Source of the DNA: a virus
Strand: one strand, 5' to 3'
DNA: 64,000 nt
IMG/VR virus record: IMGVR_UViG_3300033993_002459
Coordinates: 1 to 64,000 of that record
Part shown: positions 1-64,000 of the stretch, one piece after another
How the letters are laid out: each line of letters opens with the position of its first letter
Position numbering within the stretch: the stretch's first letter is position 1
Position numbers and translations under genes: made by a program
Notes under the pieces: generated by a model
Databases searched by the model: none
What the model was told of the DNA's origin: nothing
What the model saw: only the letters and a program-made list of their open reading frames with translations

Positions 1-172
1 CTTTGTTGATTCTATCATTGATGTAATCTTCATCTTCTTGAAAGATGGGTGCCGTTGCTTTAGCCTCACCAAGTAAAAAATATTTTTTTAATAGACTATA
101 TGGTAGTTCAGAAATTTCAATCTTTTCTGTAAAAAACTCCTCTCGTAATATTTTTATAATCAATTTTTTCAT
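1..172 (-). CDS. Partial protein with putative capsid-targeting N-terminus
   Basis: Only the first 57 codons lie in the window; the gene continues past base 1 on the minus strand. The start MKKLIIKILREEFF has the K-I-L-R-E pattern at residues 7-11 that also opens three unrelated proteins here (8266 minus, 16720 plus, 33731 plus). The pattern contains the (L/I)-x-E tripeptide that T4-type prohead proteases cleave after. The rest of the visible part is charged, with a second segment (EISELPYSLLKKYF) and no recognisable domain. A late-type promoter sits just upstream, divergent from the gene at 220. Expression late in infection and packaging in the head are inferences; the function of the missing body cannot be judged. 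Confidence 0.65.
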   Translation of the reverse strand, partial: MKKLIIKILREEFFTEKIEISELPYSLLKKYFLLGEAKATAPIFQEDEDYINDRINK

Positions 173-177
173 ACACA

Positions 178-185
178 TATAAATA
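178..185 (-). promoter_or_regulatory. Late-type promoter, minus strand
   Basis: The minus strand reads TATTTATA five bases upstream of the ATG at 172. It matches the element found before many virion genes in this window and lies back to back with the plus-strand copy at 199-206. Confidence 0.55.
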
Positions 186-198
186 CTACATAGAAGAG

Positions 199-206
199 TA
201 TTTATA
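199..206 (+). promoter_or_regulatory. Late-type promoter
   Basis: TATTTATA followed by an A-rich stretch, 13 bases before the ATG at 220. It forms a compact divergent pair with the minus-strand element at 178-185. Confidence 0.6.
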
Positions 207-219
207 TATAAAAAAGTAA

Positions 220-972
220 ATGGAGTTTTTCATTAAGAGGAATGCGACTCTTCCCTTATTAAAGTTACAAGTTGTTAAGAATGGTAGATTGGATTACGAC
301 AATTTTATGTCGTTAATCGAACAATCCGCATTATTCTTTTCAATGATTGATGTGGAGACTGGTGTTCCAAAGATTACATCGAGACCTGCGGGATTTGTTG
401 AGAAGACAAATGTTGACCCCAACGCTGACCCTGAATATTATTTATATTATCAATTTCAAAATAGAGATACAAATAGAGTAGGAAGATTTGAGGGACAATT
501 TATGTTAAGAAGCTCTGATGGTGTATTAATTTTACCTATTAGAGAAAAATTATATATTAATGTTCAAGAATCATATATTGCTGATGATTTAGAATATGAT
601 AGTTGTTATGTTTCTGAGTTCCCTTGTTGTGTAAATGGGGGTCCGACAGGTTTAACAATTAACTTACATTTAAATAGTATTGTAACATCAGGTTCAGTAA
701 ATGTTGATTATGTTATAACTTCATCACAACAATTAAACAATCAATTAGATTTAACTTTCACAAATACATTAGGTCAAATAACTGGTACAGGTATTACAAT
801 TACATCAGCAATAACAATTAATTCAGGTACAACAATAGGATATACTCAAGTTATAACTGGTGATGATTATACGGATTTAGATGGTACATCAGTATTCACT
901 AATTTAGCTGTAACTTATCCTATTTCCTACACTTTCGACATAACCACTAATAGTATTTTTCCTGATTTGTAA
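220..972 (+). CDS. Putative virion structural protein
   Basis: A 250-residue protein with no family I can name firmly. The first ~130 residues look like one compact mixed domain ending in a segment (LPIREKLYINVQES) of the kind seen in phage baseplate and fibre proteins. A CC pair follows near residue 138. The last ~110 residues are rich in Thr, Ser, Asn and Ile in an alternating beta-strand pattern (for example GTGITITSAITI), as in tail-fibre or decoration domains. There is no signal peptide or membrane segment. The ATG is chosen because a late-type promoter lies 13 bases upstream and no in-frame start exists closer to it. A virion role is inferred from composition and promoter class only. 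Confidence 0.6.
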   Translation: MEFFIKRNATLPLLKLQVVKNGRLDYDNFMSLIEQSALFFSMIDVETGVPKITSRPAGFVEKTNVDPNADPEYYLYYQFQNRDTNRVGRFEGQFMLRSSDGVLILPIREKLYINVQESYIADDLEYDSCYVSEFPCCVNGGPTGLTINLHLNSIVTSGSVNVDYVITSSQQLNNQLDLTFTNTLGQITGTGITITSAITINSGTTIGYTQVITGDDYTDLDGTSVFTNLAVTYPISYTFDITTNSIFPDL

Positions 973-973
973 T

Positions 974-1002
974 TTGACTTAATTAGTTCTTCATTTTATA
1001 TT
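974..1002 (+). promoter_or_regulatory. Sigma-70-like promoter for DNA polymerase
   Basis: TTGACT (974-979), a 17-base spacer, then TATATT (997-1002), in the spacer upstream of the polymerase gene. The SSB gene has the same arrangement (34423-34451). The -10 overlaps a late-type TATTTATA element. Confidence 0.45.
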
Positions 1003-1006
1003 TATA
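999..1006 (+). promoter_or_regulatory. Late-type promoter element
   Basis: TATTTATA overlapping the -10 of the sigma-70-like promoter, 61 bases before the polymerase ATG. It may give the polymerase gene a second, late start point; this is inferred from the motif alone. Confidence 0.35.
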
Positions 1007-1067
1007 AGGACAAGGTAAATGTCATCCAGTATGACAGCTAATATACTAAACTTATAAAAATATAATA

Positions 1068-3785
1068 ATGATTACACCTGAAGAAATCGAAAGTTTCTTA
1101 AACGGAAACGACCCCGAAGAACACATCGTTGCCATAGAATATGATTGGGCAACAGAAAACATCTTTAAGATTAAAGAAATCCCCGGTAAAGGAAAAGAAA
1201 TTAGAAAGGATACATTCACCCCATTTGCTTGGGTTGGTGACCTCCACGGACTTAACTTTTACAAATCATCCAAAGGACTTCAAAAAGAAGCAATGACCAA
1301 ACACGGAATCCTAATTGAGAAATTGGATACTGGTGGAAATGAACGATTAGAGAAGGGTCTAAAGTTCTTGGTTAAATCCCTTAAAGGATATAGAAGTTTA
1401 ATGCAATTCTTCAAAGAAGGAGGAATTGACCCATATGGTGATAATACCAAAGAATACTTCCTAATCCCATCTCCAGTAGAACAATATCTTATCCAAAAGG
1501 AAAAAAGATTGTTTAAAGGTTATGAAGAATATAATGACATTACAAGATTAGGATTCGACTTAGAGACCACATCTTTAGAACCTAAAGATGGTAGAATCTT
1601 TATGATTGGAATTAAAACGAATAAAGGATTACAAAAAGTAATCGAATGTGCAAATGAAGACCAAGAACGAGCAGGTATTGTTGAGTTTTTTAGAATCATA
1701 GATGAGGTTAAACCATCAATCATCGGGGGATATAACTCATTCAACTTCGACTGGTATTGGATTATGGAAAGATGTAAAGCTCTACACTTAGATATCAAAA
1801 AGATTTGTAAGACATTACATCCTGAATATAATATGAAACAAACCAAGGGTATGTTAAAACTTGCCAACGAAGTGGAGGAATATACTCAGATTGGAATGTG
1901 GGGATATAATGTTATTGACATTCTACACTCAGTTAGAAGAGCTCAGGCAATCAACTCGAACATCAAATCAGCGGGTCTTAAATATATTACCCAATACATC
2001 AATGCTGAAGCTGAAGACCGAGTTTATATTGGACATACTGATATTGGTTCAATGTACGCCAAGAAAGAAGAGTATTGGTTAAATGTTAAGAATGGTAAAT
2101 ACAAAAAGGCCGATAAACCTGAATATGATAACTTGGACAAAAAGTTTCCTGATATCTATATCAAAACAACTGGTGACAACCTTGTTGAACGATATCTTGA
2201 TGATGACTTGGAGGAAACCTTGAAAGTGGATGAAGAGTTCAATCAGGGTACATTTATGTTGGCATCAATGATTCCAACAACTTATGAAAGAGTTTCCACT
2301 ATGGGAACTGCAACCCTTTGGAAAATGTTGATGATGGCTTGGTCTTATAAGTATAAATTGGCCATTCCCCAAAAAGAACAAAAGAAAGATTTCGTTGGTG
2401 GTTTATCAAGATTATTAAGGGTGGGTTATTCCAAGGATGTATTAAAACTTGACTACTCGTCACTATATCCATCCATTCAGTTAGTACACGATGTTTTTCC
2501 TGATTGTGATATTATGGGGGCAATGAAAGGTATGTTATCTTATTTTAGAAACTCGCGTATTAAATACAAGAACTTAGCTGCTGAATGGTATGACAAAGAT
2601 AAAAAGAAATCCTTGTCTTATGATAGAAAACAATTACCTATTAAGATATTCATTAACTCGATGTTCGGTGCGTTATCAGCACCACAAGTGTTTGCGTGGG
2701 GTGATATGTATATGGGTGAACAGATTACTTGTACAGGAAGACAATATCTACGTCAGATGTTAAAGTTCTTTATGAAGAGGGGTTACACCGCGTTAGTATG
2801 TGACACGGATGGTATGAACTTCTCATTACCTGAAGGTGGTGTTGATGATAGAGTTTATATTGGTAAGGGTCTTAATTGGAAAGTTAAGAAGGGAAAAGAA
2901 TACAAAGGTTATGATGCTGATGTTGCTGAGTTCAACGATACCTTTATGAAGGGTGAAATGGCATTAGATTGTGATGGAACTTGGAAATCTTGTATTAATC
3001 TTGCTCGTAAGAATTATGCAACGATGGAACATAATGGTAAAATCAAATTGACAGGTAACTCAATCAAATCCAAAAAACTTCCATTATACATTGAGGAATA
3101 TTTGGATAAAGCAATTAGATTATTATTGGAAGGTGAGGGACAGAAGTTTGTTGAATGGTATTATGAATACTTAACTAAAATCTATAACAAAGAAATCCCC
3201 CTTCTTAAAATTGCACAAAGAGCAAAGGTTAAATTAAGTATTAAGGATTATATTGAGAGGTCAAAACAAACAACTAAATCAGGTGGAGCAATGTCAAGAA
3301 TGGCTCATATGGAATTGGCAATGAAACACAATTTAAAAGTGAATCTTGGTGAGGTGATTTATTATGTTAATAATGGTGTTAAAGCAAGTCACGGAGATGT
3401 TCAAAAGAAGAAAGATGAAGTGGTATTAAATTGTTATATGTTAAATCCAAATGATATTGAGAATAATCCAGATATGTTGGGTGATTATAATGTTGCAAGA
3501 GCAATAACAACTTTCAACAATCGTATTGAACCATTATTGGTTGTATTCAAACAAGAAGTTAGAGATACTTTGATTATTGATAACCCTGAGAAAAGACAAT
3601 TCTATACACAACAACAATGTGAGTTGATTAATGGAGTTCCATTTGAGGAAAAAGACCAAGATAGAATCAAAGAGGATTTGTTAGATTTAGAACCAAAAGA
3701 AATTGAGTACTGGAACAAGAGAGGAATTGACCCCAACTATATTTACGATTTGGCTGAAGAAGGATGGGAACAATATATTGACTAA
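1068..3785 (+). CDS. 43: Family B DNA polymerase (T4 gp43-like)
   Basis: A 905-residue replicative polymerase, close to the 898 residues of T4 gp43. The 3'-5' exonuclease domain shows Exo I (FDLET, D164 and E166), Exo II (NSFNFDW) and an Exo III-like YNVID. The polymerase domain shows motif A (LDYSSLYPS, about residue 462), motif B (KIFINSMFGAL, about 526) and motif C (CDTDG, about 579-581), followed by a KKRY-type segment (RKNYATMEHNGKIKLTGN). All catalytic acidic residues are present, so the enzyme should both polymerise and proofread. It stands apart from the main replication cluster at 34-44 kb, with its own sigma-70-like promoter and a small lipoprotein gene behind it. The ATG at 1068 is preceded by A/T-rich sequence without a Shine-Dalgarno site. 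Identity is secure; the number 43 is by homology to T4. Confidence 0.97.
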   Translation: MITPEEIESFLNGNDPEEHIVAIEYDWATENIFKIKEIPGKGKEIRKDTFTPFAWVGDLHGLNFYKSSKGLQKEAMTKHGILIEKLDTGGNERLEKGLKFLVKSLKGYRSLMQFFKEGGIDPYGDNTKEYFLIPSPVEQYLIQKEKRLFKGYEEYNDITRLGFDLETTSLEPKDGRIFMIGIKTNKGLQKVIECANEDQERAGIVEFFRIIDEVKPSIIGGYNSFNFDWYWIMERCKALHLDIKKICKTLHPEYNMKQTKGMLKLANEVEEYTQIGMWGYNVIDILHSVRRAQAINSNIKSAGLKYITQYINAEAEDRVYIGHTDIGSMYAKKEEYWLNVKNGKYKKADKPEYDNLDKKFPDIYIKTTGDNLVERYLDDDLEETLKVDEEFNQGTFMLASMIPTTYERVSTMGTATLWKMLMMAWSYKYKLAIPQKEQKKDFVGGLSRLLRVGYSKDVLKLDYSSLYPSIQLVHDVFPDCDIMGAMKGMLSYFRNSRIKYKNLAAEWYDKDKKKSLSYDRKQLPIKIFINSMFGALSAPQVFAWGDMYMGEQITCTGRQYLRQMLKFFMKRGYTALVCDTDGMNFSLPEGGVDDRVYIGKGLNWKVKKGKEYKGYDADVAEFNDTFMKGEMALDCDGTWKSCINLARKNYATMEHNGKIKLTGNSIKSKKLPLYIEEYLDKAIRLLLEGEGQKFVEWYYEYLTKIYNKEIPLLKIAQRAKVKLSIKDYIERSKQTTKSGGAMSRMAHMELAMKHNLKVNLGEVIYYVNNGVKASHGDVQKKKDEVVLNCYMLNPNDIENNPDMLGDYNVARAITTFNNRIEPLLVVFKQEVRDTLIIDNPEKRQFYTQQQCELINGVPFEEKDQDRIKEDLLDLEPKEIEYWNKRGIDPNYIYDLAEEGWEQYID

Positions 3786-3787
3786 AC

Positions 3788-3795
3788 TATTTATA
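3788..3795 (+). promoter_or_regulatory. Late-type promoter
   Basis: TATTTATA directly after the polymerase stop codon and 11 bases before the lipoprotein ATG at 3807. The lipoprotein gene can therefore be expressed late, independently of polymerase. Confidence 0.5.
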
Positions 3796-3806
3796 AAAAA
3801 AAACTT

Positions 3807-3977
3807 ATGAAAAAACTTATTATTTTAATTTTAGTAATTTCAACGATTGGGTTAACATCTTGTGGTAATCCAGTTTACAAGAAAAGAAAAAAATGTACAG
3901 GAAATGGTAGTTGGTATGGGAATAGAAACTTGGGTGAAAAGACACCAACACAACAAAACACCTATGTACTGAAGTAA
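3807..3977 (+). CDS. Small predicted lipoprotein
   Basis: A 56-residue protein: MKK, a hydrophobic stretch (LIILILVISTIGL), then the lipobox LTSC with the cysteine at residue 19. This is a classic signal-peptidase-II lipoprotein signal. The mature part would be about 38 residues, basic (KKRKK) and then polar, so the protein should be anchored in a host membrane. Small late phage lipoproteins are known as Rz1-type spanins or superinfection-exclusion proteins. No gene overlaps it in the nested fashion of Rz/Rz1, and the mature part is not proline-rich, so a specific role cannot be given. It has its own late-type promoter and a strong hairpin terminator just behind it. Confidence 0.75.
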   Translation: MKKLIILILVISTIGLTSCGNPVYKKRKKCTGNGSWYGNRNLGEKTPTQQNTYVLK

Positions 3978-3982
3978 CAAAA

Positions 3983-4013
3983 AACCCCACTTAAACGGTG
4001 GGGTTATTTTTTT
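3983..4013. terminator. Bidirectional hairpin terminator
   Basis: Perfect 8-bp stem AACCCCAC (3983-3990) / GTGGGGTT (3998-4005) with a 7-base loop. A T run follows on the plus strand and an A run precedes it. It separates the rightward polymerase-lipoprotein unit from the converging minus-strand genes. Confidence 0.88.
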
Positions 4014-4356
4014 ATTCTAATTTCATACCATCTGAAGAGATAATGTACCAGTTACCTTCGACATACTCCAACTCAACACAAGCACCATTATCAATTTCTA
4101 TTTCTTCATATTGGTCATCAATCAAAGAATATTTAGGTACAATACTTGTTTTAGTAAGAACTTTAATTTTGATAGATTCTGTTGTATAACCATCTAAAGT
4201 AATAGTACAATTATCAACATCTTTTACAACTAAAAGGTATTCACCATTGGTTGTATATGTTGGGGTATTAATTACCTTTTTAATTTTAGATGATGGATTT
4301 TGACCATATCTGATGGTCTTTGTGACCTCACCAATTTTTTTCTTTTCAGTTTCCAT
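4012..4356 (-). CDS. Hypothetical protein, late minus-strand unit
   Basis: A 114-residue protein of unknown function. The first ~25 residues are basic and Lys-rich (METEKKKIGEVTKTIRYG). The remainder alternates hydrophobic and polar residues (EYLLVVKDVDNCTITLDG) as in a small beta barrel or sandwich, with an acidic stretch (DDQYEEIEIDNG) and a C-terminus with SSDGMKLE. Two cysteines are present. It follows the neck gene by 27 bases and probably shares its late-type promoter at 5520-5527. A minor virion or decoration protein is plausible from this context, but no motif proves it. The final codons overlap the terminator T tract. Confidence 0.65.
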   Translation of the reverse strand: METEKKKIGEVTKTIRYGQNPSSKIKKVINTPTYTTNGEYLLVVKDVDNCTITLDGYTTESIKIKVLTKTSIVPKYSLIDDQYEEIEIDNGACVELEYVEGNWYIISSDGMKLE

Positions 4357-4383
4357 TTTTTTATTTTAATAATAATAAAATAA

Positions 4384-5505
4384 TTAGATAACGTAAATCT
4401 GTCTTGGTAACGCTTGCATTTTCTTTACTTTGTTAAGATTTTCAGCTAACAAAGCCTCTCTCTCCATAACCTTTTCAGGTCTTAGTCTGGTTAAACGACC
4501 TTCAGCACCAATAAGTTCATCTATGAGTTTAGTCTTTTCATCTTTACCTTCAGTCGCTAATGATGCGTAATCCATAGTAAGTTCACTGTCAGGAGTTTTG
4601 ATATTACCACTAAACTTACCTCTTACTTTTGCCAATGTTTCTTTGGCTGATGCAAAAAACCATTTACGAACCCATATTTGAGCTGGGTTATTTAAATCAA
4701 TCCAACTTATTTTATCGAAAGGAACATCAGATGGTAATTTAATAATATCAGGATTTTTCTTCAAACAATCGTCTCTATCAGGACCATCAACCTCATAATA
4801 CCAATACCATACTTTTCCTCTCATAAGGGTATTATTACCGAAATCAAACTTACCACCAGGTGTTTGCATCAAGTGTATTGCTTTTTTTCCTTCGGGTAAG
4901 GCTGTCATTCTGTATGTTAAATCACCTGCAATAATTCTTCTTTGGATATTAATTTCTTGCATCCTCAATAACATATCAAATGCTGGCATCATAAAGTAAG
5001 AACCCGAATAACCCATTTGTGAGTACCCGGCAGGTCCTCCAAGACCCGCACCTCCCAATGCACCAAAAGTCCAAGGGTCAAATAAAAGGTTTGTTAATTC
5101 ACTAGGTGTGAACCACAAAAGTTCATTTAATTCTCTACCTGCAGGTATTTCATATATTTGTTGTCCTGGAACTAATTGAATGTAATCTTTTTTGAGTACT
5201 GAATCACCACCAGCCTGTAAACCAACTATTTTTGAATAGGCATATGAATACCTTTCTTCGAAGTCAAAACTTTTTGTGATAAAAGCTTTGGACAATGATT
5301 GGGTATCCAAGTTAAGATTATATAATGAAGTCCATTGTGATTCGATTAACCAGTCTTGGACATATTGTGAATAATCCTCGATTGATAGCTCCAAAAGTGA
5401 ATCCAATTGTTCATCTTCTAATTCAATACTTCTAAGAGGGGCACCTAAAGTGTGTCTCAGTTTTGTATAAAGATTGGTTCTATCTGGTTCTGGAATTATT
5501 GACAT
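4384..5505 (-). CDS. 13: Neck protein, T4 gp13-like
   Basis: A 373-residue protein. Its N-terminus follows the gp13 pattern of T4-like phages: a helix with LRHTLGAPLRSIELEDEQ and then LLELSIEDYSQYV, the usual 'LG(A)P...I(E/D)(L/V)...EQ...Y' signature. The middle holds a glycine-rich loop (GALGGAGLGGPAG, near residue 150) and an aromatic patch (VWYWYYEVDG). The C-terminus is helical and charged. In T4, gp13 (309 residues) joins with gp14 to close the head after DNA packaging and form the tail attachment site; the same role is inferred here. It has a late-type promoter 14 bases upstream. The gp14-like partner is on the opposite strand at 11238, so the pair is split by the SOD and helicase genes. 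Confidence 0.68.
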   Translation of the reverse strand: MSIIPEPDRTNLYTKLRHTLGAPLRSIELEDEQLDSLLELSIEDYSQYVQDWLIESQWTSLYNLNLDTQSLSKAFITKSFDFEERYSYAYSKIVGLQAGGDSVLKKDYIQLVPGQQIYEIPAGRELNELLWFTPSELTNLLFDPWTFGALGGAGLGGPAGYSQMGYSGSYFMMPAFDMLLRMQEINIQRRIIAGDLTYRMTALPEGKKAIHLMQTPGGKFDFGNNTLMRGKVWYWYYEVDGPDRDDCLKKNPDIIKLPSDVPFDKISWIDLNNPAQIWVRKWFFASAKETLAKVRGKFSGNIKTPDSELTMDYASLATEGKDEKTKLIDELIGAEGRLTRLRPEKVMEREALLAENLNKVKKMQALPRQIYVI

Positions 5506-5519
5506 AGTTAGTTTTTATT

Positions 5520-5527
5520 TATAAATA
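5520..5527 (-). promoter_or_regulatory. Late-type promoter, minus strand
   Basis: The minus strand reads ATATTTATAAATAAAAAC upstream of the ATG at 5505. It contains both the local TATTTATA motif and an exact copy of the T4 late element TATAAATA. Confidence 0.65.
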
Positions 5528-5533
5528 TCAAGT

Positions 5534-8266
5534 TTAGGGACATATTATTTTTTTGAAACTTATATTGGATACTGGTTTAGTATTCAATTCTAACTCGTTA
5601 CTTTGTGGGTTGTATATGTAGGTTATTCCATTTTTAACAACCTTAAAACGAATACTCAATCTTTTTTCTTTACAACCTGATTGACCTTTGTTTGACCAAT
5701 ATATTTCAATATTTTCCATAGGGACTAAAACATTTTCCTCAAAAATAATTCCTTTTAAGTTTTTTCTAATTAGTCCTAAGAATTGTTCACCAACACCTCC
5801 TTCCTTAATCTTGTTGAAGATGTCACTTATTATTTTGTTGTACACTCTCAAATGAGTTGGTTTCAATTTACTTACTTCACTTGATTTAAAAATGGAGAAA
5901 AACTCAGACAAATAGCTATCAACACTAGTATCCATCATTTTCACCTCAAACTTATCATCTTTTGAAAAAACTTTTTTACCATTATAATAGAAATCTGAGG
6001 TGGCCATCAAATCAGCTTTTATGGGTGTTATTGATTCCATATTACTCAATACACAATCAACGACTTCATCAATATACACATCCTCAGTTTCAGGATATTG
6101 TAATATAGTGTTAACAAGTTTAACAAAACTAGATTCACTATCCTCACCACATTTGTAATTTAAACTGAGTGAAGTAGGATATGACTTCATATAAGGTCCG
6201 ACCAAACTTTCCTCATATTCTGCATATTTCTGTTTTCTAACTGTTCTTAAAAATTCGTCCAATTTTGATGTATTTCGTATTGGTGATGTTTTAAGATTTT
6301 CTAGTCTATTTTTTGTTTCAGTTCCATCAAATTCATCATCCAAAATAAAGTTTGCAATAACTTTCATAAAATTACCTGGTAGGTCGGATAACATAGCCAA
6401 CTCCAACATTTTGGTGAATAATCCCCTACCAAATACTATATCTCTTCTTTCTTTTTTAGTTTTGATGTAACTATATGCAGGATAATAAAAATTTATTATG
6501 GTATTCAATGCGTCAATAACTTCTTGTTTTTCTTGGTCATTAATTTTATCGACAACTTCGTTTTTGAACTTACAATAAATTGAATTTGTGTCACCGAAAG
6601 AACATAAATCATCAAGTAGATTTTCTCTATCAAAACCTATTGAAATTGCTTCAGTTATTCGTTGTAGTTGTTTTTTTGTAATAACTATTTTTTTTGATTC
6701 AGTTAAATTTAATTTTTTTATATTCAAAGATGGGGATTGAAACTTTTTACTATCAGGTTTAAAAATGTATGAAAATCTTTCTTTTGAAGTCCCACCTTCA
6801 TCTTTTACTTCAACATCTTCAAAATCAAAGAAAATATAATTATTTTGATTATCAATGAATGCAAAAATTTGAATGTTGTTTGGGTCGTATTTATTTTTAC
6901 TTTTAAATACATAAACTATGTTCCCATTTTCATCTTTAGATTCGTATAAGTCAATAGTAGGTTTTACTTGAACATATTTACTATTACCATCTTCGGTAAC
7001 AAACATATCTTGTCCTTTATACTTATCCCTTGTATCACCATCACAAAATTGCGTTATTTGTGAATTTTTGTTTTTGGTGTTTAATATTTCAATTGCAATT
7101 TTTTCTCTTTCAATACCTCTATTTAAAGTTCCTTTTTTTGTTTTTGGATTTAAAACTATGTTTGCCAAACTTTCAGTGAACTTCCCCACATCACCAAATA
7201 GAGTTTTTCCCATAACATTAAACCAAGTTTCCAAATCATAGTTTTTACTATTATATTTTTCATAAAACTCTAATATTTTATCACTAATTCGAGTGTTAGC
7301 ATCAAACCAATTAACAACCGACCATTCACCAGTTCCACCCCTTTGACTTACAGCATATTTTCCACCAATAACACCATAGTTTGTTTTACATAACTCAGTT
7401 TGGATTTTACCATAACAAGGAGATTCAATACGAGTATCAGGATTGTAATCCCTAATAATTTCAGGTGAACATTTTGGATAAACTTTCTTCAATATTGTTT
7501 GAACAAAAACAGGATTTAGTCTTCCGTTTGGGTTTAATACCTCGACTTCTTCTTTGATTAATTTTTTAGTTTTAACTGATTCAGTTAACTTAGTTTTCTT
7601 TTTATCTGTATATAATTTATTAACAAACTCCCAATTTATAACATCCCAAAAGTTACCAATGTATTCATCTCTTTTGTTTTGATATTTGAGATAATATGCG
7701 TGTTCCCATACATCAAGACCAAGAATAGGAAATCCACCCCCATCAACTATGTTCATTAGTGGATTATCTTGGTTGGGTGTTGACATTATTTTAAGTCTGT
7801 TGTTTTTTGTCAATATTAACCAACACCAACCTGAACCAAATCTATCCTTAGCTATTTCGGTGAATTCTTTTTTGAATGAATTAATTGAACCGAAATCTTT
7901 AATAATTTTGTTTTTTATTTCAGTTGGTATTTCTTGTTTTTTTGGGGACAACATTTTCCAAAATAAAGCATGATTAAAAGCCCCACCCGCATTGTTTCGT
8001 ATTGTTTTATTGTACTTCGAGATGGACTTAATAATGTTCTCCAATTCAACATCGCCATAGTTCTTTTTAGATAAGGCTTTGTTCAATTTATCAACATAAC
8101 CTTTATAATGTTTGTTGTAATGTATATCCATCGTTTTTCCATCGATGAAACTACTAATTGAACGATATCCAAATGGTAATTTATCAATACCAATTTTTTT
8201 TGCTTCAGATAATATATCTTCTTTAGTTAATATTATTTCTTTAAGTAAATTTGCTGCTCTTTCCAT
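5534..8266 (-). CDS. Mn-type superoxide dismutase / nuclease-like polyprotein, putative head cargo
   Basis: A 910-residue multidomain protein. Residues ~30-222 form a complete Fe/Mn superoxide dismutase: YNKHYKGYV region with ligand H49, NNAGGAFNHALFW with H98, and LDVWEHAYYL with D185 and H189. NNAGG and STPNQDNPL favour the Mn type. A linker follows with LTE|S (227-229) and LIKEE. Residues ~245-515 hold a PD-(D/E)XK-like core (GQDMF, then YVQVKP; D420, Q433, K435). Two more sites, LTE|S (521-523) and ITE|A (537-539), bracket a basic linker. Residues ~540-910 contain a second possible core (ADLM, then FEVKMM; D752, E774, K776). The (L/I)-x-E sites match T4 prohead-protease specificity, so cleavage into separate packaged domains is inferred. 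The ATG at 8266 is preferred over 8284: a late-type promoter lies 4 bases upstream and the resulting N-terminus carries the shared NLLKE tag. The SOD call is firm; the nuclease calls are tentative. Confidence 0.85.
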   Translation of the reverse strand: MERAANLLKEIILTKEDILSEAKKIGIDKLPFGYRSISSFIDGKTMDIHYNKHYKGYVDKLNKALSKKNYGDVELENIIKSISKYNKTIRNNAGGAFNHALFWKMLSPKKQEIPTEIKNKIIKDFGSINSFKKEFTEIAKDRFGSGWCWLILTKNNRLKIMSTPNQDNPLMNIVDGGGFPILGLDVWEHAYYLKYQNKRDEYIGNFWDVINWEFVNKLYTDKKKTKLTESVKTKKLIKEEVEVLNPNGRLNPVFVQTILKKVYPKCSPEIIRDYNPDTRIESPCYGKIQTELCKTNYGVIGGKYAVSQRGGTGEWSVVNWFDANTRISDKILEFYEKYNSKNYDLETWFNVMGKTLFGDVGKFTESLANIVLNPKTKKGTLNRGIEREKIAIEILNTKNKNSQITQFCDGDTRDKYKGQDMFVTEDGNSKYVQVKPTIDLYESKDENGNIVYVFKSKNKYDPNNIQIFAFIDNQNNYIFFDFEDVEVKDEGGTSKERFSYIFKPDSKKFQSPSLNIKKLNLTESKKIVITKKQLQRITEAISIGFDRENLLDDLCSFGDTNSIYCKFKNEVVDKINDQEKQEVIDALNTIINFYYPAYSYIKTKKERRDIVFGRGLFTKMLELAMLSDLPGNFMKVIANFILDDEFDGTETKNRLENLKTSPIRNTSKLDEFLRTVRKQKYAEYEESLVGPYMKSYPTSLSLNYKCGEDSESSFVKLVNTILQYPETEDVYIDEVVDCVLSNMESITPIKADLMATSDFYYNGKKVFSKDDKFEVKMMDTSVDSYLSEFFSIFKSSEVSKLKPTHLRVYNKIISDIFNKIKEGGVGEQFLGLIRKNLKGIIFEENVLVPMENIEIYWSNKGQSGCKEKRLSIRFKVVKNGITYIYNPQSNELELNTKPVSNISFKKIICP

Positions 8267-8270
8267 AAGA

Positions 8271-8278
8271 TATAAATA
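8271..8278 (-). promoter_or_regulatory. Late-type promoter deciding the polyprotein start
   Basis: The minus strand reads TATTTATATCTTATG, putting the element 4 bases before the ATG at 8266, as tight as at 11227 and 62790. It lies inside the coding part of the longer alternative start (8284), which argues for the shorter one. Confidence 0.55.
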
Positions 8279-8289
8279 TCTCATAAATA

Positions 8290-11190
8290 TTAACGAACAG
8301 AATTAATCTTGTTCATAATTTGCTCAATGAACTCCGCTCTATCAATATTGTCACCCATAACAGTATCAATAACATTCTTTTTATTAATTAACATATCATA
8401 GATAACACCTTCAATCGTATTATCAAATAGTGGGTAATAGACTGAAACACAATTCTTTTGACCATATCTGTATGCTCTATCCTCAGCTTGTTGGTGATGT
8501 GCGGGAACAAAAGATAGGTCATTAAATATAACAGCCTCGCCTGCAGTTAAAGTAATACCAACTCCTGCAGCTTGTAAATTACCAACAAAAACTTTTATTT
8601 TATCGTTATCTTGGAATTGGTCAACCGCGTATTGTCTTTGGACTTTTGAGCAAGTTCCATCCAAATAAACAGCTTTCTTTCCAAAATGAGAATGAATCTT
8701 ATGTAGAGTATCTGTAAAGTTTGTGAATATGATAACTTTTTTATTAAGTTCCAAAATATTCTCAACAACCTCAATTGTATTCAATATTTTTTCTTCAGCA
8801 ATTACTTGTCTAACTTTCATCAATTTATTAAACTGAACTGTTAAAGACCTCGATTCATCAGGATGTTTATTATACCATTCGTAATACTCACCCATTAACT
8901 CTTCATACATTTTAGATTTTAATCTAAGATAGATAGGTGTAATAATCTTTTCAGGTAAATCTAGTACATCCTCTTTTAATCTTCTTAAAACTTGTCTTGA
9001 TGTCCTATCTCTTAACTCTTCCAAGTTTGACGCCCCATTCACATTCCAAACCTTTCTATTACCCGCCTTAAATTGATATCCTTGACAATAACGGATAACA
9101 TAAGCCATCCAATTTTGAGCAACAGGACTTTCAATTAGATTCAATAAATTATAATAGTTAATTGGTCTTGATGTCATTGGAGTTCCTGTCAATAACCAAA
9201 GATATTCAACATCCTTAACAAAACTATTAATTAATTTTGTTCTTTGAGCTTGGGGATTGGATATGTAATGTGCTTCGTCTATAATAACCAAATCAAAATT
9301 ACCTTTTGTAATTGGTGAGTTTTCTTTGTCCTTTAAATCATAAAAGTTTTTAATAATGTCATAATTTACAATAACAAAGTCGTGTTCAGTTGAAAAGTTT
9401 TTACCCTCACAAATATACACACTTCTATCTGTATAATTTCTAATTTCCCTCTCCCAATTTATTTTAAGTGACGCAGGACATATTATTAATATTTTTTTAG
9501 CGCCAGTTTCTAATGCCGCTAAAATAGTTGATGTTGTATTGTGAGTTACGATAGCATTTTCTGTAACGTATAATTTGTCTGGTGCATCAACTGAAATACA
9601 TACAGCTTCTCCTTTTTTTTCAAACTCTATGTTTTTGATATATCGTCCAACCTTGTATTTTTTAGGTGTGTTATATTGTTTTTCTTTTCTATTAAGTTTG
9701 AATGGATTCATACCTTCAGGTAATTTAATATTTACTCTGTACGATTTTTGTCCATCTTTCTTGATTCCTTTATGTGTATAGTTTGTTACTCTTGTTTTTT
9801 TTCTTGCTATACCCCCTAAACTATGTACTATTTCGATAACATCATCACAAAGTTGTTCTGACACAGTTGAGAATTCAGTTCCACTAAAATTACCATCAGT
9901 ATCTTTATTACAACTACCATCGGTATCCATTAACCCTTTCAGTATTTCTAATCTATTTTCAACAGAAGTATATTTGAATATGTTTGGAATAAATTTGTTA
10001 TTAGATTTAGTTCCCATTAATTCTAATTGCTTCAACACTTGAATCAACGGATTTAAATGACCACTAATTTTTGTTAATCTATAACCATATTTTGTACCTT
10101 TACTCTCGACTATTTGAGTATTATGTGGTAAAGTGTCTTTAATATAATCAACAATTTCTGAGTCAGCTGTTGTAAAATGAACAGAATCTTTACTAATTCC
10201 CCCATCGCCTATAATTAAACCCAACAAGTATGGATGTATGGGTAAAATAGTATCCATAAATTCAATAGGTTTTACAATTGGAATTTGCCATTTGTTGTTA
10301 CCATCGTTTTCTTTGTAGTATGTTTTATATTTGTAAATTTTATTCACATTATTTTTTGTACCATTTATTTCCAAGTTCAACTTTTTATCCAACATCTGTT
10401 CTACAGATAAAACAATCGCTTTTTTTTCTCTTTTATTTTTACTATTATCTCCAAATGACCTTGATTTTACGTTAAATAAATGTTCTTTACAAACTAAAAT
10501 GGATGTGTTGTCATTAAATGTGACCCTATATAAATCTTTAATTCCTTGTGGATAAACACCAATTACATTACATTTTTTTCCATCACTACCAATAACTTCG
10601 TCACCAACTTTTAATTTACCGATTGGTTTTCTTCCATATGGGGTAAACACCCTATTTTCAACAAACTCAGCTTTTCCCAGCCCCATGTCGTCTGCTAAAA
10701 TAAATCTTTTACTACCCACCAATTTTTCTATTGCGGTTCTTTGGTGTTCAAGTGGGGGTCTATGACTATATTTTGTATAATCTATTTTGACCTCTATTGT
10801 GTTATGTGTTTTTAATAATGCGGCTTTAGGTAACCACATATCTGTCAATGTATCACCAGTATTAAATTTACCCCAAATATGGTATGATTTGTCTTTGTCT
10901 ACCAATAACTTTTCAACCCAAATATCAGTTGGTACTGATAACATATTTTTTTCATCAGCAATCTTGTTTGCAAAATATGGTTCCATATTAACCCACTTCT
11001 TTGCAACCTTTGGTTCAACAGAATGATAGTTGATAATATATTCAGCTTGGGAACGAGTGGGGTAAAACTTTTTATTAGTTTCTTTTAGGTATTTTAATTT
11101 TTGAATATAGTTATTTGTTCCCGAATAATTATCTAATATGTCGAGTGCTTTTAATTCAATAAGATTAGAGGTATTACCTGATATATTCAA
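8290..11190 (-). CDS. SNF2-family helicase interrupted by an intein
   Basis: A 966-residue precursor: residues 1-173 and 552-966 are the helicase, 174-551 the intein. After excision the 588-residue enzyme has motif I (DDMGLGK joined to TT), motif II DEAH (VIIDEAHYI), motif III (LLTGTPM), motif V (AAGVGITLTAG) and motif VI (QQAEDRAYRYGQ). This is the SNF2/SMARCAL1-like pattern of an ATP-driven DNA translocase or annealing helicase. It may do the work of T4 UvsW in fork remodelling, although UvsW is not an SNF2 protein. No ATG opens this frame: the best start is TTG at 11190, and the first in-frame ATG is 69 codons in. An ATG at 11206 opens another frame that stops after 10 codons. A sigma-70-like promoter lies upstream, which fits early or middle expression. 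Confidence 0.92.
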   Translation of the reverse strand: MNISGNTSNLIELKALDILDNYSGTNNYIQKLKYLKETNKKFYPTRSQAEYIINYHSVEPKVAKKWVNMEPYFANKIADEKNMLSVPTDIWVEKLLVDKDKSYHIWGKFNTGDTLTDMWLPKAALLKTHNTIEVKIDYTKYSHRPPLEHQRTAIEKLVGSKRFILADDMGLGKAEFVENRVFTPYGRKPIGKLKVGDEVIGSDGKKCNVIGVYPQGIKDLYRVTFNDNTSILVCKEHLFNVKSRSFGDNSKNKREKKAIVLSVEQMLDKKLNLEINGTKNNVNKIYKYKTYYKENDGNNKWQIPIVKPIEFMDTILPIHPYLLGLIIGDGGISKDSVHFTTADSEIVDYIKDTLPHNTQIVESKGTKYGYRLTKISGHLNPLIQVLKQLELMGTKSNNKFIPNIFKYTSVENRLEILKGLMDTDGSCNKDTDGNFSGTEFSTVSEQLCDDVIEIVHSLGGIARKKTRVTNYTHKGIKKDGQKSYRVNIKLPEGMNPFKLNRKEKQYNTPKKYKVGRYIKNIEFEKKGEAVCISVDAPDKLYVTENAIVTHNTTSTILAALETGAKKILIICPASLKINWEREIRNYTDRSVYICEGKNFSTEHDFVIVNYDIIKNFYDLKDKENSPITKGNFDLVIIDEAHYISNPQAQRTKLINSFVKDVEYLWLLTGTPMTSRPINYYNLLNLIESPVAQNWMAYVIRYCQGYQFKAGNRKVWNVNGASNLEELRDRTSRQVLRRLKEDVLDLPEKIITPIYLRLKSKMYEELMGEYYEWYNKHPDESRSLTVQFNKLMKVRQVIAEEKILNTIEVVENILELNKKVIIFTNFTDTLHKIHSHFGKKAVYLDGTCSKVQRQYAVDQFQDNDKIKVFVGNLQAAGVGITLTAGEAVIFNDLSFVPAHHQQAEDRAYRYGQKNCVSVYYPLFDNTIEGVIYDMLINKKNVIDTVMGDNIDRAEFIEQIMNKINSVR
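9538..10671 (-). mobile_element. Intein with LAGLIDADG homing endonuclease
   Basis: A 378-residue intein inserted exactly in Walker A, between Lys of GLGK and Thr of TTST. It starts with Ala (AEFVENRVFTPYGR) instead of Cys or Ser and ends with VTHN, followed by Thr at +1. Splicing block F carries Cys (AVCISVD) and the residue before HN is Thr. These features match class 3 inteins, but block B reads EHLFNV, with Phe where class 3 inteins have Trp. The endonuclease is of the two-motif DOD type: LLGLIIGDGG and LKGLMDTDG, each with its catalytic Asp. It should therefore be able both to splice and to home. The call is certain; the class assignment is by motif reading. Confidence 0.93.
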
Positions 11191-11207
11191 AATCGTATTT
11201 TAACATA

Positions 11208-11236
11208 AAAATAGTTAATAAGTTTATATTTATCAA
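11208..11236 (-). promoter_or_regulatory. Possible sigma-70-like promoter for the helicase
   Basis: On the minus strand, TTGATA (11236-11231), a 17-base spacer and TATTTT (11213-11208) lie upstream of the TTG start at 11190. The -10 is weak. The element overlaps the late-type promoter of the divergent gp14-like gene. Confidence 0.35.
11227..11234 (+). promoter_or_regulatory. Late-type promoter
   Basis: TATTTATC followed by AAT and the ATG at 11238, one of the tightest promoter-start spacings here. An mRNA with almost no leader is expected. Confidence 0.5.
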
Positions 11237-11237
11237 T

Positions 11238-11750
11238 ATGAGTAATAGAATGCCCATAACAAGAATAGGTAAGTTTTTTGGAGCTGAAGACTACAATTTA
11301 GATTTGTCTATCGGTGAAGAATGGTTATATGGTGATATGAACTTTACGGTCGTACTATATCGTATTGATAGAATGAAAACCAAAACTGATGATGTTTATG
11401 GTGAAGCCCTAAAGGATGGAATTAAATTTTTAACACCAGTAGAGTTGAAAGGTTATGTTCAAATTATGGCACCTGAGAATAAACAAATTGCAGGTAATAA
11501 AATTAATCAATTTGAACCTGGTAATATGCGATTTTCTATTTATCAGAAACAACTTGATGAGTTGGGTGTTGACATCAATTTTGGTGATTATTTGGGGTAC
11601 TATGAAACGGAGGACAGAATAAGATATTATACGGTCAATAATGATGGAAGGGTAATTTCGGATAATAAACATAACTATGCGGGTTACAAACCTTATTATC
11701 GTACAATTATGGCTTCTGCTGTAGTTGATAATGAATTCAGAGGATTATAA
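11238..11750 (+). CDS. 14: Neck protein, T4 gp14-like
   Basis: A 170-residue protein. Its C-terminal half has the pattern of head-completion proteins in T4-like phages: FGDYLGYYETEDRIRYYTV, then VNNDGRVISDNKHNYAGYKP and YYRTIM. The N-terminal part has VLYRIDRMKTKTDDVYGEA, also typical of this group. T4 gp14 (256 residues) works with gp13 at the head-tail joint; this version is shorter. The next gene is the gp15-like tail terminator, reproducing the T4 order 14-15-(16-17)-18-19 without the terminase genes, which are not in this window. A late-type promoter directly precedes the ATG. The assignment is by pattern and context. Confidence 0.6.
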   Translation: MSNRMPITRIGKFFGAEDYNLDLSIGEEWLYGDMNFTVVLYRIDRMKTKTDDVYGEALKDGIKFLTPVELKGYVQIMAPENKQIAGNKINQFEPGNMRFSIYQKQLDELGVDINFGDYLGYYETEDRIRYYTVNNDGRVISDNKHNYAGYKPYYRTIMASAVVDNEFRGL

Positions 11751-11751
11751 T

Positions 11752-12789
11752 ATGCCACTACCAAAAAAAATAAAAAAATATTTACCACTGACACAATCAA
11801 AAACTCTTTTACATAGAAGACAAGAGTTATTAGACAAAATCAACAAAGATGGTACTTTTTTACCCAAATCAATTCTTCATGCTGATTTGGATGGGGGTTT
11901 CTTAGATTTTGTAAAGAACGAATTAAAGTTAGTTGTCGAGGGTAAAGTTGTACCTGTAGTTGATATTTTGGTGACAACTCAGAATTGGATTCAGTTTACA
12001 CAAACTTGGGATTTCCAAAATATTGACAAAAACTTAGAACCTCCTTTCATCTCAATAGTTAGAATACCTGAGGTAAAATTTGGAACAAATCCTGCTGTAT
12101 TATATAACATTCCAAATAGAAGACAATTCTTTTATGCTCAAGTACCAACTTGGGATGGTAACAGGCAAGGTATGGATATATACAAAATACCCCAACCCAT
12201 ACCTGTTGATATAACTTTTCAGGTTAAGATAGTGTGTAATAGGATGAGAGAGCTTAATCAATTTAATAAAGTTATTTTGGATAAATTTGCATCGATACAA
12301 GCATATCAAGTTATAAAAGGACATTACATTCCAATCAAAAATACGGGTATTTCTGATGAGTCGGTAATGGATATTGAGAAAAGAAAATATTATATCCAAA
12401 GTTATGACTTTCTTATGATGGGTTTTTTAATTGATGAAAATGAGTTTCAAGTTTCTCCAGCAATAAACAGAGTTTTACAAGTTGTTGAATTTGAACCAAA
12501 CACAACAAAAAGACAAAAAAGAGTTATTAGTGATAACAAAAGTACAAATCAAAAAATCAGTTATGATGTTGGTGTAACTACTTTGTCACAAGTTTTTTAT
12601 TACACTACAGATTTAACAATTGGGGAATCAGTTAATGTTTCATCTTTTGATGTTTACATAAATTCCGATTTTTATGGAACAGATGTAAATTTGATTCAGG
12701 TAAATACTAACGATGTAGTAAGGATAGATATTGTGAAAACTGATGTAAACTTATCAGCAAGTTTGGAGTTGTTTGGGTTACTACTTTAA
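11752..12789 (+). CDS. 15: Tail terminator / sheath stabiliser, T4 gp15-like
   Basis: A 345-residue protein starting MPLPKKIKKYLPLTQ at an ATG one base after the stop of the previous gene. An alternative start at 11725 would extend it into that gene and is not favoured. The central region shows the gp15 fold pattern: IPVDITFQVKIVCNRMRELN, then VILDKFASIQAYQ and DFLMMGFLID, resembling the 'IYELSIFTRYEDDMFQIVEQI' region of T4 gp15. gp15 caps the tail tube and sheath and joins the tail to the neck. T4 gp15 has 272 residues; the extra length is a C-terminal beta-rich domain after a basic linker (KRQKRVISDNK). The position before sheath and tube supports the call. Confidence 0.58.
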   Translation: MPLPKKIKKYLPLTQSKTLLHRRQELLDKINKDGTFLPKSILHADLDGGFLDFVKNELKLVVEGKVVPVVDILVTTQNWIQFTQTWDFQNIDKNLEPPFISIVRIPEVKFGTNPAVLYNIPNRRQFFYAQVPTWDGNRQGMDIYKIPQPIPVDITFQVKIVCNRMRELNQFNKVILDKFASIQAYQVIKGHYIPIKNTGISDESVMDIEKRKYYIQSYDFLMMGFLIDENEFQVSPAINRVLQVVEFEPNTTKRQKRVISDNKSTNQKISYDVGVTTLSQVFYYTTDLTIGESVNVSSFDVYINSDFYGTDVNLIQVNTNDVVRIDIVKTDVNLSASLELFGLLL

Positions 12790-12947
12790 TCCCCATAGAT
12801 GTCTTTTTTCTCCTTACACTTCTCAATAATCAATCTTTCTAAAAAACGATACATTTTAATCCCATTTTTATCACAATACTTTTTCAGTAGGTCGTGAACC
12901 TCGATTGATATTTTTAAATTTTTTATTTTCTTTTCTTTGTTTTCCAT
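12786..12947 (-). CDS. Small ribbon-helix-helix regulator
   Basis: A 53-residue protein on the opposite strand to its neighbours. After a basic start (MENKEKKIKN) it shows the ribbon-helix-helix pattern: a strand (LKISIEVHD), helix A (LLKKYCDKNG), the turn, and helix B (MYRFLERLIIEKCKEK). This matches Arc/CopG/MetJ-type DNA-binding proteins in length and layout. Such proteins bind as dimers or tetramers to short inverted repeats. Exactly such repeats (GTAGAAAA copies and a 16-base palindrome) lie 2-28 bases upstream of the ATG, inside its own promoter region, so autoregulation is likely. The stop overlaps the end of the gp15-like gene. It may repress itself and possibly the sheath gene. The function is inferred from fold pattern and operator. 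Confidence 0.72.
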   Translation of the reverse strand: MENKEKKIKNLKISIEVHDLLKKYCDKNGIKMYRFLERLIIEKCKEKKDIYGD

Positions 12948-12948
12948 A

Positions 12949-12975
12949 GTAGAAAAAAGGTAGAAAATATTCTAC
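12949..12975. promoter_or_regulatory. Operator-like inverted repeat
   Basis: GTAGAAAATATTCTAC (12960-12975) is a palindrome with one mismatch. A further half-site GTAGAAAA lies at 12949-12956, 11 bases away, about one helical turn. The block sits between the -10 element and the ATG of the ribbon-helix-helix gene, where a bound repressor would block transcription. Confidence 0.6.
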
Positions 12976-12977
12976 TC

Positions 12978-13005
12978 AATTTATCAATACATATAATTAA
13001 GTCAA
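12978..13005 (-). promoter_or_regulatory. Sigma-70-like promoter for the regulator
   Basis: On the minus strand, TTGACT (13005-13000), a 16-base spacer and TAAATT (12983-12978). It lies directly upstream of the operator-like repeat and the regulator gene. The TTGACTTAATTA start is shared with the polymerase promoter at 974. Confidence 0.5.
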
Positions 13006-13026
13006 GTTTTTTGATACTGAATGTTA

Positions 13027-13034
13027 TATTTATC
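13027..13034 (+). promoter_or_regulatory. Late-type promoter for the tail sheath
   Basis: TATTTATCTATAAAATAAA upstream of the sheath ATG at 13067, leaving an A/T-rich leader of about 25-30 bases. Confidence 0.55.
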
Positions 13035-13066
13035 TATAAAATAAATTACTAAAAACTAAATTTATA

Positions 13067-16000
13067 ATGTCAAACAATAAAGTTTTCGTATCACCAGGTG
13101 TGTATACATCAGAAGTTGACTTGAGTTTTGTTTCACAAAGTGTGGGGGTTACTACACTTGGTATTGTGGGGGAAACTTTAAAAGGTCCAGCTTTTGAACC
13201 AATCTTCATTACAAATTATGATGAATTTACAACTTACTTTGGTGGTACATCACCTGAGAAATTTGTAAATACACAAATACCTAAATATGAAGCAGCTTAT
13301 ATAGCAAAAGCATATTTACAACAATCAAACCAATTATTCGTAACTAGAATTTTGGGTCTATCAGGTTATGATGCAGGTCCTTCTTGGTCTATAACTACTA
13401 TCGCTAATGTTGACCCTGCTACTATAGGTTTCGAGTGTTTAAGTGCAACTTCAGCAAATTGTGCAACACAATGTGTTTCATTTAATGTAACACCTTATAC
13501 AATTAACTTCACTGGTTGTACTAATAGCTCAAGTACAATTGATTTTACATCAACGATACCTGGTTTCTTATCTGCTGACTTGGATAGTACATATGAACAA
13601 TTCAATGGTTCGTTATCTACCATAAAGTCTGATTTGGTAACTCAACTTTATGGTATTGTTAATACACCATCAACTTCTGCATCATCTATAAATTATTTCG
13701 GTACAATATCTGGTGGAACTTATGACACTTTGAGTGGTTATACCGCTGAGACCAATGTATTTGCGGTTGATAATGTTAGTTCAGATTTAGCAAACTTTTC
13801 AGCACCTACTAACGACCCTTGGTACTATGCGACATTTGATAATATTGGTAACAACAATTATACAGGTTATTCTTTCTTTAGTTATGTTAGTAATTTAGTA
13901 CAAACATCATCTAAATCAAATTGTGCTTCATTCTATAGTTACACGGTTAGCTCGTCAACAATAAGTGCAATTACAGCTTCAATTAATTACAATACGAATA
14001 CAATCAGTGTTTGTTTACCAAGTACAGCCCAAACTTCTGATTATTCAGCAATGACAGTTGTATATAGTGCTTGTACTGACCCAATCTATAGTGGAATCAC
14101 AAGTGGAGGTGTTGTTCAATCTTCAACTATGACTGGAGTTTCGTTTACGGCTTTAACAAAATCATATACTGTAGTTTCAGATGATTTGACAGCTACTTCA
14201 GCATGGACTGTAAATGTTACTATCAATGACCCTTGTAATGTATGTTCGACAGGTAATGTTGGAACTTTCCCAACACCAGTATTTACGAATTGTTTTAGTG
14301 GTACTGTATCAGGACAAACATTTATCTACACAGGTGATTCATTCTCAAATTATGATGATTTGGTTGTAGCAACACTTCGTTCGAGAGGTATAGCTACCTA
14401 TACGACTGACACAGGTCCTGTTTACCAAGTTTCTAATGTAGGTGATGTGACTATTGATTGTACAGGAAGTTATTCAGGAATTTCTAAAAATCCTTATTCA
14501 ACTTTTGCAATAGATGTAACCGACAAAGATGGTACTAACTATAGTTTCGAAACCTCATTCACTCTATCAGATCCTAAGTATATCTCTAAAGTTTTTGGTT
14601 CATCTAACTTTGGGAAACCTAGAACAGTTGTACCATTGTTTGTTGAAGAACAATTTCAAAATCTTTTAAACTATGCTTATAGAAAAGGATACATTAGAGG
14701 TTTGAATTGTACTTTGAATGGGTTATCGGGTGCAAGACCTTATACTGACTTAACTTCTATAGCGTGGTATTTAGAACAATATCAATCAGCAACATCTCCT
14801 TGGTTGGTTTCTGAGTTGAGAGGTAATAAAGTTTACAACTTGTTCAAGTTCATAACTATTGCTGATGGTGATACTTCAAATGTGGAGGTAAAAATTTCTA
14901 TTGCAAATATATCTTTCACAAATGGTACATTTGATGTATATGTTAGAGACTTTTTTGATTCAGACGCTGCACCTCAAGTATTGGAGAAATTTACTAATTG
15001 TTCTATGAATCCAAACGAGAACAATTTCGTTGCTAAAAAAATTGGTACTTCAGATGGAGAATATCAACTTAACTCGAAGTTTGTTATGTTGGAAATGAAC
15101 GAAGATGCACCAATAGATGCTTTACCTTGTGGTTTCGAAGGTTATACATTCCGTGAATATGCGGGTTCGAAACCACCATTCCCAGTATACAAAACTAAAT
15201 ACGATTTTCCTGGTGAACAAATTTACAATCCACCTTTCGGATTGAGTAGTGGTGCAGATGATGCTTTGTTAAGTTCAGGTGATAATGTTAGAAGAACATA
15301 CTTAGGTATTGGTGACTTCTATGGATATGATATTGACTTTTATACTTACAAAGGAAAAAGAATTCCAAGTTCACCTTGTACTGCAACTGTTGGTGATGAT
15401 TGGGCTTACAAAACTAAGGGTTTCCATATGGATATAAATGCGAGTGGAATTACAATCTCCAATGGTTTTGCTTCAAGTGGTACTACAGCTTTCTTTGTTG
15501 GTGCAGCATCATTCACTAATGACCCTGATAATGAAAGTAATCCATACTTCAGAATATTTGCGCGTAAGTTCAGTTTACTATGTAAGGGTGGTTTTGATGG
15601 TTGGGACATCTACAGAGAAAATAGAACAAACAAAGATACATTTGTATTAGGTAGAAGTGGTTACTTAAGGGGGGCTTGTCCTGATTTCAGGTATCCGAAC
15701 GCAACTGGTTCAGGAACATTTAAACAAATAAGTGTTGGTGATAATACACAAGATTATGCAAACTCTGATTACTACGCTTACTTGTTAGGTATTCAGACCT
15801 TCTCTAATCCTGAAGCGGTTAATATAAATGTTTTTGCAACACCTGGTATTGATTATGTTAATAATAGTGGTTTAGTTGAGGCGGCCATAAATATGGTTGA
15901 ATTTGACAGAGCGGACTCAATTTATATAACAACAACACCTGACTATAATTTATATACAGCTTCAGCAAATGATTCACAATTAATTATTTATCCACAAGAG

Positions 16001-16654
16001 GCTGTTGATAACTTAGTAACTGCGGGTATTGATTCGAATTACACCGCTACTTATTATCCTTGGGTTTTAACTAGAGATACGGTTAACAATACTCAAATCT
16101 ATATTCCAGCAACTGCTGAGGTTTGTAAGAATCTTGCTCTAACTGATAACATAGCATTCCCTTGGTTTGCAGCAGCAGGTTACACTCGTGGTATTGTAAG
16201 TGCAATCAAAGCGAGAAAGAAACTTACTCAAGAGGATAGAGATACTCTTTATCAAGGAAGACTGAATCCAATTGCAACATTCTCAGATGTCGGAACGGTA
16301 ATTTGGGGTAACAAGACTATGCAAATTAGAGAGTCGGCACTTGATAGAATTAATGTTAGAAGATTGTTATTACAAGCAAGAAAACTTATATCAGCTGTTT
16401 CAGTTAGATTGTTATTCGAACAAAATGACGAAAAGGTAAGACAAGATTTCTTGGATGCGGTTAATCCAATCTTAGACGCAATCAGAAGAGACAGAGGTTT
16501 ATATGATTTCCGTGTAACTGTATCATCTGATCCTGCTGACTTAGATAGAAATCAATTAACTGGTAGAATCTACATTAAACCTACAAGAGCACTAGAGTTC
16601 ATAGATATTACTTTCTTCATAACACCAACAGGTGCATCATTTGAGAATATCTAA
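13067..16654 (+). CDS. 18: Tail sheath protein (T4 gp18-like), oversized
   Basis: A 1195-residue sheath, nearly twice the 659 residues of T4 gp18. The N-terminus (VFVSPGVYTSEVDLSF, then GIVGETLKGPAFEP) and the C-terminus (NVRRLLLQARKLISAVSVRL, FEQNDEKVRQDFLDAVNP, then GLYDFRVTVSSDPADLDRNQ) are typical of contractile sheath proteins; these parts form the conserved core that packs around the tube. The extra length lies mainly at residues ~115-500. It is Ser/Thr/Asn-rich, contains many cysteines and reads as several beta-sandwich domains that would project outward. A shorter insertion follows at ~600-900. A late-type promoter precedes it and a hairpin terminator follows, so it may be a single-gene unit, as expected for a highly expressed protein. 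The call is firm. Confidence 0.95.
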   Translation: MSNNKVFVSPGVYTSEVDLSFVSQSVGVTTLGIVGETLKGPAFEPIFITNYDEFTTYFGGTSPEKFVNTQIPKYEAAYIAKAYLQQSNQLFVTRILGLSGYDAGPSWSITTIANVDPATIGFECLSATSANCATQCVSFNVTPYTINFTGCTNSSSTIDFTSTIPGFLSADLDSTYEQFNGSLSTIKSDLVTQLYGIVNTPSTSASSINYFGTISGGTYDTLSGYTAETNVFAVDNVSSDLANFSAPTNDPWYYATFDNIGNNNYTGYSFFSYVSNLVQTSSKSNCASFYSYTVSSSTISAITASINYNTNTISVCLPSTAQTSDYSAMTVVYSACTDPIYSGITSGGVVQSSTMTGVSFTALTKSYTVVSDDLTATSAWTVNVTINDPCNVCSTGNVGTFPTPVFTNCFSGTVSGQTFIYTGDSFSNYDDLVVATLRSRGIATYTTDTGPVYQVSNVGDVTIDCTGSYSGISKNPYSTFAIDVTDKDGTNYSFETSFTLSDPKYISKVFGSSNFGKPRTVVPLFVEEQFQNLLNYAYRKGYIRGLNCTLNGLSGARPYTDLTSIAWYLEQYQSATSPWLVSELRGNKVYNLFKFITIADGDTSNVEVKISIANISFTNGTFDVYVRDFFDSDAAPQVLEKFTNCSMNPNENNFVAKKIGTSDGEYQLNSKFVMLEMNEDAPIDALPCGFEGYTFREYAGSKPPFPVYKTKYDFPGEQIYNPPFGLSSGADDALLSSGDNVRRTYLGIGDFYGYDIDFYTYKGKRIPSSPCTATVGDDWAYKTKGFHMDINASGITISNGFASSGTTAFFVGAASFTNDPDNESNPYFRIFARKFSLLCKGGFDGWDIYRENRTNKDTFVLGRSGYLRGACPDFRYPNATGSGTFKQISVGDNTQDYANSDYYAYLLGIQTFSNPEAVNINVFATPGIDYVNNSGLVEAAINMVEFDRADSIYITTTPDYNLYTASANDSQLIIYPQEAVDNLVTAGIDSNYTATYYPWVLTRDTVNNTQIYIPATAEVCKNLALTDNIAFPWFAAAGYTRGIVSAIKARKKLTQEDRDTLYQGRLNPIATFSDVGTVIWGNKTMQIRESALDRINVRRLLLQARKLISAVSVRLLFEQNDEKVRQDFLDAVNPILDAIRRDRGLYDFRVTVSSDPADLDRNQLTGRIYIKPTRALEFIDITFFITPTGASFENI

Positions 16655-16671
16655 AATTTGATAATAATTAT

Positions 16672-16698
16672 GGGGGAGACAAAATCTCCCCCTTTTTT
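16672..16698 (+). terminator. Hairpin terminator after the sheath gene
   Basis: Perfect 8-bp stem GGGGGAGA (16672-16679) / TCTCCCCC (16685-16692), a 5-base loop and six T's. Confidence 0.92.
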
Positions 16699-16719
16699 AA
16701 TTAAGACATATTTAATAGT

Positions 16720-17601
16720 ATGAGAAATACAATTATAAAATTATTGAGAGAGTTTGAGGAAAGAGAAATTCCTATGAAATATTATGCTTTTGATTGGGAT
16801 GACAACTTAATGTATATGCCAACACAAATTTATTTATTAGATGATGATGGAGAAGAAGTTGGTATGGGAACTGAGGATTTTGCTGAGTACAGAACTGAAA
16901 TTGGAGTAAAACCATTTGACTATAATGGTTTTAAAATTGTTGACTTTGCACCAAATCCATTCAGAGATTTTGGAACTAAAGGAGATGAAAAGTTTTTAGA
17001 GGACATTATGTCAGCTAAATTAGCTAAAAATGCCGCATGGTCTGATTTAGTGGAAGCAATCAATAATGGTTCACTATTTGCAATCATCACAGCAAGAGGG
17101 CATAGACCTTCAACGTTAATGATTGGAATAAAAAAACTTATAGACACAAATAGAGGTGGAATTGATTCTGATAAGTTATATGATTCATTAGTAAAAATGA
17201 GAGAAAATGCTCAAGAAAAACCTAGTGACAAGGAAACTGAAATAATGAAATATTTGAAAATGAACAGATATTATCCCGTGTCATATGGTAAAGGTTCTGC
17301 AACAAAACCAGAAATTGCTAAAATTGATGCAATGAATCGATTTATAAAATATGTTCAAGGTCAAGCAGAAAAATTAAATTTAAGACTTTCATCAAAAATC
17401 GTGAACAACATTAAAAATAAATTTGTTCCGATTATTGGTTTTTCTGATGACGACCCCAGAAATGTTGAGGCAATGAGTAAAGGTATAAAGGGTGTTAAAA
17501 TATTTTCAACACACGGAGGTAAGAAAAAAGAATATAAACCAGATGAAGAAGAATTACAACTAGAGACTATAATAAGAAAAATATTAAATAAATTAATATA
17601 A
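16720..17601 (+). CDS. HAD-superfamily phosphohydrolase with putative capsid-targeting N-terminus
   Basis: A 293-residue protein. The HAD signature is complete enough to predict activity: motif I FDWDDNL (D25 and D27), motif II IITARG (T124), candidate motif III lysines at 190 or 196 (SYGKGSATKPE), and motif IV GFSDDDPRN (D242-D244). HAD enzymes remove phosphate from nucleotides, sugars or DNA ends; the substrate cannot be read here. The first residues, MRNTIIKLLREFEE, carry the K-L-L-R-E tag shared with three unrelated proteins of the window. It ends with IIRKILNKLI, which repeats a similar pattern. It is inserted between sheath and tube, an unusual place for an enzyme, which supports packaging in the virion. 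A TATTTAAT sequence 8 bases upstream may be a weak late promoter. Confidence 0.8.
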   Translation: MRNTIIKLLREFEEREIPMKYYAFDWDDNLMYMPTQIYLLDDDGEEVGMGTEDFAEYRTEIGVKPFDYNGFKIVDFAPNPFRDFGTKGDEKFLEDIMSAKLAKNAAWSDLVEAINNGSLFAIITARGHRPSTLMIGIKKLIDTNRGGIDSDKLYDSLVKMRENAQEKPSDKETEIMKYLKMNRYYPVSYGKGSATKPEIAKIDAMNRFIKYVQGQAEKLNLRLSSKIVNNIKNKFVPIIGFSDDDPRNVEAMSKGIKGVKIFSTHGGKKKEYKPDEEELQLETIIRKILNKLI

Positions 17602-17679
17602 TAATTATATAAAACTAGTTCTAGTATAATAATATTTATTTTGTTTTTAAAAGTCAATAGAAAAAAAATTACAAATAGA

Positions 17680-17687
17680 TATTTATA
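17680..17687 (+). promoter_or_regulatory. Late-type promoter for the tail tube
   Basis: TATTTATAATAAAAATAAAG, 35 bases before the tube ATG at 17723. A related TATTTATT lies about 45 bases further upstream. Confidence 0.55.
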
Positions 17688-17722
17688 ATAAAAATAAAGA
17701 TTAAAATTTAAAAAGATATACG

Positions 17723-18211
17723 ATGGCTGATTTATTGATGAAAATGCCCATACCTTATGAGCCGAAAAGACAGAATAGGTTTATTATGAGATTTCCTTCC
17801 TCATTAGGTATTAATGAATGGTTTGTTGAATCCGCTTCAAGACCAACAATAACTGTTAATAGTACACCAATCCCTTTCCTAAACACTGAAACATATGTTG
17901 CTGGTAGGTTTACTTGGGGTACTATAAATGTGACATTGAGAGACCCAATCGGACCTTCCGCAACTCAAGCAATTATGGAATGGATTCGTTTGTGTGCTGA
18001 GTCTGTAACAGGTCGTATGGGTTATGCCGCTGGTTATAAAAGAAATGTTGATTTGGAAATGTTAGACCCAACAGGTGTAGTAGTTGAAAAATGGATTATG
18101 GAAGGTTGTTTTATAACTTCTTCAAACTTTGGTAACTTAGGGTATGCACAAGATGCTTTAGCAACAATTCAAATTACATTGAGACCTGACCGTTGTATTT
18201 TAGTTTACTAA
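17723..18211 (+). CDS. 19: Tail tube protein (T4 gp19-like)
   Basis: 162 residues, the same length as T4 gp19 (163). Typical features are the N-terminal PYEPKRQNRFIMRFPSSLGI, TWGTINVTLRDPIGP in the middle, MEWIRLCAESVTGRMGYAAG, and the C-terminal NLGYAQDALATIQITLRPDR. It polymerises into the rigid tube through which DNA passes and around which the sheath contracts. It has its own late-type promoter and a hairpin terminator directly behind, matching the need for very high expression. The ATG at 17723 is the only start giving this family's N-terminus. Confidence 0.95.
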   Translation: MADLLMKMPIPYEPKRQNRFIMRFPSSLGINEWFVESASRPTITVNSTPIPFLNTETYVAGRFTWGTINVTLRDPIGPSATQAIMEWIRLCAESVTGRMGYAAGYKRNVDLEMLDPTGVVVEKWIMEGCFITSSNFGNLGYAQDALATIQITLRPDRCILVY

Positions 18212-18232
18212 AAGAAATATATAAGAATTTAT

Positions 18233-18262
18233 AACCCCATACAATAATGTGTGGGGTTTTTA
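18233..18262 (+). terminator. Hairpin terminator after the tube gene
   Basis: Stem AACCCCA (18233-18239) / TGGGGTT (18252-18258), extended by pairs of TAC with GTG, with a 6-base loop and a short T run. The AACCCCA/TGGGGTT stem recurs in the terminators at 3983 and 35359. Confidence 0.85.
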
Positions 18263-18304
18263 TTTACATAGAATTAAGAAGGTGTATCTTTTAAGAAAAA
18301 AAAT

Positions 18305-19060
18305 ATGGACAGAGAATTATTAGAAGCGGCAACCTCGAACTTTAATTTACCGCATGATGTAGTAAAACTACCTACGAATGGTATTTTTTATAAAAGTAAA
18401 AAAAAGTCAATCAAAGTTGGATACCTTACTGCAAGTGATGAAAATTTATTGGTGAATGCCAGAAATTCTAACAACAATGTAATAATTTCTTTGTTGAGGA
18501 ATAAAATCTATGAACACGACATTAAACCTGACGAGTTATTAGAAAGTGATATTCAAGCTATTTTAATTTTTCTGAGAAACACTTCATTCGGTCCTGAATA
18601 CACCTTGAGTTTAGTTGACCCAAGAACAGAAAAATCATTTGAGGTTACAATATTATTAGATGAATTAAATTTAACTAAGTGTGAATACAAACCTGACGAA
18701 GATGGAACATTTACAATTAAGTTACCTAGAAGTGGTGACACCTTAAAAGTTAAACCACTTACTATTGGTGAATCAAATGAATTGGAAAGTTTATCGGAGA
18801 ATTACCCACAAGGTAGAGTTACCCCAATTATTACTTGGAGACTTAATAAAATGATAGTTTCAATAAATGGGAACGATGATAGAGGAATGATATCCACATA
18901 TGTTGAGACTATGCCAATTATGGATTCCAAATTCCTTAGAGTCTTTGTTAAAGACAATACACCAAGTTTAGACTTAAGAAAAACAGTAAAAGCCCCATCA
19001 GGAGAACTGGTGACATTCAATGTCACATTTGGGGTCGACTTTTTTCGCCCTTTCTTCTAG
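18305..19060 (+). CDS. 26: T4 gp26-type baseplate/tail assembly protein
   Basis: A 251-residue protein. It has the pattern of the T4 base plate (gp26-type) family: LPTNGIFY near the start, a KVGYLTASDENLLVNAR segment, ISLLRNKI, DIQAILIFLRNTSFGPEY and VDPRTEKSFEVTI. It ends in a beta-rich part (FNVTFGVDFFRPFF). In T4, gp26 is a baseplate hub assembly factor (208 residues). It lies between tube and tape measure and overlaps the next gene in another frame. That is where many tailed phages encode the two tail-assembly chaperones that coat the tape measure, so a chaperone role is inferred. It is separated from the tube by a terminator, and no clear promoter was found in the 45 bases before the ATG. 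Confidence 0.62.
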   Translation: MDRELLEAATSNFNLPHDVVKLPTNGIFYKSKKKSIKVGYLTASDENLLVNARNSNNNVIISLLRNKIYEHDIKPDELLESDIQAILIFLRNTSFGPEYTLSLVDPRTEKSFEVTILLDELNLTKCEYKPDEDGTFTIKLPRSGDTLKVKPLTIGESNELESLSENYPQGRVTPIITWRLNKMIVSINGNDDRGMISTYVETMPIMDSKFLRVFVKDNTPSLDLRKTVKAPSGELVTFNVTFGVDFFRPFF

Positions 19061-19202
19061 TTATAGTAAGTATTTGTTGGATGAATTCTTTTTGTTGGCT
19101 AAACATCTTAGAATATCTTATACAGAATTTAATACTATACCTACCTATGTGAGAAAATATTTAATCAATAAAATCATAGAAGTTAACACTAATGAGGACT
19201 GA
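19020..19202 (+). CDS. Small tail-assembly chaperone-like protein
   Basis: A 60-residue protein whose first 41 bases overlap the end of the gp26-type gene in the +1 frame. The core LLDEFFLLAKHLRISYTEF, followed by NTIPTYVRKYLINKII, has the 'F..LA.H...SY.E...MP' pattern of the short second chaperone of many phages (T-like proteins before the tape measure). It can start at its own ATG (19020) by translational coupling. Alternatively it could be joined to the upstream protein by a +1 shift at TTT TTT C near 19040. Its stop codon forms part of a terminator hairpin, and the tape measure gene follows. The role is inferred mainly from position. Confidence 0.6.
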   Translation: MSHLGSTFFALSSSYSKYLLDEFFLLAKHLRISYTEFNTIPTYVRKYLINKIIEVNTNED

Positions 19203-19222
19203 AAAATAAATCAGTCCTTTTT
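19195..19222 (+). terminator. Hairpin terminator before the tape measure gene
   Basis: Perfect 8-bp stem AGGACTGA (19195-19202) / TCAGTCCT (19211-19218) with an 8-base A-rich loop and four more T's. The stem includes the TGA stop of the preceding gene. Confidence 0.85.
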
Positions 19223-19223
19223 G

Positions 19224-19231
19224 TATTTATA
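19224..19231 (+). promoter_or_regulatory. Late-type promoter for the tape measure
   Basis: GTATTTATAAATAAAAG directly behind the terminator and 14 bases before the ATG at 19246. It includes an exact TATAAATA. Confidence 0.65.
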
Positions 19232-19245
19232 AATAAAAGAATTTT

Positions 19246-21168
19246 ATGGCAGGACCTAATCCAGATACAAACCCAGGAGGTGATTTTTTCCAAAAAATAT
19301 TTGACTCAGGTTTAAAACCTTGGTTTGATAAGTTTTTGGACTATGTTAATACAAACTTTGACGAAAGTAAGATTAGAAAAGTTTTATACGACACTGAGGT
19401 ATCTTCCACAAATGTTTTGAAAACATTTGGTGTTGGTAGGGAAAGAATGGTTGACATCAGAAGTACAATGAGTGACGCTGTAGCAAGTGTTGTGGAATTG
19501 GGTGGAGAATTTTCAAATATTGAAAACGCACAATTAGGTGTTTCACAAGCATTAAAAAGAAATGTTGTTTTAACTTCAGATTCTTTCAGAGAAATATATG
19601 CCTTATCAACACAAACCAACAAAGAAATAAGTACTGTTGTAACTAATTTCAAAGATGTTGGTATTTCTGTTTACCAAATGGGTGATAAAGTGAATGAAGC
19701 TTTAGCTGTAAGTGCAAAGCTTGGTGTGAATGCTAGTGAGGTGATTGATACTATGTTAAACAATATGAGTACACTTAACAAATTTAATTTCGAGGGTGGG
19801 ACTGAAGGTTTAGCTAGGATGGCAGCACATGCAACCTCTCTGAGATTTGATATGAAAGAAACTCTAAACTTAGCTGAAAAAGTTTTCAATCCAGAGGGTG
19901 CGATACAAGTTGCTGCAGCTATGCAAAGATTGGGTGTTGCACAATCAGACTTATTAGACCCACTGAGGTTAATGGATTTGTCACAAAATGACCCTGAAGA
20001 ACTTCAAAAACAACTCGAACAAATGAGTAAAAGTTTTGTGAAGATGAAAGCGGATGGTACATTCGAAATATTACCAGGTGAAAAAAGAAGATTAAGAGAG
20101 ATTGAAGACCAATTAGGAATGACTCAGGGTTCTTTGGCCAAACTTGCATTGAGTTCGAAAGAGGTTGACGAGAAAATGAAAAAAATTAGATTTGGTGGTG
20201 AATTTTCGGAAGAGGAACAAAGATTTATCGCAAGTATTTCTGAAATCGGAAAGGGTGGTGATATGAGGATTAGACTAGATGGTGAAAACTTGGGTATAGA
20301 TCAAGCTTTAGAGAAGTTCAGACAAGACCCCGATAAGTTGAAAGAAATAATGAAACCCAAAACGGCCGAGGACTTAGCAAAAGACCAATTGACAACACTA
20401 AAATCAATTGAAAAATCTATGGAAACCTTGGCAAATAGAACTGGTTATGCAATGGCTGGAACCCCAGCAGTAACCGAATTTGAAAATGCACAAAGAAGAT
20501 TAGCCGCATTAATACCAAGAATGGGAGAAGCACCAGGTTTGAAAACTGAGGACATACGAAAAGATTTATTTGGTACATTTGAACAAATGTTGACAGATGT
20601 TAGTGAAGGTAAAACGAGTATGAAGGATTTTGCAATAAACTTTTCTGAGAAAATGGAGGCGTATGGTAATAAATTAGGTAAATTCCCTGAACACACTGTT
20701 GAAGTTATCTCAAAATTAGATACGAGCTCAAATAGATTTTTAAAGTTAGGTGAGGATATAATTGGATTAACTACAGAGTTGAAAAGTGCTGGTTTTCCTT
20801 CCTTGACAGCAGCACTTAAACAATTAATTAAAGCTGACATACCAAAACCCAACTCTGCTGAAGCAAAAGACTTCGAATTAAAGTTATTACCTATGGACAC
20901 CGTGAAATTAGTTGGGGGAACTCACGAATCATTAAGGGAGGGTGGAACAAGCATGCCTACAAAAATGGAAATCCAACTAACACATAAAGTTGAAATTGAT
21001 ACAACTAAGAGTCCACAACTGAATACTTCAGAGTTAAAACAAAGTTTGAAGACTGCCGATGTTGCTGATGCTGTACGAAGAGCTGTTGAGGATTCTATGA
21101 AAAGTTTTGGAAAAACTGGTAAGCAACCACTTTTGGGTAATGATACAAGTGTTATTAAGAAACCATAA
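19246..21168 (+). CDS. Tail tape measure protein (T4 gp29 counterpart)
   Basis: A 640-residue, almost wholly helical protein, close in size to T4 gp29 (590). Residues ~60-260 read like the tape-measure core: MSDAVASVVELGGEFSNIEN, LTSDSFREIYALSTQTNKEI, VNEALAVSAKLGVNASEVID, and later AAAMQRLGVAQSDLLDPLR. A charged coiled-coil region follows, and the C-terminus is polar. There is no long transmembrane segment. Tape measure proteins set tail length by about 1.5 angstrom per residue, giving a tube of roughly 95 nm if all 640 residues span it. It lies right after the chaperone-like pair, the usual arrangement, and has a strong late-type promoter. Position and sequence type agree, but it is not alignable to gp29 by eye. 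Confidence 0.8.
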   Translation: MAGPNPDTNPGGDFFQKIFDSGLKPWFDKFLDYVNTNFDESKIRKVLYDTEVSSTNVLKTFGVGRERMVDIRSTMSDAVASVVELGGEFSNIENAQLGVSQALKRNVVLTSDSFREIYALSTQTNKEISTVVTNFKDVGISVYQMGDKVNEALAVSAKLGVNASEVIDTMLNNMSTLNKFNFEGGTEGLARMAAHATSLRFDMKETLNLAEKVFNPEGAIQVAAAMQRLGVAQSDLLDPLRLMDLSQNDPEELQKQLEQMSKSFVKMKADGTFEILPGEKRRLREIEDQLGMTQGSLAKLALSSKEVDEKMKKIRFGGEFSEEEQRFIASISEIGKGGDMRIRLDGENLGIDQALEKFRQDPDKLKEIMKPKTAEDLAKDQLTTLKSIEKSMETLANRTGYAMAGTPAVTEFENAQRRLAALIPRMGEAPGLKTEDIRKDLFGTFEQMLTDVSEGKTSMKDFAINFSEKMEAYGNKLGKFPEHTVEVISKLDTSSNRFLKLGEDIIGLTTELKSAGFPSLTAALKQLIKADIPKPNSAEAKDFELKLLPMDTVKLVGGTHESLREGGTSMPTKMEIQLTHKVEIDTTKSPQLNTSELKQSLKTADVADAVRRAVEDSMKSFGKTGKQPLLGNDTSVIKKP

Positions 21169-21175
21169 AAAAAAC

Positions 21176-21183
21176 TATTTATA
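21176..21183 (+). promoter_or_regulatory. Late-type promoter
   Basis: TATTTATAGTGAAAAG, 13 bases before the ATG at 21197. Confidence 0.55.
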
Positions 21184-21196
21184 GTGAAAAGAACCG

Positions 21197-24100
21197 ATGT
21201 CAAATAGTCCATTATCGTTCCAAGCGACAACAATATTTAGAAAGGATTTATTGGTGAGGAATTTGAAACCTTACACAGTACCAGGTTTCTTTATACCTAA
21301 TACTGGTAACCGAAATACACAATACACACCAAGAGATTTGAGTGTTGTTGACACACCAAATGATTTAATTGAAAATCCACCAAAAGCCGATGAATTATAC
21401 AAGCTAAATAACTATGGTCCTGAGGGTGGTTATTTTGATGTTACTATTAATAATAAGTTACCAGTAAAACCAAATCAGGGTGAATATAACCCTAACGATA
21501 CAAAGATGGATTTGGTCAATGAATTTTTCATCGATACTGCATTCATAGAAAACAAATATGGACCTGAAGGTGGGTTTAATCAGATGGTTATTATTGATGA
21601 TATCCAAAACAATAATAAATTATATCTACCATATTGGGAGCTTTCACCTGTAAATTTTGTACCATCTTCGTACGCCGCATATAATATATTCAATTCTGAA
21701 AATCCGATAGGTACTGATGGATTATTGTCCCAAGACTCAAGTTTGGCAAAAATAAGTGCAACTGAGTTAAAAAAACAATTTCAGTATCGAGTTAATATTG
21801 AAACAAGTACTAAGACAGTTGGTACCATTAATATGGATACTTTTAAAGACCCATATCAAGCTAGTTTACTTGTTTCAGGAAGAGAAAAAATTTATTATCA
21901 AAATTGGAGGATTACAGTTTCAGACCAACCAAATTCATCTACTGACTTTGGTAGTAGACTACAAGGTACTTATTACCCAAGTTCACCAATACCTGGTGAT
22001 TACTTTGCACCTACAGAAATAAATGGGGGTGAAAATAGACAAACATTAAGTGCACTAAACTCAGTAAATCGATTGTTTGGGAACGCCTTAGGACCGATTA
22101 TCACAAACACGAACAACCCCTCAATAACATTTATTCAAAATACTGGTAATGCTCAAAGGTCTAGTTTATTTCAGAATTTAGAATTAAATAGATATCAACC
22201 CCCATATAGTAAAGATAATACAAATCAAAACACAGGACAATCAAGTGCTACTTTAAATTTAACACTGAATGGCACACAACCAGTTAGTACAGTTGGTGGT
22301 TACTATGTAGGTAGTAAAAACGCAGAACCATCATTAATAACTTCACCACCAAATCAAGTTCCTGTTGATGCTTTTGGTAGACAACAACAAGCACCAGTAT
22401 TTGGTAATTCCGAGATGGGTATTCTATTTGAAGGAAATCAGAATCAAATCAATTTTGGTTTAGCAGGTAAATCCTTTTCTGATGGTGGGGGTATTGATGG
22501 TGATTTTGTTTGGATTTCACCAAAGTATAGGGCTGACGCTGGTTTCAGAGCAACTCCTGGTGGAGGAGCCGGTACTTTGGATGACGAATTTAACTTAATT
22601 AGTTCGAAATATCAAAGTAGTCAGTCAACAAATATTGATTTTAAACCCACATCTATATTGGATGAAACTCAGAGGTTAATTAATTCAGCGGATAGCCTCC
22701 AAGGTATTGCAAGGCTAAAACATGTTGGTAATGCTATCAATCAAGTTAGTAAAGTATTCAATGATGGATATAAGGAATTAACAAAAGGGTCAAAAGTATT
22801 AAGTTATACAGATAATACTACTGGTATAGAAGTTGGAAGAGAATATTGTAGAATTTTTGCTAAAGATACACCTTATTACACATTTAAAGACCTTCAGAAA
22901 ACAGATGGTATCACTACTAGTGGTAGGAGATTCACTAATTCTGTTTTGGATAGAACATACAATTTAAATATATCACCAACAAGAAATCCTGGTTCAACAA
23001 ACATACAACCGAATGCAAGAGGACAATTGGTTGCTAAAAAATATATGTTCTCTATTGAAAATTTAGCATGGAGAACATCAAGTAAACCAGGTTTTACTTA
23101 TGATGATTTACCCGCTTGTGAAAGAGGACCTAATGGTGGTAGGGTAATGTGGTTTCCACCTTATGACTTATCATTTTCAGATTCTAGTAATGCAAACTTT
23201 GGTAGTACATCATTTTTGGGTAGACCTGAACCAATTTATACCTATAAAGATACAAGTAGGTCAGGTACATTAAGTTGGAAAATAATTGTTGACCACCCAT
23301 CAATTATGAATGTTATTGTTGACAAACAACTTAAGGGGATTAATAAACAAAAAGTTGATTCTATTTTAGATTCTTTTTTTGCTGGTTGTGTAAAATATGA
23401 TATTTACGAATTGGCGAAAAAGTTCAACACTATACCTATAGCTGATTTATTTACTTATCAAGAAATAATCAATTCACCGAGACTTACACCTGAAGAATTG
23501 ATAGGTGTTGGTAAAGAAATTAAAGGTAGTGCCGATGGTGAGTTACCAACGGGAGGGGTTAGTACTATGGGTGGTGCTGGTGGAGCAAGTGCTATGGGTG
23601 GTGGAAGTACTATGGGTAACCCCCCTAACTTAGCAGCGGACTTCAAAGGAAAATACTCTGAATTTGGATTTTATTTCGATAATGACATACCGAAACCTAA
23701 CACTACTCCACAATATGATACGACTTATAATTCATATGTTGGTTCGAAAAATAATTATATTAGAGACGCAAACGATGTCTTCAACTCAAGTGGAACTTAT
23801 TGTAAAACAAACACAACTTATTGTAATGAACAAAAAAATGTGGGACAATTTTTCGATTCAGTTGTACAATCTAATTATACAAAATTTTCTGAAGGATTTA
23901 TAAATGACTTATACAATGTATTCAAAGATAATGCTGAGACAACAGTTACTTTAGAATTAGTTGGTTCGGCATCAGAGTTAGGTGGGGAAACATATAATTT
24001 GGATCTATCTAAAAGAAGGATAGCTTCAGTTAAACAATTTTTGGAAAATTATAAAACAACTACTGGTGCTAGTTTGAAAGAGTATTTTAGTAAAATATCA

Positions 24101-26257
24101 ATCAAAGAAGTCCCAAAAGGTGAAGTGTTAACTGTATCCCCTCTCGCAACAGATGGGTTAGCTTTTAGTCCTGTCAACTGTAATAAAAAAATTGAACCAC
24201 AAAGTAATAGTAAGGCTCAAATTTATTCTATAAACGCTATGGCTTGTAGGAGAGTTATTCTTAAAGTAGTTGATATAGTGTCACCGAGTAAAACAAAACA
24301 AGAACAACAACCTGATAATAAGAATGTTAGTGGTGACGAACCCAAAACTCCTGATAAATTTGAAATTCAGCGTACTAAAACACTTAGAGAAACATCATCA
24401 GTTGACTACACTCAAAAACTAAAAGATGGAATTGGAAAAAGAATTTTAAGAAATCTTTTGACTGAGTGTGATTATTTTGAGGTTATAAAGGATGAGTCAC
24501 CTATGATATATGATTCAATTAGAGAAAAAATTAGATATTTTAACCCATCCTTCCACTCAATGACACCTGAGGGATTAAATTCTAGGCTTACTTTTTTAAA
24601 TCAATGTGTAAGACCTGGTGAAACTATCCCGGTGATTGGTACTGATGGTAAACCTAAATTCAACGATGCCTTAAACACTTCATTCGGGACACCCCCAATT
24701 TTAGTTTTAAGAATTGGAGATTTTTACCATACCAAAATAGTTCCTGATGGGGTAAGTTTTTCATATGAAAATAATCTTTTAGATTTAAATCCTGAAGGTA
24801 TTGGTGTACAACCTATGATAGTTAAGGTAACTATGAATTTCAAAATCATTGGTGGTATGGGTTTAGCAAAACCAATCGAACAACTTCAGAACGCTTTATC
24901 ATTTAATTACTATGCCAATACAGAAATATATGATGAAAGAGCTACACCTACAGAGGATACTACTGCAATCGATAAATCTATAATCGATGATTTAATAGCT
25001 CAACAACCATCTAAATTACTACAGAATTCTACACCACAAGCAACAAATGATGGTGGTGATACAATTGGTGAGATAGTTACTAATATACCAGCACCAGCAG
25101 GACAAGTAGGACAAACAGGTGAAATTGTTTACAAATCAATTATGGACAAGTTGTTAGATGAGTCACCTAAATATTTTGAAGGTCTTGTAAATAAATTGGA
25201 GAGTATATTCAAGGAATACAACTATGGAATTATCCAAATTTTGGATATCAAAAGAAATTATACCAATGGAAAATTATTTAATGACGAAGATATAAATAGT
25301 ACAAATGGTGAGGAAATAAAGATTTATGGTAAACCCACCTATGAATCTGATATAGACCAAGAATTTACAACTTATATTAATAACATAAATAACAATAAAA
25401 ATCCTTTGGTTAAATATATGGCTGAGTTTTTTAAGGATTCAACCAACGGAAAAAATCCATTTATAGATGTACTTAAGAAGAATATGGTACAATATACCGA
25501 GTCATTGAAACCTCGATATAAACAAGGTATCACTACAAATCTACAAGATTTAACTCAACTTCAACAAACTTATGTACAATTATTTAGAAAAATTAATTTA
25601 ATTATCAAAAAGACTGATGGGAAACTTTTGGATACCAACTCACCAAGAGTCTATAATCTTATACCAACAACCGATGTTGCCAGTCAAGCAACAACACCTG
25701 ATACTTATGAAGAATTAAAAACCGACTATCTTAAGTTCAAACAAGTATTTGATGGGTATAATAAGGTTTTGACTGATAACGAAATTGCTTTCTTTCAAGA
25801 CGAAAACCCAACAAAAAAATACACATTTAGTCAGATTACTGATGGAGACGATGCTAATTTCTTTTTGATTATGGGAAGAATTCTGACTGATAAAACAAAA
25901 AAAGATGATTTCATAAGAAGTGTAATCAAAGGTAATCTTACTGGTGTTAAATCACCTGTGAATTTCAAAAACAAATTCGAAAAGATTGTTAACGAGTGGG
26001 AAAACAAATCAACGAAACAAATTAATGTTGATGAAAAAAAATTCGACAAAGTGAAAAAAAGTAAAAAATACAAAGACTACACTAAAAATCTTAAGGATGA
26101 TACATATAAAAAAGGTAAGGTAAGAAAGTTTAATTATACAACTGTCAAAGACCAAGCTAAGGTACAAACACAAGAAACAAAAATAAAGGAGTTATATCAA
26201 CAGAAAAGTACCGAGAGTGGGAAAACATCATTCTTGAATACCTACAAATTTAATTAA
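21197..26257 (+). CDS. Giant baseplate protein with OmpA-like domain
   Basis: A 1686-residue structural protein. The N-terminal ~600 residues are Asn/Pro/Gly-rich with repeated KYGPEGG-like motifs (NNYGPEGGY near 75, NKYGPEGGF near 118). A Gly/Ser/Met linker (GGASAMGGGSTMG) lies around residue 800. Residues ~890-1020 match an OmpA-type peptidoglycan-binding domain: LELVGSASELGGETYNLDLS followed by KRRIASVKQFL and, later, a CRRVILKVV strand. The arginine pair is kept, but the usual aspartate after the 'GH' pair is replaced. The C-terminal ~300 residues are helical and very basic (KKSKKYKDYTKNLKDD). It lies between tape measure and gp53, where baseplate hub and tube-base proteins (such as T4 gp48 and gp54) are expected. 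A hub or central baseplate role is inferred. Confidence 0.72.
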   Translation: MSNSPLSFQATTIFRKDLLVRNLKPYTVPGFFIPNTGNRNTQYTPRDLSVVDTPNDLIENPPKADELYKLNNYGPEGGYFDVTINNKLPVKPNQGEYNPNDTKMDLVNEFFIDTAFIENKYGPEGGFNQMVIIDDIQNNNKLYLPYWELSPVNFVPSSYAAYNIFNSENPIGTDGLLSQDSSLAKISATELKKQFQYRVNIETSTKTVGTINMDTFKDPYQASLLVSGREKIYYQNWRITVSDQPNSSTDFGSRLQGTYYPSSPIPGDYFAPTEINGGENRQTLSALNSVNRLFGNALGPIITNTNNPSITFIQNTGNAQRSSLFQNLELNRYQPPYSKDNTNQNTGQSSATLNLTLNGTQPVSTVGGYYVGSKNAEPSLITSPPNQVPVDAFGRQQQAPVFGNSEMGILFEGNQNQINFGLAGKSFSDGGGIDGDFVWISPKYRADAGFRATPGGGAGTLDDEFNLISSKYQSSQSTNIDFKPTSILDETQRLINSADSLQGIARLKHVGNAINQVSKVFNDGYKELTKGSKVLSYTDNTTGIEVGREYCRIFAKDTPYYTFKDLQKTDGITTSGRRFTNSVLDRTYNLNISPTRNPGSTNIQPNARGQLVAKKYMFSIENLAWRTSSKPGFTYDDLPACERGPNGGRVMWFPPYDLSFSDSSNANFGSTSFLGRPEPIYTYKDTSRSGTLSWKIIVDHPSIMNVIVDKQLKGINKQKVDSILDSFFAGCVKYDIYELAKKFNTIPIADLFTYQEIINSPRLTPEELIGVGKEIKGSADGELPTGGVSTMGGAGGASAMGGGSTMGNPPNLAADFKGKYSEFGFYFDNDIPKPNTTPQYDTTYNSYVGSKNNYIRDANDVFNSSGTYCKTNTTYCNEQKNVGQFFDSVVQSNYTKFSEGFINDLYNVFKDNAETTVTLELVGSASELGGETYNLDLSKRRIASVKQFLENYKTTTGASLKEYFSKISIKEVPKGEVLTVSPLATDGLAFSPVNCNKKIEPQSNSKAQIYSINAMACRRVILKVVDIVSPSKTKQEQQPDNKNVSGDEPKTPDKFEIQRTKTLRETSSVDYTQKLKDGIGKRILRNLLTECDYFEVIKDESPMIYDSIREKIRYFNPSFHSMTPEGLNSRLTFLNQCVRPGETIPVIGTDGKPKFNDALNTSFGTPPILVLRIGDFYHTKIVPDGVSFSYENNLLDLNPEGIGVQPMIVKVTMNFKIIGGMGLAKPIEQLQNALSFNYYANTEIYDERATPTEDTTAIDKSIIDDLIAQQPSKLLQNSTPQATNDGGDTIGEIVTNIPAPAGQVGQTGEIVYKSIMDKLLDESPKYFEGLVNKLESIFKEYNYGIIQILDIKRNYTNGKLFNDEDINSTNGEEIKIYGKPTYESDIDQEFTTYINNINNNKNPLVKYMAEFFKDSTNGKNPFIDVLKKNMVQYTESLKPRYKQGITTNLQDLTQLQQTYVQLFRKINLIIKKTDGKLLDTNSPRVYNLIPTTDVASQATTPDTYEELKTDYLKFKQVFDGYNKVLTDNEIAFFQDENPTKKYTFSQITDGDDANFFLIMGRILTDKTKKDDFIRSVIKGNLTGVKSPVNFKNKFEKIVNEWENKSTKQINVDEKKFDKVKKSKKYKDYTKNLKDDTYKKGKVRKFNYTTVKDQAKVQTQETKIKELYQQKSTESGKTSFLNTYKFN

Positions 26258-26259
26258 AA

Positions 26260-26583
26260 ATGGCATTACAGACATATAATAGATATAATGAGTTTCAAAT
26301 AGATGGACAACAAACAGTTGTACCATATATAAATTTACCATCGAAGACATCTGATAAAAGATATATCTATAAAATTGGACAATCTCGTATGGATAAAATA
26401 TCACAACAATATTATGGTACACCAGTTTTTGGTTGGTTAATTATGTTAGCCAATCCAAATTATGTTGGTGGTGAATGGAACATACCTGATGGTACTATAT
26501 TGACAATTCCATATCCGTTGATAACTTCATTACAAGACTACAAAAGCGAGTTGAATAACTATTTCTTTTATTATGGTAGATAA
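26260..26583 (+). CDS. 53: Baseplate wedge protein, T4 gp53-like (LysM-like fold)
   Basis: A 107-residue protein, shorter than T4 gp53 (196). The central pattern RMDKISQQYYGTPVFGWLIM, then LANPNY and WNIPDGTILTIPYP, is the LysM-like motif of gp53 ('YYG...WW.I...N.I.....IP.GT.L.IP'). In T4, gp53 joins wedges to the hub during baseplate assembly. It starts 2 bases after the preceding stop, and its last 11 bases overlap the next gene, indicating translational coupling within the baseplate operon. The missing part relative to T4 is the C-terminal extension. Confidence 0.8.
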   Translation: MALQTYNRYNEFQIDGQQTVVPYINLPSKTSDKRYIYKIGQSRMDKISQQYYGTPVFGWLIMLANPNYVGGEWNIPDGTILTIPYPLITSLQDYKSELNNYFFYYGR

Positions 26584-29500
26584 TTCAGAAAACATTTTAG
26601 TTGAGTTTGATTATAACAATATTTTTTTAGTTGACCCTAATAAAGTAATTGACAACAATGGAAAAGCTCAAGACAGATTAATTAAACATGAAAATTTAGT
26701 AATATATGCTAACTTGGAGTGTAAAGTATTACCTAGAACAAAATTAGCTTTAGGGGTGGCATCCAATGATGCTGTACAAAACATAACAGTTGCATCAATT
26801 AATTTTTTGAATCCTGGTAAAAAAACTTATTTGGATAATTCTTATACTGATGAACTGACAGGAAAAGATACCTTACAAGGTAGGGGTGTAAATCAACCCA
26901 AATTAGAAAAAGTTGGATTTACAAATGAAAAGAAAGAACCTGATTATTTTATAAGACAACAAACCCTATCAAGTGGAAGACTAGGTTCAGTGGATAATGG
27001 TTTATTGGGTATCACTTCTATTAGTATTAGACAGAATACTTCGATGGAACCACAAGTAACTATTCAAATGGAGGATGTTAAGGGTAGAGCACTCTTCGAA
27101 TCTGGAGATAATTCACCATATGCCCCATTCTTTAATTTACCATATCCATTATTCTATTTAACTATTAAAGGTTATTTTGGTAAGGCCATTAGACTTCCCT
27201 TGATGTTACATAAATTTAATGCCAGATATGACACATCAAATGGTAATTTTAAAATCCAATTAGATTTTTTCACATATAAGTTTTCATTATTATCAGAAGT
27301 TGCTGTTGGGTCTCTCCAAGCAGTACCCCATATGTACACTTCAAAATTTAATGTCACTAAAATTAATAACACGCTTTCACCCACAGATACAAAAACTCCT
27401 GAAACAATAACAAGAGGCTATCAAAAAATAAAGGAAGTATATTCAGATTATATTTCTAAGGGATTATTACCTGACAATTTTCCACAACTAACTTTAGTAC
27501 AACTACAAAATAACTTGAAGTTGTTCTTAAAAAATGAATTAGGTGAGTTTACAAAACAAAATTTGAAACCAATTACTGATGCTGATACATATTTAGATGT
27601 TTTAAATCAGTATAGGGGTGAAATAAAAAATTATGAAACTTCTTGGTTTAACACATATTGTGATAGACAACAAAATTTTTTCATCATCCAAAGAGGTAAT
27701 GAGCTTATACCAATTTTTACATTAAAAGAGGGTTATAGAACTGATCCAAACAATAAAAAAGAAGCACAAAGTAAGTTACTTGAAATTGTCAATCGATACA
27801 ACAATCTACTTAGTGAAAATGAAACTTTTGGTAAAAACAAGACATATACTATTGGTAATAAACCACCAGTAAAATCTGAAATTAATAACAGAATACAATT
27901 TGATTCTTTCCAAAAAGGGGGAACATTTGTTTTTAATACACCAATTGACTTCGGTACTCAGGCTGGTGAGGGTAATGTTAGATTAGATGAGACATGGAGA
28001 CTAAAAAAATCTGTGGCTCAACCAACAGTACCTGACTATCAAACTCTTAGAAAGGAATTAATAAATTCAGATATTGCAAAAAACACCGATGATTATCCGT
28101 TCTTTTATTTTTCAGGTACTGGTTCATTCAATGAATGTATCGACCAAATGGAAAAGGATTTAAACACTTTAATCAATCAAATTGAAGAAGAAATAACAAC
28201 AGAATTGTCTTTTTTTCTTCAAAACAAAACTAGTACTTTAGGTTTCAAACCAACGATAAGGAATGTACTCGGGGTAATATTTGCAAATGGGGAAGCTTTT
28301 ATGAGATTATTAGATGATACTCATTCGAAAGCATGGGATGCTAGAGACAACAAAGATAAGAAAGCGGTAATATTTGATCCAGCTATAAGTTCAGCATCCC
28401 CAGATATACCACAATTAGGTCAAACACTTAATCAACCTGTATATCCGTGGCCACAATTTATTGTCCAAACTGGTGGTCAAAATGGAAAAGAAAAGTACGA
28501 AATTAAATATCCTGCTGATTCCGATGTAATTGGTAGAACTAAAGCGAATAACCCTAATGTTTGGCCTGAGGTAGAATTTGTTGAGGAGTATATAAGAGGT
28601 TTTACAAAGAGATTAGCAGCACCAAATTTCGGTGTTACAACAAACAACGAATTGAAAGATGTTTTAAGACTATCTTTTAACGCCATTGAATTCCCAATCG
28701 AGAACAATGTTTACTTCAACAAAGAAGAAGTAAAATTCTATTATGAAATTTATGAAAGAATACTTTGGATTTCTAATTATTCTAAACTATCTCGTTCATA
28801 TAATTTTACATCTGCCTTGGATAAAATTACAACTGTGATAGCAGATTCTGAAGTTACCAACATCAAAAATAGTTTAGGTAAGGATAATCCTTTTCTATCC
28901 GACAAATTAAAAAATTATGCTGTAAATTTAACAAATCTAAAACAATTTTCGAATGGTGGTTTTGGTGAAAGCTGGCAAAATTTCATAAGAGGTATATTCA
29001 ACACATCATACATTAAAAATAAAACGGAAAATGCACAAATAGAATTCTTTTTACCTAATTTTTTGAATAATTCTGTAACTACACCGAAAGCTGATATTAC
29101 AAGTATTGAAAAATTACAAACATACATTTCCGATAATAGTGAGACAAATGTATTCGATTTCACAGATACCTATCCATTTACTAATAAACAATGGATAACT
29201 CAGTATCTATCCAATGGTGTTGAATTTACTAATCCAATTTTGGCCTTCGACACGAGAAAATCTGTTTTCTATAATGATTTGAAAAAAACAATTACAAACT
29301 TTGAGAAAAATGGTGAGAATAGAAATTTCAACAGACCTTTCTCTAATTTTTCGTACTTGAACAAAACACCAACCAACTTTTTATCTCAAGGATTGACACC
29401 CCCACTTAAAACATTTTACGAAAATAGACAATCAAATCAAACTTTTATTACTGAAGGACGAGTTGAATATTCTAATTATAATGATGGATTAGTTAGTGCA

Positions 29501-32500
29501 AAACAAACAACTTCAATATTGAATACCCCATATTTTATAAACTCAATTCAAAGGGGAATACAAAATTTTAGGGACAATGAAACCTATCCATTTGTTGCAT
29601 CAGCTTATTTGTTTTTGAATAGTCTCCCACTTTCAACTTTAAGGGAAACTTATAAAACATTAGGTGACTCGTCTAATCCTGAAGATTTGAGTTATATTTT
29701 CGCAACATTTAAAAAATTTGGTGGTGTTCACAAGTTACCTTTTGCTTGGATTTTGAAAATGGGTTCAATATGGCATCGATATAAAACATTTATTAATGAT
29801 GGAAGAGACATCATTGAAACATCTTGGAGTGGTTTTTCATACTTAAACAATTATGATCCAGTAACTAATGACTCCGAAAAGGAATATAACTTAATCATCA
29901 ATAATTCACAAATTGATATTATTCTCCAAAAAAATTCGGTCTTTGGTTCAGGTCCGAATCCAGAAACCTCGACTTTAATCAATGTTGGATTCTACCCCAA
30001 ATTAATAAATGACTTTAGTGTCTTTTACTTAGGTTATCCAATAATTGCGACTGATTATCAAATCAATGGTGTATGTGATGTTCAAGGAACAACACTCACA
30101 ATTATTAATATACAAGGCTCACTTCAAGTTGGGGATATTCTTAGTGGGTTGGGAATACCAGCGGGAACAACGATTCTTTCACAAATTAATAATTCTCAAT
30201 TCCAATTAAACAACTCGTTCAATATAACAAATTCAACCTTTATTGTTACGAATAGACGAGCAGATGGTTATACAAGTTTAGATATACAGAGCGCAATAAC
30301 ATCTGGGTTGACATTCAATTATGTCAATACAGCAATAGTTAATTTACCTGAGGGTTTTGATAGTTCGAATTCAAAACGAGATTGTAGAATTATACCTTGG
30401 TCTATGACTGTGAGAACTAATGATGGCAATTTCGAATACCCCTTACCATCTCATGGTTCTTTGTTTAATCAAACTAAAAACGAGTGTATCAAAAATGGAA
30501 AGAAACAAATCGAAGTTTTGAACAATCAAGCTATGTACGATGGTTCTGTACGACTATTTTGGGGTGCACCCAATTTTGGTTACTATGACAATGCCAAAGT
30601 TTCTAAACCATCACCTTACGAGTATTTAAATTTCATAAATAACAATACTAATAATCAGGAAAACTTTAGTATTAGGAATTCATATACTCAAATCAGTGAA
30701 ATATTTTCAGTTTTTGAAAAATCAGTTTTAGATAATTTTGAAAATGAATTTCTTAAATTCTCAAAATCAATTTATGATTATGCTGATTCTAGTTTATTTG
30801 AAACATCAAATAAATTAGCTGTAAGTAATCAGGTAGGTGATGTGGAAGCTTCATATAGGAATTTTCAGTACTTGATGAGAAAAATGATGGTACTTACCGT
30901 GACCACTGGTGACACTGGTGATAAAATGGTTGAATTATTGCAAGAAAAACAACTCACAGAGTTTAATAATTACATACAAGGATTTCTTAATTATGATATT
31001 ATTTTTAAGTTCGGAAATCCATCTTCTTATGACAAAAAGTTATTTTATTCATTCTCTAATTTACAGATAATAGATGGTTTTGAGTTTGACAGATACACAT
31101 TACAAACCCCAAATACCCTACCAACCCAAGGTGGAAATATAACTTTGAGTGCCTCAAGGAGTGACCCTAGAAATACTTTAGCGTGGAAAGCTTTATTAAC
31201 CTATGTTGGATTTTCTGAAATACCTGAACTTCAATATAAAGATAATGGTTCATACATCACTGACTTTTTTGTTGATTTAAATATTGCATTCACTCAAAGA
31301 AATGTTGAGTTGTTTGCCCCTATGATAAAGATTTATGCTACACAAAAACTAAATCAATTTCAAACTAATCCGATTCCGAAACCTGCACCACCAGTCGGAC
31401 CTATCGGTAATTTAGTTTCCGTTGCAACACTAAGAGATAATTTTACAATCAACATATATGTGTCAGGACCTAGTAAGTGGGGTGTGTATAAAACACCAAA
31501 TGGTGAGGTGTCTTTTGAAGGAACTAAAAGTTTCCAAACTAATTATCAGATTATAATTGATGAAATAATATTGATTATATATGGAAGTTTGGCAACAAAC
31601 CCAAATCAAAACCAATATATTGTTAATATACAACAAGCGCAAAATACTGAACAAGAAAATTACCCACAGGTACCAAATCCATCTACAGGTATAAGTAAGG
31701 GTATATTTTTTGAATCAATGACTAACTATTTGTTAAAAATTGAAGATTTTATAGGAAAAATATTGGACAACATTAATGGTAAATTAACTAACGAGCTCGA
31801 ATCGATAACAAACATCACTTTAGAAAAACTTGACTCTGAAATAAGGGATGCCCCAAAAACAAAAATAGAGTTGTATGATATGTTTAAAGCATTCAACGAC
31901 AAATGGATTGCAGGTGGTGACTTTAAAAATAGAACTTTATTCGAAGACATTTTAATTTTAGACCGAGCAAGTAGAAACATCGGAGATATTATTCTTATTG
32001 ATTTATTTAAACTTTCTGAATTGTTAGATTTTATAAGTCCCGAAAATACAATGGAGGGATTAATTAAAACTATTCTCCACGATAACAGATTTGTCTATAT
32101 GAATTTACCATCGTATGTAAATTTTTATGGTGTTCAAGATGCTGTTAAGAACCCTAAACCTAAAACTGAGGGTTCTTTAGAATTCGCAAATTCTTTGTTT
32201 GGTACATTTACAAATGTTGATTACACTGAATCTCGTTCCAAATTGGTATGTTTTTTCCCTGGTAAACCTAGTGAACAATTAGCAATAAATAACATTGATT
32301 GGAGATATAGAAATGATGCTTTTGACTTAAGGAGAACTGATAATCCTTTGGTTGAGGAACAGACAGGAAAGAAAGATTTTGATAAGTCAAATAGAGTTGT
32401 TGGATTCAATGTTGATATTGGAATTCAGAACCAATCAATCTTTAAAAGTTTCACAGTGGGTCAAGAAAATGGATTGTCAACTGCCGAATCTTTACAAATA

Positions 32501-33478
32501 TTGAATGATATGGCCAACCAATCTGGTGGTCGCCAAGGTACTACTCAAAGTGTTTCTCTTTATAACCTATACAAAAATAGAAGTTATACTTGTAGTATAT
32601 CAATGATGGGAAATGCACTTATTCAACCAACGATGTATTTCAATTTAAGATATGTTCCTATGTTTTATGGTGCATATTATATTACAGAAGTTAACCATTC
32701 AATAAGTCAGGGAGAATTCAGTACTGACATTGTGGGTGTAAGACAAGCGACAGCTGCTTTATCTAAAATTGATGATTACTTACAAAATTTGAAGTACAAC
32801 TTTGTTAGAAATATTATAGACCAAAGAAGAAATGAAATAAAACAACAAAAGGCTGAGATTCAAAGAGGGGCAAGACTTGAAGAACAAGCAATCAAGTATA
32901 TCACGGAGGGTATTAAACCTTTATCAACATTATCAAATCGTGAACTTCAAGTTGGCGCACCTTACGAAGATTTCAGACAAGTCAGTCCTGATAAAATTAC
33001 AATTACACTTAAGTTTTTGAAAGAAACTTTAAAACAAAAAACAGCAAATGAAAATATTCGTTTGTGTGTTTTCTCTTGGTTCTATTTCAGTTCGATATAT
33101 AATCAATCCTTGGAAGCAAGAGGTTATAATTTTGGTAACATTGTTTTAACTCGATCCGCTCGATGGAGTGACCCATTAATCACAAAATATTTTCCGAAAA
33201 AAGAATATTATTGTTCAAGTGACCAAAATCCATTATTTTTAGTTGTATTCCCAAGTTTGGACAAAGTGGTTGATTTTTTCATTGAAAGGTGGACACCATT
33301 AATTAATCAATTGAAAGGGACAACACCTACTAATGTCTTTGAATTTACATACATCAACTCTAATGTTGACATCAGTTTAGGTAAAAGAGAGTGGGAAAGT
33401 ATTAAAAATCAAACAGATACTTTTGACGCACAACTTTTAATTATTGGTAAAGGTATACAAGCATTTAATGCAATATAG
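26573..33478 (+). CDS. Giant baseplate hub protein (T4 gp27-like parts)
   Basis: 2301 residues, the largest gene here. Residues ~130-270 form a conserved block (LLGITSISIRQNTSMEPQVT, YAPFFNLPYPLFYLTIKGYF, SEVAVGSLQAVPHMY) typical of hub-type proteins of marine T4-like phages. Near residues 2000-2060, SYTCSISMMGNALIQPTMYF, then FYGAYYITEVNHSISQGEF and STDIVGVRQ, match the gp27/gpD pattern of a beta barrel ('G...I.PG......G.Y.V..V.H.I..G.F.T'). Between them is a long mixed region, including a small beta module near 1170-1225 (GDILSGLGIPAGTTIL). The last ~200 residues are a separate unrecognised domain. The ATG overlaps gp53 by 11 bases. It most likely forms the hub trimer under the tube, with the inserted parts replacing other T4 hub proteins. 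No lysozyme motif was seen. Confidence 0.78.
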   Translation: MVDNSENILVEFDYNNIFLVDPNKVIDNNGKAQDRLIKHENLVIYANLECKVLPRTKLALGVASNDAVQNITVASINFLNPGKKTYLDNSYTDELTGKDTLQGRGVNQPKLEKVGFTNEKKEPDYFIRQQTLSSGRLGSVDNGLLGITSISIRQNTSMEPQVTIQMEDVKGRALFESGDNSPYAPFFNLPYPLFYLTIKGYFGKAIRLPLMLHKFNARYDTSNGNFKIQLDFFTYKFSLLSEVAVGSLQAVPHMYTSKFNVTKINNTLSPTDTKTPETITRGYQKIKEVYSDYISKGLLPDNFPQLTLVQLQNNLKLFLKNELGEFTKQNLKPITDADTYLDVLNQYRGEIKNYETSWFNTYCDRQQNFFIIQRGNELIPIFTLKEGYRTDPNNKKEAQSKLLEIVNRYNNLLSENETFGKNKTYTIGNKPPVKSEINNRIQFDSFQKGGTFVFNTPIDFGTQAGEGNVRLDETWRLKKSVAQPTVPDYQTLRKELINSDIAKNTDDYPFFYFSGTGSFNECIDQMEKDLNTLINQIEEEITTELSFFLQNKTSTLGFKPTIRNVLGVIFANGEAFMRLLDDTHSKAWDARDNKDKKAVIFDPAISSASPDIPQLGQTLNQPVYPWPQFIVQTGGQNGKEKYEIKYPADSDVIGRTKANNPNVWPEVEFVEEYIRGFTKRLAAPNFGVTTNNELKDVLRLSFNAIEFPIENNVYFNKEEVKFYYEIYERILWISNYSKLSRSYNFTSALDKITTVIADSEVTNIKNSLGKDNPFLSDKLKNYAVNLTNLKQFSNGGFGESWQNFIRGIFNTSYIKNKTENAQIEFFLPNFLNNSVTTPKADITSIEKLQTYISDNSETNVFDFTDTYPFTNKQWITQYLSNGVEFTNPILAFDTRKSVFYNDLKKTITNFEKNGENRNFNRPFSNFSYLNKTPTNFLSQGLTPPLKTFYENRQSNQTFITEGRVEYSNYNDGLVSAKQTTSILNTPYFINSIQRGIQNFRDNETYPFVASAYLFLNSLPLSTLRETYKTLGDSSNPEDLSYIFATFKKFGGVHKLPFAWILKMGSIWHRYKTFINDGRDIIETSWSGFSYLNNYDPVTNDSEKEYNLIINNSQIDIILQKNSVFGSGPNPETSTLINVGFYPKLINDFSVFYLGYPIIATDYQINGVCDVQGTTLTIINIQGSLQVGDILSGLGIPAGTTILSQINNSQFQLNNSFNITNSTFIVTNRRADGYTSLDIQSAITSGLTFNYVNTAIVNLPEGFDSSNSKRDCRIIPWSMTVRTNDGNFEYPLPSHGSLFNQTKNECIKNGKKQIEVLNNQAMYDGSVRLFWGAPNFGYYDNAKVSKPSPYEYLNFINNNTNNQENFSIRNSYTQISEIFSVFEKSVLDNFENEFLKFSKSIYDYADSSLFETSNKLAVSNQVGDVEASYRNFQYLMRKMMVLTVTTGDTGDKMVELLQEKQLTEFNNYIQGFLNYDIIFKFGNPSSYDKKLFYSFSNLQIIDGFEFDRYTLQTPNTLPTQGGNITLSASRSDPRNTLAWKALLTYVGFSEIPELQYKDNGSYITDFFVDLNIAFTQRNVELFAPMIKIYATQKLNQFQTNPIPKPAPPVGPIGNLVSVATLRDNFTINIYVSGPSKWGVYKTPNGEVSFEGTKSFQTNYQIIIDEIILIIYGSLATNPNQNQYIVNIQQAQNTEQENYPQVPNPSTGISKGIFFESMTNYLLKIEDFIGKILDNINGKLTNELESITNITLEKLDSEIRDAPKTKIELYDMFKAFNDKWIAGGDFKNRTLFEDILILDRASRNIGDIILIDLFKLSELLDFISPENTMEGLIKTILHDNRFVYMNLPSYVNFYGVQDAVKNPKPKTEGSLEFANSLFGTFTNVDYTESRSKLVCFFPGKPSEQLAINNIDWRYRNDAFDLRRTDNPLVEEQTGKKDFDKSNRVVGFNVDIGIQNQSIFKSFTVGQENGLSTAESLQILNDMANQSGGRQGTTQSVSLYNLYKNRSYTCSISMMGNALIQPTMYFNLRYVPMFYGAYYITEVNHSISQGEFSTDIVGVRQATAALSKIDDYLQNLKYNFVRNIIDQRRNEIKQQKAEIQRGARLEEQAIKYITEGIKPLSTLSNRELQVGAPYEDFRQVSPDKITITLKFLKETLKQKTANENIRLCVFSWFYFSSIYNQSLEARGYNFGNIVLTRSARWSDPLITKYFPKKEYYCSSDQNPLFLVVFPSLDKVVDFFIERWTPLINQLKGTTPTNVFEFTYINSNVDISLGKREWESIKNQTDTFDAQLLIIGKGIQAFNAI

Positions 33479-33481
33479 TGA

Positions 33482-33489
33482 TATTTATA
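33482..33489 (+). promoter_or_regulatory. Late-type promoter
   Basis: ATATTTATAAATAAAATTAT, 12 bases before the ATG at 33502, containing an exact TATAAATA. It starts right at the stop of the hub gene. Confidence 0.65.
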
Positions 33490-33501
33490 AATAAAATTAT
33501 T

Positions 33502-33726
33502 ATGAGCGTAAAATTAATTTTAGATAGTTACTTAGGTAAAAATACAAAAACAACTGAAAAAGATTTAGGTGATGGTACTAAACAAGTTTGTGATTTAGAT
33601 ACTGGTGAATGTTATGTTGTTAGAATGAAAGATGGTCTAATAGAAAGAGTTGACAATACAATGAGAACAAATAAAAGAATCCAAGTGGAAACACAAACTG
33701 GGATAAAACAACTATTAAACGGATAG
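33502..33726 (+). CDS. Small hypothetical protein
   Basis: A 74-residue protein starting MSVKLILDSYLGKN at 33502. A start at 33478 would read through the late promoter and is rejected. The sequence has a small central beta module, KDLGDGTKQVCDLDTGECYV, with two cysteines, then a basic tail (MRTNKRIQVETQTGIKQLLNG). I do not recognise a family. It lies between the hub and the proline-rich gene under a strong late-type promoter, so it is probably a minor virion or assembly protein; nothing more can be supported. Confidence 0.65.
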   Translation: MSVKLILDSYLGKNTKTTEKDLGDGTKQVCDLDTGECYVVRMKDGLIERVDNTMRTNKRIQVETQTGIKQLLNG

Positions 33727-33730
33727 AAAA

Positions 33731-34414
33731 ATGCGAATCGACCACAAGATTTTAAATGAACTTAGTAGATACAAGGAAATAAATAACTATATTATGGAAC
33801 AAGATGTTCCACCACCACCTCCCCCAGCAGGAGATGTACCACCAGTAGGTGGGGCAACACCACCTCCACCACCTGGTGATACTGGTGCTATGTTACCACC
33901 TCCTCCTACAGCACCAACAACAAGTGATGTTCCTGCAACACCGGTGGATACTGAAGCAGACCCTGATGTTGAAAAAGTTGAAGACGAAAACTCTAAGAAA
34001 GTTGAGGTAACTGATTTAGTAAAAAGTCAGAAATCTGTGGAAGAAAAACAAGATGAATACTTTGAAAATCTTTTCAACCATTTAAACGACTTAGAAAGTA
34101 AACTTTCTGCTATGGATGGTATTATTGAAAAATTGAATAATATTGAAACTAAAATTGAAAAATATAGAACTAAAACACCTGAAGAAAAATTGGAACTGAG
34201 AACTTTAGATTCAGGTCCTTTTAATCAAAAATTAAGTCAATTCTTTGAAGACAAAGAAGAAGAGATGGAAATGACAGGTAAAAATGAATATGTTTTAACT
34301 CCAGACGAAGTTGAAAGTTATTCACCAAGTGACATCAAAAGAAGTTTTAGAAATTTCGGAGAAGATGAAATGACACCTGAAGATGATATGAGTAAATTCA
34401 AAAAAATATATTAG
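33731..34414 (+). CDS. Proline-rich coiled-coil protein with putative capsid-targeting N-terminus
   Basis: A 227-residue protein in four parts. Residues 1-24 are a short helix (MRIDHKILNELSRYKEINNY, then IMEQ) that holds the K-I-L-N-E tag shared with three other proteins and an I-M-E|Q site. Residues 27-75 are a proline-rich stretch (PPPPPPAGDVPP; PPPPPGDTGAMLPPPP). Residues ~90-150 are a charged coiled coil (KSVEEKQDEYFENLFNHLND, then LESKLSAMDGIIEKLNNIET). The C-terminus is very acidic. The family is unknown to me. The tag suggests a head-associated protein, and the coiled-coil, acidic make-up is reminiscent of scaffold or core proteins; this is an inference. It ends the late tail block, 5 bases after the preceding gene. 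Confidence 0.72.
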   Translation: MRIDHKILNELSRYKEINNYIMEQDVPPPPPPAGDVPPVGGATPPPPPGDTGAMLPPPPTAPTTSDVPATPVDTEADPDVEKVEDENSKKVEVTDLVKSQKSVEEKQDEYFENLFNHLNDLESKLSAMDGIIEKLNNIETKIEKYRTKTPEEKLELRTLDSGPFNQKLSQFFEDKEEEMEMTGKNEYVLTPDEVESYSPSDIKRSFRNFGEDEMTPEDDMSKFKKIY

Positions 34415-34422
34415 AACTTAAT

Positions 34423-34451
34423 TTGACAAACCCACGGCTGACACTTACTAT
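34423..34451 (+). promoter_or_regulatory. Sigma-70-like promoter for the SSB and replication cluster
   Basis: TTGACA (34423-34428), a 17-base spacer and TACTAT (34446-34451), 39 bases before the SSB ATG. A TATAAT also lies at 34456-34461 but is too far from the -35. It opens the replication block after the late tail block. Confidence 0.55.
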
Positions 34452-34490
34452 TGTGTATAATATTTCTTAACAAAAAACTTTTTAAACATT

Positions 34491-35342
34491 ATGGCGACAA
34501 ACCCATTAGATGCTATTTTAGCTCAGTACGAACAATCACAAAAATCAGGTAGCAATACCAACAAAATGTCTCAAGATGAGAGAATGAAGAAATACTTCGC
34601 AGCTCTTCTTAAGGACAATGAAAAACAAGGACAAAAAAGATTAAGAATCCTTCCAACTACAGATGGAAGCTCACCTTTCAAAGAGGTGTGGTTTCACGAA
34701 ATCCAAGTAGATGGTAAATGGCAAAAGTTCTATGACCCAGGTAAAAATGATAATGAGCGTTCTCCACTTACAGAAGTATATGAAGAACTTATGTCAACTG
34801 GTAGAGATGCCGACAAAGAACTTGCAAAACAATACAAACCTCGTAAATTTTACATTGTTAAACTTATCGACAGAGATAATGAAAACGATGGAGTTAAGTT
34901 TTGGAGATTCAAACACAACTACAAAAACGAAGGTATCTTAGATAAACTTATTCCTATCTTTAGAGCAAAAGGTGATGTAACCGATTCTCAAAAAGGTAGA
35001 GATATTATCTTAGAGATGACCAAAGCAAAAACCCCAAAGGGTGCGACATATACAGTTATTCAAACTATTATGTATGATGACCCAGCTCCACTCCACGAAA
35101 ACAAAGAAACGGCTGAAGGTTGGTTAAATGATGAACTATCTTGGGCTGATGTTTACTCTAAAAAACCAGTAGAATACTTGGAAGCTATTGCCAAAGGTGA
35201 AACACCAAGATGGGATAGTGAAAAGGGTGGTTATGTTTATAGTAACTCAGATTCAGGTGAAGTTGTATTAGGTGGTAAATCCACACCAACTTATTTGGAC
35301 GATTCTGATGATTTCGAACCAAGTGGTGACCTTCCGTTCTAA
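34491..35342 (+). CDS. 32: Single-stranded DNA-binding protein (T4 gp32-like)
   Basis: A 283-residue protein with the gp32 layout. The N-terminus is polar with a basic patch (RMKKYFAALLKDNEKQGQKR), as used for cooperative binding. The OB-fold core includes LRILPTTDGSSPFKEVWFHE, RKFYIVKLIDRDNENDG and FWRFKHNY. The C-terminus is acidic (DDSDDFEPSGDLPF), the usual contact point for replication partners. T4 gp32 (301 residues) binds zinc through one His and three Cys; this protein contains no cysteine at all, so that zinc site is missing. It coats single-stranded DNA at the fork and in recombination and is the first gene of the replication cluster, with its own promoter and a terminator behind it. 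Confidence 0.92.
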   Translation: MATNPLDAILAQYEQSQKSGSNTNKMSQDERMKKYFAALLKDNEKQGQKRLRILPTTDGSSPFKEVWFHEIQVDGKWQKFYDPGKNDNERSPLTEVYEELMSTGRDADKELAKQYKPRKFYIVKLIDRDNENDGVKFWRFKHNYKNEGILDKLIPIFRAKGDVTDSQKGRDIILEMTKAKTPKGATYTVIQTIMYDDPAPLHENKETAEGWLNDELSWADVYSKKPVEYLEAIAKGETPRWDSEKGGYVYSNSDSGEVVLGGKSTPTYLDDSDDFEPSGDLPF

Positions 35343-35358
35343 AAATATTTTTTAACCC

Positions 35359-35389
35359 GAACCCCATTAACAAAGTGGGGTTCATTTTT
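35359..35389 (+). terminator. Hairpin terminator after SSB
   Basis: Perfect 8-bp stem GAACCCCA (35359-35366) / TGGGGTTC (35376-35383), a 9-base loop, then ATTTTTA. It probably gives the abundant SSB its own short transcript, with read-through into the downstream genes. Confidence 0.88.
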
Positions 35390-35400
35390 AATCAAAAAAA

Positions 35401-35628
35401 ATGAAAATTCAAAAAAAGATGATTGATGCTCTCACTTATAAATATGAAAGTGAGATATCTGAGGCTGAGGCTACTCTCTGGATTTATTTTAATAATCCTG
35501 TTGCTATTGGTGAACATCCACAACACTTGGAAGAAATGGACAAGTATGTTGAGAAAATGGCTAATGCTAAAGACAAACTGGAAACATTAAAAGAATTCGT
35601 AAAATACAATTTAAACAATGGCAATTAA
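35401..35628 (+). CDS. Small helical protein between SSB and UvsX
   Basis: A 75-residue, mostly helical and charged protein (MKIQKKMIDALTYKYESEIS at the start, DKYVEKMANAKDKLETLKEF at the end) with a central loop (FNNPVAIGEHPQH). No catalytic or binding motif is visible, and I do not recognise a named family. Its last 11 bases overlap the UvsX-like gene, so the two are translationally coupled. Together with its place in the SSB-UvsX-helicase run, this suggests a replication or recombination accessory factor. There is no similarity by eye to T4 UvsY beyond size and charge, so that name is not used. Confidence 0.75.
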   Translation: MKIQKKMIDALTYKYESEISEAEATLWIYFNNPVAIGEHPQHLEEMDKYVEKMANAKDKLETLKEFVKYNLNNGN

Positions 35629-36622
35629 GAAAACGGATTTCAGTAGTATTAAAAAGAAGTTCTCTACCTCAGCAAAGTACAAACAACAAAGATACTTTGA
35701 CTTGGGTACTGAGTTCTTGGATGCTGTTGGATTACCAGGTCCTGCTGTAGGTCACCTAAATATGTTTTTAGGTCACTCTGATACTGGTAAAACAACTGCT
35801 TTAGTAAAAACTGCAGTAGATGCTCAGAGAAAGGGTATTCTACCTGTGTTTATTATTACAGAACAAAAATGGAGTTTTGAACACGCTAAATTGATGGGAC
35901 TACAATGTGAAGAAGTTGTGGACGAAGAAACTGGTGAAGTTGACTGGGATGGTTTTTATATCTTCAACAATAACTTCGAATATATTGAACAAATCACAGA
36001 TTATATCAACGACTTACTTGATGCACAAGAAAAAGGTGACCTTGAATATAGTTTATGTTTTATGTGGGACTCAGTTGGGTCAATTCCTTGTAAAATGACT
36101 TTTGAAGGTAAAGGTGGAAAACAACATAACGCATCAGTTCTTGCTGATAAAATTGGTATGGGTATTAATCAAAGAATCTCAGGTTCTAGAAAAGCAGATT
36201 CAAAGTTTGAAAATACTTTGATTATCGTGAACCAACCATGGGTTGAATTACCTGACAATCCTTTTGGACAACCAAAAATTAAAGCTAAAGGTGGTGAAGC
36301 AATATGGTTGAACTCTTCTTTGGTATTTTTGTTTGGTAATCAAAAAGGAGCTGGTACAACTAAGATTACGGCAACTAAAGATAAAAGAAGTGTTAAGTTT
36401 GCATCAAGAACTAAAGTATCTGTATTGAAGAACCATATTAATGGTTTGGGATATGATGATGGTAAGATAATTGTAACTCCCCACGGATTCTTATCAGGTA
36501 AAGATACAACTGAAGAAAAAGCTTCTATTGAAAAATATAAGAAAGAATACGCAGATTATTGGAAAGATTTATTAGGTTTGGAGGGAGATTTTGATTTGAA
36601 AGAAGAAAGAGAACATGAATAA
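35618..36622 (+). CDS. uvsX: UvsX/RecA-like recombinase
   Basis: A 334-residue recombinase (T4 UvsX 391). Walker A is GHSDTGKTT (about residues 51-60) and Walker B is SLCFMWDSVGS. Further RecA-like parts are the DNA-binding region around GKGGKQHNASVLADKIG and ISGSRKADSKFENTLIIVNQ. The C-terminus is acidic (GDFDLKEEREHE). It forms filaments on SSB-coated DNA, drives strand exchange and allows recombination-dependent replication as in T4. It overlaps the upstream small gene by 11 bases and the methyltransferase gene by 8 bases, a tightly coupled operon. The assignment is firm; sequence alone cannot separate UvsX from a RecA/SAR-type relative, but the T4-like neighbours favour UvsX. Confidence 0.92.
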   Translation: MAIKKTDFSSIKKKFSTSAKYKQQRYFDLGTEFLDAVGLPGPAVGHLNMFLGHSDTGKTTALVKTAVDAQRKGILPVFIITEQKWSFEHAKLMGLQCEEVVDEETGEVDWDGFYIFNNNFEYIEQITDYINDLLDAQEKGDLEYSLCFMWDSVGSIPCKMTFEGKGGKQHNASVLADKIGMGINQRISGSRKADSKFENTLIIVNQPWVELPDNPFGQPKIKAKGGEAIWLNSSLVFLFGNQKGAGTTKITATKDKRSVKFASRTKVSVLKNHINGLGYDDGKIIVTPHGFLSGKDTTEEKASIEKYKKEYADYWKDLLGLEGDFDLKEEREHE

Positions 36623-37622
36623 ACTAAAAGTAATATCACTATTTTCGGGTTATGGTACACAAGAGTTGGCACTGAAATACATCGGTGCTAACTATGAAGA
36701 TGTTGCAAATTGTGACATCCTTAAAGTTGCGAACATAGCTTATGATTCATTACACGAGACAACATTGGGTAACTTGGGGGACATATCAAAGGTAAACGAA
36801 GATAGTTTCCCCCAATGTGACCTGATGACCTATTCTTTCCCTTGTCAAGATATATCAATATCAGGGGTACAAAAGGGTATTCAAAAAGGTACAAGAAGTG
36901 GTTTGTTATATGAAGTTGAAAGGATTTTGACAAAGAACCAACCGAAGTATCTTTTGATGGAGAATGTTAAAAACTTGGTATCACATAATCACATTGAGAA
37001 CTTCAAAGCTCATATTTCATTCTTAAATGAATTGGGTTATGGTTGTTCTTGGAAGGTATTGAATGGCGCCGACTTTGGTTGTCCACAGAATAGAGAGAGG
37101 GTGTTTATGATGTCCGTATTTGGTTTGACAAATAATGAAGTTGAAACAATTATGAGTGGTGTTGAGAAACATAAGAAAGATAGAGTTCCTATGAGACCAT
37201 TCATCGAAAATGAGATTACAGAGGACTTATTTATCACTTGTGACATTACACCTAACCATCCCAAAAAAGATAGTGTGTGCAAACTTGTGGCAAGGAGAAA
37301 CGATGTTAACTACGACCAAGCAAGACGAGTTTATTCGATTGATGGTTGTTCCCCTTGTTTAACAACAACTGGTTCACCACAGATTATGGTTGATGGAAGA
37401 ATAAGAACTATCACAGGAAGAGAGGCTTACAGATTTATGGGTGTTAGAGAAGAAGATATTGATAAATTATTATCAACAAGTTTAACAACTAAGAACCACG
37501 TAGCTTTAGCTGGTAATTCCATTTGTGTACCAGTAATGGAAGCTATCTTTACAGAGTTTTTGGGTGAGTATATCTCACAAACAGAAGTAAAAAAATCGTT
37601 CACACAATTAAGTTTATTTTAA
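36615..37622 (+). CDS. DNA (cytosine-5) methyltransferase
   Basis: A 335-residue C5-cytosine methyltransferase with all main motifs: I (ISLFSGYGTQELALKYIG), IV (YSFPCQDISISG, nucleophile Cys77), VI (LLMENVKNL), VIII (GCPQNRERVFMM), a region near IX (YSIDGCSPCLTTTG) and X (ALAGNSICVPVMEAIF). The target recognition part lies between VIII and IX, about residues 165-245, and gives no readable specificity. No partner endonuclease gene is adjacent, so it is an orphan enzyme. It probably protects phage DNA from host restriction or marks it during replication. It sits inside the replication operon, overlapping uvsX by 8 bases and followed at once by the exonuclease gene, so newly made DNA could be modified as it forms. 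Confidence 0.93.
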   Translation: MNKLKVISLFSGYGTQELALKYIGANYEDVANCDILKVANIAYDSLHETTLGNLGDISKVNEDSFPQCDLMTYSFPCQDISISGVQKGIQKGTRSGLLYEVERILTKNQPKYLLMENVKNLVSHNHIENFKAHISFLNELGYGCSWKVLNGADFGCPQNRERVFMMSVFGLTNNEVETIMSGVEKHKKDRVPMRPFIENEITEDLFITCDITPNHPKKDSVCKLVARRNDVNYDQARRVYSIDGCSPCLTTTGSPQIMVDGRIRTITGREAYRFMGVREEDIDKLLSTSLTTKNHVALAGNSICVPVMEAIFTEFLGEYISQTEVKKSFTQLSLF

Positions 37623-38630
37623 ATGACAAGAACATTATTGGTCGATGGAAACAACCTCATGAAGATAGGTTTCCATGGTGTGAAAGATTATTATCATAAT
37701 GGTAATCATATTGGGGGTATATGGCATTTCCTAAACACTATTAGAAGATTCATTGAAGAATATAACTTTGACAAGGCGGTAGTGTTTTGGGATGGCGAAG
37801 GAAATTCAAGTAAGAGAAAAATCATTTACCCCCAATATAAAGAAAACAGAATCCAAGAATCTAACGAGTTTAAGGTTCAATCATTTACCTATCAAAAAGA
37901 GAGGGTAAAACAATACTTGGAGGAGATGTTTATTCGTCAAGTGAACATAGAAAATAACGAAGCTGATGACTTAATTGCTTATTATTGTCAAATAGCGACT
38001 GACGAAAAGATTACCATTTTTTCATCGGATAAAGATTTAACCCAACTTATATCACAGAATGTTTCCATTTATTCACCATCAGCCAAGCAATTGTATAGTT
38101 TTGGTGATAAAATTAAACTTAAAGAACATGAGATTCCTCACAACAATATTTTAACATATAAAATATTAGCTGGAGATAAATCTGACAATATTGATGGAAT
38201 ATATTATTTGGGGGATAAAACTTTATTTAAATTATTTCCCGAACTACTTGAACAAGATGTAACAATTAACGATATTTTATCCAAGGCTGAAAATCTCCTC
38301 AAAGAAGATAAAGAGAATAACACACTCAAAAATCTTTTAACAGGTAAGACAAAGACAGGAATTTATGGGGAAGAATTTTTTCAAATCAACCAAAAGATTG
38401 TAGATTTGTCAGACCCATTGATAGATGATGAGGGGAGAGAGGTGGTTGAATTATATTATAAGGAAACACTTGACCCCGATGGAAGAGGACATCGAAATCT
38501 AATTAAAATGATGATGGAAGATGGATTCTTCAAGTTCTTACCAAAAGGAGATGATGCTTGGGTGAACTTCTTAAAACCCTTTTTAAAACTAACAAGAAAA
38601 GAAAAACACAATTTTAAAACAAAAAAGTAA
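37623..38630 (+). CDS. 5'-3' exonuclease / RNase H of the FEN family
   Basis: A 335-residue flap-type nuclease comparable to T4 RNase H (305). The N-terminal PIN-like core shows LLVDGNNL (first Asp), AVVFWDGEG (Asp), the NNEADDLIAYY acidic cluster and TIFSSDKDLTQL (Asp), followed by the H3TH region (YKILAGDKSDNIDG). These acidic residues bind two metals and mark a working 5' nuclease. In T4 the enzyme removes RNA primers and flaps on the lagging strand. Its ATG touches the stop of the methyltransferase gene with no gap, and the next gene follows after 5 bases. The family is firm; calling it rnh by T4 naming would be an assumption. Confidence 0.9.
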   Translation: MTRTLLVDGNNLMKIGFHGVKDYYHNGNHIGGIWHFLNTIRRFIEEYNFDKAVVFWDGEGNSSKRKIIYPQYKENRIQESNEFKVQSFTYQKERVKQYLEEMFIRQVNIENNEADDLIAYYCQIATDEKITIFSSDKDLTQLISQNVSIYSPSAKQLYSFGDKIKLKEHEIPHNNILTYKILAGDKSDNIDGIYYLGDKTLFKLFPELLEQDVTINDILSKAENLLKEDKENNTLKNLLTGKTKTGIYGEEFFQINQKIVDLSDPLIDDEGREVVELYYKETLDPDGRGHRNLIKMMMEDGFFKFLPKGDDAWVNFLKPFLKLTRKEKHNFKTKK

Positions 38631-38635
38631 AAACA

Positions 38636-39088
38636 ATGAGAGAGCAAGACATTACCAAATTGGAGTTCTTAATGATGGTTAACGACAACATCATAGTTCA
38701 AAGATACTTCAATGTTAGAGATTACAATCCTGATGCAAGAAATTCAGTTGATTTCAAAGAGTATATGGATGATTTAATCCATAACTTGAATTATCAACTT
38801 AAGATGAAAGCTGTGAGTTATTTGTTGGAGAATCAATATGATATCACAAACAAACCTGACATCCTTAATACCTCCTATGTAGATGGCCCTGAGTACTTTA
38901 ACATTTATTTAAAACAAGGGGACAAGTTACTTTGTCATAGAAGATTTGACGCTAAAATCTACCCTCCAAAGATTAGATACACAGTTGACATCAGACAAAC
39001 AATCAAAGGAATTTTATCAGAATTAACTAGTTTATTTTCAGCAAGAGACCTTTCTTTTGATTATCTTGGACTTAATACAAGAGTGTAA
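38636..39088 (+). CDS. Conserved-type replication cluster protein of unknown function
   Basis: A 150-residue protein without a family I can name. It starts MREQDITKLEFLMMVNDNII and contains QRYFNVRDYNP, a helical section (EYMDDLIHNLNYQLKMKAVS), a beta-rich middle (YFNIYLKQGDKLLCHRRFD) and a C-terminal amphipathic helix (TIKGILSELTSLFSARD). No catalytic motif is visible. It lies between the 5' nuclease and the DnaB-type helicase, 5 bases after the former, so it is very likely a replication accessory protein. T4 places a helicase loader (gp59) and primase in the replication set, but size and sequence do not let me assign either. The single cysteine argues against a zinc site. Confidence 0.8.
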   Translation: MREQDITKLEFLMMVNDNIIVQRYFNVRDYNPDARNSVDFKEYMDDLIHNLNYQLKMKAVSYLLENQYDITNKPDILNTSYVDGPEYFNIYLKQGDKLLCHRRFDAKIYPPKIRYTVDIRQTIKGILSELTSLFSARDLSFDYLGLNTRV

Positions 39089-39096
39089 TATTTATT
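39089..39096 (+). promoter_or_regulatory. Weak late-type promoter element
   Basis: TATTTATT directly after the stop codon at 39088 and 19 bases before the helicase ATG. It could allow late expression of the helicase. The match is partial and the gene is otherwise in an early operon. Confidence 0.25.
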
Positions 39097-39115
39097 CATA
39101 CAACAAATTTAAACT

Positions 39116-40495
39116 ATGTCATCTAACAAAAATTTTGATTATTTAGGGAGCTCATTTCAGATACAACTACTTAATCAAATTGTGGTAGATAGTACCTTTT
39201 CAAGGTCAATAATTGATGTAATAGAACCTAATTATTTCGAAAACAAATACTTCAAACTCATCATACAGATGATTAAAGAGTATAATCAAAAGTGGGACTC
39301 AGTGCCCACTTTTGACACATTGGAACAAATCACAAAATCTGAGTTTCAACAAGAACAAATTGCTAAAGTAGTAATTGACACACTTAAGAAAATTAAGGAT
39401 GCACCTATCTCTGGTGGGGATTTCGTTCAAGAGAAAGCGTTAAAGTTCTGTAAACAACAAGAGTTACAAAAAGCTATCACTAAAGCACAAAAAGTAATTG
39501 ATGGGGGTGAGTTCGAAAACTACGATACCCTTGAGGAAATGATTAGAGATGCCCTACAAGTGGGTATCAATGAAAACGGAATGCTGAGTGTATTCTCAAA
39601 CTTGGATGATGTACTAAACGAAGATTTTAGACACCCAATTCCTATGGGTATTGGTGGTATCGATAGATTATTAAAAGGTGGTTTAGCTAAGGGTGAGATT
39701 GGTGTTGTTTTAGCACCAACAGGTGTGGGTAAATCAACATTCTTGACCAAGATTGCAAATCACGGATTTAACTTGGGTTATAATATTCTCCAAATATTTT
39801 TTGAAGATAATCCCAAGGTTATTCAAAGAAAACATTTTACATTATGGACTAAAATCCATCCAGATGATATGTCTAATAAGAAGGAAGAAGTAATGACAAG
39901 AGTTAAGGAGATTGAACAAAAAATGGAAAATCAACTTATCTTGGAAAAACTTCCCTCTGATACAATGACAATGACACAAATCAAAAATCTTGTAAGAAAA
40001 AAGATTGCTGATGGATGTAAAATTGATATGATTTTATTAGATTACATCGATTGTGTTGTACCTGAGAAAAACTTGGGTGATGAATGGAAATCTGAGGGTT
40101 CAGTTATGAGAGCATTTGAAGCAATGTGTCACGAATTGAACTTGGTAGGATGGACAGCAACACAAGGTAATAGAAGTTCTATTTCTGCTGAGGTTGTAAC
40201 AACAGACCAAATGGGTGGTTCTATTAAGAAAGCTCAGGTGGGTCATGTGATTATATCAGTGGCAAAAACATTACAACAAAAAGAGATGAAATTAGCAACA
40301 ATTGCGATTACAAAATCAAGGATTGGTGATGATGGTATTATCTTCGAAAATTGTAAGTTTGATAATGGAATGTTGGATATCGATACAGAATCTTCGGTAA
40401 CATTCTTGGGACACGAAGAACAAAAAGAAGAAAACAATAGACAAAGAATTAAAGATTTATTAGAAAAAAGAAAACAAAGAGAAAACACAAATTAA
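39116..40495 (+). CDS. 41: Replicative DNA helicase (T4 gp41 / DnaB-like)
   Basis: A 459-residue hexameric helicase, close to T4 gp41 (475). The N-terminal ~160 residues are the helical collar domain. The RecA-like ATPase follows: [20 protein letters not shown], Walker [11 protein letters not shown] (about 199-208), FFEDN, Walker [11 protein letters not shown] (about 305-314), and the [19 protein letters not shown] region holding the DNA-binding and arginine-finger elements. The C-terminal tail is charged ([20 protein letters not shown]). It unwinds the fork 5' to 3' on the lagging strand in partnership with primase, but no primase gene is in this window. The ribonucleotide reductase genes follow 2 bases later. 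Confidence 0.94.
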
Positions 40496-40497
40496 TT

Positions 40498-41448
40498 ATG
40501 ACAGAAAAAATATTAACAGAAAATCCCAATCGTTTTGTGATTTTCCCAATCCAATACCACGACATTTGGGAATACTACAAACAACATCAGGCTGCGTTTT
40601 GGACAGCTGAAGAGGTGGATTTGAGTGGTGACATCAGAGATTGGCAAAACTTATCAGAGAACGAACAATACTTCGTTAAAAATGTATTATCATTCTTTGC
40701 TGCATCTGATGGTATTGTTAATGAGAACTTAGCTGAAAACTTTTACAGAGAAGTACAATACCCCGAAGCGAAATTTTTCTACGGATTTCAATTGATGATG
40801 GAAAATATCCATTCATTAATGTATTCTTTGTTAATTGATACTTATATATCCAACCCTGATGAAAAGGATGAATGTTTTAATGCAATCGATAGATTACCCG
40901 CAGTTCAAAAGAAAGCTAAGTGGGCATTAGATTGGATTGAAAAAGCGTCATTCCAAGAAAGATTGGTTGCATTTGCTGCAGTAGAAGGTATATTCTTTTC
41001 AGGTTCATTCTGTTCTATTTTCTGGTTGAAGTCAAGAGGAATTATGCAAGGACTTTGTAATGCAAACTCCTTGATTTTTAAAGATGAAAACCTACATTGT
41101 GATTTCGCAATTCACTTGTTGAATAATCATGTTGAGAATAAACCAAGTGAAAAAAGAATAAAAGAAATATTACTTTCTGCTTTGGAAATTGAAAAAGAAT
41201 TTATCACTGAATCACTACCTATATCATTAATCGGTATGAACTCTAACCTTATGAAACAATATTTGGAGTTTGTTGTTGATGGTTTATTGGTTAAGTTGGG
41301 ATGTAGTAAACAATTCAATGTAGAACAACCATTCAAGTTTATGGAACAAATTGCAGTAGAAACAAAAGGTAATTTCTTCGAATCAAGAACGGTTGAGTAT
41401 CAAAAAGCAAAACTTAACGAAACAATTTCATTCACAGACGATTTCTAA
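40498..41448 (+). CDS. nrdB: Ribonucleotide reductase class Ia, small subunit
   Basis: A 316-residue beta subunit. All di-iron ligands and the radical tyrosine are readable: D71 ([12 protein letters not shown]), E102 and H105 with Tyr109 ([10 protein letters not shown]), E163 ([10 protein letters not shown]), and E197 and H200 ([10 protein letters not shown]). The C-terminus ([12 protein letters not shown]) gives the acidic aromatic tail that docks on the large subunit. With NrdA it converts ribonucleotides to dNTPs for phage DNA synthesis and needs oxygen to form the tyrosyl radical, pointing to an aerobic host phase. It starts 2 bases after the helicase and precedes nrdA by 10 bases, the reverse of the usual T4 order (nrdA before nrdB). 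Confidence 0.95.
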
Positions 41449-41458
41449 AATTATTATT

Positions 41459-43876
41459 ATGTCATTAAGAATTCAAAAAAGGGATGGGGATGTTGTGTCC
41501 TTTAATCCAACAAAAATACAAAACAGAATTAAAAAAGCCAGTAAGAACTTAAATGTAAACTCAGACCAGATTTTCATTAAGGTTATTACTTCCGTACCAA
41601 CAGAGGGTGTAATTTCAACAAAACAATTAGATAAGTTGATTTACGAGATTGCTGCATCATATACAGGTAGCCACCACGATTATTCGAGGTTGGCTTCTTC
41701 TGTTGCAATATCTTCATATCACAAAGAAACAAATGAAAGTTTCAGTGAGACGATGAAGTCATTAGCTGATATGGGTATTGTTAATAAAGAATTGATTGAT
41801 ATGATTGATTCCTATGGGGATTTGAATATCGATGAAGTTATCAATCACGAGAATGATTATAACTTTGATTACTTTGCTTGGCGTTCATTATTTGAAATGT
41901 ACTTGTTAAAAACACCAGAAGGTGTAACTGTGGAAAGACCCCAACATATGTATATGAGGGTTGCTTTATGGGTAACAAAATCATTTGATGAAGCTGTAGA
42001 ATACTACAAGTCATTATCAAATCAATTAATTTCTCCAGCAACACCAATTATGATTAATGCTGGTACAAAGATTCCTCAATTAGCATCTTGTGTACTACAT
42101 TATAACAATGATGACTCAAGAGGAGGTTTGTTAGCAACAATGAATGATATCTCTACTTATTCTGCTGACGCTGCAGGTATTGGTCTTTGTATGTCAAATA
42201 TTAGAAGTAAGGAGAGTAGATTGAGTACATCAGGTGGTTTTGCTGGTGGATTATTAAAATATCTTAAGATTGCAAATGAATCACTAAGATTCTTTAACCA
42301 ACAAGGTAGAAGACCAGGTTCTGCCGCAATTTATCTTGAACCTTGGCATAAAGATATCTTTGACTTGTTGGACATTAAAAAGAATACAGGTGCGGAAGAA
42401 TTAAGAGCAAGAGATTTGTTCACAGCTCTATGGATTCCTGATAATTTTATGAGAGCCGTAAAAGAGGGTGGTGATTGGTATTTATTCTGCCCTAACGATA
42501 TTAAAAAAGCTGGTCTAAAACCATTACAAGAATGTTTTGGTAGTGAGTACGAAAGTGTTTATGAACAAGCGGTAAATTTAGGTTTGGGTAAAAAAGTAAA
42601 AGCAACAGATGTTTGGACTAAGGTAATTGAATCTCAAATTGAGACTGGTGTACCTTATCTTTGTTCTAAAGATAATGCTAACAACAAAACTAATCATCAG
42701 AACATTGGGGTTATCAAACAATCAAATCTTTGTAACGAGATTTACCAATTTACTGACGAGAAAACTACAGCTATCTGTACTCTATCTTCAATGGTGTTGA
42801 AAAACTTTGTAAAAGATGGTGAGTTTAATTTTAGACTTCTTTATGAAGAAACAAGAAAGGTTGTTAGAGCCCTTAATAAAGTTGTTGATATTAATAACTA
42901 TTCAACTTCAAAAGGTGAAAAGGGTGGTAAAGAACAAAGAGCAATTGCAATTGGAACTCAAGGTTTAGCGGATGTATTCTATCTTATGGATTATGAGTTT
43001 ACTTCAGACGAAGCAAAACAACTAAACAAAGATATCTTTGAGACAATTTATTTTGCCGCAATCACCGAAAGTAATAGGTTGGTAATTGATGGTGATTATA
43101 AACCATATGATTTCTTCGATGGTTCACCAATGTCACAAGGACAATTCCAATTTGATATGTGGGGATTAACAGAATCTGATTTATCAGGTAGATGGCCTTG
43201 GGAAATATTAAAGTCAAATGTTAAACAATATGGTATTTGTAATTCATTGTTTACAGCACAAATGCCCGTAGCGAGTTCTGCTAAGATTACTGGTTCATAT
43301 GAAATGACTGAACCTGCTCACTCAGCAATCTTCAATAGACGAGTAGTTGGTGGTGAAATTATGATTGTTAACAAGTATCTTATTAATGATTTTGAGAAAC
43401 TTGGTATTTGGGGTGAGGATTTGAAAAATGAAATTATATACAATGAAGGTTCGATTCAAAATATTAATTTCAACAACTACTTAGACCCTGAAGACAAAAA
43501 GTACAATCAAAAAGTTAAAAGAATTGAACACTTGATTAAGAAGTACAAAACGATTTGGGAAATATCACAAAGGGAGTTGATTGATATGGCAGCAGATAGA
43601 GGACCTTTTATTGACCAATCACAATCAATGAATATTTATATGGGTAATCCTACTTTATCGAAGATTACTTCATCTCACTTCCACGCTTGGCAAAAAGGTT
43701 TAAAAACTCTTTGTTATTATGTGAGAACAAAAGCAATCTCAACAGGAGCAAAACACTTAGCTATGGATATATCAAAGATGGATAAACCAAAAGTAACACC
43801 AACATTACCACATGTTGAACCTATAACAAACAAACCAACTGATTCACCATTTGAATGTTTTGGATGTTCATCTTAA
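41459..43876 (+). CDS. nrdA: Ribonucleotide reductase class Ia, large subunit
   Basis: An 805-residue alpha subunit starting MSLRIQKRDGDVV at 41459; longer starts into nrdB are rejected. The N-terminal ATP-cone (RDGDVVSFNPTKIQNRIKKA) is present, so dATP inhibition may be kept. Catalytic parts include LASCVLHYNN (first redox Cys), NLCNEI (radical Cys), CTLSSMVL (second redox Cys) and the PVASSAKITGSYEMTEP region. The C-terminus ends ECFGCSS, with the two cysteines that pass electrons from thioredoxin or glutaredoxin. Length and motifs match complete class Ia enzymes, with no intein or intron. It closes the replication and nucleotide block and is followed by a strong terminator. Confidence 0.96.
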   Translation: MSLRIQKRDGDVVSFNPTKIQNRIKKASKNLNVNSDQIFIKVITSVPTEGVISTKQLDKLIYEIAASYTGSHHDYSRLASSVAISSYHKETNESFSETMKSLADMGIVNKELIDMIDSYGDLNIDEVINHENDYNFDYFAWRSLFEMYLLKTPEGVTVERPQHMYMRVALWVTKSFDEAVEYYKSLSNQLISPATPIMINAGTKIPQLASCVLHYNNDDSRGGLLATMNDISTYSADAAGIGLCMSNIRSKESRLSTSGGFAGGLLKYLKIANESLRFFNQQGRRPGSAAIYLEPWHKDIFDLLDIKKNTGAEELRARDLFTALWIPDNFMRAVKEGGDWYLFCPNDIKKAGLKPLQECFGSEYESVYEQAVNLGLGKKVKATDVWTKVIESQIETGVPYLCSKDNANNKTNHQNIGVIKQSNLCNEIYQFTDEKTTAICTLSSMVLKNFVKDGEFNFRLLYEETRKVVRALNKVVDINNYSTSKGEKGGKEQRAIAIGTQGLADVFYLMDYEFTSDEAKQLNKDIFETIYFAAITESNRLVIDGDYKPYDFFDGSPMSQGQFQFDMWGLTESDLSGRWPWEILKSNVKQYGICNSLFTAQMPVASSAKITGSYEMTEPAHSAIFNRRVVGGEIMIVNKYLINDFEKLGIWGEDLKNEIIYNEGSIQNINFNNYLDPEDKKYNQKVKRIEHLIKKYKTIWEISQRELIDMAADRGPFIDQSQSMNIYMGNPTLSKITSSHFHAWQKGLKTLCYYVRTKAISTGAKHLAMDISKMDKPKVTPTLPHVEPITNKPTDSPFECFGCSS

Positions 43877-43884
43877 AAAATAAG

Positions 43885-43913
43885 AATCACGACTTTATGT
43901 CGTGATTTTTTGT
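43885..43913 (+). terminator. Hairpin terminator after nrdA
   Basis: Perfect 9-bp stem AATCACGAC (43885-43893) / GTCGTGATT (43899-43907), a 5-base loop and a T run to 43912. It separates the replication block from the baseplate wedge block. Confidence 0.92.
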
Positions 43914-43920
43914 TTTATGG

Positions 43921-43954
43921 TATTTATAGAAAAAATGTAGGATATATATTTATT
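43921..43954 (+). promoter_or_regulatory. Two late-type promoter elements for gp25
   Basis: TATTTATAGAAAAAA at 43921 and TATTTATT at 43947-43954, the latter 3 bases before the gp25 ATG at 43958. Together they restart late transcription after the nrdA terminator. Confidence 0.5.
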
Positions 43955-43957
43955 ATT

Positions 43958-44416
43958 ATGGCTGATGGTAAAACATATGGTATAAATTTTCCCTTTTTGG
44001 ACTCAAGTTTGGGAACTTATTTCGACTTATCACAAACAAGTGATCAAGAAATAAGGAGTAATTTAGTACATCTATTATTAACAAGAAAAGGTACTAGGTA
44101 TTATTTACCTGACTTTGGAACTCGTCTTTACGAGTATTTGTTCGAACCTTTGGATGGTCCGACTTTTTCAGATATTGAATCTGAAATTAGAGAGACAGTT
44201 TCTGAGTTTATACCAAATTTAACAATCACAAACATAACCATTAAACCAGCCTCAGAGGGATTGGAGGATAAAGGTTTTTATATAGACCAAAATGATAAAA
44301 AAACTTTTAGAGTTCCAGGAATCGGACAAAAGGAACACACAGCAAACATAAAAATAGATTATATCGTAACAGATTCCGCTTTTAACCAAAGTGATTTCGT
44401 TATAATTAACGTATAA
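43958..44416 (+). CDS. 25: Baseplate wedge protein, T4 gp25-like
   Basis: A 152-residue protein starting MADGKTYGINFPF at 43958. The in-frame ATG at 43910 would read through the promoter and is rejected. The gp25 signature is clear: IRSNLVHLLLTRKGTRYYLP, then DFGTRLYEYLFEPLD and ESEIRETVSEFIPNL. gp25 (132 residues in T4) joins the wedge core with gp6 and ties the baseplate to the first sheath ring; related proteins occur in all contractile injection systems. The gp6-like gene follows after 4 bases, as in T4-like phages, and the two products are direct partners. Confidence 0.92.
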   Translation: MADGKTYGINFPFLDSSLGTYFDLSQTSDQEIRSNLVHLLLTRKGTRYYLPDFGTRLYEYLFEPLDGPTFSDIESEIRETVSEFIPNLTITNITIKPASEGLEDKGFYIDQNDKKTFRVPGIGQKEHTANIKIDYIVTDSAFNQSDFVIINV

Positions 44417-44420
44417 TAAT

Positions 44421-46259
44421 ATGGCAAACAAAAAAATATCATATACAACCAGAGACTTTGCTTCGATTAGAACGGAGTTAATTAATTTCACCAGAACTTA
44501 CTACCCTGATGTTATTGATAACTTCAACGATGCCTCAATATTTTCTGCTTTACTAGATTTGAATGCTGCTGTAACAGACAACTTACAATTCAATATTGAT
44601 AGAAGTATTCAAGAAACAGTATTACAATTTGCACAACAAAGAAGTTCGATATATAATATAGCAAGAACCTATGGTCTCAAAATACCAGGTCAAAGACCAT
44701 CAGTAGCCTTGGTTGATTTTTCAATAACTGTGCCTGCTTTTGGGGATGCTCCCGATTTAAGATATTGTGGTATATTAAGAAGGGGTTCACAAGTTAATGG
44801 TGGTGGTCAAGTGTTCGAAACAGTTTATGATATTGATTTTGCTTCAGCCGTAGGTGGTGATGGAACTCCAAATAGATTGACAATACCAAATTTTGACGCT
44901 AATAACATTCTTTCAAATTATACAATTACGAAAAGAGAAACCGTCGTCAATGGTGTTACCAAAGTATTCAAAAGAACAATAACAGCTTTAGATGTAAAAC
45001 CTTTTTTTGAATTATTTTTACCTGATAAAAATGTTTTGGGTATTACAAGTGTTTTATTAAAGGATGGTACGCAATACGCAAATGTTCCATCCAACCAAGA
45101 GTTTTTAGGTGCTGACAATAGATGGTATGAAGTACAAGCTTTAGCCCAAGATAGAGTTTTCATTGAAGACCCAACAAAGGTTTCTGACAACCCAAGTATA
45201 AAAGTTGGGATATATAGACAAGTTAATACTAAGTTTATTTCTGAGTTTACCCCTGAAGGTTTTTTAAAAATGACATTTGGTGGTGGTAGCCAATCAGCTG
45301 ATGAACAACTAAGAGAATTTGCAAGGAATGGTTATAAACTTGATTTATATAAGTACTCAAATAATTTTGCACTTGGTAGTACACTCAAAGCCAATAGTAC
45401 ATTATTTGTTCAGTATAGAATAGGTGGTGGGACAGGAAGTAACTTGGGTGTGGGTGTTATAACAAATATTGGAAATATAGATTTCTTTGTTAACGGACCT
45501 TCGGATTCAGTTAATACAACCGTAGTCAATTCATTGAGTTGTAATAATGTAACTGCTGCAATTGGAGGTACAAATGTACCATCATTGGAGGAAGTAAGAA
45601 ACTATGTTTCATATAATTTTGCAGCTCAAAATAGAGCTGTAACAATTAATGACTATGAATCAATTATTAGAACAATGCCATCACAATATGGAGCACCAGC
45701 TAAAGTAGGTATAACAGAAGAAAACAATAAAATAAAAATTAAATTGTTAACTTACGACACAAATGGGGCACTTACTGAAATAACTTCAACTACTTTGAAA
45801 AGTAATTTAGCAAACTATTTGTCGAACTATAGAATGTTGAACGACTACATCTCAATTGAAAGTGCAAATGTAATTGACCTTACCATTGATGTTGATGTTG
45901 TTTTGGATAATACTCAAAATCAAGGTCAAGTTATCACAACAATAGTTGATGACATAACAACATTCTTTAGTCCAGCCAACAGAGAAATGGGTCAAAATGT
46001 AAATGTGTCAGAGTTGAGAAGAATTATCCAATCACAAAATGGGGTTATATCAATTACTGAAATTAGATTTTTCAATAAAGTTGGTGGATTATATTCTTCA
46101 TCACAAACTTCACAAAGATATCTAAATTCACAAACCAGACAGATTGAGTTAATCGATGACACTATTTTTGCTGAACCAACCCAAACTTATCAAGTTAGAT
46201 TTCCTAATTCTGATATTAATGTTAGAGTCAAAAATTTCAAATCAACTAATTTCTCTTAG
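44421..46259 (+). CDS. 6: Baseplate wedge protein, T4 gp6-like (J-type)
   Basis: 612 residues (T4 gp6 660). The N-terminus, ISYTTRDFASIRTELINFTR, YYPDVIDNFNDASIFSALLD and DNLQFNIDRSIQETVLQFAQ, is the typical gp6 opening, followed by the baseplate J-type region (NYVSYNFAAQNRAVTINDYE, then RTMPSQYGAPAKVGI). The C-terminal third has the ring-forming core with FFSPANREMGQNVNVSELRR. gp6 dimers form the inner ring of the baseplate and rearrange when the tail contracts. It directly follows gp25. No signs of truncation. Confidence 0.93.
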   Translation: MANKKISYTTRDFASIRTELINFTRTYYPDVIDNFNDASIFSALLDLNAAVTDNLQFNIDRSIQETVLQFAQQRSSIYNIARTYGLKIPGQRPSVALVDFSITVPAFGDAPDLRYCGILRRGSQVNGGGQVFETVYDIDFASAVGGDGTPNRLTIPNFDANNILSNYTITKRETVVNGVTKVFKRTITALDVKPFFELFLPDKNVLGITSVLLKDGTQYANVPSNQEFLGADNRWYEVQALAQDRVFIEDPTKVSDNPSIKVGIYRQVNTKFISEFTPEGFLKMTFGGGSQSADEQLREFARNGYKLDLYKYSNNFALGSTLKANSTLFVQYRIGGGTGSNLGVGVITNIGNIDFFVNGPSDSVNTTVVNSLSCNNVTAAIGGTNVPSLEEVRNYVSYNFAAQNRAVTINDYESIIRTMPSQYGAPAKVGITEENNKIKIKLLTYDTNGALTEITSTTLKSNLANYLSNYRMLNDYISIESANVIDLTIDVDVVLDNTQNQGQVITTIVDDITTFFSPANREMGQNVNVSELRRIIQSQNGVISITEIRFFNKVGGLYSSSQTSQRYLNSQTRQIELIDDTIFAEPTQTYQVRFPNSDINVRVKNFKSTNFS

Positions 46260-46312
46260 AGGTTTATTTAAACATCACATTACTTATTTTTTAATGAAAA
46301 TAGCAAATAAAC

Positions 46313-46320
46313 TATTTATC
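46313..46320 (+). promoter_or_regulatory. Late-type promoter
   Basis: TATTTATCTTAAAAG, 16 bases before the ATG at 46337, in the 77-base spacer after the gp6-like gene. Confidence 0.5.
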
Positions 46321-46336
46321 TTAAAAGTAGTAATTG

Positions 46337-49300
46337 ATGTCAAACTCATATAGAATAAGAACCCAAGTTGGTGTAGATAAGTCAATAAATGTACAATTGG
46401 AACAAGATTTTGAATTTTTGGAGATTCTATCTTTGAAAATAACTCAAAGTCAAATTTATACTAGACAATGCTCTGATTATGGTGTTGTTGTTGGTAGACT
46501 TACGGCTAATGATGGATTCGGTATTCCAAATGCCAGAATTTCAGTATTTATTCCTCTATCTGACCAAGATCAACTAAATCCAATCATTTCTGATTTATAT
46601 CCATATAGGTCATTAACAACAACAAATGACGATGGATTCAGATATAATTTATTACCGAAAACACAATCACATAGTGGTCATGTTCCCACAGGTAGTTTCT
46701 TCGATAAGGAACAAGTATTATTAGACCCAAATTACATTGAGGTATTTGACAAGTATTATAGATATACAACAATTACAAACGATAGTGGTGACTATATGAT
46801 TTTTGGTGTTCCGTTAGGTAGCCAAACTATACATGTTGATGTGGACTTATCGGACATTGGTGAATTCTCTTTAGCCCCCCAAGATTTAATCAGAAATGGT
46901 ATAGCAACTGAAAACCAAGTGGCTGGTAATAAATTTAGGAAATCAACAAATCTGAATGAACTTCCTCAAATAGTATCATTCAATAGGACATTAGAAGTTG
47001 TTCCATTGTGGGGTCAACCTGAAGTCTGTAGTTTAGGTATTACAAGAACAGACTTTGATTTAGCTACCGAAGCTAATGTTACAATAACTCCCACCGCTAT
47101 TTTTATGGGATCTATTTTCTCAACTAATGACAAAGATTACCAAAGAAGAAATTGTAAACCGAAATCCAAACAAGGTGAATTGTGTAATTTAGTTGCTGGA
47201 CCTGGTGAAATATTAGCTATAAGACAAACTATTTTTGAAGACGAAGTTGGAAGACCAATACTTGAAACATATGATTTAGAAAGTGGTGGACAAGTTATTG
47301 ATGAAAATGGTGCGTGGTTAGTTGATGTACCTATGAATTTGGATTATGTAATTACTAATGAATTTGGAGAAAGAGTATTATCTAATGATCCGAAAAAAGG
47401 TATTCCCACAAAAGCAAAATATAGATTCAAAATAAAATGGAATCAATCACCAAAATTATCTGAAACAGTTAAAAGGGGATATTTTTTAGTCCCGAATGTT
47501 AGAGAATATGGTTGGACTAATGTTGGCGTTGACCCTAGATCATACTACGAACCAACAAATCCAAACTACGAAAGTTATTTAGCTTTTATTAAATCATATG
47601 CTTTCAGTGTTGATTGGAACGATTATGGATTGACTGGTACAACAATAGGTGAAGAAATGATTCAAAGTGCAATTAATTGTGAGGACAAATTTTACCCGAT
47701 GATTTTCAACAAAGTTTATTCAGTATCACAATTAATCGATCAATATAGAAATGGATATTTACCCGACAGAATTATCTCAGTTAAAAATATTTTGGATGAT
47801 ACTTGTGAAAGTGATAATGTCAGATTCCCAACGAACGATACTGTTTATAGATTTGACCTCTTATATTTGTTATTTATTATCTTAATTTTTATTGCACGAC
47901 CAATATTAAATATTTTTTTAATTGTGGCTCACTTGGTAGCTTATATTTTACAACAATTGGGAATTCCAGATTGGAGAAGAATAGCTAATATGGAAGTACC
48001 GAACTTGACATATCCTGAATGTGATTTGTGTGAATGTCAGGAAGGTAAACGCGCTTTAGGTCCCGGACCTACTGCAGCTGAATTAGCTTTTGATGTGAAT
48101 CTTGGTTTGTCAGCATACATTTCACCATTGACACAATTTTCTTATTGGGATGGACCGATCACTCAAGGTTTATTTGGTATACAACAATTATTATCAGGTA
48201 ATAACACACTCGGATTAAACTACGGTTCACCACAACTTGAAACTGTTTTTACAGATGGACCTGGTAACTCAACAGGTAAAGGTTTTACCAATTCATTACC
48301 ATTATACGAAAGAATCAACCTCTTTAATGTCAAAGCTAAATATTTTGACCAATTAAATCAGTTTGTAAATCCGGGTGGAGGTTACAATAGAATCAAAGTC
48401 AATTTTGCCCCAACAGAGAATGGTTATTATGGGGAAACTTTTTATAATCAATACAATACTGAAAAATTGGGTGTTTTGGTATCAGGCGGAACTACATTCA
48501 ACAATCCTGACCCAAACACATATTCGATATTAAATCCAATTCCTTTTCAAAATCAATTAGCTCAACCAACATCATCTTTAGTTTTAAATCCTTGGAATAG
48601 TGGTAGTAACACATATGTTGTTCCTGAAAATGGTACATACACAATAACATTAACAGTTAACGCATCATCTTATACTTCAGGACAGAAAAACTTTCATTTG
48701 GTAATCAATGGCACCACACAAGCCGCTCCATTTATTACTTTATTTCCAGCAAGTTCTGTACCACAAGGTTACACCTTATCAACAACTATAAATTTAAATT
48801 TAGGTAACACAATAGCTGTAGAATTACAACAAAAAGGTTTGCCCGCAAATATGACTTACACCTATCAATTACAAATAAGTGGAAGACCTTTTGGATACGG
48901 TAATTCGAATGAAAGATATCATTTGGATAATGTTATGATGTTGATGGTTAAACCTGATAAAATTACTGAATTGAGACCAGGTACGATACTAAGTTTCCAA
49001 AATCCGGAACTATCATCCGATGTCAATGTTACAGGTTATACAATAGTCAATCAATTTGGGAGTACATCATCTACTGGTACAACAAAAAACACCACAAGTG
49101 GTATTTTAGTACCATACGCGAACCCAAATGGAAGTGGTAACTGGTTCGGCCCGGGATTTCCTGGTGGACAAGGACAATCATTTTATCAAGTTACCCAAAA
49201 CAATGTAATAAATGAACACAAATTTGCAATAGATATTGAATATTTTCAAGTTATCACAGCTATGACCGTTAACGACTATATTTCGGTATTACCACCGAAT

Positions 49301-52039
49301 AATCTTAGTGATTCTTTGAATAGTCGAGTAATTAATGGTCATAGTTTGATTCATGTAGTTAATACAAGTGATTGTTGTTATAACACCAATTTCTGTGTAT
49401 GGCCACAAGATACGATAACATTGAGAAACTTTAGAGAGTGGAGTGAACAAGTAATTGTTTTTATGGTTCGAGGTGTTGACCCTTATTCCGATAGAATTGA
49501 AATTGAATACGATTTGAGTAGATTGTTTGGGTATCCATTAGATAACCAAGGTAGACCAAACGGACCAGTTATAGTTAGAGGGTCTAATTATAAAATGAAT
49601 ATCCCAATCCAAGGTCGTTATAAATCTGTAAAACACTATGCAAATAGTACAAATGGTGTCGACCCAAATACAAATCAATTTTTATATTATCCATCATATA
49701 GATTTAGAGATAGTACAACAGGTAGTGCTAGGTATACTGGTTTTACCTCTAATTTACCAGCCTACTATTCATCCTTAGATGAAACAACACCAACTAACTT
49801 TTTTACTGGTGCTAACTTGTTAAGAGACACTTTGGATACTGGTACAGCAAATGTTTATGGTGGTAGTGGATATTTGAAAGTTATTGGTGCACCTATCAAA
49901 CAAAATGGTTTGAATGTAAATGATGAAAGAAATTTGAGGAATGTGTTCCAAGTAACTTTAAGTAGAAGGGATGCTGTCCCTTGTAGATGGTTCACTTCTC
50001 AGAATAATGAGATATCCACTCTTGGTGGTTCACCAATATCACAGAATGTAGCCGCACCTACTGCTAGTGCACAGTGTAATCCTGGTGGTTTGGGTGTTAA
50101 TGTTCAATTTTATAAGAATACTGGATATTTTCCAAACGAAATAGTAGATGGGGGTTCATATATGAGTGGTGAGATGGATAAAGAAAGAAATCTTGGTATA
50201 TTTAGTCCCAATAGACAAGAATTAAGTTTTAAAACTTGGTACTATTCGCCAACATATGATGATACACAAAGAATGGGGTATCAATTCAACGCAATAGACG
50301 ATAGAATTGTAATGCGTTCTGACAGATTACCAACTTCAACAAATACATTCAGAAATGGGGCTAATAGTTATGCTTGGCAGGCAAATATAAGTTTGAGTGT
50401 TTATATAATTTCTGATGATGGAACTTTCTTTAATGGCACTGGTTCACCTGTTGGTAGTCCATCATTTGCAAGTATCAGTCAATCAATTGAAGAGAATAAT
50501 CTAAACATACAAGCTTTAAATACTTTTGATTGTCAATCTTTAGTACCACTTAGTTGTTATTATGTACCAAATGGTGCAACTGAGATAGCTGTTAGACCAA
50601 CTGGTAATAATTGTTATACCAATGGAGTTTCTAGTGATAGACAACTAATTATGCAAGGAGGATGTTATGTATTTATTACCACACCATTCAAGTCCTTAGA
50701 TAAAGACCTAACACTACTTTGGGAGTGGACATCTAGAATTCAGATTAATTTTGCGGCATGTAGGAATGTATTTTCACACATTTTTACAAATAATTGGATT
50801 AATGGTTCTCTTTTTGCGTTCTCTATACAAAATAGTAGATTTTTTGATAGTAACAACCAACCATTCAGTGTTTATTGTTATGACACTATGATTTTAGACC
50901 CAAATACTAATAATTTCTATTATAGGTCTAGTCCCTTCACAAATATAAATGTGACACCACCAGCACCAAATTCACCAGTGAGGGTTGGTGTATTTAGAGG
51001 TAGCCCTAAACCATCAGCCCCATCAATTTTTGGAATTAGTTTACCATCGTACAAAGGAAATAACAGAAATTTGAAATTTCCAACCACTATGATTGATTTA
51101 GGACCGAGAAGTCAATATTTACAAGAATTAGTTTATTCAAACCAGTTCGATGGTTTTATGGTTAATAGATTAAAAGAAACATCTTACCAAGATGTGTCTG
51201 AAATCTTAAATGTTTTTATCATCAATAGAATCACAAATAAAAGGGTATTGGATCGTTTCTTAAACAGAACTGCAATTAATGTTAGATTATTCTTTGATAA
51301 TAATCGTGATAATTTATTTGTAGATGGGGATTACGCTCAAATGATTTCGATTAATTCTGAGTTAGGAGTTTACGAGTTCAATGCTATAAATTATCCACCA
51401 GTGGGTGGACCTAACGACCAAGACCCATTGTTTTTCAATAATCCAAATGCTAGGGATCCTGTTTTTGGTATATTCTTTTCATCTGAGACACAGACTAGAG
51501 ATTTCGTGTCACCTCGTAGAACCATTCTAAATCCAAATTTACCAATACTTGGGAACAACAATTGTTCTTTCGATTCAATAGGGACTTTTTCACAAGAAGT
51601 ACCTTTTTATCAATGGCAAATACAAGAAAATAGTGAAGGTTTGGGTGAAAGTATTTTTGGTTCTGAACGAAACGATTGGTTTACTCAATTTATTGAACAA
51701 TATGTTAACGATGACCCGAATTATCCATATTTAAGTTATTTTAAATACAATTATCAATCACTTGATAGATTATTTAAATACTCCAGATACTACAGACCAT
51801 CTGGGTTTGGGAATCCACTAAATGGTGATTTTAAAGGATTCATCTATTCTATTGATAGAAATCAACCTACACCTGAATATGAGACAACATACCGACTTCA
51901 AAATCCACCCAACGATTATGAAGCTAGAGTTTTCCAAGTGGGTGCACCATTCTTCTTTTATTTTGGACTTAAGAAAGGTAAAACAGCATGGGATAAATTT
52001 TCAAAAAAATGGTTAGATTTTAATAATATAGTAGAATAA
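46337..52039 (+). CDS. Giant baseplate wedge protein with hydrophobic hairpin
   Basis: A 1900-residue protein starting MSNSYRIRTQVGVDKSINVQ; the TTG three bases upstream is not needed. Residues ~50-180 hold a carboxypeptidase-regulatory-like beta sandwich (YGVVVGRLTANDGFGIPNAR, then TNDSGDYMIFGVPLG). Residues ~503-540 are strikingly hydrophobic (LLYLLFIILIFIARPILNIF, then LIVAHLVAYILQQL), enough for two short membrane-spanning helices, followed by the cysteine cluster ECDLCEC. The C-terminal two thirds are beta-rich, Asn/Pro-rich structural sequence with a jelly-roll-like part near 750-860. The position after gp25-gp6 is that of gp7 in T4, although size and sequence differ. It probably forms the outer wedge. 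A membrane role of the hydrophobic hairpin is an inference. The stop overlaps the next ATG (TAATG). Confidence 0.75.
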   Translation: MSNSYRIRTQVGVDKSINVQLEQDFEFLEILSLKITQSQIYTRQCSDYGVVVGRLTANDGFGIPNARISVFIPLSDQDQLNPIISDLYPYRSLTTTNDDGFRYNLLPKTQSHSGHVPTGSFFDKEQVLLDPNYIEVFDKYYRYTTITNDSGDYMIFGVPLGSQTIHVDVDLSDIGEFSLAPQDLIRNGIATENQVAGNKFRKSTNLNELPQIVSFNRTLEVVPLWGQPEVCSLGITRTDFDLATEANVTITPTAIFMGSIFSTNDKDYQRRNCKPKSKQGELCNLVAGPGEILAIRQTIFEDEVGRPILETYDLESGGQVIDENGAWLVDVPMNLDYVITNEFGERVLSNDPKKGIPTKAKYRFKIKWNQSPKLSETVKRGYFLVPNVREYGWTNVGVDPRSYYEPTNPNYESYLAFIKSYAFSVDWNDYGLTGTTIGEEMIQSAINCEDKFYPMIFNKVYSVSQLIDQYRNGYLPDRIISVKNILDDTCESDNVRFPTNDTVYRFDLLYLLFIILIFIARPILNIFLIVAHLVAYILQQLGIPDWRRIANMEVPNLTYPECDLCECQEGKRALGPGPTAAELAFDVNLGLSAYISPLTQFSYWDGPITQGLFGIQQLLSGNNTLGLNYGSPQLETVFTDGPGNSTGKGFTNSLPLYERINLFNVKAKYFDQLNQFVNPGGGYNRIKVNFAPTENGYYGETFYNQYNTEKLGVLVSGGTTFNNPDPNTYSILNPIPFQNQLAQPTSSLVLNPWNSGSNTYVVPENGTYTITLTVNASSYTSGQKNFHLVINGTTQAAPFITLFPASSVPQGYTLSTTINLNLGNTIAVELQQKGLPANMTYTYQLQISGRPFGYGNSNERYHLDNVMMLMVKPDKITELRPGTILSFQNPELSSDVNVTGYTIVNQFGSTSSTGTTKNTTSGILVPYANPNGSGNWFGPGFPGGQGQSFYQVTQNNVINEHKFAIDIEYFQVITAMTVNDYISVLPPNNLSDSLNSRVINGHSLIHVVNTSDCCYNTNFCVWPQDTITLRNFREWSEQVIVFMVRGVDPYSDRIEIEYDLSRLFGYPLDNQGRPNGPVIVRGSNYKMNIPIQGRYKSVKHYANSTNGVDPNTNQFLYYPSYRFRDSTTGSARYTGFTSNLPAYYSSLDETTPTNFFTGANLLRDTLDTGTANVYGGSGYLKVIGAPIKQNGLNVNDERNLRNVFQVTLSRRDAVPCRWFTSQNNEISTLGGSPISQNVAAPTASAQCNPGGLGVNVQFYKNTGYFPNEIVDGGSYMSGEMDKERNLGIFSPNRQELSFKTWYYSPTYDDTQRMGYQFNAIDDRIVMRSDRLPTSTNTFRNGANSYAWQANISLSVYIISDDGTFFNGTGSPVGSPSFASISQSIEENNLNIQALNTFDCQSLVPLSCYYVPNGATEIAVRPTGNNCYTNGVSSDRQLIMQGGCYVFITTPFKSLDKDLTLLWEWTSRIQINFAACRNVFSHIFTNNWINGSLFAFSIQNSRFFDSNNQPFSVYCYDTMILDPNTNNFYYRSSPFTNINVTPPAPNSPVRVGVFRGSPKPSAPSIFGISLPSYKGNNRNLKFPTTMIDLGPRSQYLQELVYSNQFDGFMVNRLKETSYQDVSEILNVFIINRITNKRVLDRFLNRTAINVRLFFDNNRDNLFVDGDYAQMISINSELGVYEFNAINYPPVGGPNDQDPLFFNNPNARDPVFGIFFSSETQTRDFVSPRRTILNPNLPILGNNNCSFDSIGTFSQEVPFYQWQIQENSEGLGESIFGSERNDWFTQFIEQYVNDDPNYPYLSYFKYNYQSLDRLFKYSRYYRPSGFGNPLNGDFKGFIYSIDRNQPTPEYETTYRLQNPPNDYEARVFQVGAPFFFYFGLKKGKTAWDKFSKKWLDFNNIVE

Positions 52040-53814
52040 TGGGTAATATTAATAACATAAGAGTTGTTTTAGGTTCACTAAGATACAAATCGGCACCGGA
52101 TACTACATTGTCTTTTGGAGTTCCTCTAAAACAAACAATGAAAGAACTTACAGAATATGACAGAAATATTGATGTGGGACTCGAACAACTTTTTCAAGAT
52201 GAAAGAGCTAAATCAGACAAGTTCAGACCTACATCAAAAATGTCTATAATTTTTCTAAACTCTTATACTGGTTTTACTAATTATACACCATTTGAAAATA
52301 ATTTATATTATGTAAATGAGGTGGAATCTGCCGCTCAACAATGTTTAGTTGGTAATCCAGCCCTAGTACCTTGGTCTGGGTTTCCTCAGTTCTTTGAGTT
52401 CGATTTTATTAGAACAGATAATAATGTTAGTGGGTATACCCAAGCTTCAGGTAATACATTACCCCCTTTATCACATTTAACTTTTGTTAGTAAAAGTGCC
52501 ACTTCTTACAATTGGGGAGTTTATTTGACATACCCCATTTATAATGATTACGAAAGAAGACTATTTGTTACAGACCTATCAGGATTTTCACATACATGGA
52601 ATGTGTCTGATGGAATACCATTCACAATAATTAGAGGTAATACCTTCAATGGGAGAAATTTAATACAATTTTTGTGTCCATTTGCCCATGGATTGAATGT
52701 TGGTGATTATGTGTCATTAAATTTTAGTTATACCGGTAGAACTATTCAAAATATATTTCAAGTTTATACTTTGGGAACTAATTTCTCCTCTTACCAAGAT
52801 ACTGTTTTTAATATTGTTGATGTGGGATTTACAGGTAATACTTTTTCAAACTATAGAAGAGGAAGATTTAAAAAAGTAATTTTACCTGGTAATACGGCAG
52901 ATACTACATCACAATACTATGTTAGAGTACACAAGGTAATTTCTAATCCTGAGGATGTTGTTCTTGTAAAAACAGGTTTTGAACAAAATGTTTTCGGTTC
53001 TAAAAAGAAATATGAAAGTAGTGGTTTTACTCCTACTAAACAAGCACGAGTGTCTATAAAAGATGGCTCTCCATCATACACATTGTCTTTCAACAAGACT
53101 TTTTCTTTAGAAAACTTAATTGATAACCAAAAAAGACCTATCAGTGAATTGTTTTTCTCAGTAGTATGGAGAGGTTATTTCGGTTGGACATTGAGACCAA
53201 ATTATCCGCTTAAAGAGGGATATGGGTTTAATTTACCATTGGTAAATCAAGAACCTCAAACTTGGTGGACTACCCCATTATCCAATGTTACTGGTATTAC
53301 ATTGAATACATATAGTAAATTTTCTGATGGTATTAATTATAATTTTTATTATAATGATACTCTAAAGGAGGGTGATTATATTAATGGGGACTTATGTGAA
53401 TGGAATAATTTTACACAAGAAGAAAGAGTAATATCAAAACTATATCATAAAATAACCTATAACCCTGATGTCTTTAATATACAAACAGACATAATCAATC
53501 CTTTGGGGTATTATTACCAACCACACTATGGTATAAAAACTAGAGTTTTTTCTGATTATATTGAAGAAGAAACTGCAAGAAACTTGGTAGGTGTACCTGA
53601 TTATGGATATTATTCGACATCGACAAACACATTCAGATGGAGAGATGTTTATCCTTATGGTTTTGTTGACTCAACAAATTTGGGGGTCAACCATCCTTTC
53701 ATTAATGGTTGTCATTATCCATTTGGTAATTATTATTTTAGAATAATTCCTGAAGGAACTAATTATAAAGAAGATAAATCAACCCCTCAACCAATAATAG
53801 ATAATTGTGAGTAA
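52039..53814 (+). CDS. Baseplate wedge-associated structural protein
   Basis: A 591-residue protein, starting at a TAATG overlap with the giant wedge gene. The first ~60 residues are charged (LKQTMKELTEYDRNIDVGLE, then QLFQDERAKSDKFRPTSKM) and probably contact the wedge. The remainder is rich in aromatic residues and beta strands (SVVWRGYFGWTLRPNYPLKE, then YGFNLPL). It stands where T4 has gp8 (334 residues), a wedge protein, but I cannot see enough sequence similarity to use that name. There are no enzyme motifs. A baseplate role rests on operon context: the coupled run 44421-62775 is all structural. Confidence 0.62.
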   Translation: MGNINNIRVVLGSLRYKSAPDTTLSFGVPLKQTMKELTEYDRNIDVGLEQLFQDERAKSDKFRPTSKMSIIFLNSYTGFTNYTPFENNLYYVNEVESAAQQCLVGNPALVPWSGFPQFFEFDFIRTDNNVSGYTQASGNTLPPLSHLTFVSKSATSYNWGVYLTYPIYNDYERRLFVTDLSGFSHTWNVSDGIPFTIIRGNTFNGRNLIQFLCPFAHGLNVGDYVSLNFSYTGRTIQNIFQVYTLGTNFSSYQDTVFNIVDVGFTGNTFSNYRRGRFKKVILPGNTADTTSQYYVRVHKVISNPEDVVLVKTGFEQNVFGSKKKYESSGFTPTKQARVSIKDGSPSYTLSFNKTFSLENLIDNQKRPISELFFSVVWRGYFGWTLRPNYPLKEGYGFNLPLVNQEPQTWWTTPLSNVTGITLNTYSKFSDGINYNFYYNDTLKEGDYINGDLCEWNNFTQEERVISKLYHKITYNPDVFNIQTDIINPLGYYYQPHYGIKTRVFSDYIEEETARNLVGVPDYGYYSTSTNTFRWRDVYPYGFVDSTNLGVNHPFINGCHYPFGNYYFRIIPEGTNYKEDKSTPQPIIDNCE

Positions 53815-54625
53815 CCAATTTTATTTTACATTACCTACAACAAACAAAACTATTAACTTACCTATAGAAATCAAATGGGATTTCTTAAATAGGACTGATA
53901 GTATTGAAATCTATGAAGATTTTATTTTAGGGGAAGTTATTGGTCTACCTAAGGACTTTGAAGTTACTAGGTTTAGTCATGCTGAGTATAGTCCTAATGA
54001 ACAAACGAAAATAAGATATGAATTCTATTTTTGGAATCAAAATTCGTTACAACCAATATCTACAACAACGAATGTAAATGATTGGCAAAGTTCATATTTA
54101 ACTGAGGGTTTCACAAGTGCTGAGGTATATTATTTTACAAATTCATTTACAAACTCCTTTTTTAAACTCGATTTTTACGACACTAACGATGTAAAAACAC
54201 AAAAAAATTATTTTACGGTAATAATTCCAGTTCAGCAAGGTGAAACAATGTCGGCATCCACTTCTAACCAAACACCTAATGTCCAAATAAAAAAACCAAT
54301 TTTCAATTTGGATTTTATTGGTGATAAAGAAGGTTTCTTTTTTTATTGGTTATTGGATAGAGAATATTTGAATTTAGATACATTTTATATGTCAGCAAAG
54401 TTCTTTGATGCTAAACTTGGTGTCTTCGTTAAGATGATGACAACACCACAAGCATCATTACCGAGTAATCGATTCACCTTCGATGGAAGTCGATACTTTT
54501 TTTATCAAGTCAAATTGGACTACGATAATAAAACATACAAAGTTTTTGAATTTCCTTACGATAATATCGATAGAGTTGGGATTACAAATAAACCCATAAA
54601 ATGGTATGAATACGTAAATCCATAA
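53807..54625 (+). CDS. Virion structural protein of the distal tail block
   Basis: A 272-residue protein starting at GTG (53807), overlapping the previous gene by 8 bases; no ATG gives this frame a better start. The sequence is beta-rich with many Phe, Tyr and Asn residues (FYFTLPTTNKTINLPIEIKW; SRYFFYQVKLDYDNKTYKVF) and looks like two similar sandwich domains, residues 1-150 and 165-272. It ends KPIKWYEYVNP. No known family is recognised. Coupled translation with both neighbours (a TAATG overlap follows) places it in the baseplate or fibre attachment complex. Confidence 0.62.
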   Translation: MSNQFYFTLPTTNKTINLPIEIKWDFLNRTDSIEIYEDFILGEVIGLPKDFEVTRFSHAEYSPNEQTKIRYEFYFWNQNSLQPISTTTNVNDWQSSYLTEGFTSAEVYYFTNSFTNSFFKLDFYDTNDVKTQKNYFTVIIPVQQGETMSASTSNQTPNVQIKKPIFNLDFIGDKEGFFFYWLLDREYLNLDTFYMSAKFFDAKLGVFVKMMTTPQASLPSNRFTFDGSRYFFYQVKLDYDNKTYKVFEFPYDNIDRVGITNKPIKWYEYVNP

Positions 54626-55815
54626 TGCAAGAACAAACATATCATATAAGGATTTCTCCTGAAAATCTTAAAAACGATTTGAAATTAGGAAGGTTCATTT
54701 TGGGCTCAGTTCCAACACCTATCAGTGCTGACCCTTGTTGCTCAATCGTTTCAATTTCAAATACACCACCATCTAACTATAGTGGGTATACTTTTTTCTA
54801 TCCCCCTTTACCTGATATCTTATCGGGTGGTACAAATGGTTCATCATTGTTAACAGGTTTGACAATACCGATTATGTTAACTCAAAATACTGTAGATATA
54901 GGATATTATTCATTATTTGATGGAATGATTTTCCAACAAGACACAATCACTAATTTTATTTTTTCTGGAAACCCATCTAATGCCTATAGAGTCTTTTTAA
55001 CAAATACTTCTGCACTATCGGCCAAAAAATTCTTGGAGTTTTCAACTTACACAATAGATTGGGGAGATAACACACCAACAGAATCAGTTCCTTCTAACTT
55101 GGGGAATAATTATTTCCATGATTATCCATCAAGTAGTGCTAACTATACAATTACTATGTCGGGTAATAGTCCTTGGGGTTTAAATATAGTAAAAAAAACA
55201 ATAACATTACCAATTAGTGGTGTAACTATTCCTAACCCAAATGGTACAGCATATTTTGTACCACAAGGTGGTAGTTGGTCTGGTACACCATTGAGTTATG
55301 ATTATCTATTTTCGGGAGACTCCAGTTGTGATTTTGCGTTAGAATCGTATGATGATTTCACATCAGTACCTTTTTTAGTAACTGGATACACTAAATCCTC
55401 TCTGAATGATTTAAGAGTCTATGGTAATAGAAATAATTTATATGGTGGAGGTTTCATTTTAGGTTTCCCAATTACAGGAAGTTCAGGTGTAATTGGAACT
55501 TTTCACGGCCCCGATAGTTCAGGTCTTTTTACCTCATATACAATAAATGATATATTATACTATGATTATATAGATGGTACAACTATTTTTTTAGTTGAAC
55601 AATCTGGATTTACTAATGATACTATTGTTTGTTCGGCAATAACAAAAGATGAGGTATTAATGAATGTAATTTCAGAACCTGAAGTACAATCAAATGTTTT
55701 TGTTGAGAGGGGTAAGTTATCTGGGTTAGAAAGACTAATTAGATTGGGTGAAGTTGACAATGTTGGGGATTTGGAAAAGTATGGATATAAATTTTTTAAT
55801 ATTGTAAATATATAA
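54625..55815 (+). CDS. Virion protein with PKD-like domain
   Basis: A 396-residue protein. A PKD-like beta sandwich is visible around residues 140-195 (FSTYTIDWGDNTPTESVPSN, then YFHDYPSSSANYTITM), with the typical WGD turn. The N-terminus has a CC pair (ISADPCCSIVSI). The C-terminal ~45 residues (VERGKLSGLERLIRLGEVDN, then VGDLEKYGYKFFNIVN) form a distinct helical module that looks like an attachment or trimer-capping segment; similar ends occur in structural proteins of marine T4-like phages. It probably forms a fibre or baseplate extension. It starts at a TAATG overlap and ends before a late-type promoter. Confidence 0.68.
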   Translation: MQEQTYHIRISPENLKNDLKLGRFILGSVPTPISADPCCSIVSISNTPPSNYSGYTFFYPPLPDILSGGTNGSSLLTGLTIPIMLTQNTVDIGYYSLFDGMIFQQDTITNFIFSGNPSNAYRVFLTNTSALSAKKFLEFSTYTIDWGDNTPTESVPSNLGNNYFHDYPSSSANYTITMSGNSPWGLNIVKKTITLPISGVTIPNPNGTAYFVPQGGSWSGTPLSYDYLFSGDSSCDFALESYDDFTSVPFLVTGYTKSSLNDLRVYGNRNNLYGGGFILGFPITGSSGVIGTFHGPDSSGLFTSYTINDILYYDYIDGTTIFLVEQSGFTNDTIVCSAITKDEVLMNVISEPEVQSNVFVERGKLSGLERLIRLGEVDNVGDLEKYGYKFFNIVNI

Positions 55816-55821
55816 GTTCAA

Positions 55822-55829
55822 TATTTATA
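55822..55829 (+). promoter_or_regulatory. Late-type promoter
   Basis: ATATTTATAAACAAAAG, 21 bases before the ATG at 55851, in the 35-base spacer between two structural genes. Confidence 0.6.
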
Positions 55830-55850
55830 AACAAAAGAAAAGTATAAAAA

Positions 55851-56762
55851 ATGGCAACAGGTAGTTATGGTACAATTAGACCGGCAGATGTTTCACCAGA
55901 AGATGTTGAGATTATCTTAAATTATACACCATCAAGAGACGAAACACAAAATTTCGTTCTAACAAAGTTGGATGCAAGAACAATTCTCAAACCTTATTTC
56001 AATAACGCAAACACTGGTGGTAATTCAGGAATTGAGGTCTTAGGTGGATTATATAATTTGACATTACCAAGTGACCAATTTAATAGAGTTGGAATTTACA
56101 CTCTAATGTTAAGACCTGTTCAAATTAGAACAAAAATTTTGGATTGTGCCGTTCTATCAACATTACCGAATGTTAGAGGTTTAGTAATAGATTTAAATCA
56201 AGTACCTTCGTTATATAGAAATAAATTTTTTGAACAAGGTTTAGTTGGATATAGGATTGAGTATTTGAATTCAGATGGTTCTAAAATAGCCAATTTTTTT
56301 AGAATAGTTACTTCTTCATTTTTCTGTGAACCAGTTGTCCAAAATTTAACGAATACATCACAGAAAGCTGTAAGATATAGATACACAGATACAAATACAA
56401 ATTTAGTATTTTGTACTCTATCTCCATCTTCAGCACCATCAAATAAACCAAATGCAATTCCATACATCGGACAACCGAATCAAGACATTATTATTACTAA
56501 TACCTATTTCAATCCTATTACTTTAGATATCGAAATAGCTGAACACGACTTTGGAACATTAGCTATTGCACTATTTGGTAATCAAACGAAATCTATGGAA
56601 GATGGTATCTACACTATGTATGATAACAATAATAACATTTATAAACAATATAATCTTTACGAAATTAAAGACCAATTCAACGAAACTCTTTATGAGGTTA
56701 GACAAGATAGAGGTGACAATATTGATACTAACAAAAGTTTTTCTAGAATAACATCACAATAA
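55851..56762 (+). CDS. Distal tail structural protein
   Basis: A 303-residue protein starting MATGSYGTIRPADVSPEDVE. The visible parts include a helix-poor N-terminal segment, a stretch LYNLTLPSDQFNRVGIYTLM with LRPVQIRTKILDCAVL, and an acidic C-terminal part with EIAEHDFGTLAIALFGNQ. The family is not recognised beyond a resemblance to structural proteins in marine T4-like phage genomes. There are no enzyme motifs or membrane segments. It has its own late-type promoter, and its stop overlaps the start of the gpI-like gene (TAATG), so it is probably made in step with it and forms part of the wedge or fibre base. Confidence 0.65.
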   Translation: MATGSYGTIRPADVSPEDVEIILNYTPSRDETQNFVLTKLDARTILKPYFNNANTGGNSGIEVLGGLYNLTLPSDQFNRVGIYTLMLRPVQIRTKILDCAVLSTLPNVRGLVIDLNQVPSLYRNKFFEQGLVGYRIEYLNSDGSKIANFFRIVTSSFFCEPVVQNLTNTSQKAVRYRYTDTNTNLVFCTLSPSSAPSNKPNAIPYIGQPNQDIIITNTYFNPITLDIEIAEHDFGTLAIALFGNQTKSMEDGIYTMYDNNNNIYKQYNLYEIKDQFNETLYEVRQDRGDNIDTNKSFSRITSQ

Positions 56763-59700
56763 TGGCTAATAATTTTACAGTACCACCGCAACCAGTCACT
56801 GGTGCACAAACCTTCTCAGATAATTTAGTTGGATTACAACTAGTTACAGGTGGGGGTTTGACTAATGCTAACTTTGGATTTTCTACTTCAACAAGTGAAA
56901 AGGTCAATAGAAATTTTATTACGGGTACTTTTTCTGAACCAATCAATTTAAATGGATTGGGTGTTGAAAATATTGGTCAATCCAAAGCAATAATAGAAAA
57001 TAATTTTAAGGTATACCCCAACTTTGACCTCACATTAGTAACAAACTTTACATTATATGGTTCCATGGTAAAGAGGATGTCAGCCTCGATTACTACTATA
57101 ATTTCTTACTTCCCAGCCGCATTGGAGTCAACATTTCAGGGTTTGGATTATACTACTGGTGCGACAGTGGAGAATATATTTTACAACGAGGTTACGGATG
57201 AAACCACATTCGATTTAATTGTTTCAAGATTAAGAAATCCATTCGAAATCGATTTTACTATTAATGCAACGAGGAATCTTAGTTTAAGGGAAGTAAAAGT
57301 AAGTGATTTGAGGAATATGACCACTGGTTACACTAAATATTCTTTATATTTGGGTAGTTCAGGGTTTTCAATTACAAATATAACACCTACAACAGATTCT
57401 TCTTCAGGTGTATTGACACTCAGTTCACAAGGTAATCCATTCTCAGGACTTAGTGTTTATTATGGTAATATAGTAATTAGACCTAATGATTCTGAGGTAA
57501 ACAAAGTTTTCAACGAAAATTTAGATGAAGTAGAAAACTTCCTTTTGAATCGTAATATTACACCAATTTATACGGCACAATTTGTAACCCCAACTCTAAG
57601 TGATGATGGAACTTATCTAATAAACACTTCATTATTAACTTGGCCTTTAAATGGTTTTTGGAACATTGACATACAGACTGGAAAATTTACGACTTATCTT
57701 ACAGAGTTAAATGAGATTAGTGAGTTCTTCGATTTGTATCAAACTAATCTAATATCAAGATTTTATACAACACCAGCTTTTAAAGAATTTGACACTCCTG
57801 ACCAAAAAATGGAGAAGATTCTACAAATTTATGGTAGAAGTTTTGATGAAACAAAGAAGTTCATAGATGCCTTAGCAAATATGACTTCAGTAAATTATAA
57901 TGTTGGTGCTGACATACCTTCACAACTTTTAAAAAATTTAGCACAAACTTTAGGGTGGACAACAAACATATCACCTATTTCTAACACGGCCTTTTTGGAT
58001 TCAGTTTTCGGACAAACAAATCAAAATCTTTCTCAATACACTGGTTTACCAACACAAACTACACCTGACCAACTTAACTATCAATTTTATAGAAATTTGG
58101 TATTAAATTCTGCTTATTTATTTAAGTCCAAAGGTACAAGGAAATCGATAGAAATTTTATTGAGATTAATTGGTGCTCCTGAAGCTTTAGTTGAATTTAA
58201 TGAATTTGTATACTTAGCTGACCAAAAAATCAATTTGGATGACTTCAATCAACAATATGCCCAAATTTCTGGAGGTACTTATACACAAATATTACCATCT
58301 TTAGACCCAACAAATGTATTTAGAATTTTGGGATACGATTATACTGGTTTTACCACTTCATCAACCTCAGTAAGTGTTAATTTGACAACTGGTGAAATTC
58401 CTATGGATGAGTTTGGTTATCCAACAACTCCACCTGAAAGTGAAGATTACTTCTTCCAAATAGGTAGTGGGTGGTTCGAACAAACACCTCAACATCGAGC
58501 ACCTGAAGAAGTAGACTTAGTTAATTCCACTTTTACAGGAAACAATCCAAATTTTCAAACCACACTGATACCATTCAATTACGGACAAGTTTATTTGAAT
58601 AGATTTAGAAAGTTCCCATTTATGTCGTTGGGATATAATTTATCTTCTATTGTCGATAATAACAAAAGTTGGCATGATTCAGAAGTTGGATTGAGGTCTA
58701 ATAACGAGTCAACATTCAACGCTAGATACAATGTTGAAGATGATAAGTTGGTTTTGAATGTTAAAAATATGGATTTGTTTATGAATCCAGCTCAAGGTAT
58801 TGCTTATGATGTTTGGTATATGTCAAATGAATTTAACTACCCAATACCTAATCAAGGGTTAAATTATGTACCACCAACATATTGTGATCCTAATCCATAC
58901 ACAAACTACCCAAATAGAGGTGGTGTGGATTGGACTGAAATAAATCCACAACCCCAAAGGAAAACATTTTTCGAATTTGCACAAACATTTTGGAATAATA
59001 CGATTAATGTTAGAAATAGATTATTTGCGTCTAATGGTAAAACTGGTGGTTATCCAACACTTGAGTCTATTTTCTGGAAATACTTACAATCTAAAGAAAC
59101 TATTAATATACCTAACAATAATTTCAGTTATGAAACAATGTTGGAGTATGTACAAGGTATAGGTGATTATTGGATAAGAATGGTTGAACAAATGATACCA
59201 ACCACAACTATATGGAATACAGGTACTAAATTGGAAAATTCTATATTTCACAGACAAAAATTTGTTTGGAGAAGACAAGAGGGATGTCAAGTTGTACCTT
59301 TCGAGATACCAGTACCAAATCAGGGTGGAACTGGTGTAGGAAATCCTCCGGTAATAAGTAATCCAAATCAACAAACAGGTAATGATGCCGCGGCTAAAAG
59401 ATTACCACCAACTTGTCGTTCATGTAGTACATCGTCATCTATATTCTCATATGATTGTCCGATTGATGCTGTCCAATGTTCAGTATATCCAAGTGAAATT
59501 AACCCACAACTCCCTGACTTTTTTGCTGTGTTGGGTAATGTTTTGAATACTTACTTGAATGGTAATGGTTATAATATGAATAATTGTGATTTGAATAGTT
59601 TAACGACTGAATGGTTCGTTGATGTACGAATTAATTCAGTACAAGTTATTAGTTATTCATTTTTTAATGGTTTCGGATATAATAATTTAATAACAAGTGC

Positions 59701-59887
59701 ACCAAGTCTATCAGCTTGGAAAAATGCTTTAACATTTGCCCTAGAGGATTTAGTTAATTTGGGTTATGATTATTATTTTACAAATAAGGGCAGATTAGTG
59801 GTTTATAGTTTATTATGTCCTGAAGAAGAACAACAATTCGATTTTAAATTGAATGTTGGGATAAACTTTTCAATATTATGTAGTTAA
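56762..59887 (+). CDS. Baseplate wedge protein with tail protein I-like region
   Basis: A 1041-residue protein. Residues ~340-475 carry the pattern of phage tail protein I (P2 gpI, the relative of the N-terminal part of T4 gp7): DQKMEKILQIYGRSFDETKK, then IPSQLLKNLAQTLGW and FYRNLVLNSAYLFKSKGTRK with SIEILLRLIGAP. The N-terminal part is beta-rich and repetitive. The C-terminal part has a CRSCSTSSSIFSYDC cysteine group near residue 885-900. In P2 and T4, this class of protein links the wedge core (gp6/gp25) to the fibres. It is therefore a better gp7 candidate than the larger protein at 46337, although one or both may share that task. It is coupled by TAATG at both ends. Confidence 0.72.
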   Translation: MANNFTVPPQPVTGAQTFSDNLVGLQLVTGGGLTNANFGFSTSTSEKVNRNFITGTFSEPINLNGLGVENIGQSKAIIENNFKVYPNFDLTLVTNFTLYGSMVKRMSASITTIISYFPAALESTFQGLDYTTGATVENIFYNEVTDETTFDLIVSRLRNPFEIDFTINATRNLSLREVKVSDLRNMTTGYTKYSLYLGSSGFSITNITPTTDSSSGVLTLSSQGNPFSGLSVYYGNIVIRPNDSEVNKVFNENLDEVENFLLNRNITPIYTAQFVTPTLSDDGTYLINTSLLTWPLNGFWNIDIQTGKFTTYLTELNEISEFFDLYQTNLISRFYTTPAFKEFDTPDQKMEKILQIYGRSFDETKKFIDALANMTSVNYNVGADIPSQLLKNLAQTLGWTTNISPISNTAFLDSVFGQTNQNLSQYTGLPTQTTPDQLNYQFYRNLVLNSAYLFKSKGTRKSIEILLRLIGAPEALVEFNEFVYLADQKINLDDFNQQYAQISGGTYTQILPSLDPTNVFRILGYDYTGFTTSSTSVSVNLTTGEIPMDEFGYPTTPPESEDYFFQIGSGWFEQTPQHRAPEEVDLVNSTFTGNNPNFQTTLIPFNYGQVYLNRFRKFPFMSLGYNLSSIVDNNKSWHDSEVGLRSNNESTFNARYNVEDDKLVLNVKNMDLFMNPAQGIAYDVWYMSNEFNYPIPNQGLNYVPPTYCDPNPYTNYPNRGGVDWTEINPQPQRKTFFEFAQTFWNNTINVRNRLFASNGKTGGYPTLESIFWKYLQSKETINIPNNNFSYETMLEYVQGIGDYWIRMVEQMIPTTTIWNTGTKLENSIFHRQKFVWRRQEGCQVVPFEIPVPNQGGTGVGNPPVISNPNQQTGNDAAAKRLPPTCRSCSTSSSIFSYDCPIDAVQCSVYPSEINPQLPDFFAVLGNVLNTYLNGNGYNMNNCDLNSLTTEWFVDVRINSVQVISYSFFNGFGYNNLITSAPSLSAWKNALTFALEDLVNLGYDYYFTNKGRLVVYSLLCPEEEQQFDFKLNVGINFSILCS

Positions 59888-62037
59888 TGTCTTGTGAATT
59901 AAATTTTGCTGTCACATCAATCACTGGAGATTGTACAAATTCTAATTTAGGGGCATTCGAATTAAGTATCCAATCAACCTCTCCTGGTGTTTCCCTTCAG
60001 ATGATTGACCCATTCAGTTCAACAACAATTATAGGAACTGCTACAACTTATACCTTCAGTGGATTGAGTGCGGGTACTTACACATTTTATCTTTTTGATA
60101 GTTGTCCTACCCAAACTTCACCCTTCTCGATTTATATTTCCTCAGGTAGTTGTATAAACATAGCCGAAGTTGGACACACAGTATGTAATTCCCCAAATGG
60201 TTATTTGACAGTTTTTTTTGATGAAATATACAACTATTTTGCACAACAATTTTATTTATATAACATAAATTCAGATGTTGCAGTTCAAACCATTTCTAAT
60301 GGTCAACAATTGACAACATTCTATGGTTTAGAACCAGGAACTTATTATGTTGTTGGAACTGATGGGGGTGGTTGTGTTGGAAAAACTGAATCTTGTATTG
60401 TAAAAAGTTCTACAACTTTGGATTTCGGATTTTATACTATAAATGACGCTGATTGTGCTGTGAATACTGGTGCTATCTATGTTACAGGTCTGACAGGTAA
60501 TCCACCATATAATTACGGATGGGTACCATCACTAACAAGTGGTAGTTTTTTGACTGGTTTAACACAAGGTGAATACTCATTAACAATACAAGATGCTAGT
60601 GGTTGTATTGTATCTAAAACAGCAACCATCGAAAGTATTCCCCCATTAAATGTTACAAATATTTTGGGTACACCCCCCTCTTGTTTTTCAGGTGATGGTG
60701 AAGTGATAGTTTACATTAGTGGTGGAACAGCACCTTATTATTATCAAGGAAGTAATGGGGAAACGGTGATAACATTTTCCCAATATTATACTTTTACAGG
60801 ACTTACAAGTGGTATTTTTTCGGTAAATGTTACAGATGCTGGGTTATGTACAACCACAAGTTCAACAACTATTCAAACCCCAAATAGTTTCTATGTTGTA
60901 TCATTAAACACAACAAATTCTACTTGTAATGACAACTCAGGTGGATTGTCGTTACAATTAGCTGGAGGTTCTGGTTTTTACACTGCAACTATTACTGATA
61001 ATTTAGGTAACACTCAAACAAGTTCTAGTTTTGGTAGTTCTACAGCTTTCAACAATTTAAGTTCAGGTGTCTACACACTTCAAATAACAAATGGTGGTCC
61101 TTGTGTATACACCCAAACAATTACCATTAGTAACACAAATTTATTTACTCTTAGTACATCTACTACTGGTACAACTTGTAATAATGAGGATGGTTCAGTT
61201 ACTTTAACCATCACTTCAGGCGGCACACCTCCATATCTTTATGACATCGGAATTCAATCAGATACTAGTAGTAGTTTGTCTTACACTTTTTATAATTTAG
61301 CTTCAGGAAATTACACAGCGTCTGTATCCGATTCAAATTTTTGTCAACAAATCGAACCATTTAATATATCAATCTCGAATAGTGTTGACTTCAATTTAAA
61401 TGTTATATCACCAACAATCGGTTTAAATGGTGAGATTAATGCGTTTATAACTAATGGTGAACCACCATTTTCTTGGACTTGGAGTTCAAATGTTCCAAGT
61501 GGTCAAACTGGACTCACGATTACTGGATTGTCGGCAGCTTCTTACACATTATCAGTAACTGACGACAATGGTTGTGTTAGAACACGAAGTGTAAGAATGT
61601 TTGGATATAATTTGGTAAGTTCATATGAAATATTAAGTTTATGTGAGGATGTATCTTCATTCACTGGTGAAATAGGTAAAAGAGGTCCACAACAAATGTT
61701 GATTGAAGGATTTTTTGACTTAACCTCAGGTGATACGGGTTGTATTTTAAATGAAGCTATTTATGAGGTAGTTGTATCAGGAGGCTCAACCGTGAAAACT
61801 AGTACTTTTTATACTGGCACTACCTTAAATGATTTCCCAACAGACGATGAGTACTACACAGCTTTAAGTAATACCTTACTTCAGTACGATGGTATCCAAA
61901 CTGTTGATTTAGACCCACTCAATAATCAAATTATTATTAATACAATATGTGATCCACCAATTTCACTAATTGATTTACAAATAACAGCTAATTTAAAAAT
62001 CTATTACGATATAAGTTGTATTTCATGTACACCATAA
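59887..62037 (+). CDS. Tail adhesin with seven SprB-type repeats
   Basis: A 716-residue protein. Residues ~13-573 consist of about seven tandem modules of 70-85 residues. Each has a Cys near the start (DADCAVNTGAIYVTGLTGNP), a G(G/N)xPPYxY turn, a GLxxGxYxLxxxD turn (LTQGEYSLTIQDASGC) and a second Cys. This is the SprB repeat pattern of Bacteroidota gliding and surface adhesins. The C-terminal ~140 residues are a different domain (LCEDVSSFTGEIGKRGPQQM, then LIEGFFDL) ending in CISCTP. There is no signal peptide, so it is not a secreted host-type adhesin but most likely a tail tip or fibre protein that touches the host surface. It follows the gpI-like wedge gene by a TAATG overlap. Confidence 0.78.
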   Translation: MSCELNFAVTSITGDCTNSNLGAFELSIQSTSPGVSLQMIDPFSSTTIIGTATTYTFSGLSAGTYTFYLFDSCPTQTSPFSIYISSGSCINIAEVGHTVCNSPNGYLTVFFDEIYNYFAQQFYLYNINSDVAVQTISNGQQLTTFYGLEPGTYYVVGTDGGGCVGKTESCIVKSSTTLDFGFYTINDADCAVNTGAIYVTGLTGNPPYNYGWVPSLTSGSFLTGLTQGEYSLTIQDASGCIVSKTATIESIPPLNVTNILGTPPSCFSGDGEVIVYISGGTAPYYYQGSNGETVITFSQYYTFTGLTSGIFSVNVTDAGLCTTTSSTTIQTPNSFYVVSLNTTNSTCNDNSGGLSLQLAGGSGFYTATITDNLGNTQTSSSFGSSTAFNNLSSGVYTLQITNGGPCVYTQTITISNTNLFTLSTSTTGTTCNNEDGSVTLTITSGGTPPYLYDIGIQSDTSSSLSYTFYNLASGNYTASVSDSNFCQQIEPFNISISNSVDFNLNVISPTIGLNGEINAFITNGEPPFSWTWSSNVPSGQTGLTITGLSAASYTLSVTDDNGCVRTRSVRMFGYNLVSSYEILSLCEDVSSFTGEIGKRGPQQMLIEGFFDLTSGDTGCILNEAIYEVVVSGGSTVKTSTFYTGTTLNDFPTDDEYYTALSNTLLQYDGIQTVDLDPLNNQIIINTICDPPISLIDLQITANLKIYYDISCISCTP
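59923..61602 (+). repeat. Protein-level tandem repeats, SprB type
   Basis: About seven diverged modules of 70-85 codons, best preserved at 60430-60650 (starting DADCAVNTGA) and 61160-61370 (starting GTTCNNEDGS). At DNA level the copies are clearly diverged, so they arose long ago or under selection for variety. Confidence 0.7.
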
Positions 62038-62049
62038 AAAAAATTAAAA

Positions 62050-62775
62050 ATGGCCTTAGATAGTATTGTAACAATTAATCAAACAATTTGTGGATGTGAT
62101 GGAACACTTTCGGTTTATTCCTTTGGTGGAAATCCTCCATATTCATATTCAATCAATGGTGGGATAAGTTATAAAAATTCTCCGTTGTTTTTTGACTTAT
62201 GTTCTGGTTTGTATAGTGTAGTTACAAAAGATGTGTCAGGTACAACAATATCAAAAACAATATTTTTAGAAAAACCATCAGGCTTTACAACATATTCAGT
62301 ATCAATTCAAACAACTAATAGTCAATCGATAAGTTCACCATCGTTAAATGTTTTCGATTATACATCGACAATTGTAGTGAATCCCGAACTACCATCAGGT
62401 GTTAGCCTCACTTTTGATGTCAGACATTTGAACACAACGAGTAATTCACCTTCATTAACTGCATGTACTGCAACAACTACATCACAATTAGAAATAAATT
62501 CTGTTCTAAGTGGTATGTCCTATTCGTCTACGACTACAGGAGAAACATTTAATCCGACACCGGGTTGTCAAGGAGAAACAAAATATATTTCTTCACTGAC
62601 AGAGGTATGGAATAATGTTATATACAAACTTGGTGATGATTTTATTTTATCAACAACAACATCAATATTAAAAAATATAGACATAAATTGTTACATAGGA
62701 ACAAGCACAGATAGTTTTACAATCTCGAATTTGAGAATAAGTGGTTGTGATTGTTGTAAAGCTGTGGTAACATAA
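62050..62775 (+). CDS. Small tail-tip protein with one SprB-type repeat
   Basis: A 241-residue protein. Residues ~8-75 form a single SprB-type module (TICGCDGTLSVYSFGGNPPY, a short spacer, then LFFDLCSGLYSVVTKDVSG), like the repeats in the preceding gene. Residues ~80-241 are a beta-rich domain with several cysteines, ending SGCDCCKAVVT. No enzyme motif or signal peptide is present. It lies 12 bases after the seven-repeat protein and is probably assembled with it in the receptor-binding complex. The last part resembles the C-terminal attachment domains of other genes in this block in composition only. Confidence 0.68.
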   Translation: MALDSIVTINQTICGCDGTLSVYSFGGNPPYSYSINGGISYKNSPLFFDLCSGLYSVVTKDVSGTTISKTIFLEKPSGFTTYSVSIQTTNSQSISSPSLNVFDYTSTIVVNPELPSGVSLTFDVRHLNTTSNSPSLTACTATTTSQLEINSVLSGMSYSSTTTGETFNPTPGCQGETKYISSLTEVWNNVIYKLGDDFILSTTTSILKNIDINCYIGTSTDSFTISNLRISGCDCCKAVVT

Positions 62776-62789
62776 AATCCTACATAATA

Positions 62790-62797
62790 TATTTATA
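62790..62797 (+). promoter_or_regulatory. Late-type promoter
   Basis: ATATTTATAAACAAATG: the element ends 5 bases before the ATG at 62803, predicting a nearly leaderless mRNA. Confidence 0.58.
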
Positions 62798-62802
62798 AAC
62801 AA

Positions 62803-64000
62803 ATGGGATATATAATAAAAAATACATCGGGGTTAATTAATACTAGGTTGACAGATACTGCAAGATTGAAGTTATCACAAGGGACATTCAATATTGCGTA
62901 TTTCCAAGTAGGTGATAGTGAAGTGTCATATAACACATTACCAACTAATACATATAGTCAATTTAATACATTTATTTTAGAACCAAGTTTCAATGCACAA
63001 AATTCCTCAGGTGCACCACAAAGTAACAAAGAGAATATAAAATATCCACTCTATGTTGATGGTAATACTGGAAATACATATGGAATACCATTTATGGATT
63101 CAACATCGAGTCCTATCTTTAATACAGCAAGTCCAAGAGGTTTTTTCACTGGTGGTACTGGTACTACATTTTATTGGAGTGCGTTAACCAATAGTGATTA
63201 TGTAATTAATTCAAATTACACAGTCCAAATGAATACCTTAATTGGTACTAATCAAATGACACTAACATTTGATTCTTGTGATACGGATGTTGTGAGGGGA
63301 TTTGCAATCGGTGACATTGTAACAATATTTTATGATGGTGAGGGTTCAAATACATGTCAATGTGTTAATGTTGTTACCCCAACTCCAACACCTACAATAT
63401 CAGTTACCCCATCGGTAACAGCAACACCATTTGCAACACCAACACCTTCACCAACAGACCCTTGTTTGTCACCTACACCCACCCCAACACCATCAGCGAC
63501 ATTTTGTCCAACACCAACACCTTCAAACGCTTGTTCTACGAACACTAAAGCTAATTGTGTTGTAAAACTACAAAGTTGTTATCCTATATTGACTTATAGA
63601 ATTGTTGATATGTGTCTAAATACTATAACTTTGGATAGAAATACTCCTGATTATAGTTATTTGGGGAACGATTGTTACGCAAGAGTATTAGTTTACCCAC
63701 CAAATATGATATCGTTATATGATACTATCACACCATCTCCACATTGGAATGATAATGTTATAAATTTCGAATCTGTTTGTTATACTGACCAATTTGATGT
63801 TAAAATTTGGAATATGAATATTCCTTGGTCAGAAGATCCAGCTGGATTAGATTCAGGTCTTTACAAAGATTATACGAAGTTTGGTTCAATAGGATTTTTG
63901 GGTTCGAAAGAATACTTTGGTTATGCGTCATCAAGTGGACAAACAACGACAAGTGTTGTTTATTTTAATAACTCATTTGGTGAACCTATAATTGTAAGAC
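62803..64000 (+). CDS. Partial tail fibre-type protein with Thr-Pro linker
   Basis: The gene starts at 62803 and runs off the window, open for all ~399 visible codons. The N-terminal ~185 residues (starting MGYIIKNTSGLINTRLTDTA, with LSQGTFNIAYFQVGDSEV) look like a conserved attachment domain of tail fibre proteins. Residues ~192-245 are a Thr/Pro/Ser linker with repeated TPTPTP units and a few cysteines (CLSPTPTPTPSATFC). After this a new beta-rich domain begins (NCVVKLQSCYPILTYRIVDM). Thr-Pro linkers are typical of flexible or glycosylated spacers between binding modules. The position at the end of the adhesin group suggests a receptor-binding fibre. The C-terminal binding part is not visible. 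Confidence 0.75.
   Translation, partial: MGYIIKNTSGLINTRLTDTARLKLSQGTFNIAYFQVGDSEVSYNTLPTNTYSQFNTFILEPSFNAQNSSGAPQSNKENIKYPLYVDGNTGNTYGIPFMDSTSSPIFNTASPRGFFTGGTGTTFYWSALTNSDYVINSNYTVQMNTLIGTNQMTLTFDSCDTDVVRGFAIGDIVTIFYDGEGSNTCQCVNVVTPTPTPTISVTPSVTATPFATPTPSPTDPCLSPTPTPTPSATFCPTPTPSNACSTNTKANCVVKLQSCYPILTYRIVDMCLNTITLDRNTPDYSYLGNDCYARVLVYPPNMISLYDTITPSPHWNDNVINFESVCYTDQFDVKIWNMNIPWSEDPAGLDSGLYKDYTKFGSIGFLGSKEYFGYASSSGQTTTSVVYFNNSFGEPIIVR
63374..63531 (+). repeat. Thr-Pro coding repeat
   Basis: A degenerate tandem of ACA/ACC/ACT-CCA/CCT codons (units such as ACACCAACACCT) encoding the Thr-Pro linker of the gene at 62803. Such tracts can change length by slippage. Confidence 0.75.

Follow-up and report, generated by a model that had tools for sequence, protein, structure and literature searches.

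Predicted prohead protease sites in a superoxide dismutase-nuclease polyprotein, a candidate head-targeted cargo precursor of a freshwater T4-type phage

Packaged and processed cargo of known viruses

Phage T4 cargo is encoded as one protein per gene, and the T4 prohead protease gp21 cuts by a general (L/I)-x-E rule. In the passages cited here, the T4 internal proteins are described as carrying an N-terminal capsid targeting sequence (CTS) that is removed by gp21 (PMC9958956), Alt is cut at both ends, at ITE-6 and LTE-619 (PMC5694885), and the cargo is diverse with only the CTS conserved (PMC3012670). In the portions of PMC9024508 on phage P1, DarB is packaged by way of an N-terminal signal and DarA is believed to be processed. 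Polyvalent proteins (Iyer et al. 2017), in the sections cited, are multidomain, predicted to be packaged and equipped with zincin-like peptidase domains (PMC5512222). Ejection proteins of SPN3US and phiKZ are cut after E by the gp245 and gp175 proteases (at A-x-E in SPN3US), as given in parts of PMC5694885 and PMC10052503; the latter part adds that all identified SPN3US protease cuts except the self-cut gave N-terminal propeptides. Superoxide dismutase (SOD) is named among the virion proteins of giant eukaryotic viruses in a passage of PMC9405923.

The locus compared with these systems lies in the window, which covers positions 1-64,000 of an IMG/VR viral record 70,654 bases long. Sheath, tube and baseplate genes are present in the same window, and the phage is therefore contractile-tailed. 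A DNA methyltransferase (36615-37622) and a class I ribonucleotide reductase (40498-43876) are also encoded there. The MCP comparison placed two named isolates nearest, Microcystis phage Mel-JY01 (43.4% over 53%) and Flavobacterium phage immuto (41.3% over 53%). With a probability of roughly 77%, the gene in Table 1 would encode a head-targeted cargo precursor of a freshwater T4-type phage, trimmed by a gp21-family protease into SOD, NucA and NucB.

Table 1. Features of the SOD polyprotein gene and its neighbors (window coordinates; the arrow marks the predicted scissile bond)
Feature	Position	Strand	Basis
Putative cargo polyprotein gene, 910 aa (stop 5534-5536)	5534..8266	-	ORF, domain searches
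Promoter-like TATTTAT element ahead of ATG	8272..8278	-	upstream enrichment counts
N-terminal leader, residues 1-21, ending LSE↓A	8204..8266	-	[LI]xE directly before SOD, 52/52 representatives
Predicted cut site LSE↓A (19-22)	8201..8212	-	motif and relatives
Mn/Fe superoxide dismutase domain, residues 22-217	7616..8203	-	Pfam, NCBIfam, ligand alignment
Basic linker/tag 1, residues 218-245	7532..7615	-	sequence; pLDDT <50 over 220-237
Predicted cut site LTE↓S (227-230)	7577..7588	-	motif and relatives
NucA, residues 246-512; PD-(D/E)XK core ~379-512: E388, D420, Q433xK435	6731..7531	-	model, fold search, alignment
Linker/tag 2, residues 513-548, internal copy of N-terminal tag	6623..6730	-	tag profile
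Predicted cut site LTE↓S (521-524)	6695..6706	-	motif, breakpoint
Predicted cut site ITE↓A (537-540)	6647..6658	-	motif, tag profile
NucB, residues 549-910; invariant E685, D752, E774xK776	5537..6622	-	alignment, model
Head-tail adaptor (Ad2-like; Ad2 family match E 9e-9), conserved downstream neighbor	4384..5505	-	family match
SNF2-type helicase with LAGLIDADG insert, conserved upstream neighbor	8290..11190	-	domain search

The gene, its modules and its relatives

The reading frame is intact and spans 5534-8284 on the minus strand (916 aa); if the ATG at position 8266 is the start, it encodes 910 aa. The shorter form is preferred because the TATTTAT element would fall inside the longer one. 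In these phages this element is found within 45 nt upstream of ORFs in 228 of 888 cases and inside ORFs in 10 of 888; in 47 of 52 SOD genes it occurs between -60 and +40 of the first start.

The SOD is the best defined module. Pfam models Sod_Fe_N (4e-20) and Sod_Fe_C (2.4e-39) match the 910-aa product, and H49, H99, D185 and H189, which we take to be the metal ligands, are invariant in 23 aligned rows. A preliminary description of this DNA had reported an intact Mn-type SOD with ligands H49, H98, D185 and H189. The domain is indeed complete and three of those ligands stand; residue 98 is an asparagine, and the fourth ligand is H99. Assignment to the Mn type is based on the best NCBIfam model (below its cut-off) together with second-sphere residues that presumably mark this type. 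Since the ligands are kept in 23 of 23 rows and an SOD is present at 70 of 79 loci (see below), the domain is probably useful as an enzyme.

NucA was modeled with a mean pLDDT of 85.9. Its C-terminal half, compared with known structures by VIA-align, matches SPARDA (Z 8.9, rmsd 3.8, 120 aligned), Hjc (Z 8.1, rmsd 3.7, 109 aligned), I-Ssp6803I (Z 8.0, rmsd 3.5, 107 aligned), and NhoI and DpnI (Z 7.5). These are nucleases of the PD-(D/E)XK fold. By Foldseek alone the best match is I-Ssp6803I, with an E of only 4.3e-3 and a probability of 1.00. An E..D..QxK motif is invariant in 27 rows, and motif and fold match together support a PD-(D/E)XK nuclease fold for the modeled NucA. The model of NucB has a mean pLDDT of 84.1. 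Fold searches with it (Foldseek, VIA-align) gave scattered matches and none of significance, for example HinP1I with Z 2.9, rmsd 6.2 and 128 aligned; it is termed nuclease-like here by its E..D..ExK motif, invariant in 30 rows. The core of NucB covers about residues 680-890.

Other searches returned little. The whole 910-aa protein has no match in PHROGs, and among the modules Pfam and NCBIfam gave nothing reliable except SOD. Two matches below cut-off were set aside, SSSPR-51 on NucA (E 0.0044) and TIGR03479 on residues 262-385 (E 0.0021). No PDB chain was matched up to E 1 by a sequence profile of either NucA or NucB, and a pattern scan of public bacterial and archaeal genomes found no NucB relatives.

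The preliminary description proposed a search for the same fusion in related phages. A scan of viral contigs yielded 170 relatives, of which 80 were kept; SOD is fused in every complete ORF of the latter, with differing partners, and the identical fusion occurs in contigs L002 and L003 at 99-100%. Additional modules are seen in these proteins. M, of about 135 residues, has an HExxH motif (read by eye), and one M module, that of L061, matches Peptidase_M78 at E 0.0087, below the cut-off. NucC and NucD appear nuclease-like when read by eye. Architectures were counted on 159 full-length ORFs, reduced to 88 at 80% identity after exclusion of ORFs open at a contig end. They include M-SOD-NucA (15), M-SOD-NucB (10), SOD-NucD (10), SOD-NucB (4, one of them with a NucA missed by the overlap rule) and M-SOD-NucC (3), with at most two each of M-SOD-E-NucA, SOD-NucA-NucB, M-SOD-E, M-SOD, SOD-NucA-NucA and SOD-NucA-NucC. 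The remaining classes lack SOD: NucB (16, a class that takes in ORFs where NucB follows other, unmodeled domains), E (9), NucA (5), NucD (3), M (2) and NucC (1).

The position of the gene is constant. In all 70 SOD ORFs whose flanks are long enough, the helicase lies upstream and the adaptor downstream. When the adaptor is used as a neutral anchor, SOD occupies the slot at 70 of 79 loci, these being the loci with more than 1.5 kb upstream among the best 80 of at least 599 matches (L327 was left out). SOD is absent from nine of the 79 loci from that same best 80 of at least 599; all nine carry NucD, two of them also NucA, and LSES is found right before NucD in eight of the nine, L359 having no site. 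Free-standing SOD genes without tag and sites, which had been named as evidence against a precursor, were looked for at the same 79 loci (the best 80 of at least 599, less L327). SOD-only genes occur at eight, and all eight keep LITE↓M before SOD and ILES in a C-terminal tag remnant. L343 also retains a remnant after SOD (LNES). A remnant after a terminal SOD fits what is expected for a lost module. The M-SOD proteins of 360-364 aa (four read) end after SOD without a site.

A search of phage records gave 29 other SODs, and the loci looked at (three with gene tables, one without) show no such fusion. One SOD-like protein, gp223 of PA5oct, was not counted as proof of a virion SOD: it is flagged ESI-MS/MS, a flag also given to ribonucleotide reductase, thymidylate synthase and DNA ligase.

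Linkers, predicted sites and a portable tag

The three sites reported earlier, LTES at 227, LTES at 521 and ITEA at 537, are present in the sequence as described, and a fourth that had been overlooked, LSEA at 19-22, lies right before SOD. If these were chance matches in an ordinary fusion, or the fusion an assembly artefact, the frequency of bare [LI]xE would be no surprise; there are 13 in 910 residues, so that this short motif has little meaning. The longer [LI]xE[SA] occurs five times against a shuffle mean of 1.03, and five or more were found in 0.35% of 20,000 shuffles. Four of the five fall in 87 linker residues, an outcome reached by 0 of 20,000 shuffles; the limits of the linkers were drawn with the sites already known, and the relatives provide the independent test. 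The fifth, LYES at 440, is inside NucA. Chance is countered by the linker statistics of the relatives, by those at the SOD start and by the motif excess described below, and an artefact by the near-identical L002 and L003 and by the occurrence of a fused SOD in the same slot at all 70 SOD-fetched loci with enough flank. Both are excluded as far as sequence can exclude them, and we consider this explanation extremely improbable.

In the relatives, 52 dereplicated SOD proteins were positioned by the conserved beginning of the SOD domain, without reference to the motif. All 52 have Glu at P1 and either Ile (31) or Leu (21) at P3, with nine different residues at P2; P1' is Met (43), Ala (8) or Thr (1). 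The linkers between modules are likewise rich in [LI]xE[SANM]. This motif is present in every one of the 34 M>SOD linkers (shuffle mean 6.8), and likewise in 18 of 19 SOD>NucA (2.5), 9 of 14 SOD>NucB (2.2) and 8 of 10 SOD>NucD linkers (1.3), the shuffles ignoring shared ancestry. In L004 the overlap rule missed a NucA, so that the linker counted there as SOD>NucB spans NucA; the label was corrected for the tree count below. K-x-[LI]-x-E-[SN] sites in downstream linkers also exceed those in shuffled linkers. The pattern for C-side sites missed two of 50 linkers, and those two hold LDES and LNES.

The protein could also be an uncut multidomain enzyme that works in the infected cell, in auxiliary metabolism or takeover, with flexible basic linkers and incidental E sites. 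Both LTE↓S sites lie in stretches with pLDDT <50 in the models (residues 220-237 and 505-525), as any linker would (ITE↓A540 is placed in a predicted helix of low confidence), and the free-standing SOD of Vibrio phage 2.275.O is found among translation and topoisomerase genes, not head genes. Against this reading speak the fixed P3 and P1 beside a free P2 in 52 of 52 proteins, the tags that recur on the N-termini of unrelated small proteins, and the rank of the scaffold/core gene, first or second for the same motif in five of five genomes. An uncut enzyme is unlikely.

Many small proteins of these phages begin with MKKIVRLTESDLTRIVKRVIxE or MKIIITESQYKxLxEx. A profile of such N-termini, trained each time without the genome under test, detected 14 tagged among 260 ORFs in G011, 9 of 151 in G013, 4 of 123 in G001, 4 of 148 in G007, 3 of 138 in G017 and 2 of 207 in G002; shuffled N-termini give 0.0 to 0.2. 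It found none among the 43 ORFs of the window's record or the 220 of phage immuto, where short N-termini of a distinct kind occur. The same signal is found inside the SOD proteins. With a profile made from 31 tags of non-SOD ORFs, the window linker KKIVITKKQLQRITEA ranked fifth out of 499,780 internal windows, a place shared with a near-copy. SOD ORFs account for 30,448 of these windows and supply six of the top 10 and nine of the top 20; only exactly identical proteins were merged, and the near-copies L002/L003, L004/L015 and L012/L014 swell the head of the list. In first place stands an N-terminal tag whose start was called too far upstream. A 24-residue tag peptide had no match in phage records, a query so short that little follows.

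Modules that are free of SOD can carry the tag as well. NucB not fused to SOD has it at the N-terminus in 10 of 16 representatives read by eye, for example MKIIISESQLIRLQES, and in five of 16 a tag lies between an upstream domain and NucB. By profile score the tag is less general: 10 of 34 SOD-less module ORFs scored above the 95th percentile of other ORFs, a background that itself holds many tagged proteins; these were NucB 5/16, E 5/9, NucA 0/5, NucD 0/3 and NucC 0/1. In one contig, module E occurs as four free tagged genes and as the C-terminal part of an SOD protein. No tag was found on M. Because free NucB and E modules carry the tag, the stretch ahead of NucB seems to be an N-terminal tag that belongs to this module and was retained when it was fused. 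The junction appears to be a portable tag and not a cut site alone.

Modules are exchanged at the sites. The window protein and that of L005 agree at 479 of 523 residues up to the E of LTE↓ and at 8 of 77 after it; L204 and L290 agree at 360 of 366 up to LKE↓ and continue with NucB and NucA, respectively. Both pairs were chosen by eye, and the close pair L181/L274 already differs ahead of its site. An SOD tree of 52 rows requires at least 19 changes of the downstream module. Exchange at the scissile bond is expected where no module can do without a tag and site of its own.

Head genes of relatives, a possible route and known systems

A T4 gp21-family protease, Peptidase_S77, was detected in seven of 20 related contigs searched, the sister genome G002 included. 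The search found none in the other 13, the window's own among them; most of these are probably fragments. In G002 the protease (160136-160858) lies near MCP, portal and terminase. G001, a near twin of the window, shares about 61 kb with G002 at 86% nucleotide identity, all within 1-94.6 kb of the latter. The G002 head module is at 150-170 kb, outside what the window's record or the near twin contains; neither has the S77 protease, and both lack that part of the genome.

The head proteins of the relatives carry the same motif. In the MCP a conserved INE↓A ends the N-terminal region in five of five. All ORFs of at least 100 aa were ranked by their excess of [LI]xE[SA] without use of annotation, and the scaffold/core gene, a role given to the top-ranked genes from their position, came 1/167, 1/215, 2/126, 1/120 and 1/125 in five genomes. 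The gene beside MCP has rank 1 in G002, G007 and G017 and rank 2 in G013. The top gene of G011 lies between protease and portal, and the MCP-adjoining gene of that genome is not among the 12 listed. The SOD polyprotein ranks 6/167 in G002.

The tag might be another kind of targeting or binding signal, for example for a replication compartment or membrane, in which [LI]xE is part of the signal and not a cut site; many of the tagged small proteins are encoded outside the head module, as such a signal would allow. Its LTE↓S core, however, matches the sites of scaffold/core, MCP and T4 Alt, two tagged genes sit between protease and scaffold in G017, and homology ends at the E↓x bond in the two pairs above, so that a signal of this sort seems quite improbable.

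The cargo-precursor reading had been put forward in the preliminary description, as a head-packaged protein cut into an SOD and one or two DNA-acting enzymes. It gains from the independent modules joined at sites that fit gp21, from the T4-type head module and S77 protease of the relatives and from the predicted nuclease fold of NucA; for NucB the nuclease part goes as far as the motif. As judged from genome comparisons, the most likely route is as follows. The product would be a chain of cargo proteins linked through short, basic tags with [L/I]-x-E sites, and these tags would anchor it in the prohead's scaffold core. At head maturation the S77 protease would cut after the glutamates, remove the tags and free SOD, NucA and NucB, which would then enter the head together with the DNA and probably be ejected into the host. 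What the enzymes do there is more tentative. The variability of the nucleases suggests attack on host or rival DNA, perhaps on unmodified host or competitor DNA upon entry, and the methyltransferase of the window could mark the phage's own DNA. SOD might remove superoxide in the head, perhaps that formed photochemically in sunlit water, or in a cell just infected, where it may protect, e.g., a class I ribonucleotide reductase such as that of the window. If this holds, one precursor delivers an antioxidant enzyme and swappable nucleases to hosts, and nature has a scheme to load several enzymes into one capsid.

We lean slightly towards a wider proposal, a cargo-loading code of the whole clade. 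The portable tag (~MKK-[IV]-x-LTE↓S-x(8-12)-[IV]xE↓) would single out dozens of proteins to be packaged in the head and trimmed. The helicase-adaptor locus would be a cassette whose modules recombine at the scissile bond (SOD, a peptidase-like module with HExxH, and five more, of which four are nuclease-like, one with fold support), with the injected proteome readable from sequence. A readable tag would predict which small proteins of these phages travel in the head, and which phage proteins enter the cell first would become testable from genomes.

Each known system resembles this one in part. As with T4 IPI-III and Alt, for which the cited passage of PMC9958956 describes a short N-terminal targeting peptide and an S77 protease cut after E, such a peptide and cut are predicted here from sequence. 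In contrast to the T4 internal proteins, the present protein lines up several enzymes with intervening tags, and its modules are swapped among phages. The head-packaged anti-restriction proteins DarA, DarB and DdrB of P1 are also large head proteins, as the present protein is predicted to be; their domains are other, and the portions cited describe no SOD and no internal tags. Like polyvalent proteins, the window protein has at least two effector-like domains in one phage polypeptide, with delivery presumed. In the sections cited, polyvalent proteins are processed mainly by built-in zincin peptidases, whereas a separate prohead protease acting at repeated tags is proposed here; the HExxH module M is found in relatives of the window protein and is absent from the window. 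The word 'superoxide' is absent from the main text of PMC5512222 as cited. In SPN3US and phiKZ the cuts concern N-terminal propeptides, in contrast to tags between enzymes, and cuts that free several enzymes would therefore be new there. For the giant-virus SOD, the reference list of PMC9405923 has a Cu,Zn-SOD (Megavirus); the hosts are other, and the passages cited mention no polyprotein. No polyprotein from which a prohead protease frees several enzymes and the tags that separate them appears in the titles and abstract openings of the literature searched. The parts of the system are of known kinds, and what is new is the multi-enzyme string with tags between its members, built on a T4-type internal protein system.

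A basic peptide tag on small and larger proteins

This short basic peptide, with a predicted LTE|S-type cut site (the bar marking the bond), is found at the N-terminus of small proteins of unknown function in the near twin of the window (G001), the sister genome (G002, the record of L008) and the related records G007, G011, G013 and G017. The N-terminal tag has the form MKK-IVRLTESDL..IVKRV..E, and a profile identified 36 ORFs with it in these six records together; a run of such small proteins is located at 222-242 kb in G011. The same tag is located at the C-terminus of a probable head protein that has an [LVI]xE|AT(S/G) site close to its N-terminus. In an acidic protein the tag is internal (IIKLTENEIVDLIESLVNE), and this may be a second polyprotein or a core protein. 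In three sequence records (L159, L170 and L197) a single fused protein consists of a hydrophobic domain, probably membrane-spanning, then the tag, then the nuclease-like NucB.

Features discussed, with their coordinates
Feature	Record	Coordinates	Remark
SNF2-type helicase	window	8290-11190	LAGLIDADG/Hint-like (intein-like) insert
Tail sheath protein	window	13067-16654	1195 aa
TATTTAT element	window	8272-8278	also upstream of many ORFs
Probable head protein	G013	69129-70241	gene near major capsid protein
Probable head protein	G017	132815-133840	gene near major capsid protein
Acidic protein	G002	6525-8123	532-563 aa
Acidic protein	G001	87243-88934	532-563 aa
SOD-like gp223	L381, Pseudomonas phage PA5oct	1956-2504	annotated hypothetical
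Free-standing SOD	L380, Vibrio phage 2.275.O	2453-3022

The TATTTAT element and two genes of the window

Of 888 ORFs, 228 are preceded by TATTTAT at a distance of no more than 45 nt, as opposed to 10 that have it inside; its reverse complement is rarer upstream (75/888). In this group of phages TATTTAT is a promoter-like element. In many relatives a gene of ~590 aa replaces the interrupted helicase of the window. The best sheath-family match to the tail sheath protein spans only residues 903-1193.

Superoxide dismutases in other phages

Superoxide dismutase (SOD) domains have also been observed in other phages. In PA5oct gp223, whose record carries an ESI-MS/MS flag, the metal ligands, judged by eye, are apparently retained, and IAE|A precedes the SOD-like domain. 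The free-standing SOD of Vibrio phage 2.275.O ends in KMLDESVNIRHLINFISK, which resembles a tag remnant behind the SOD.
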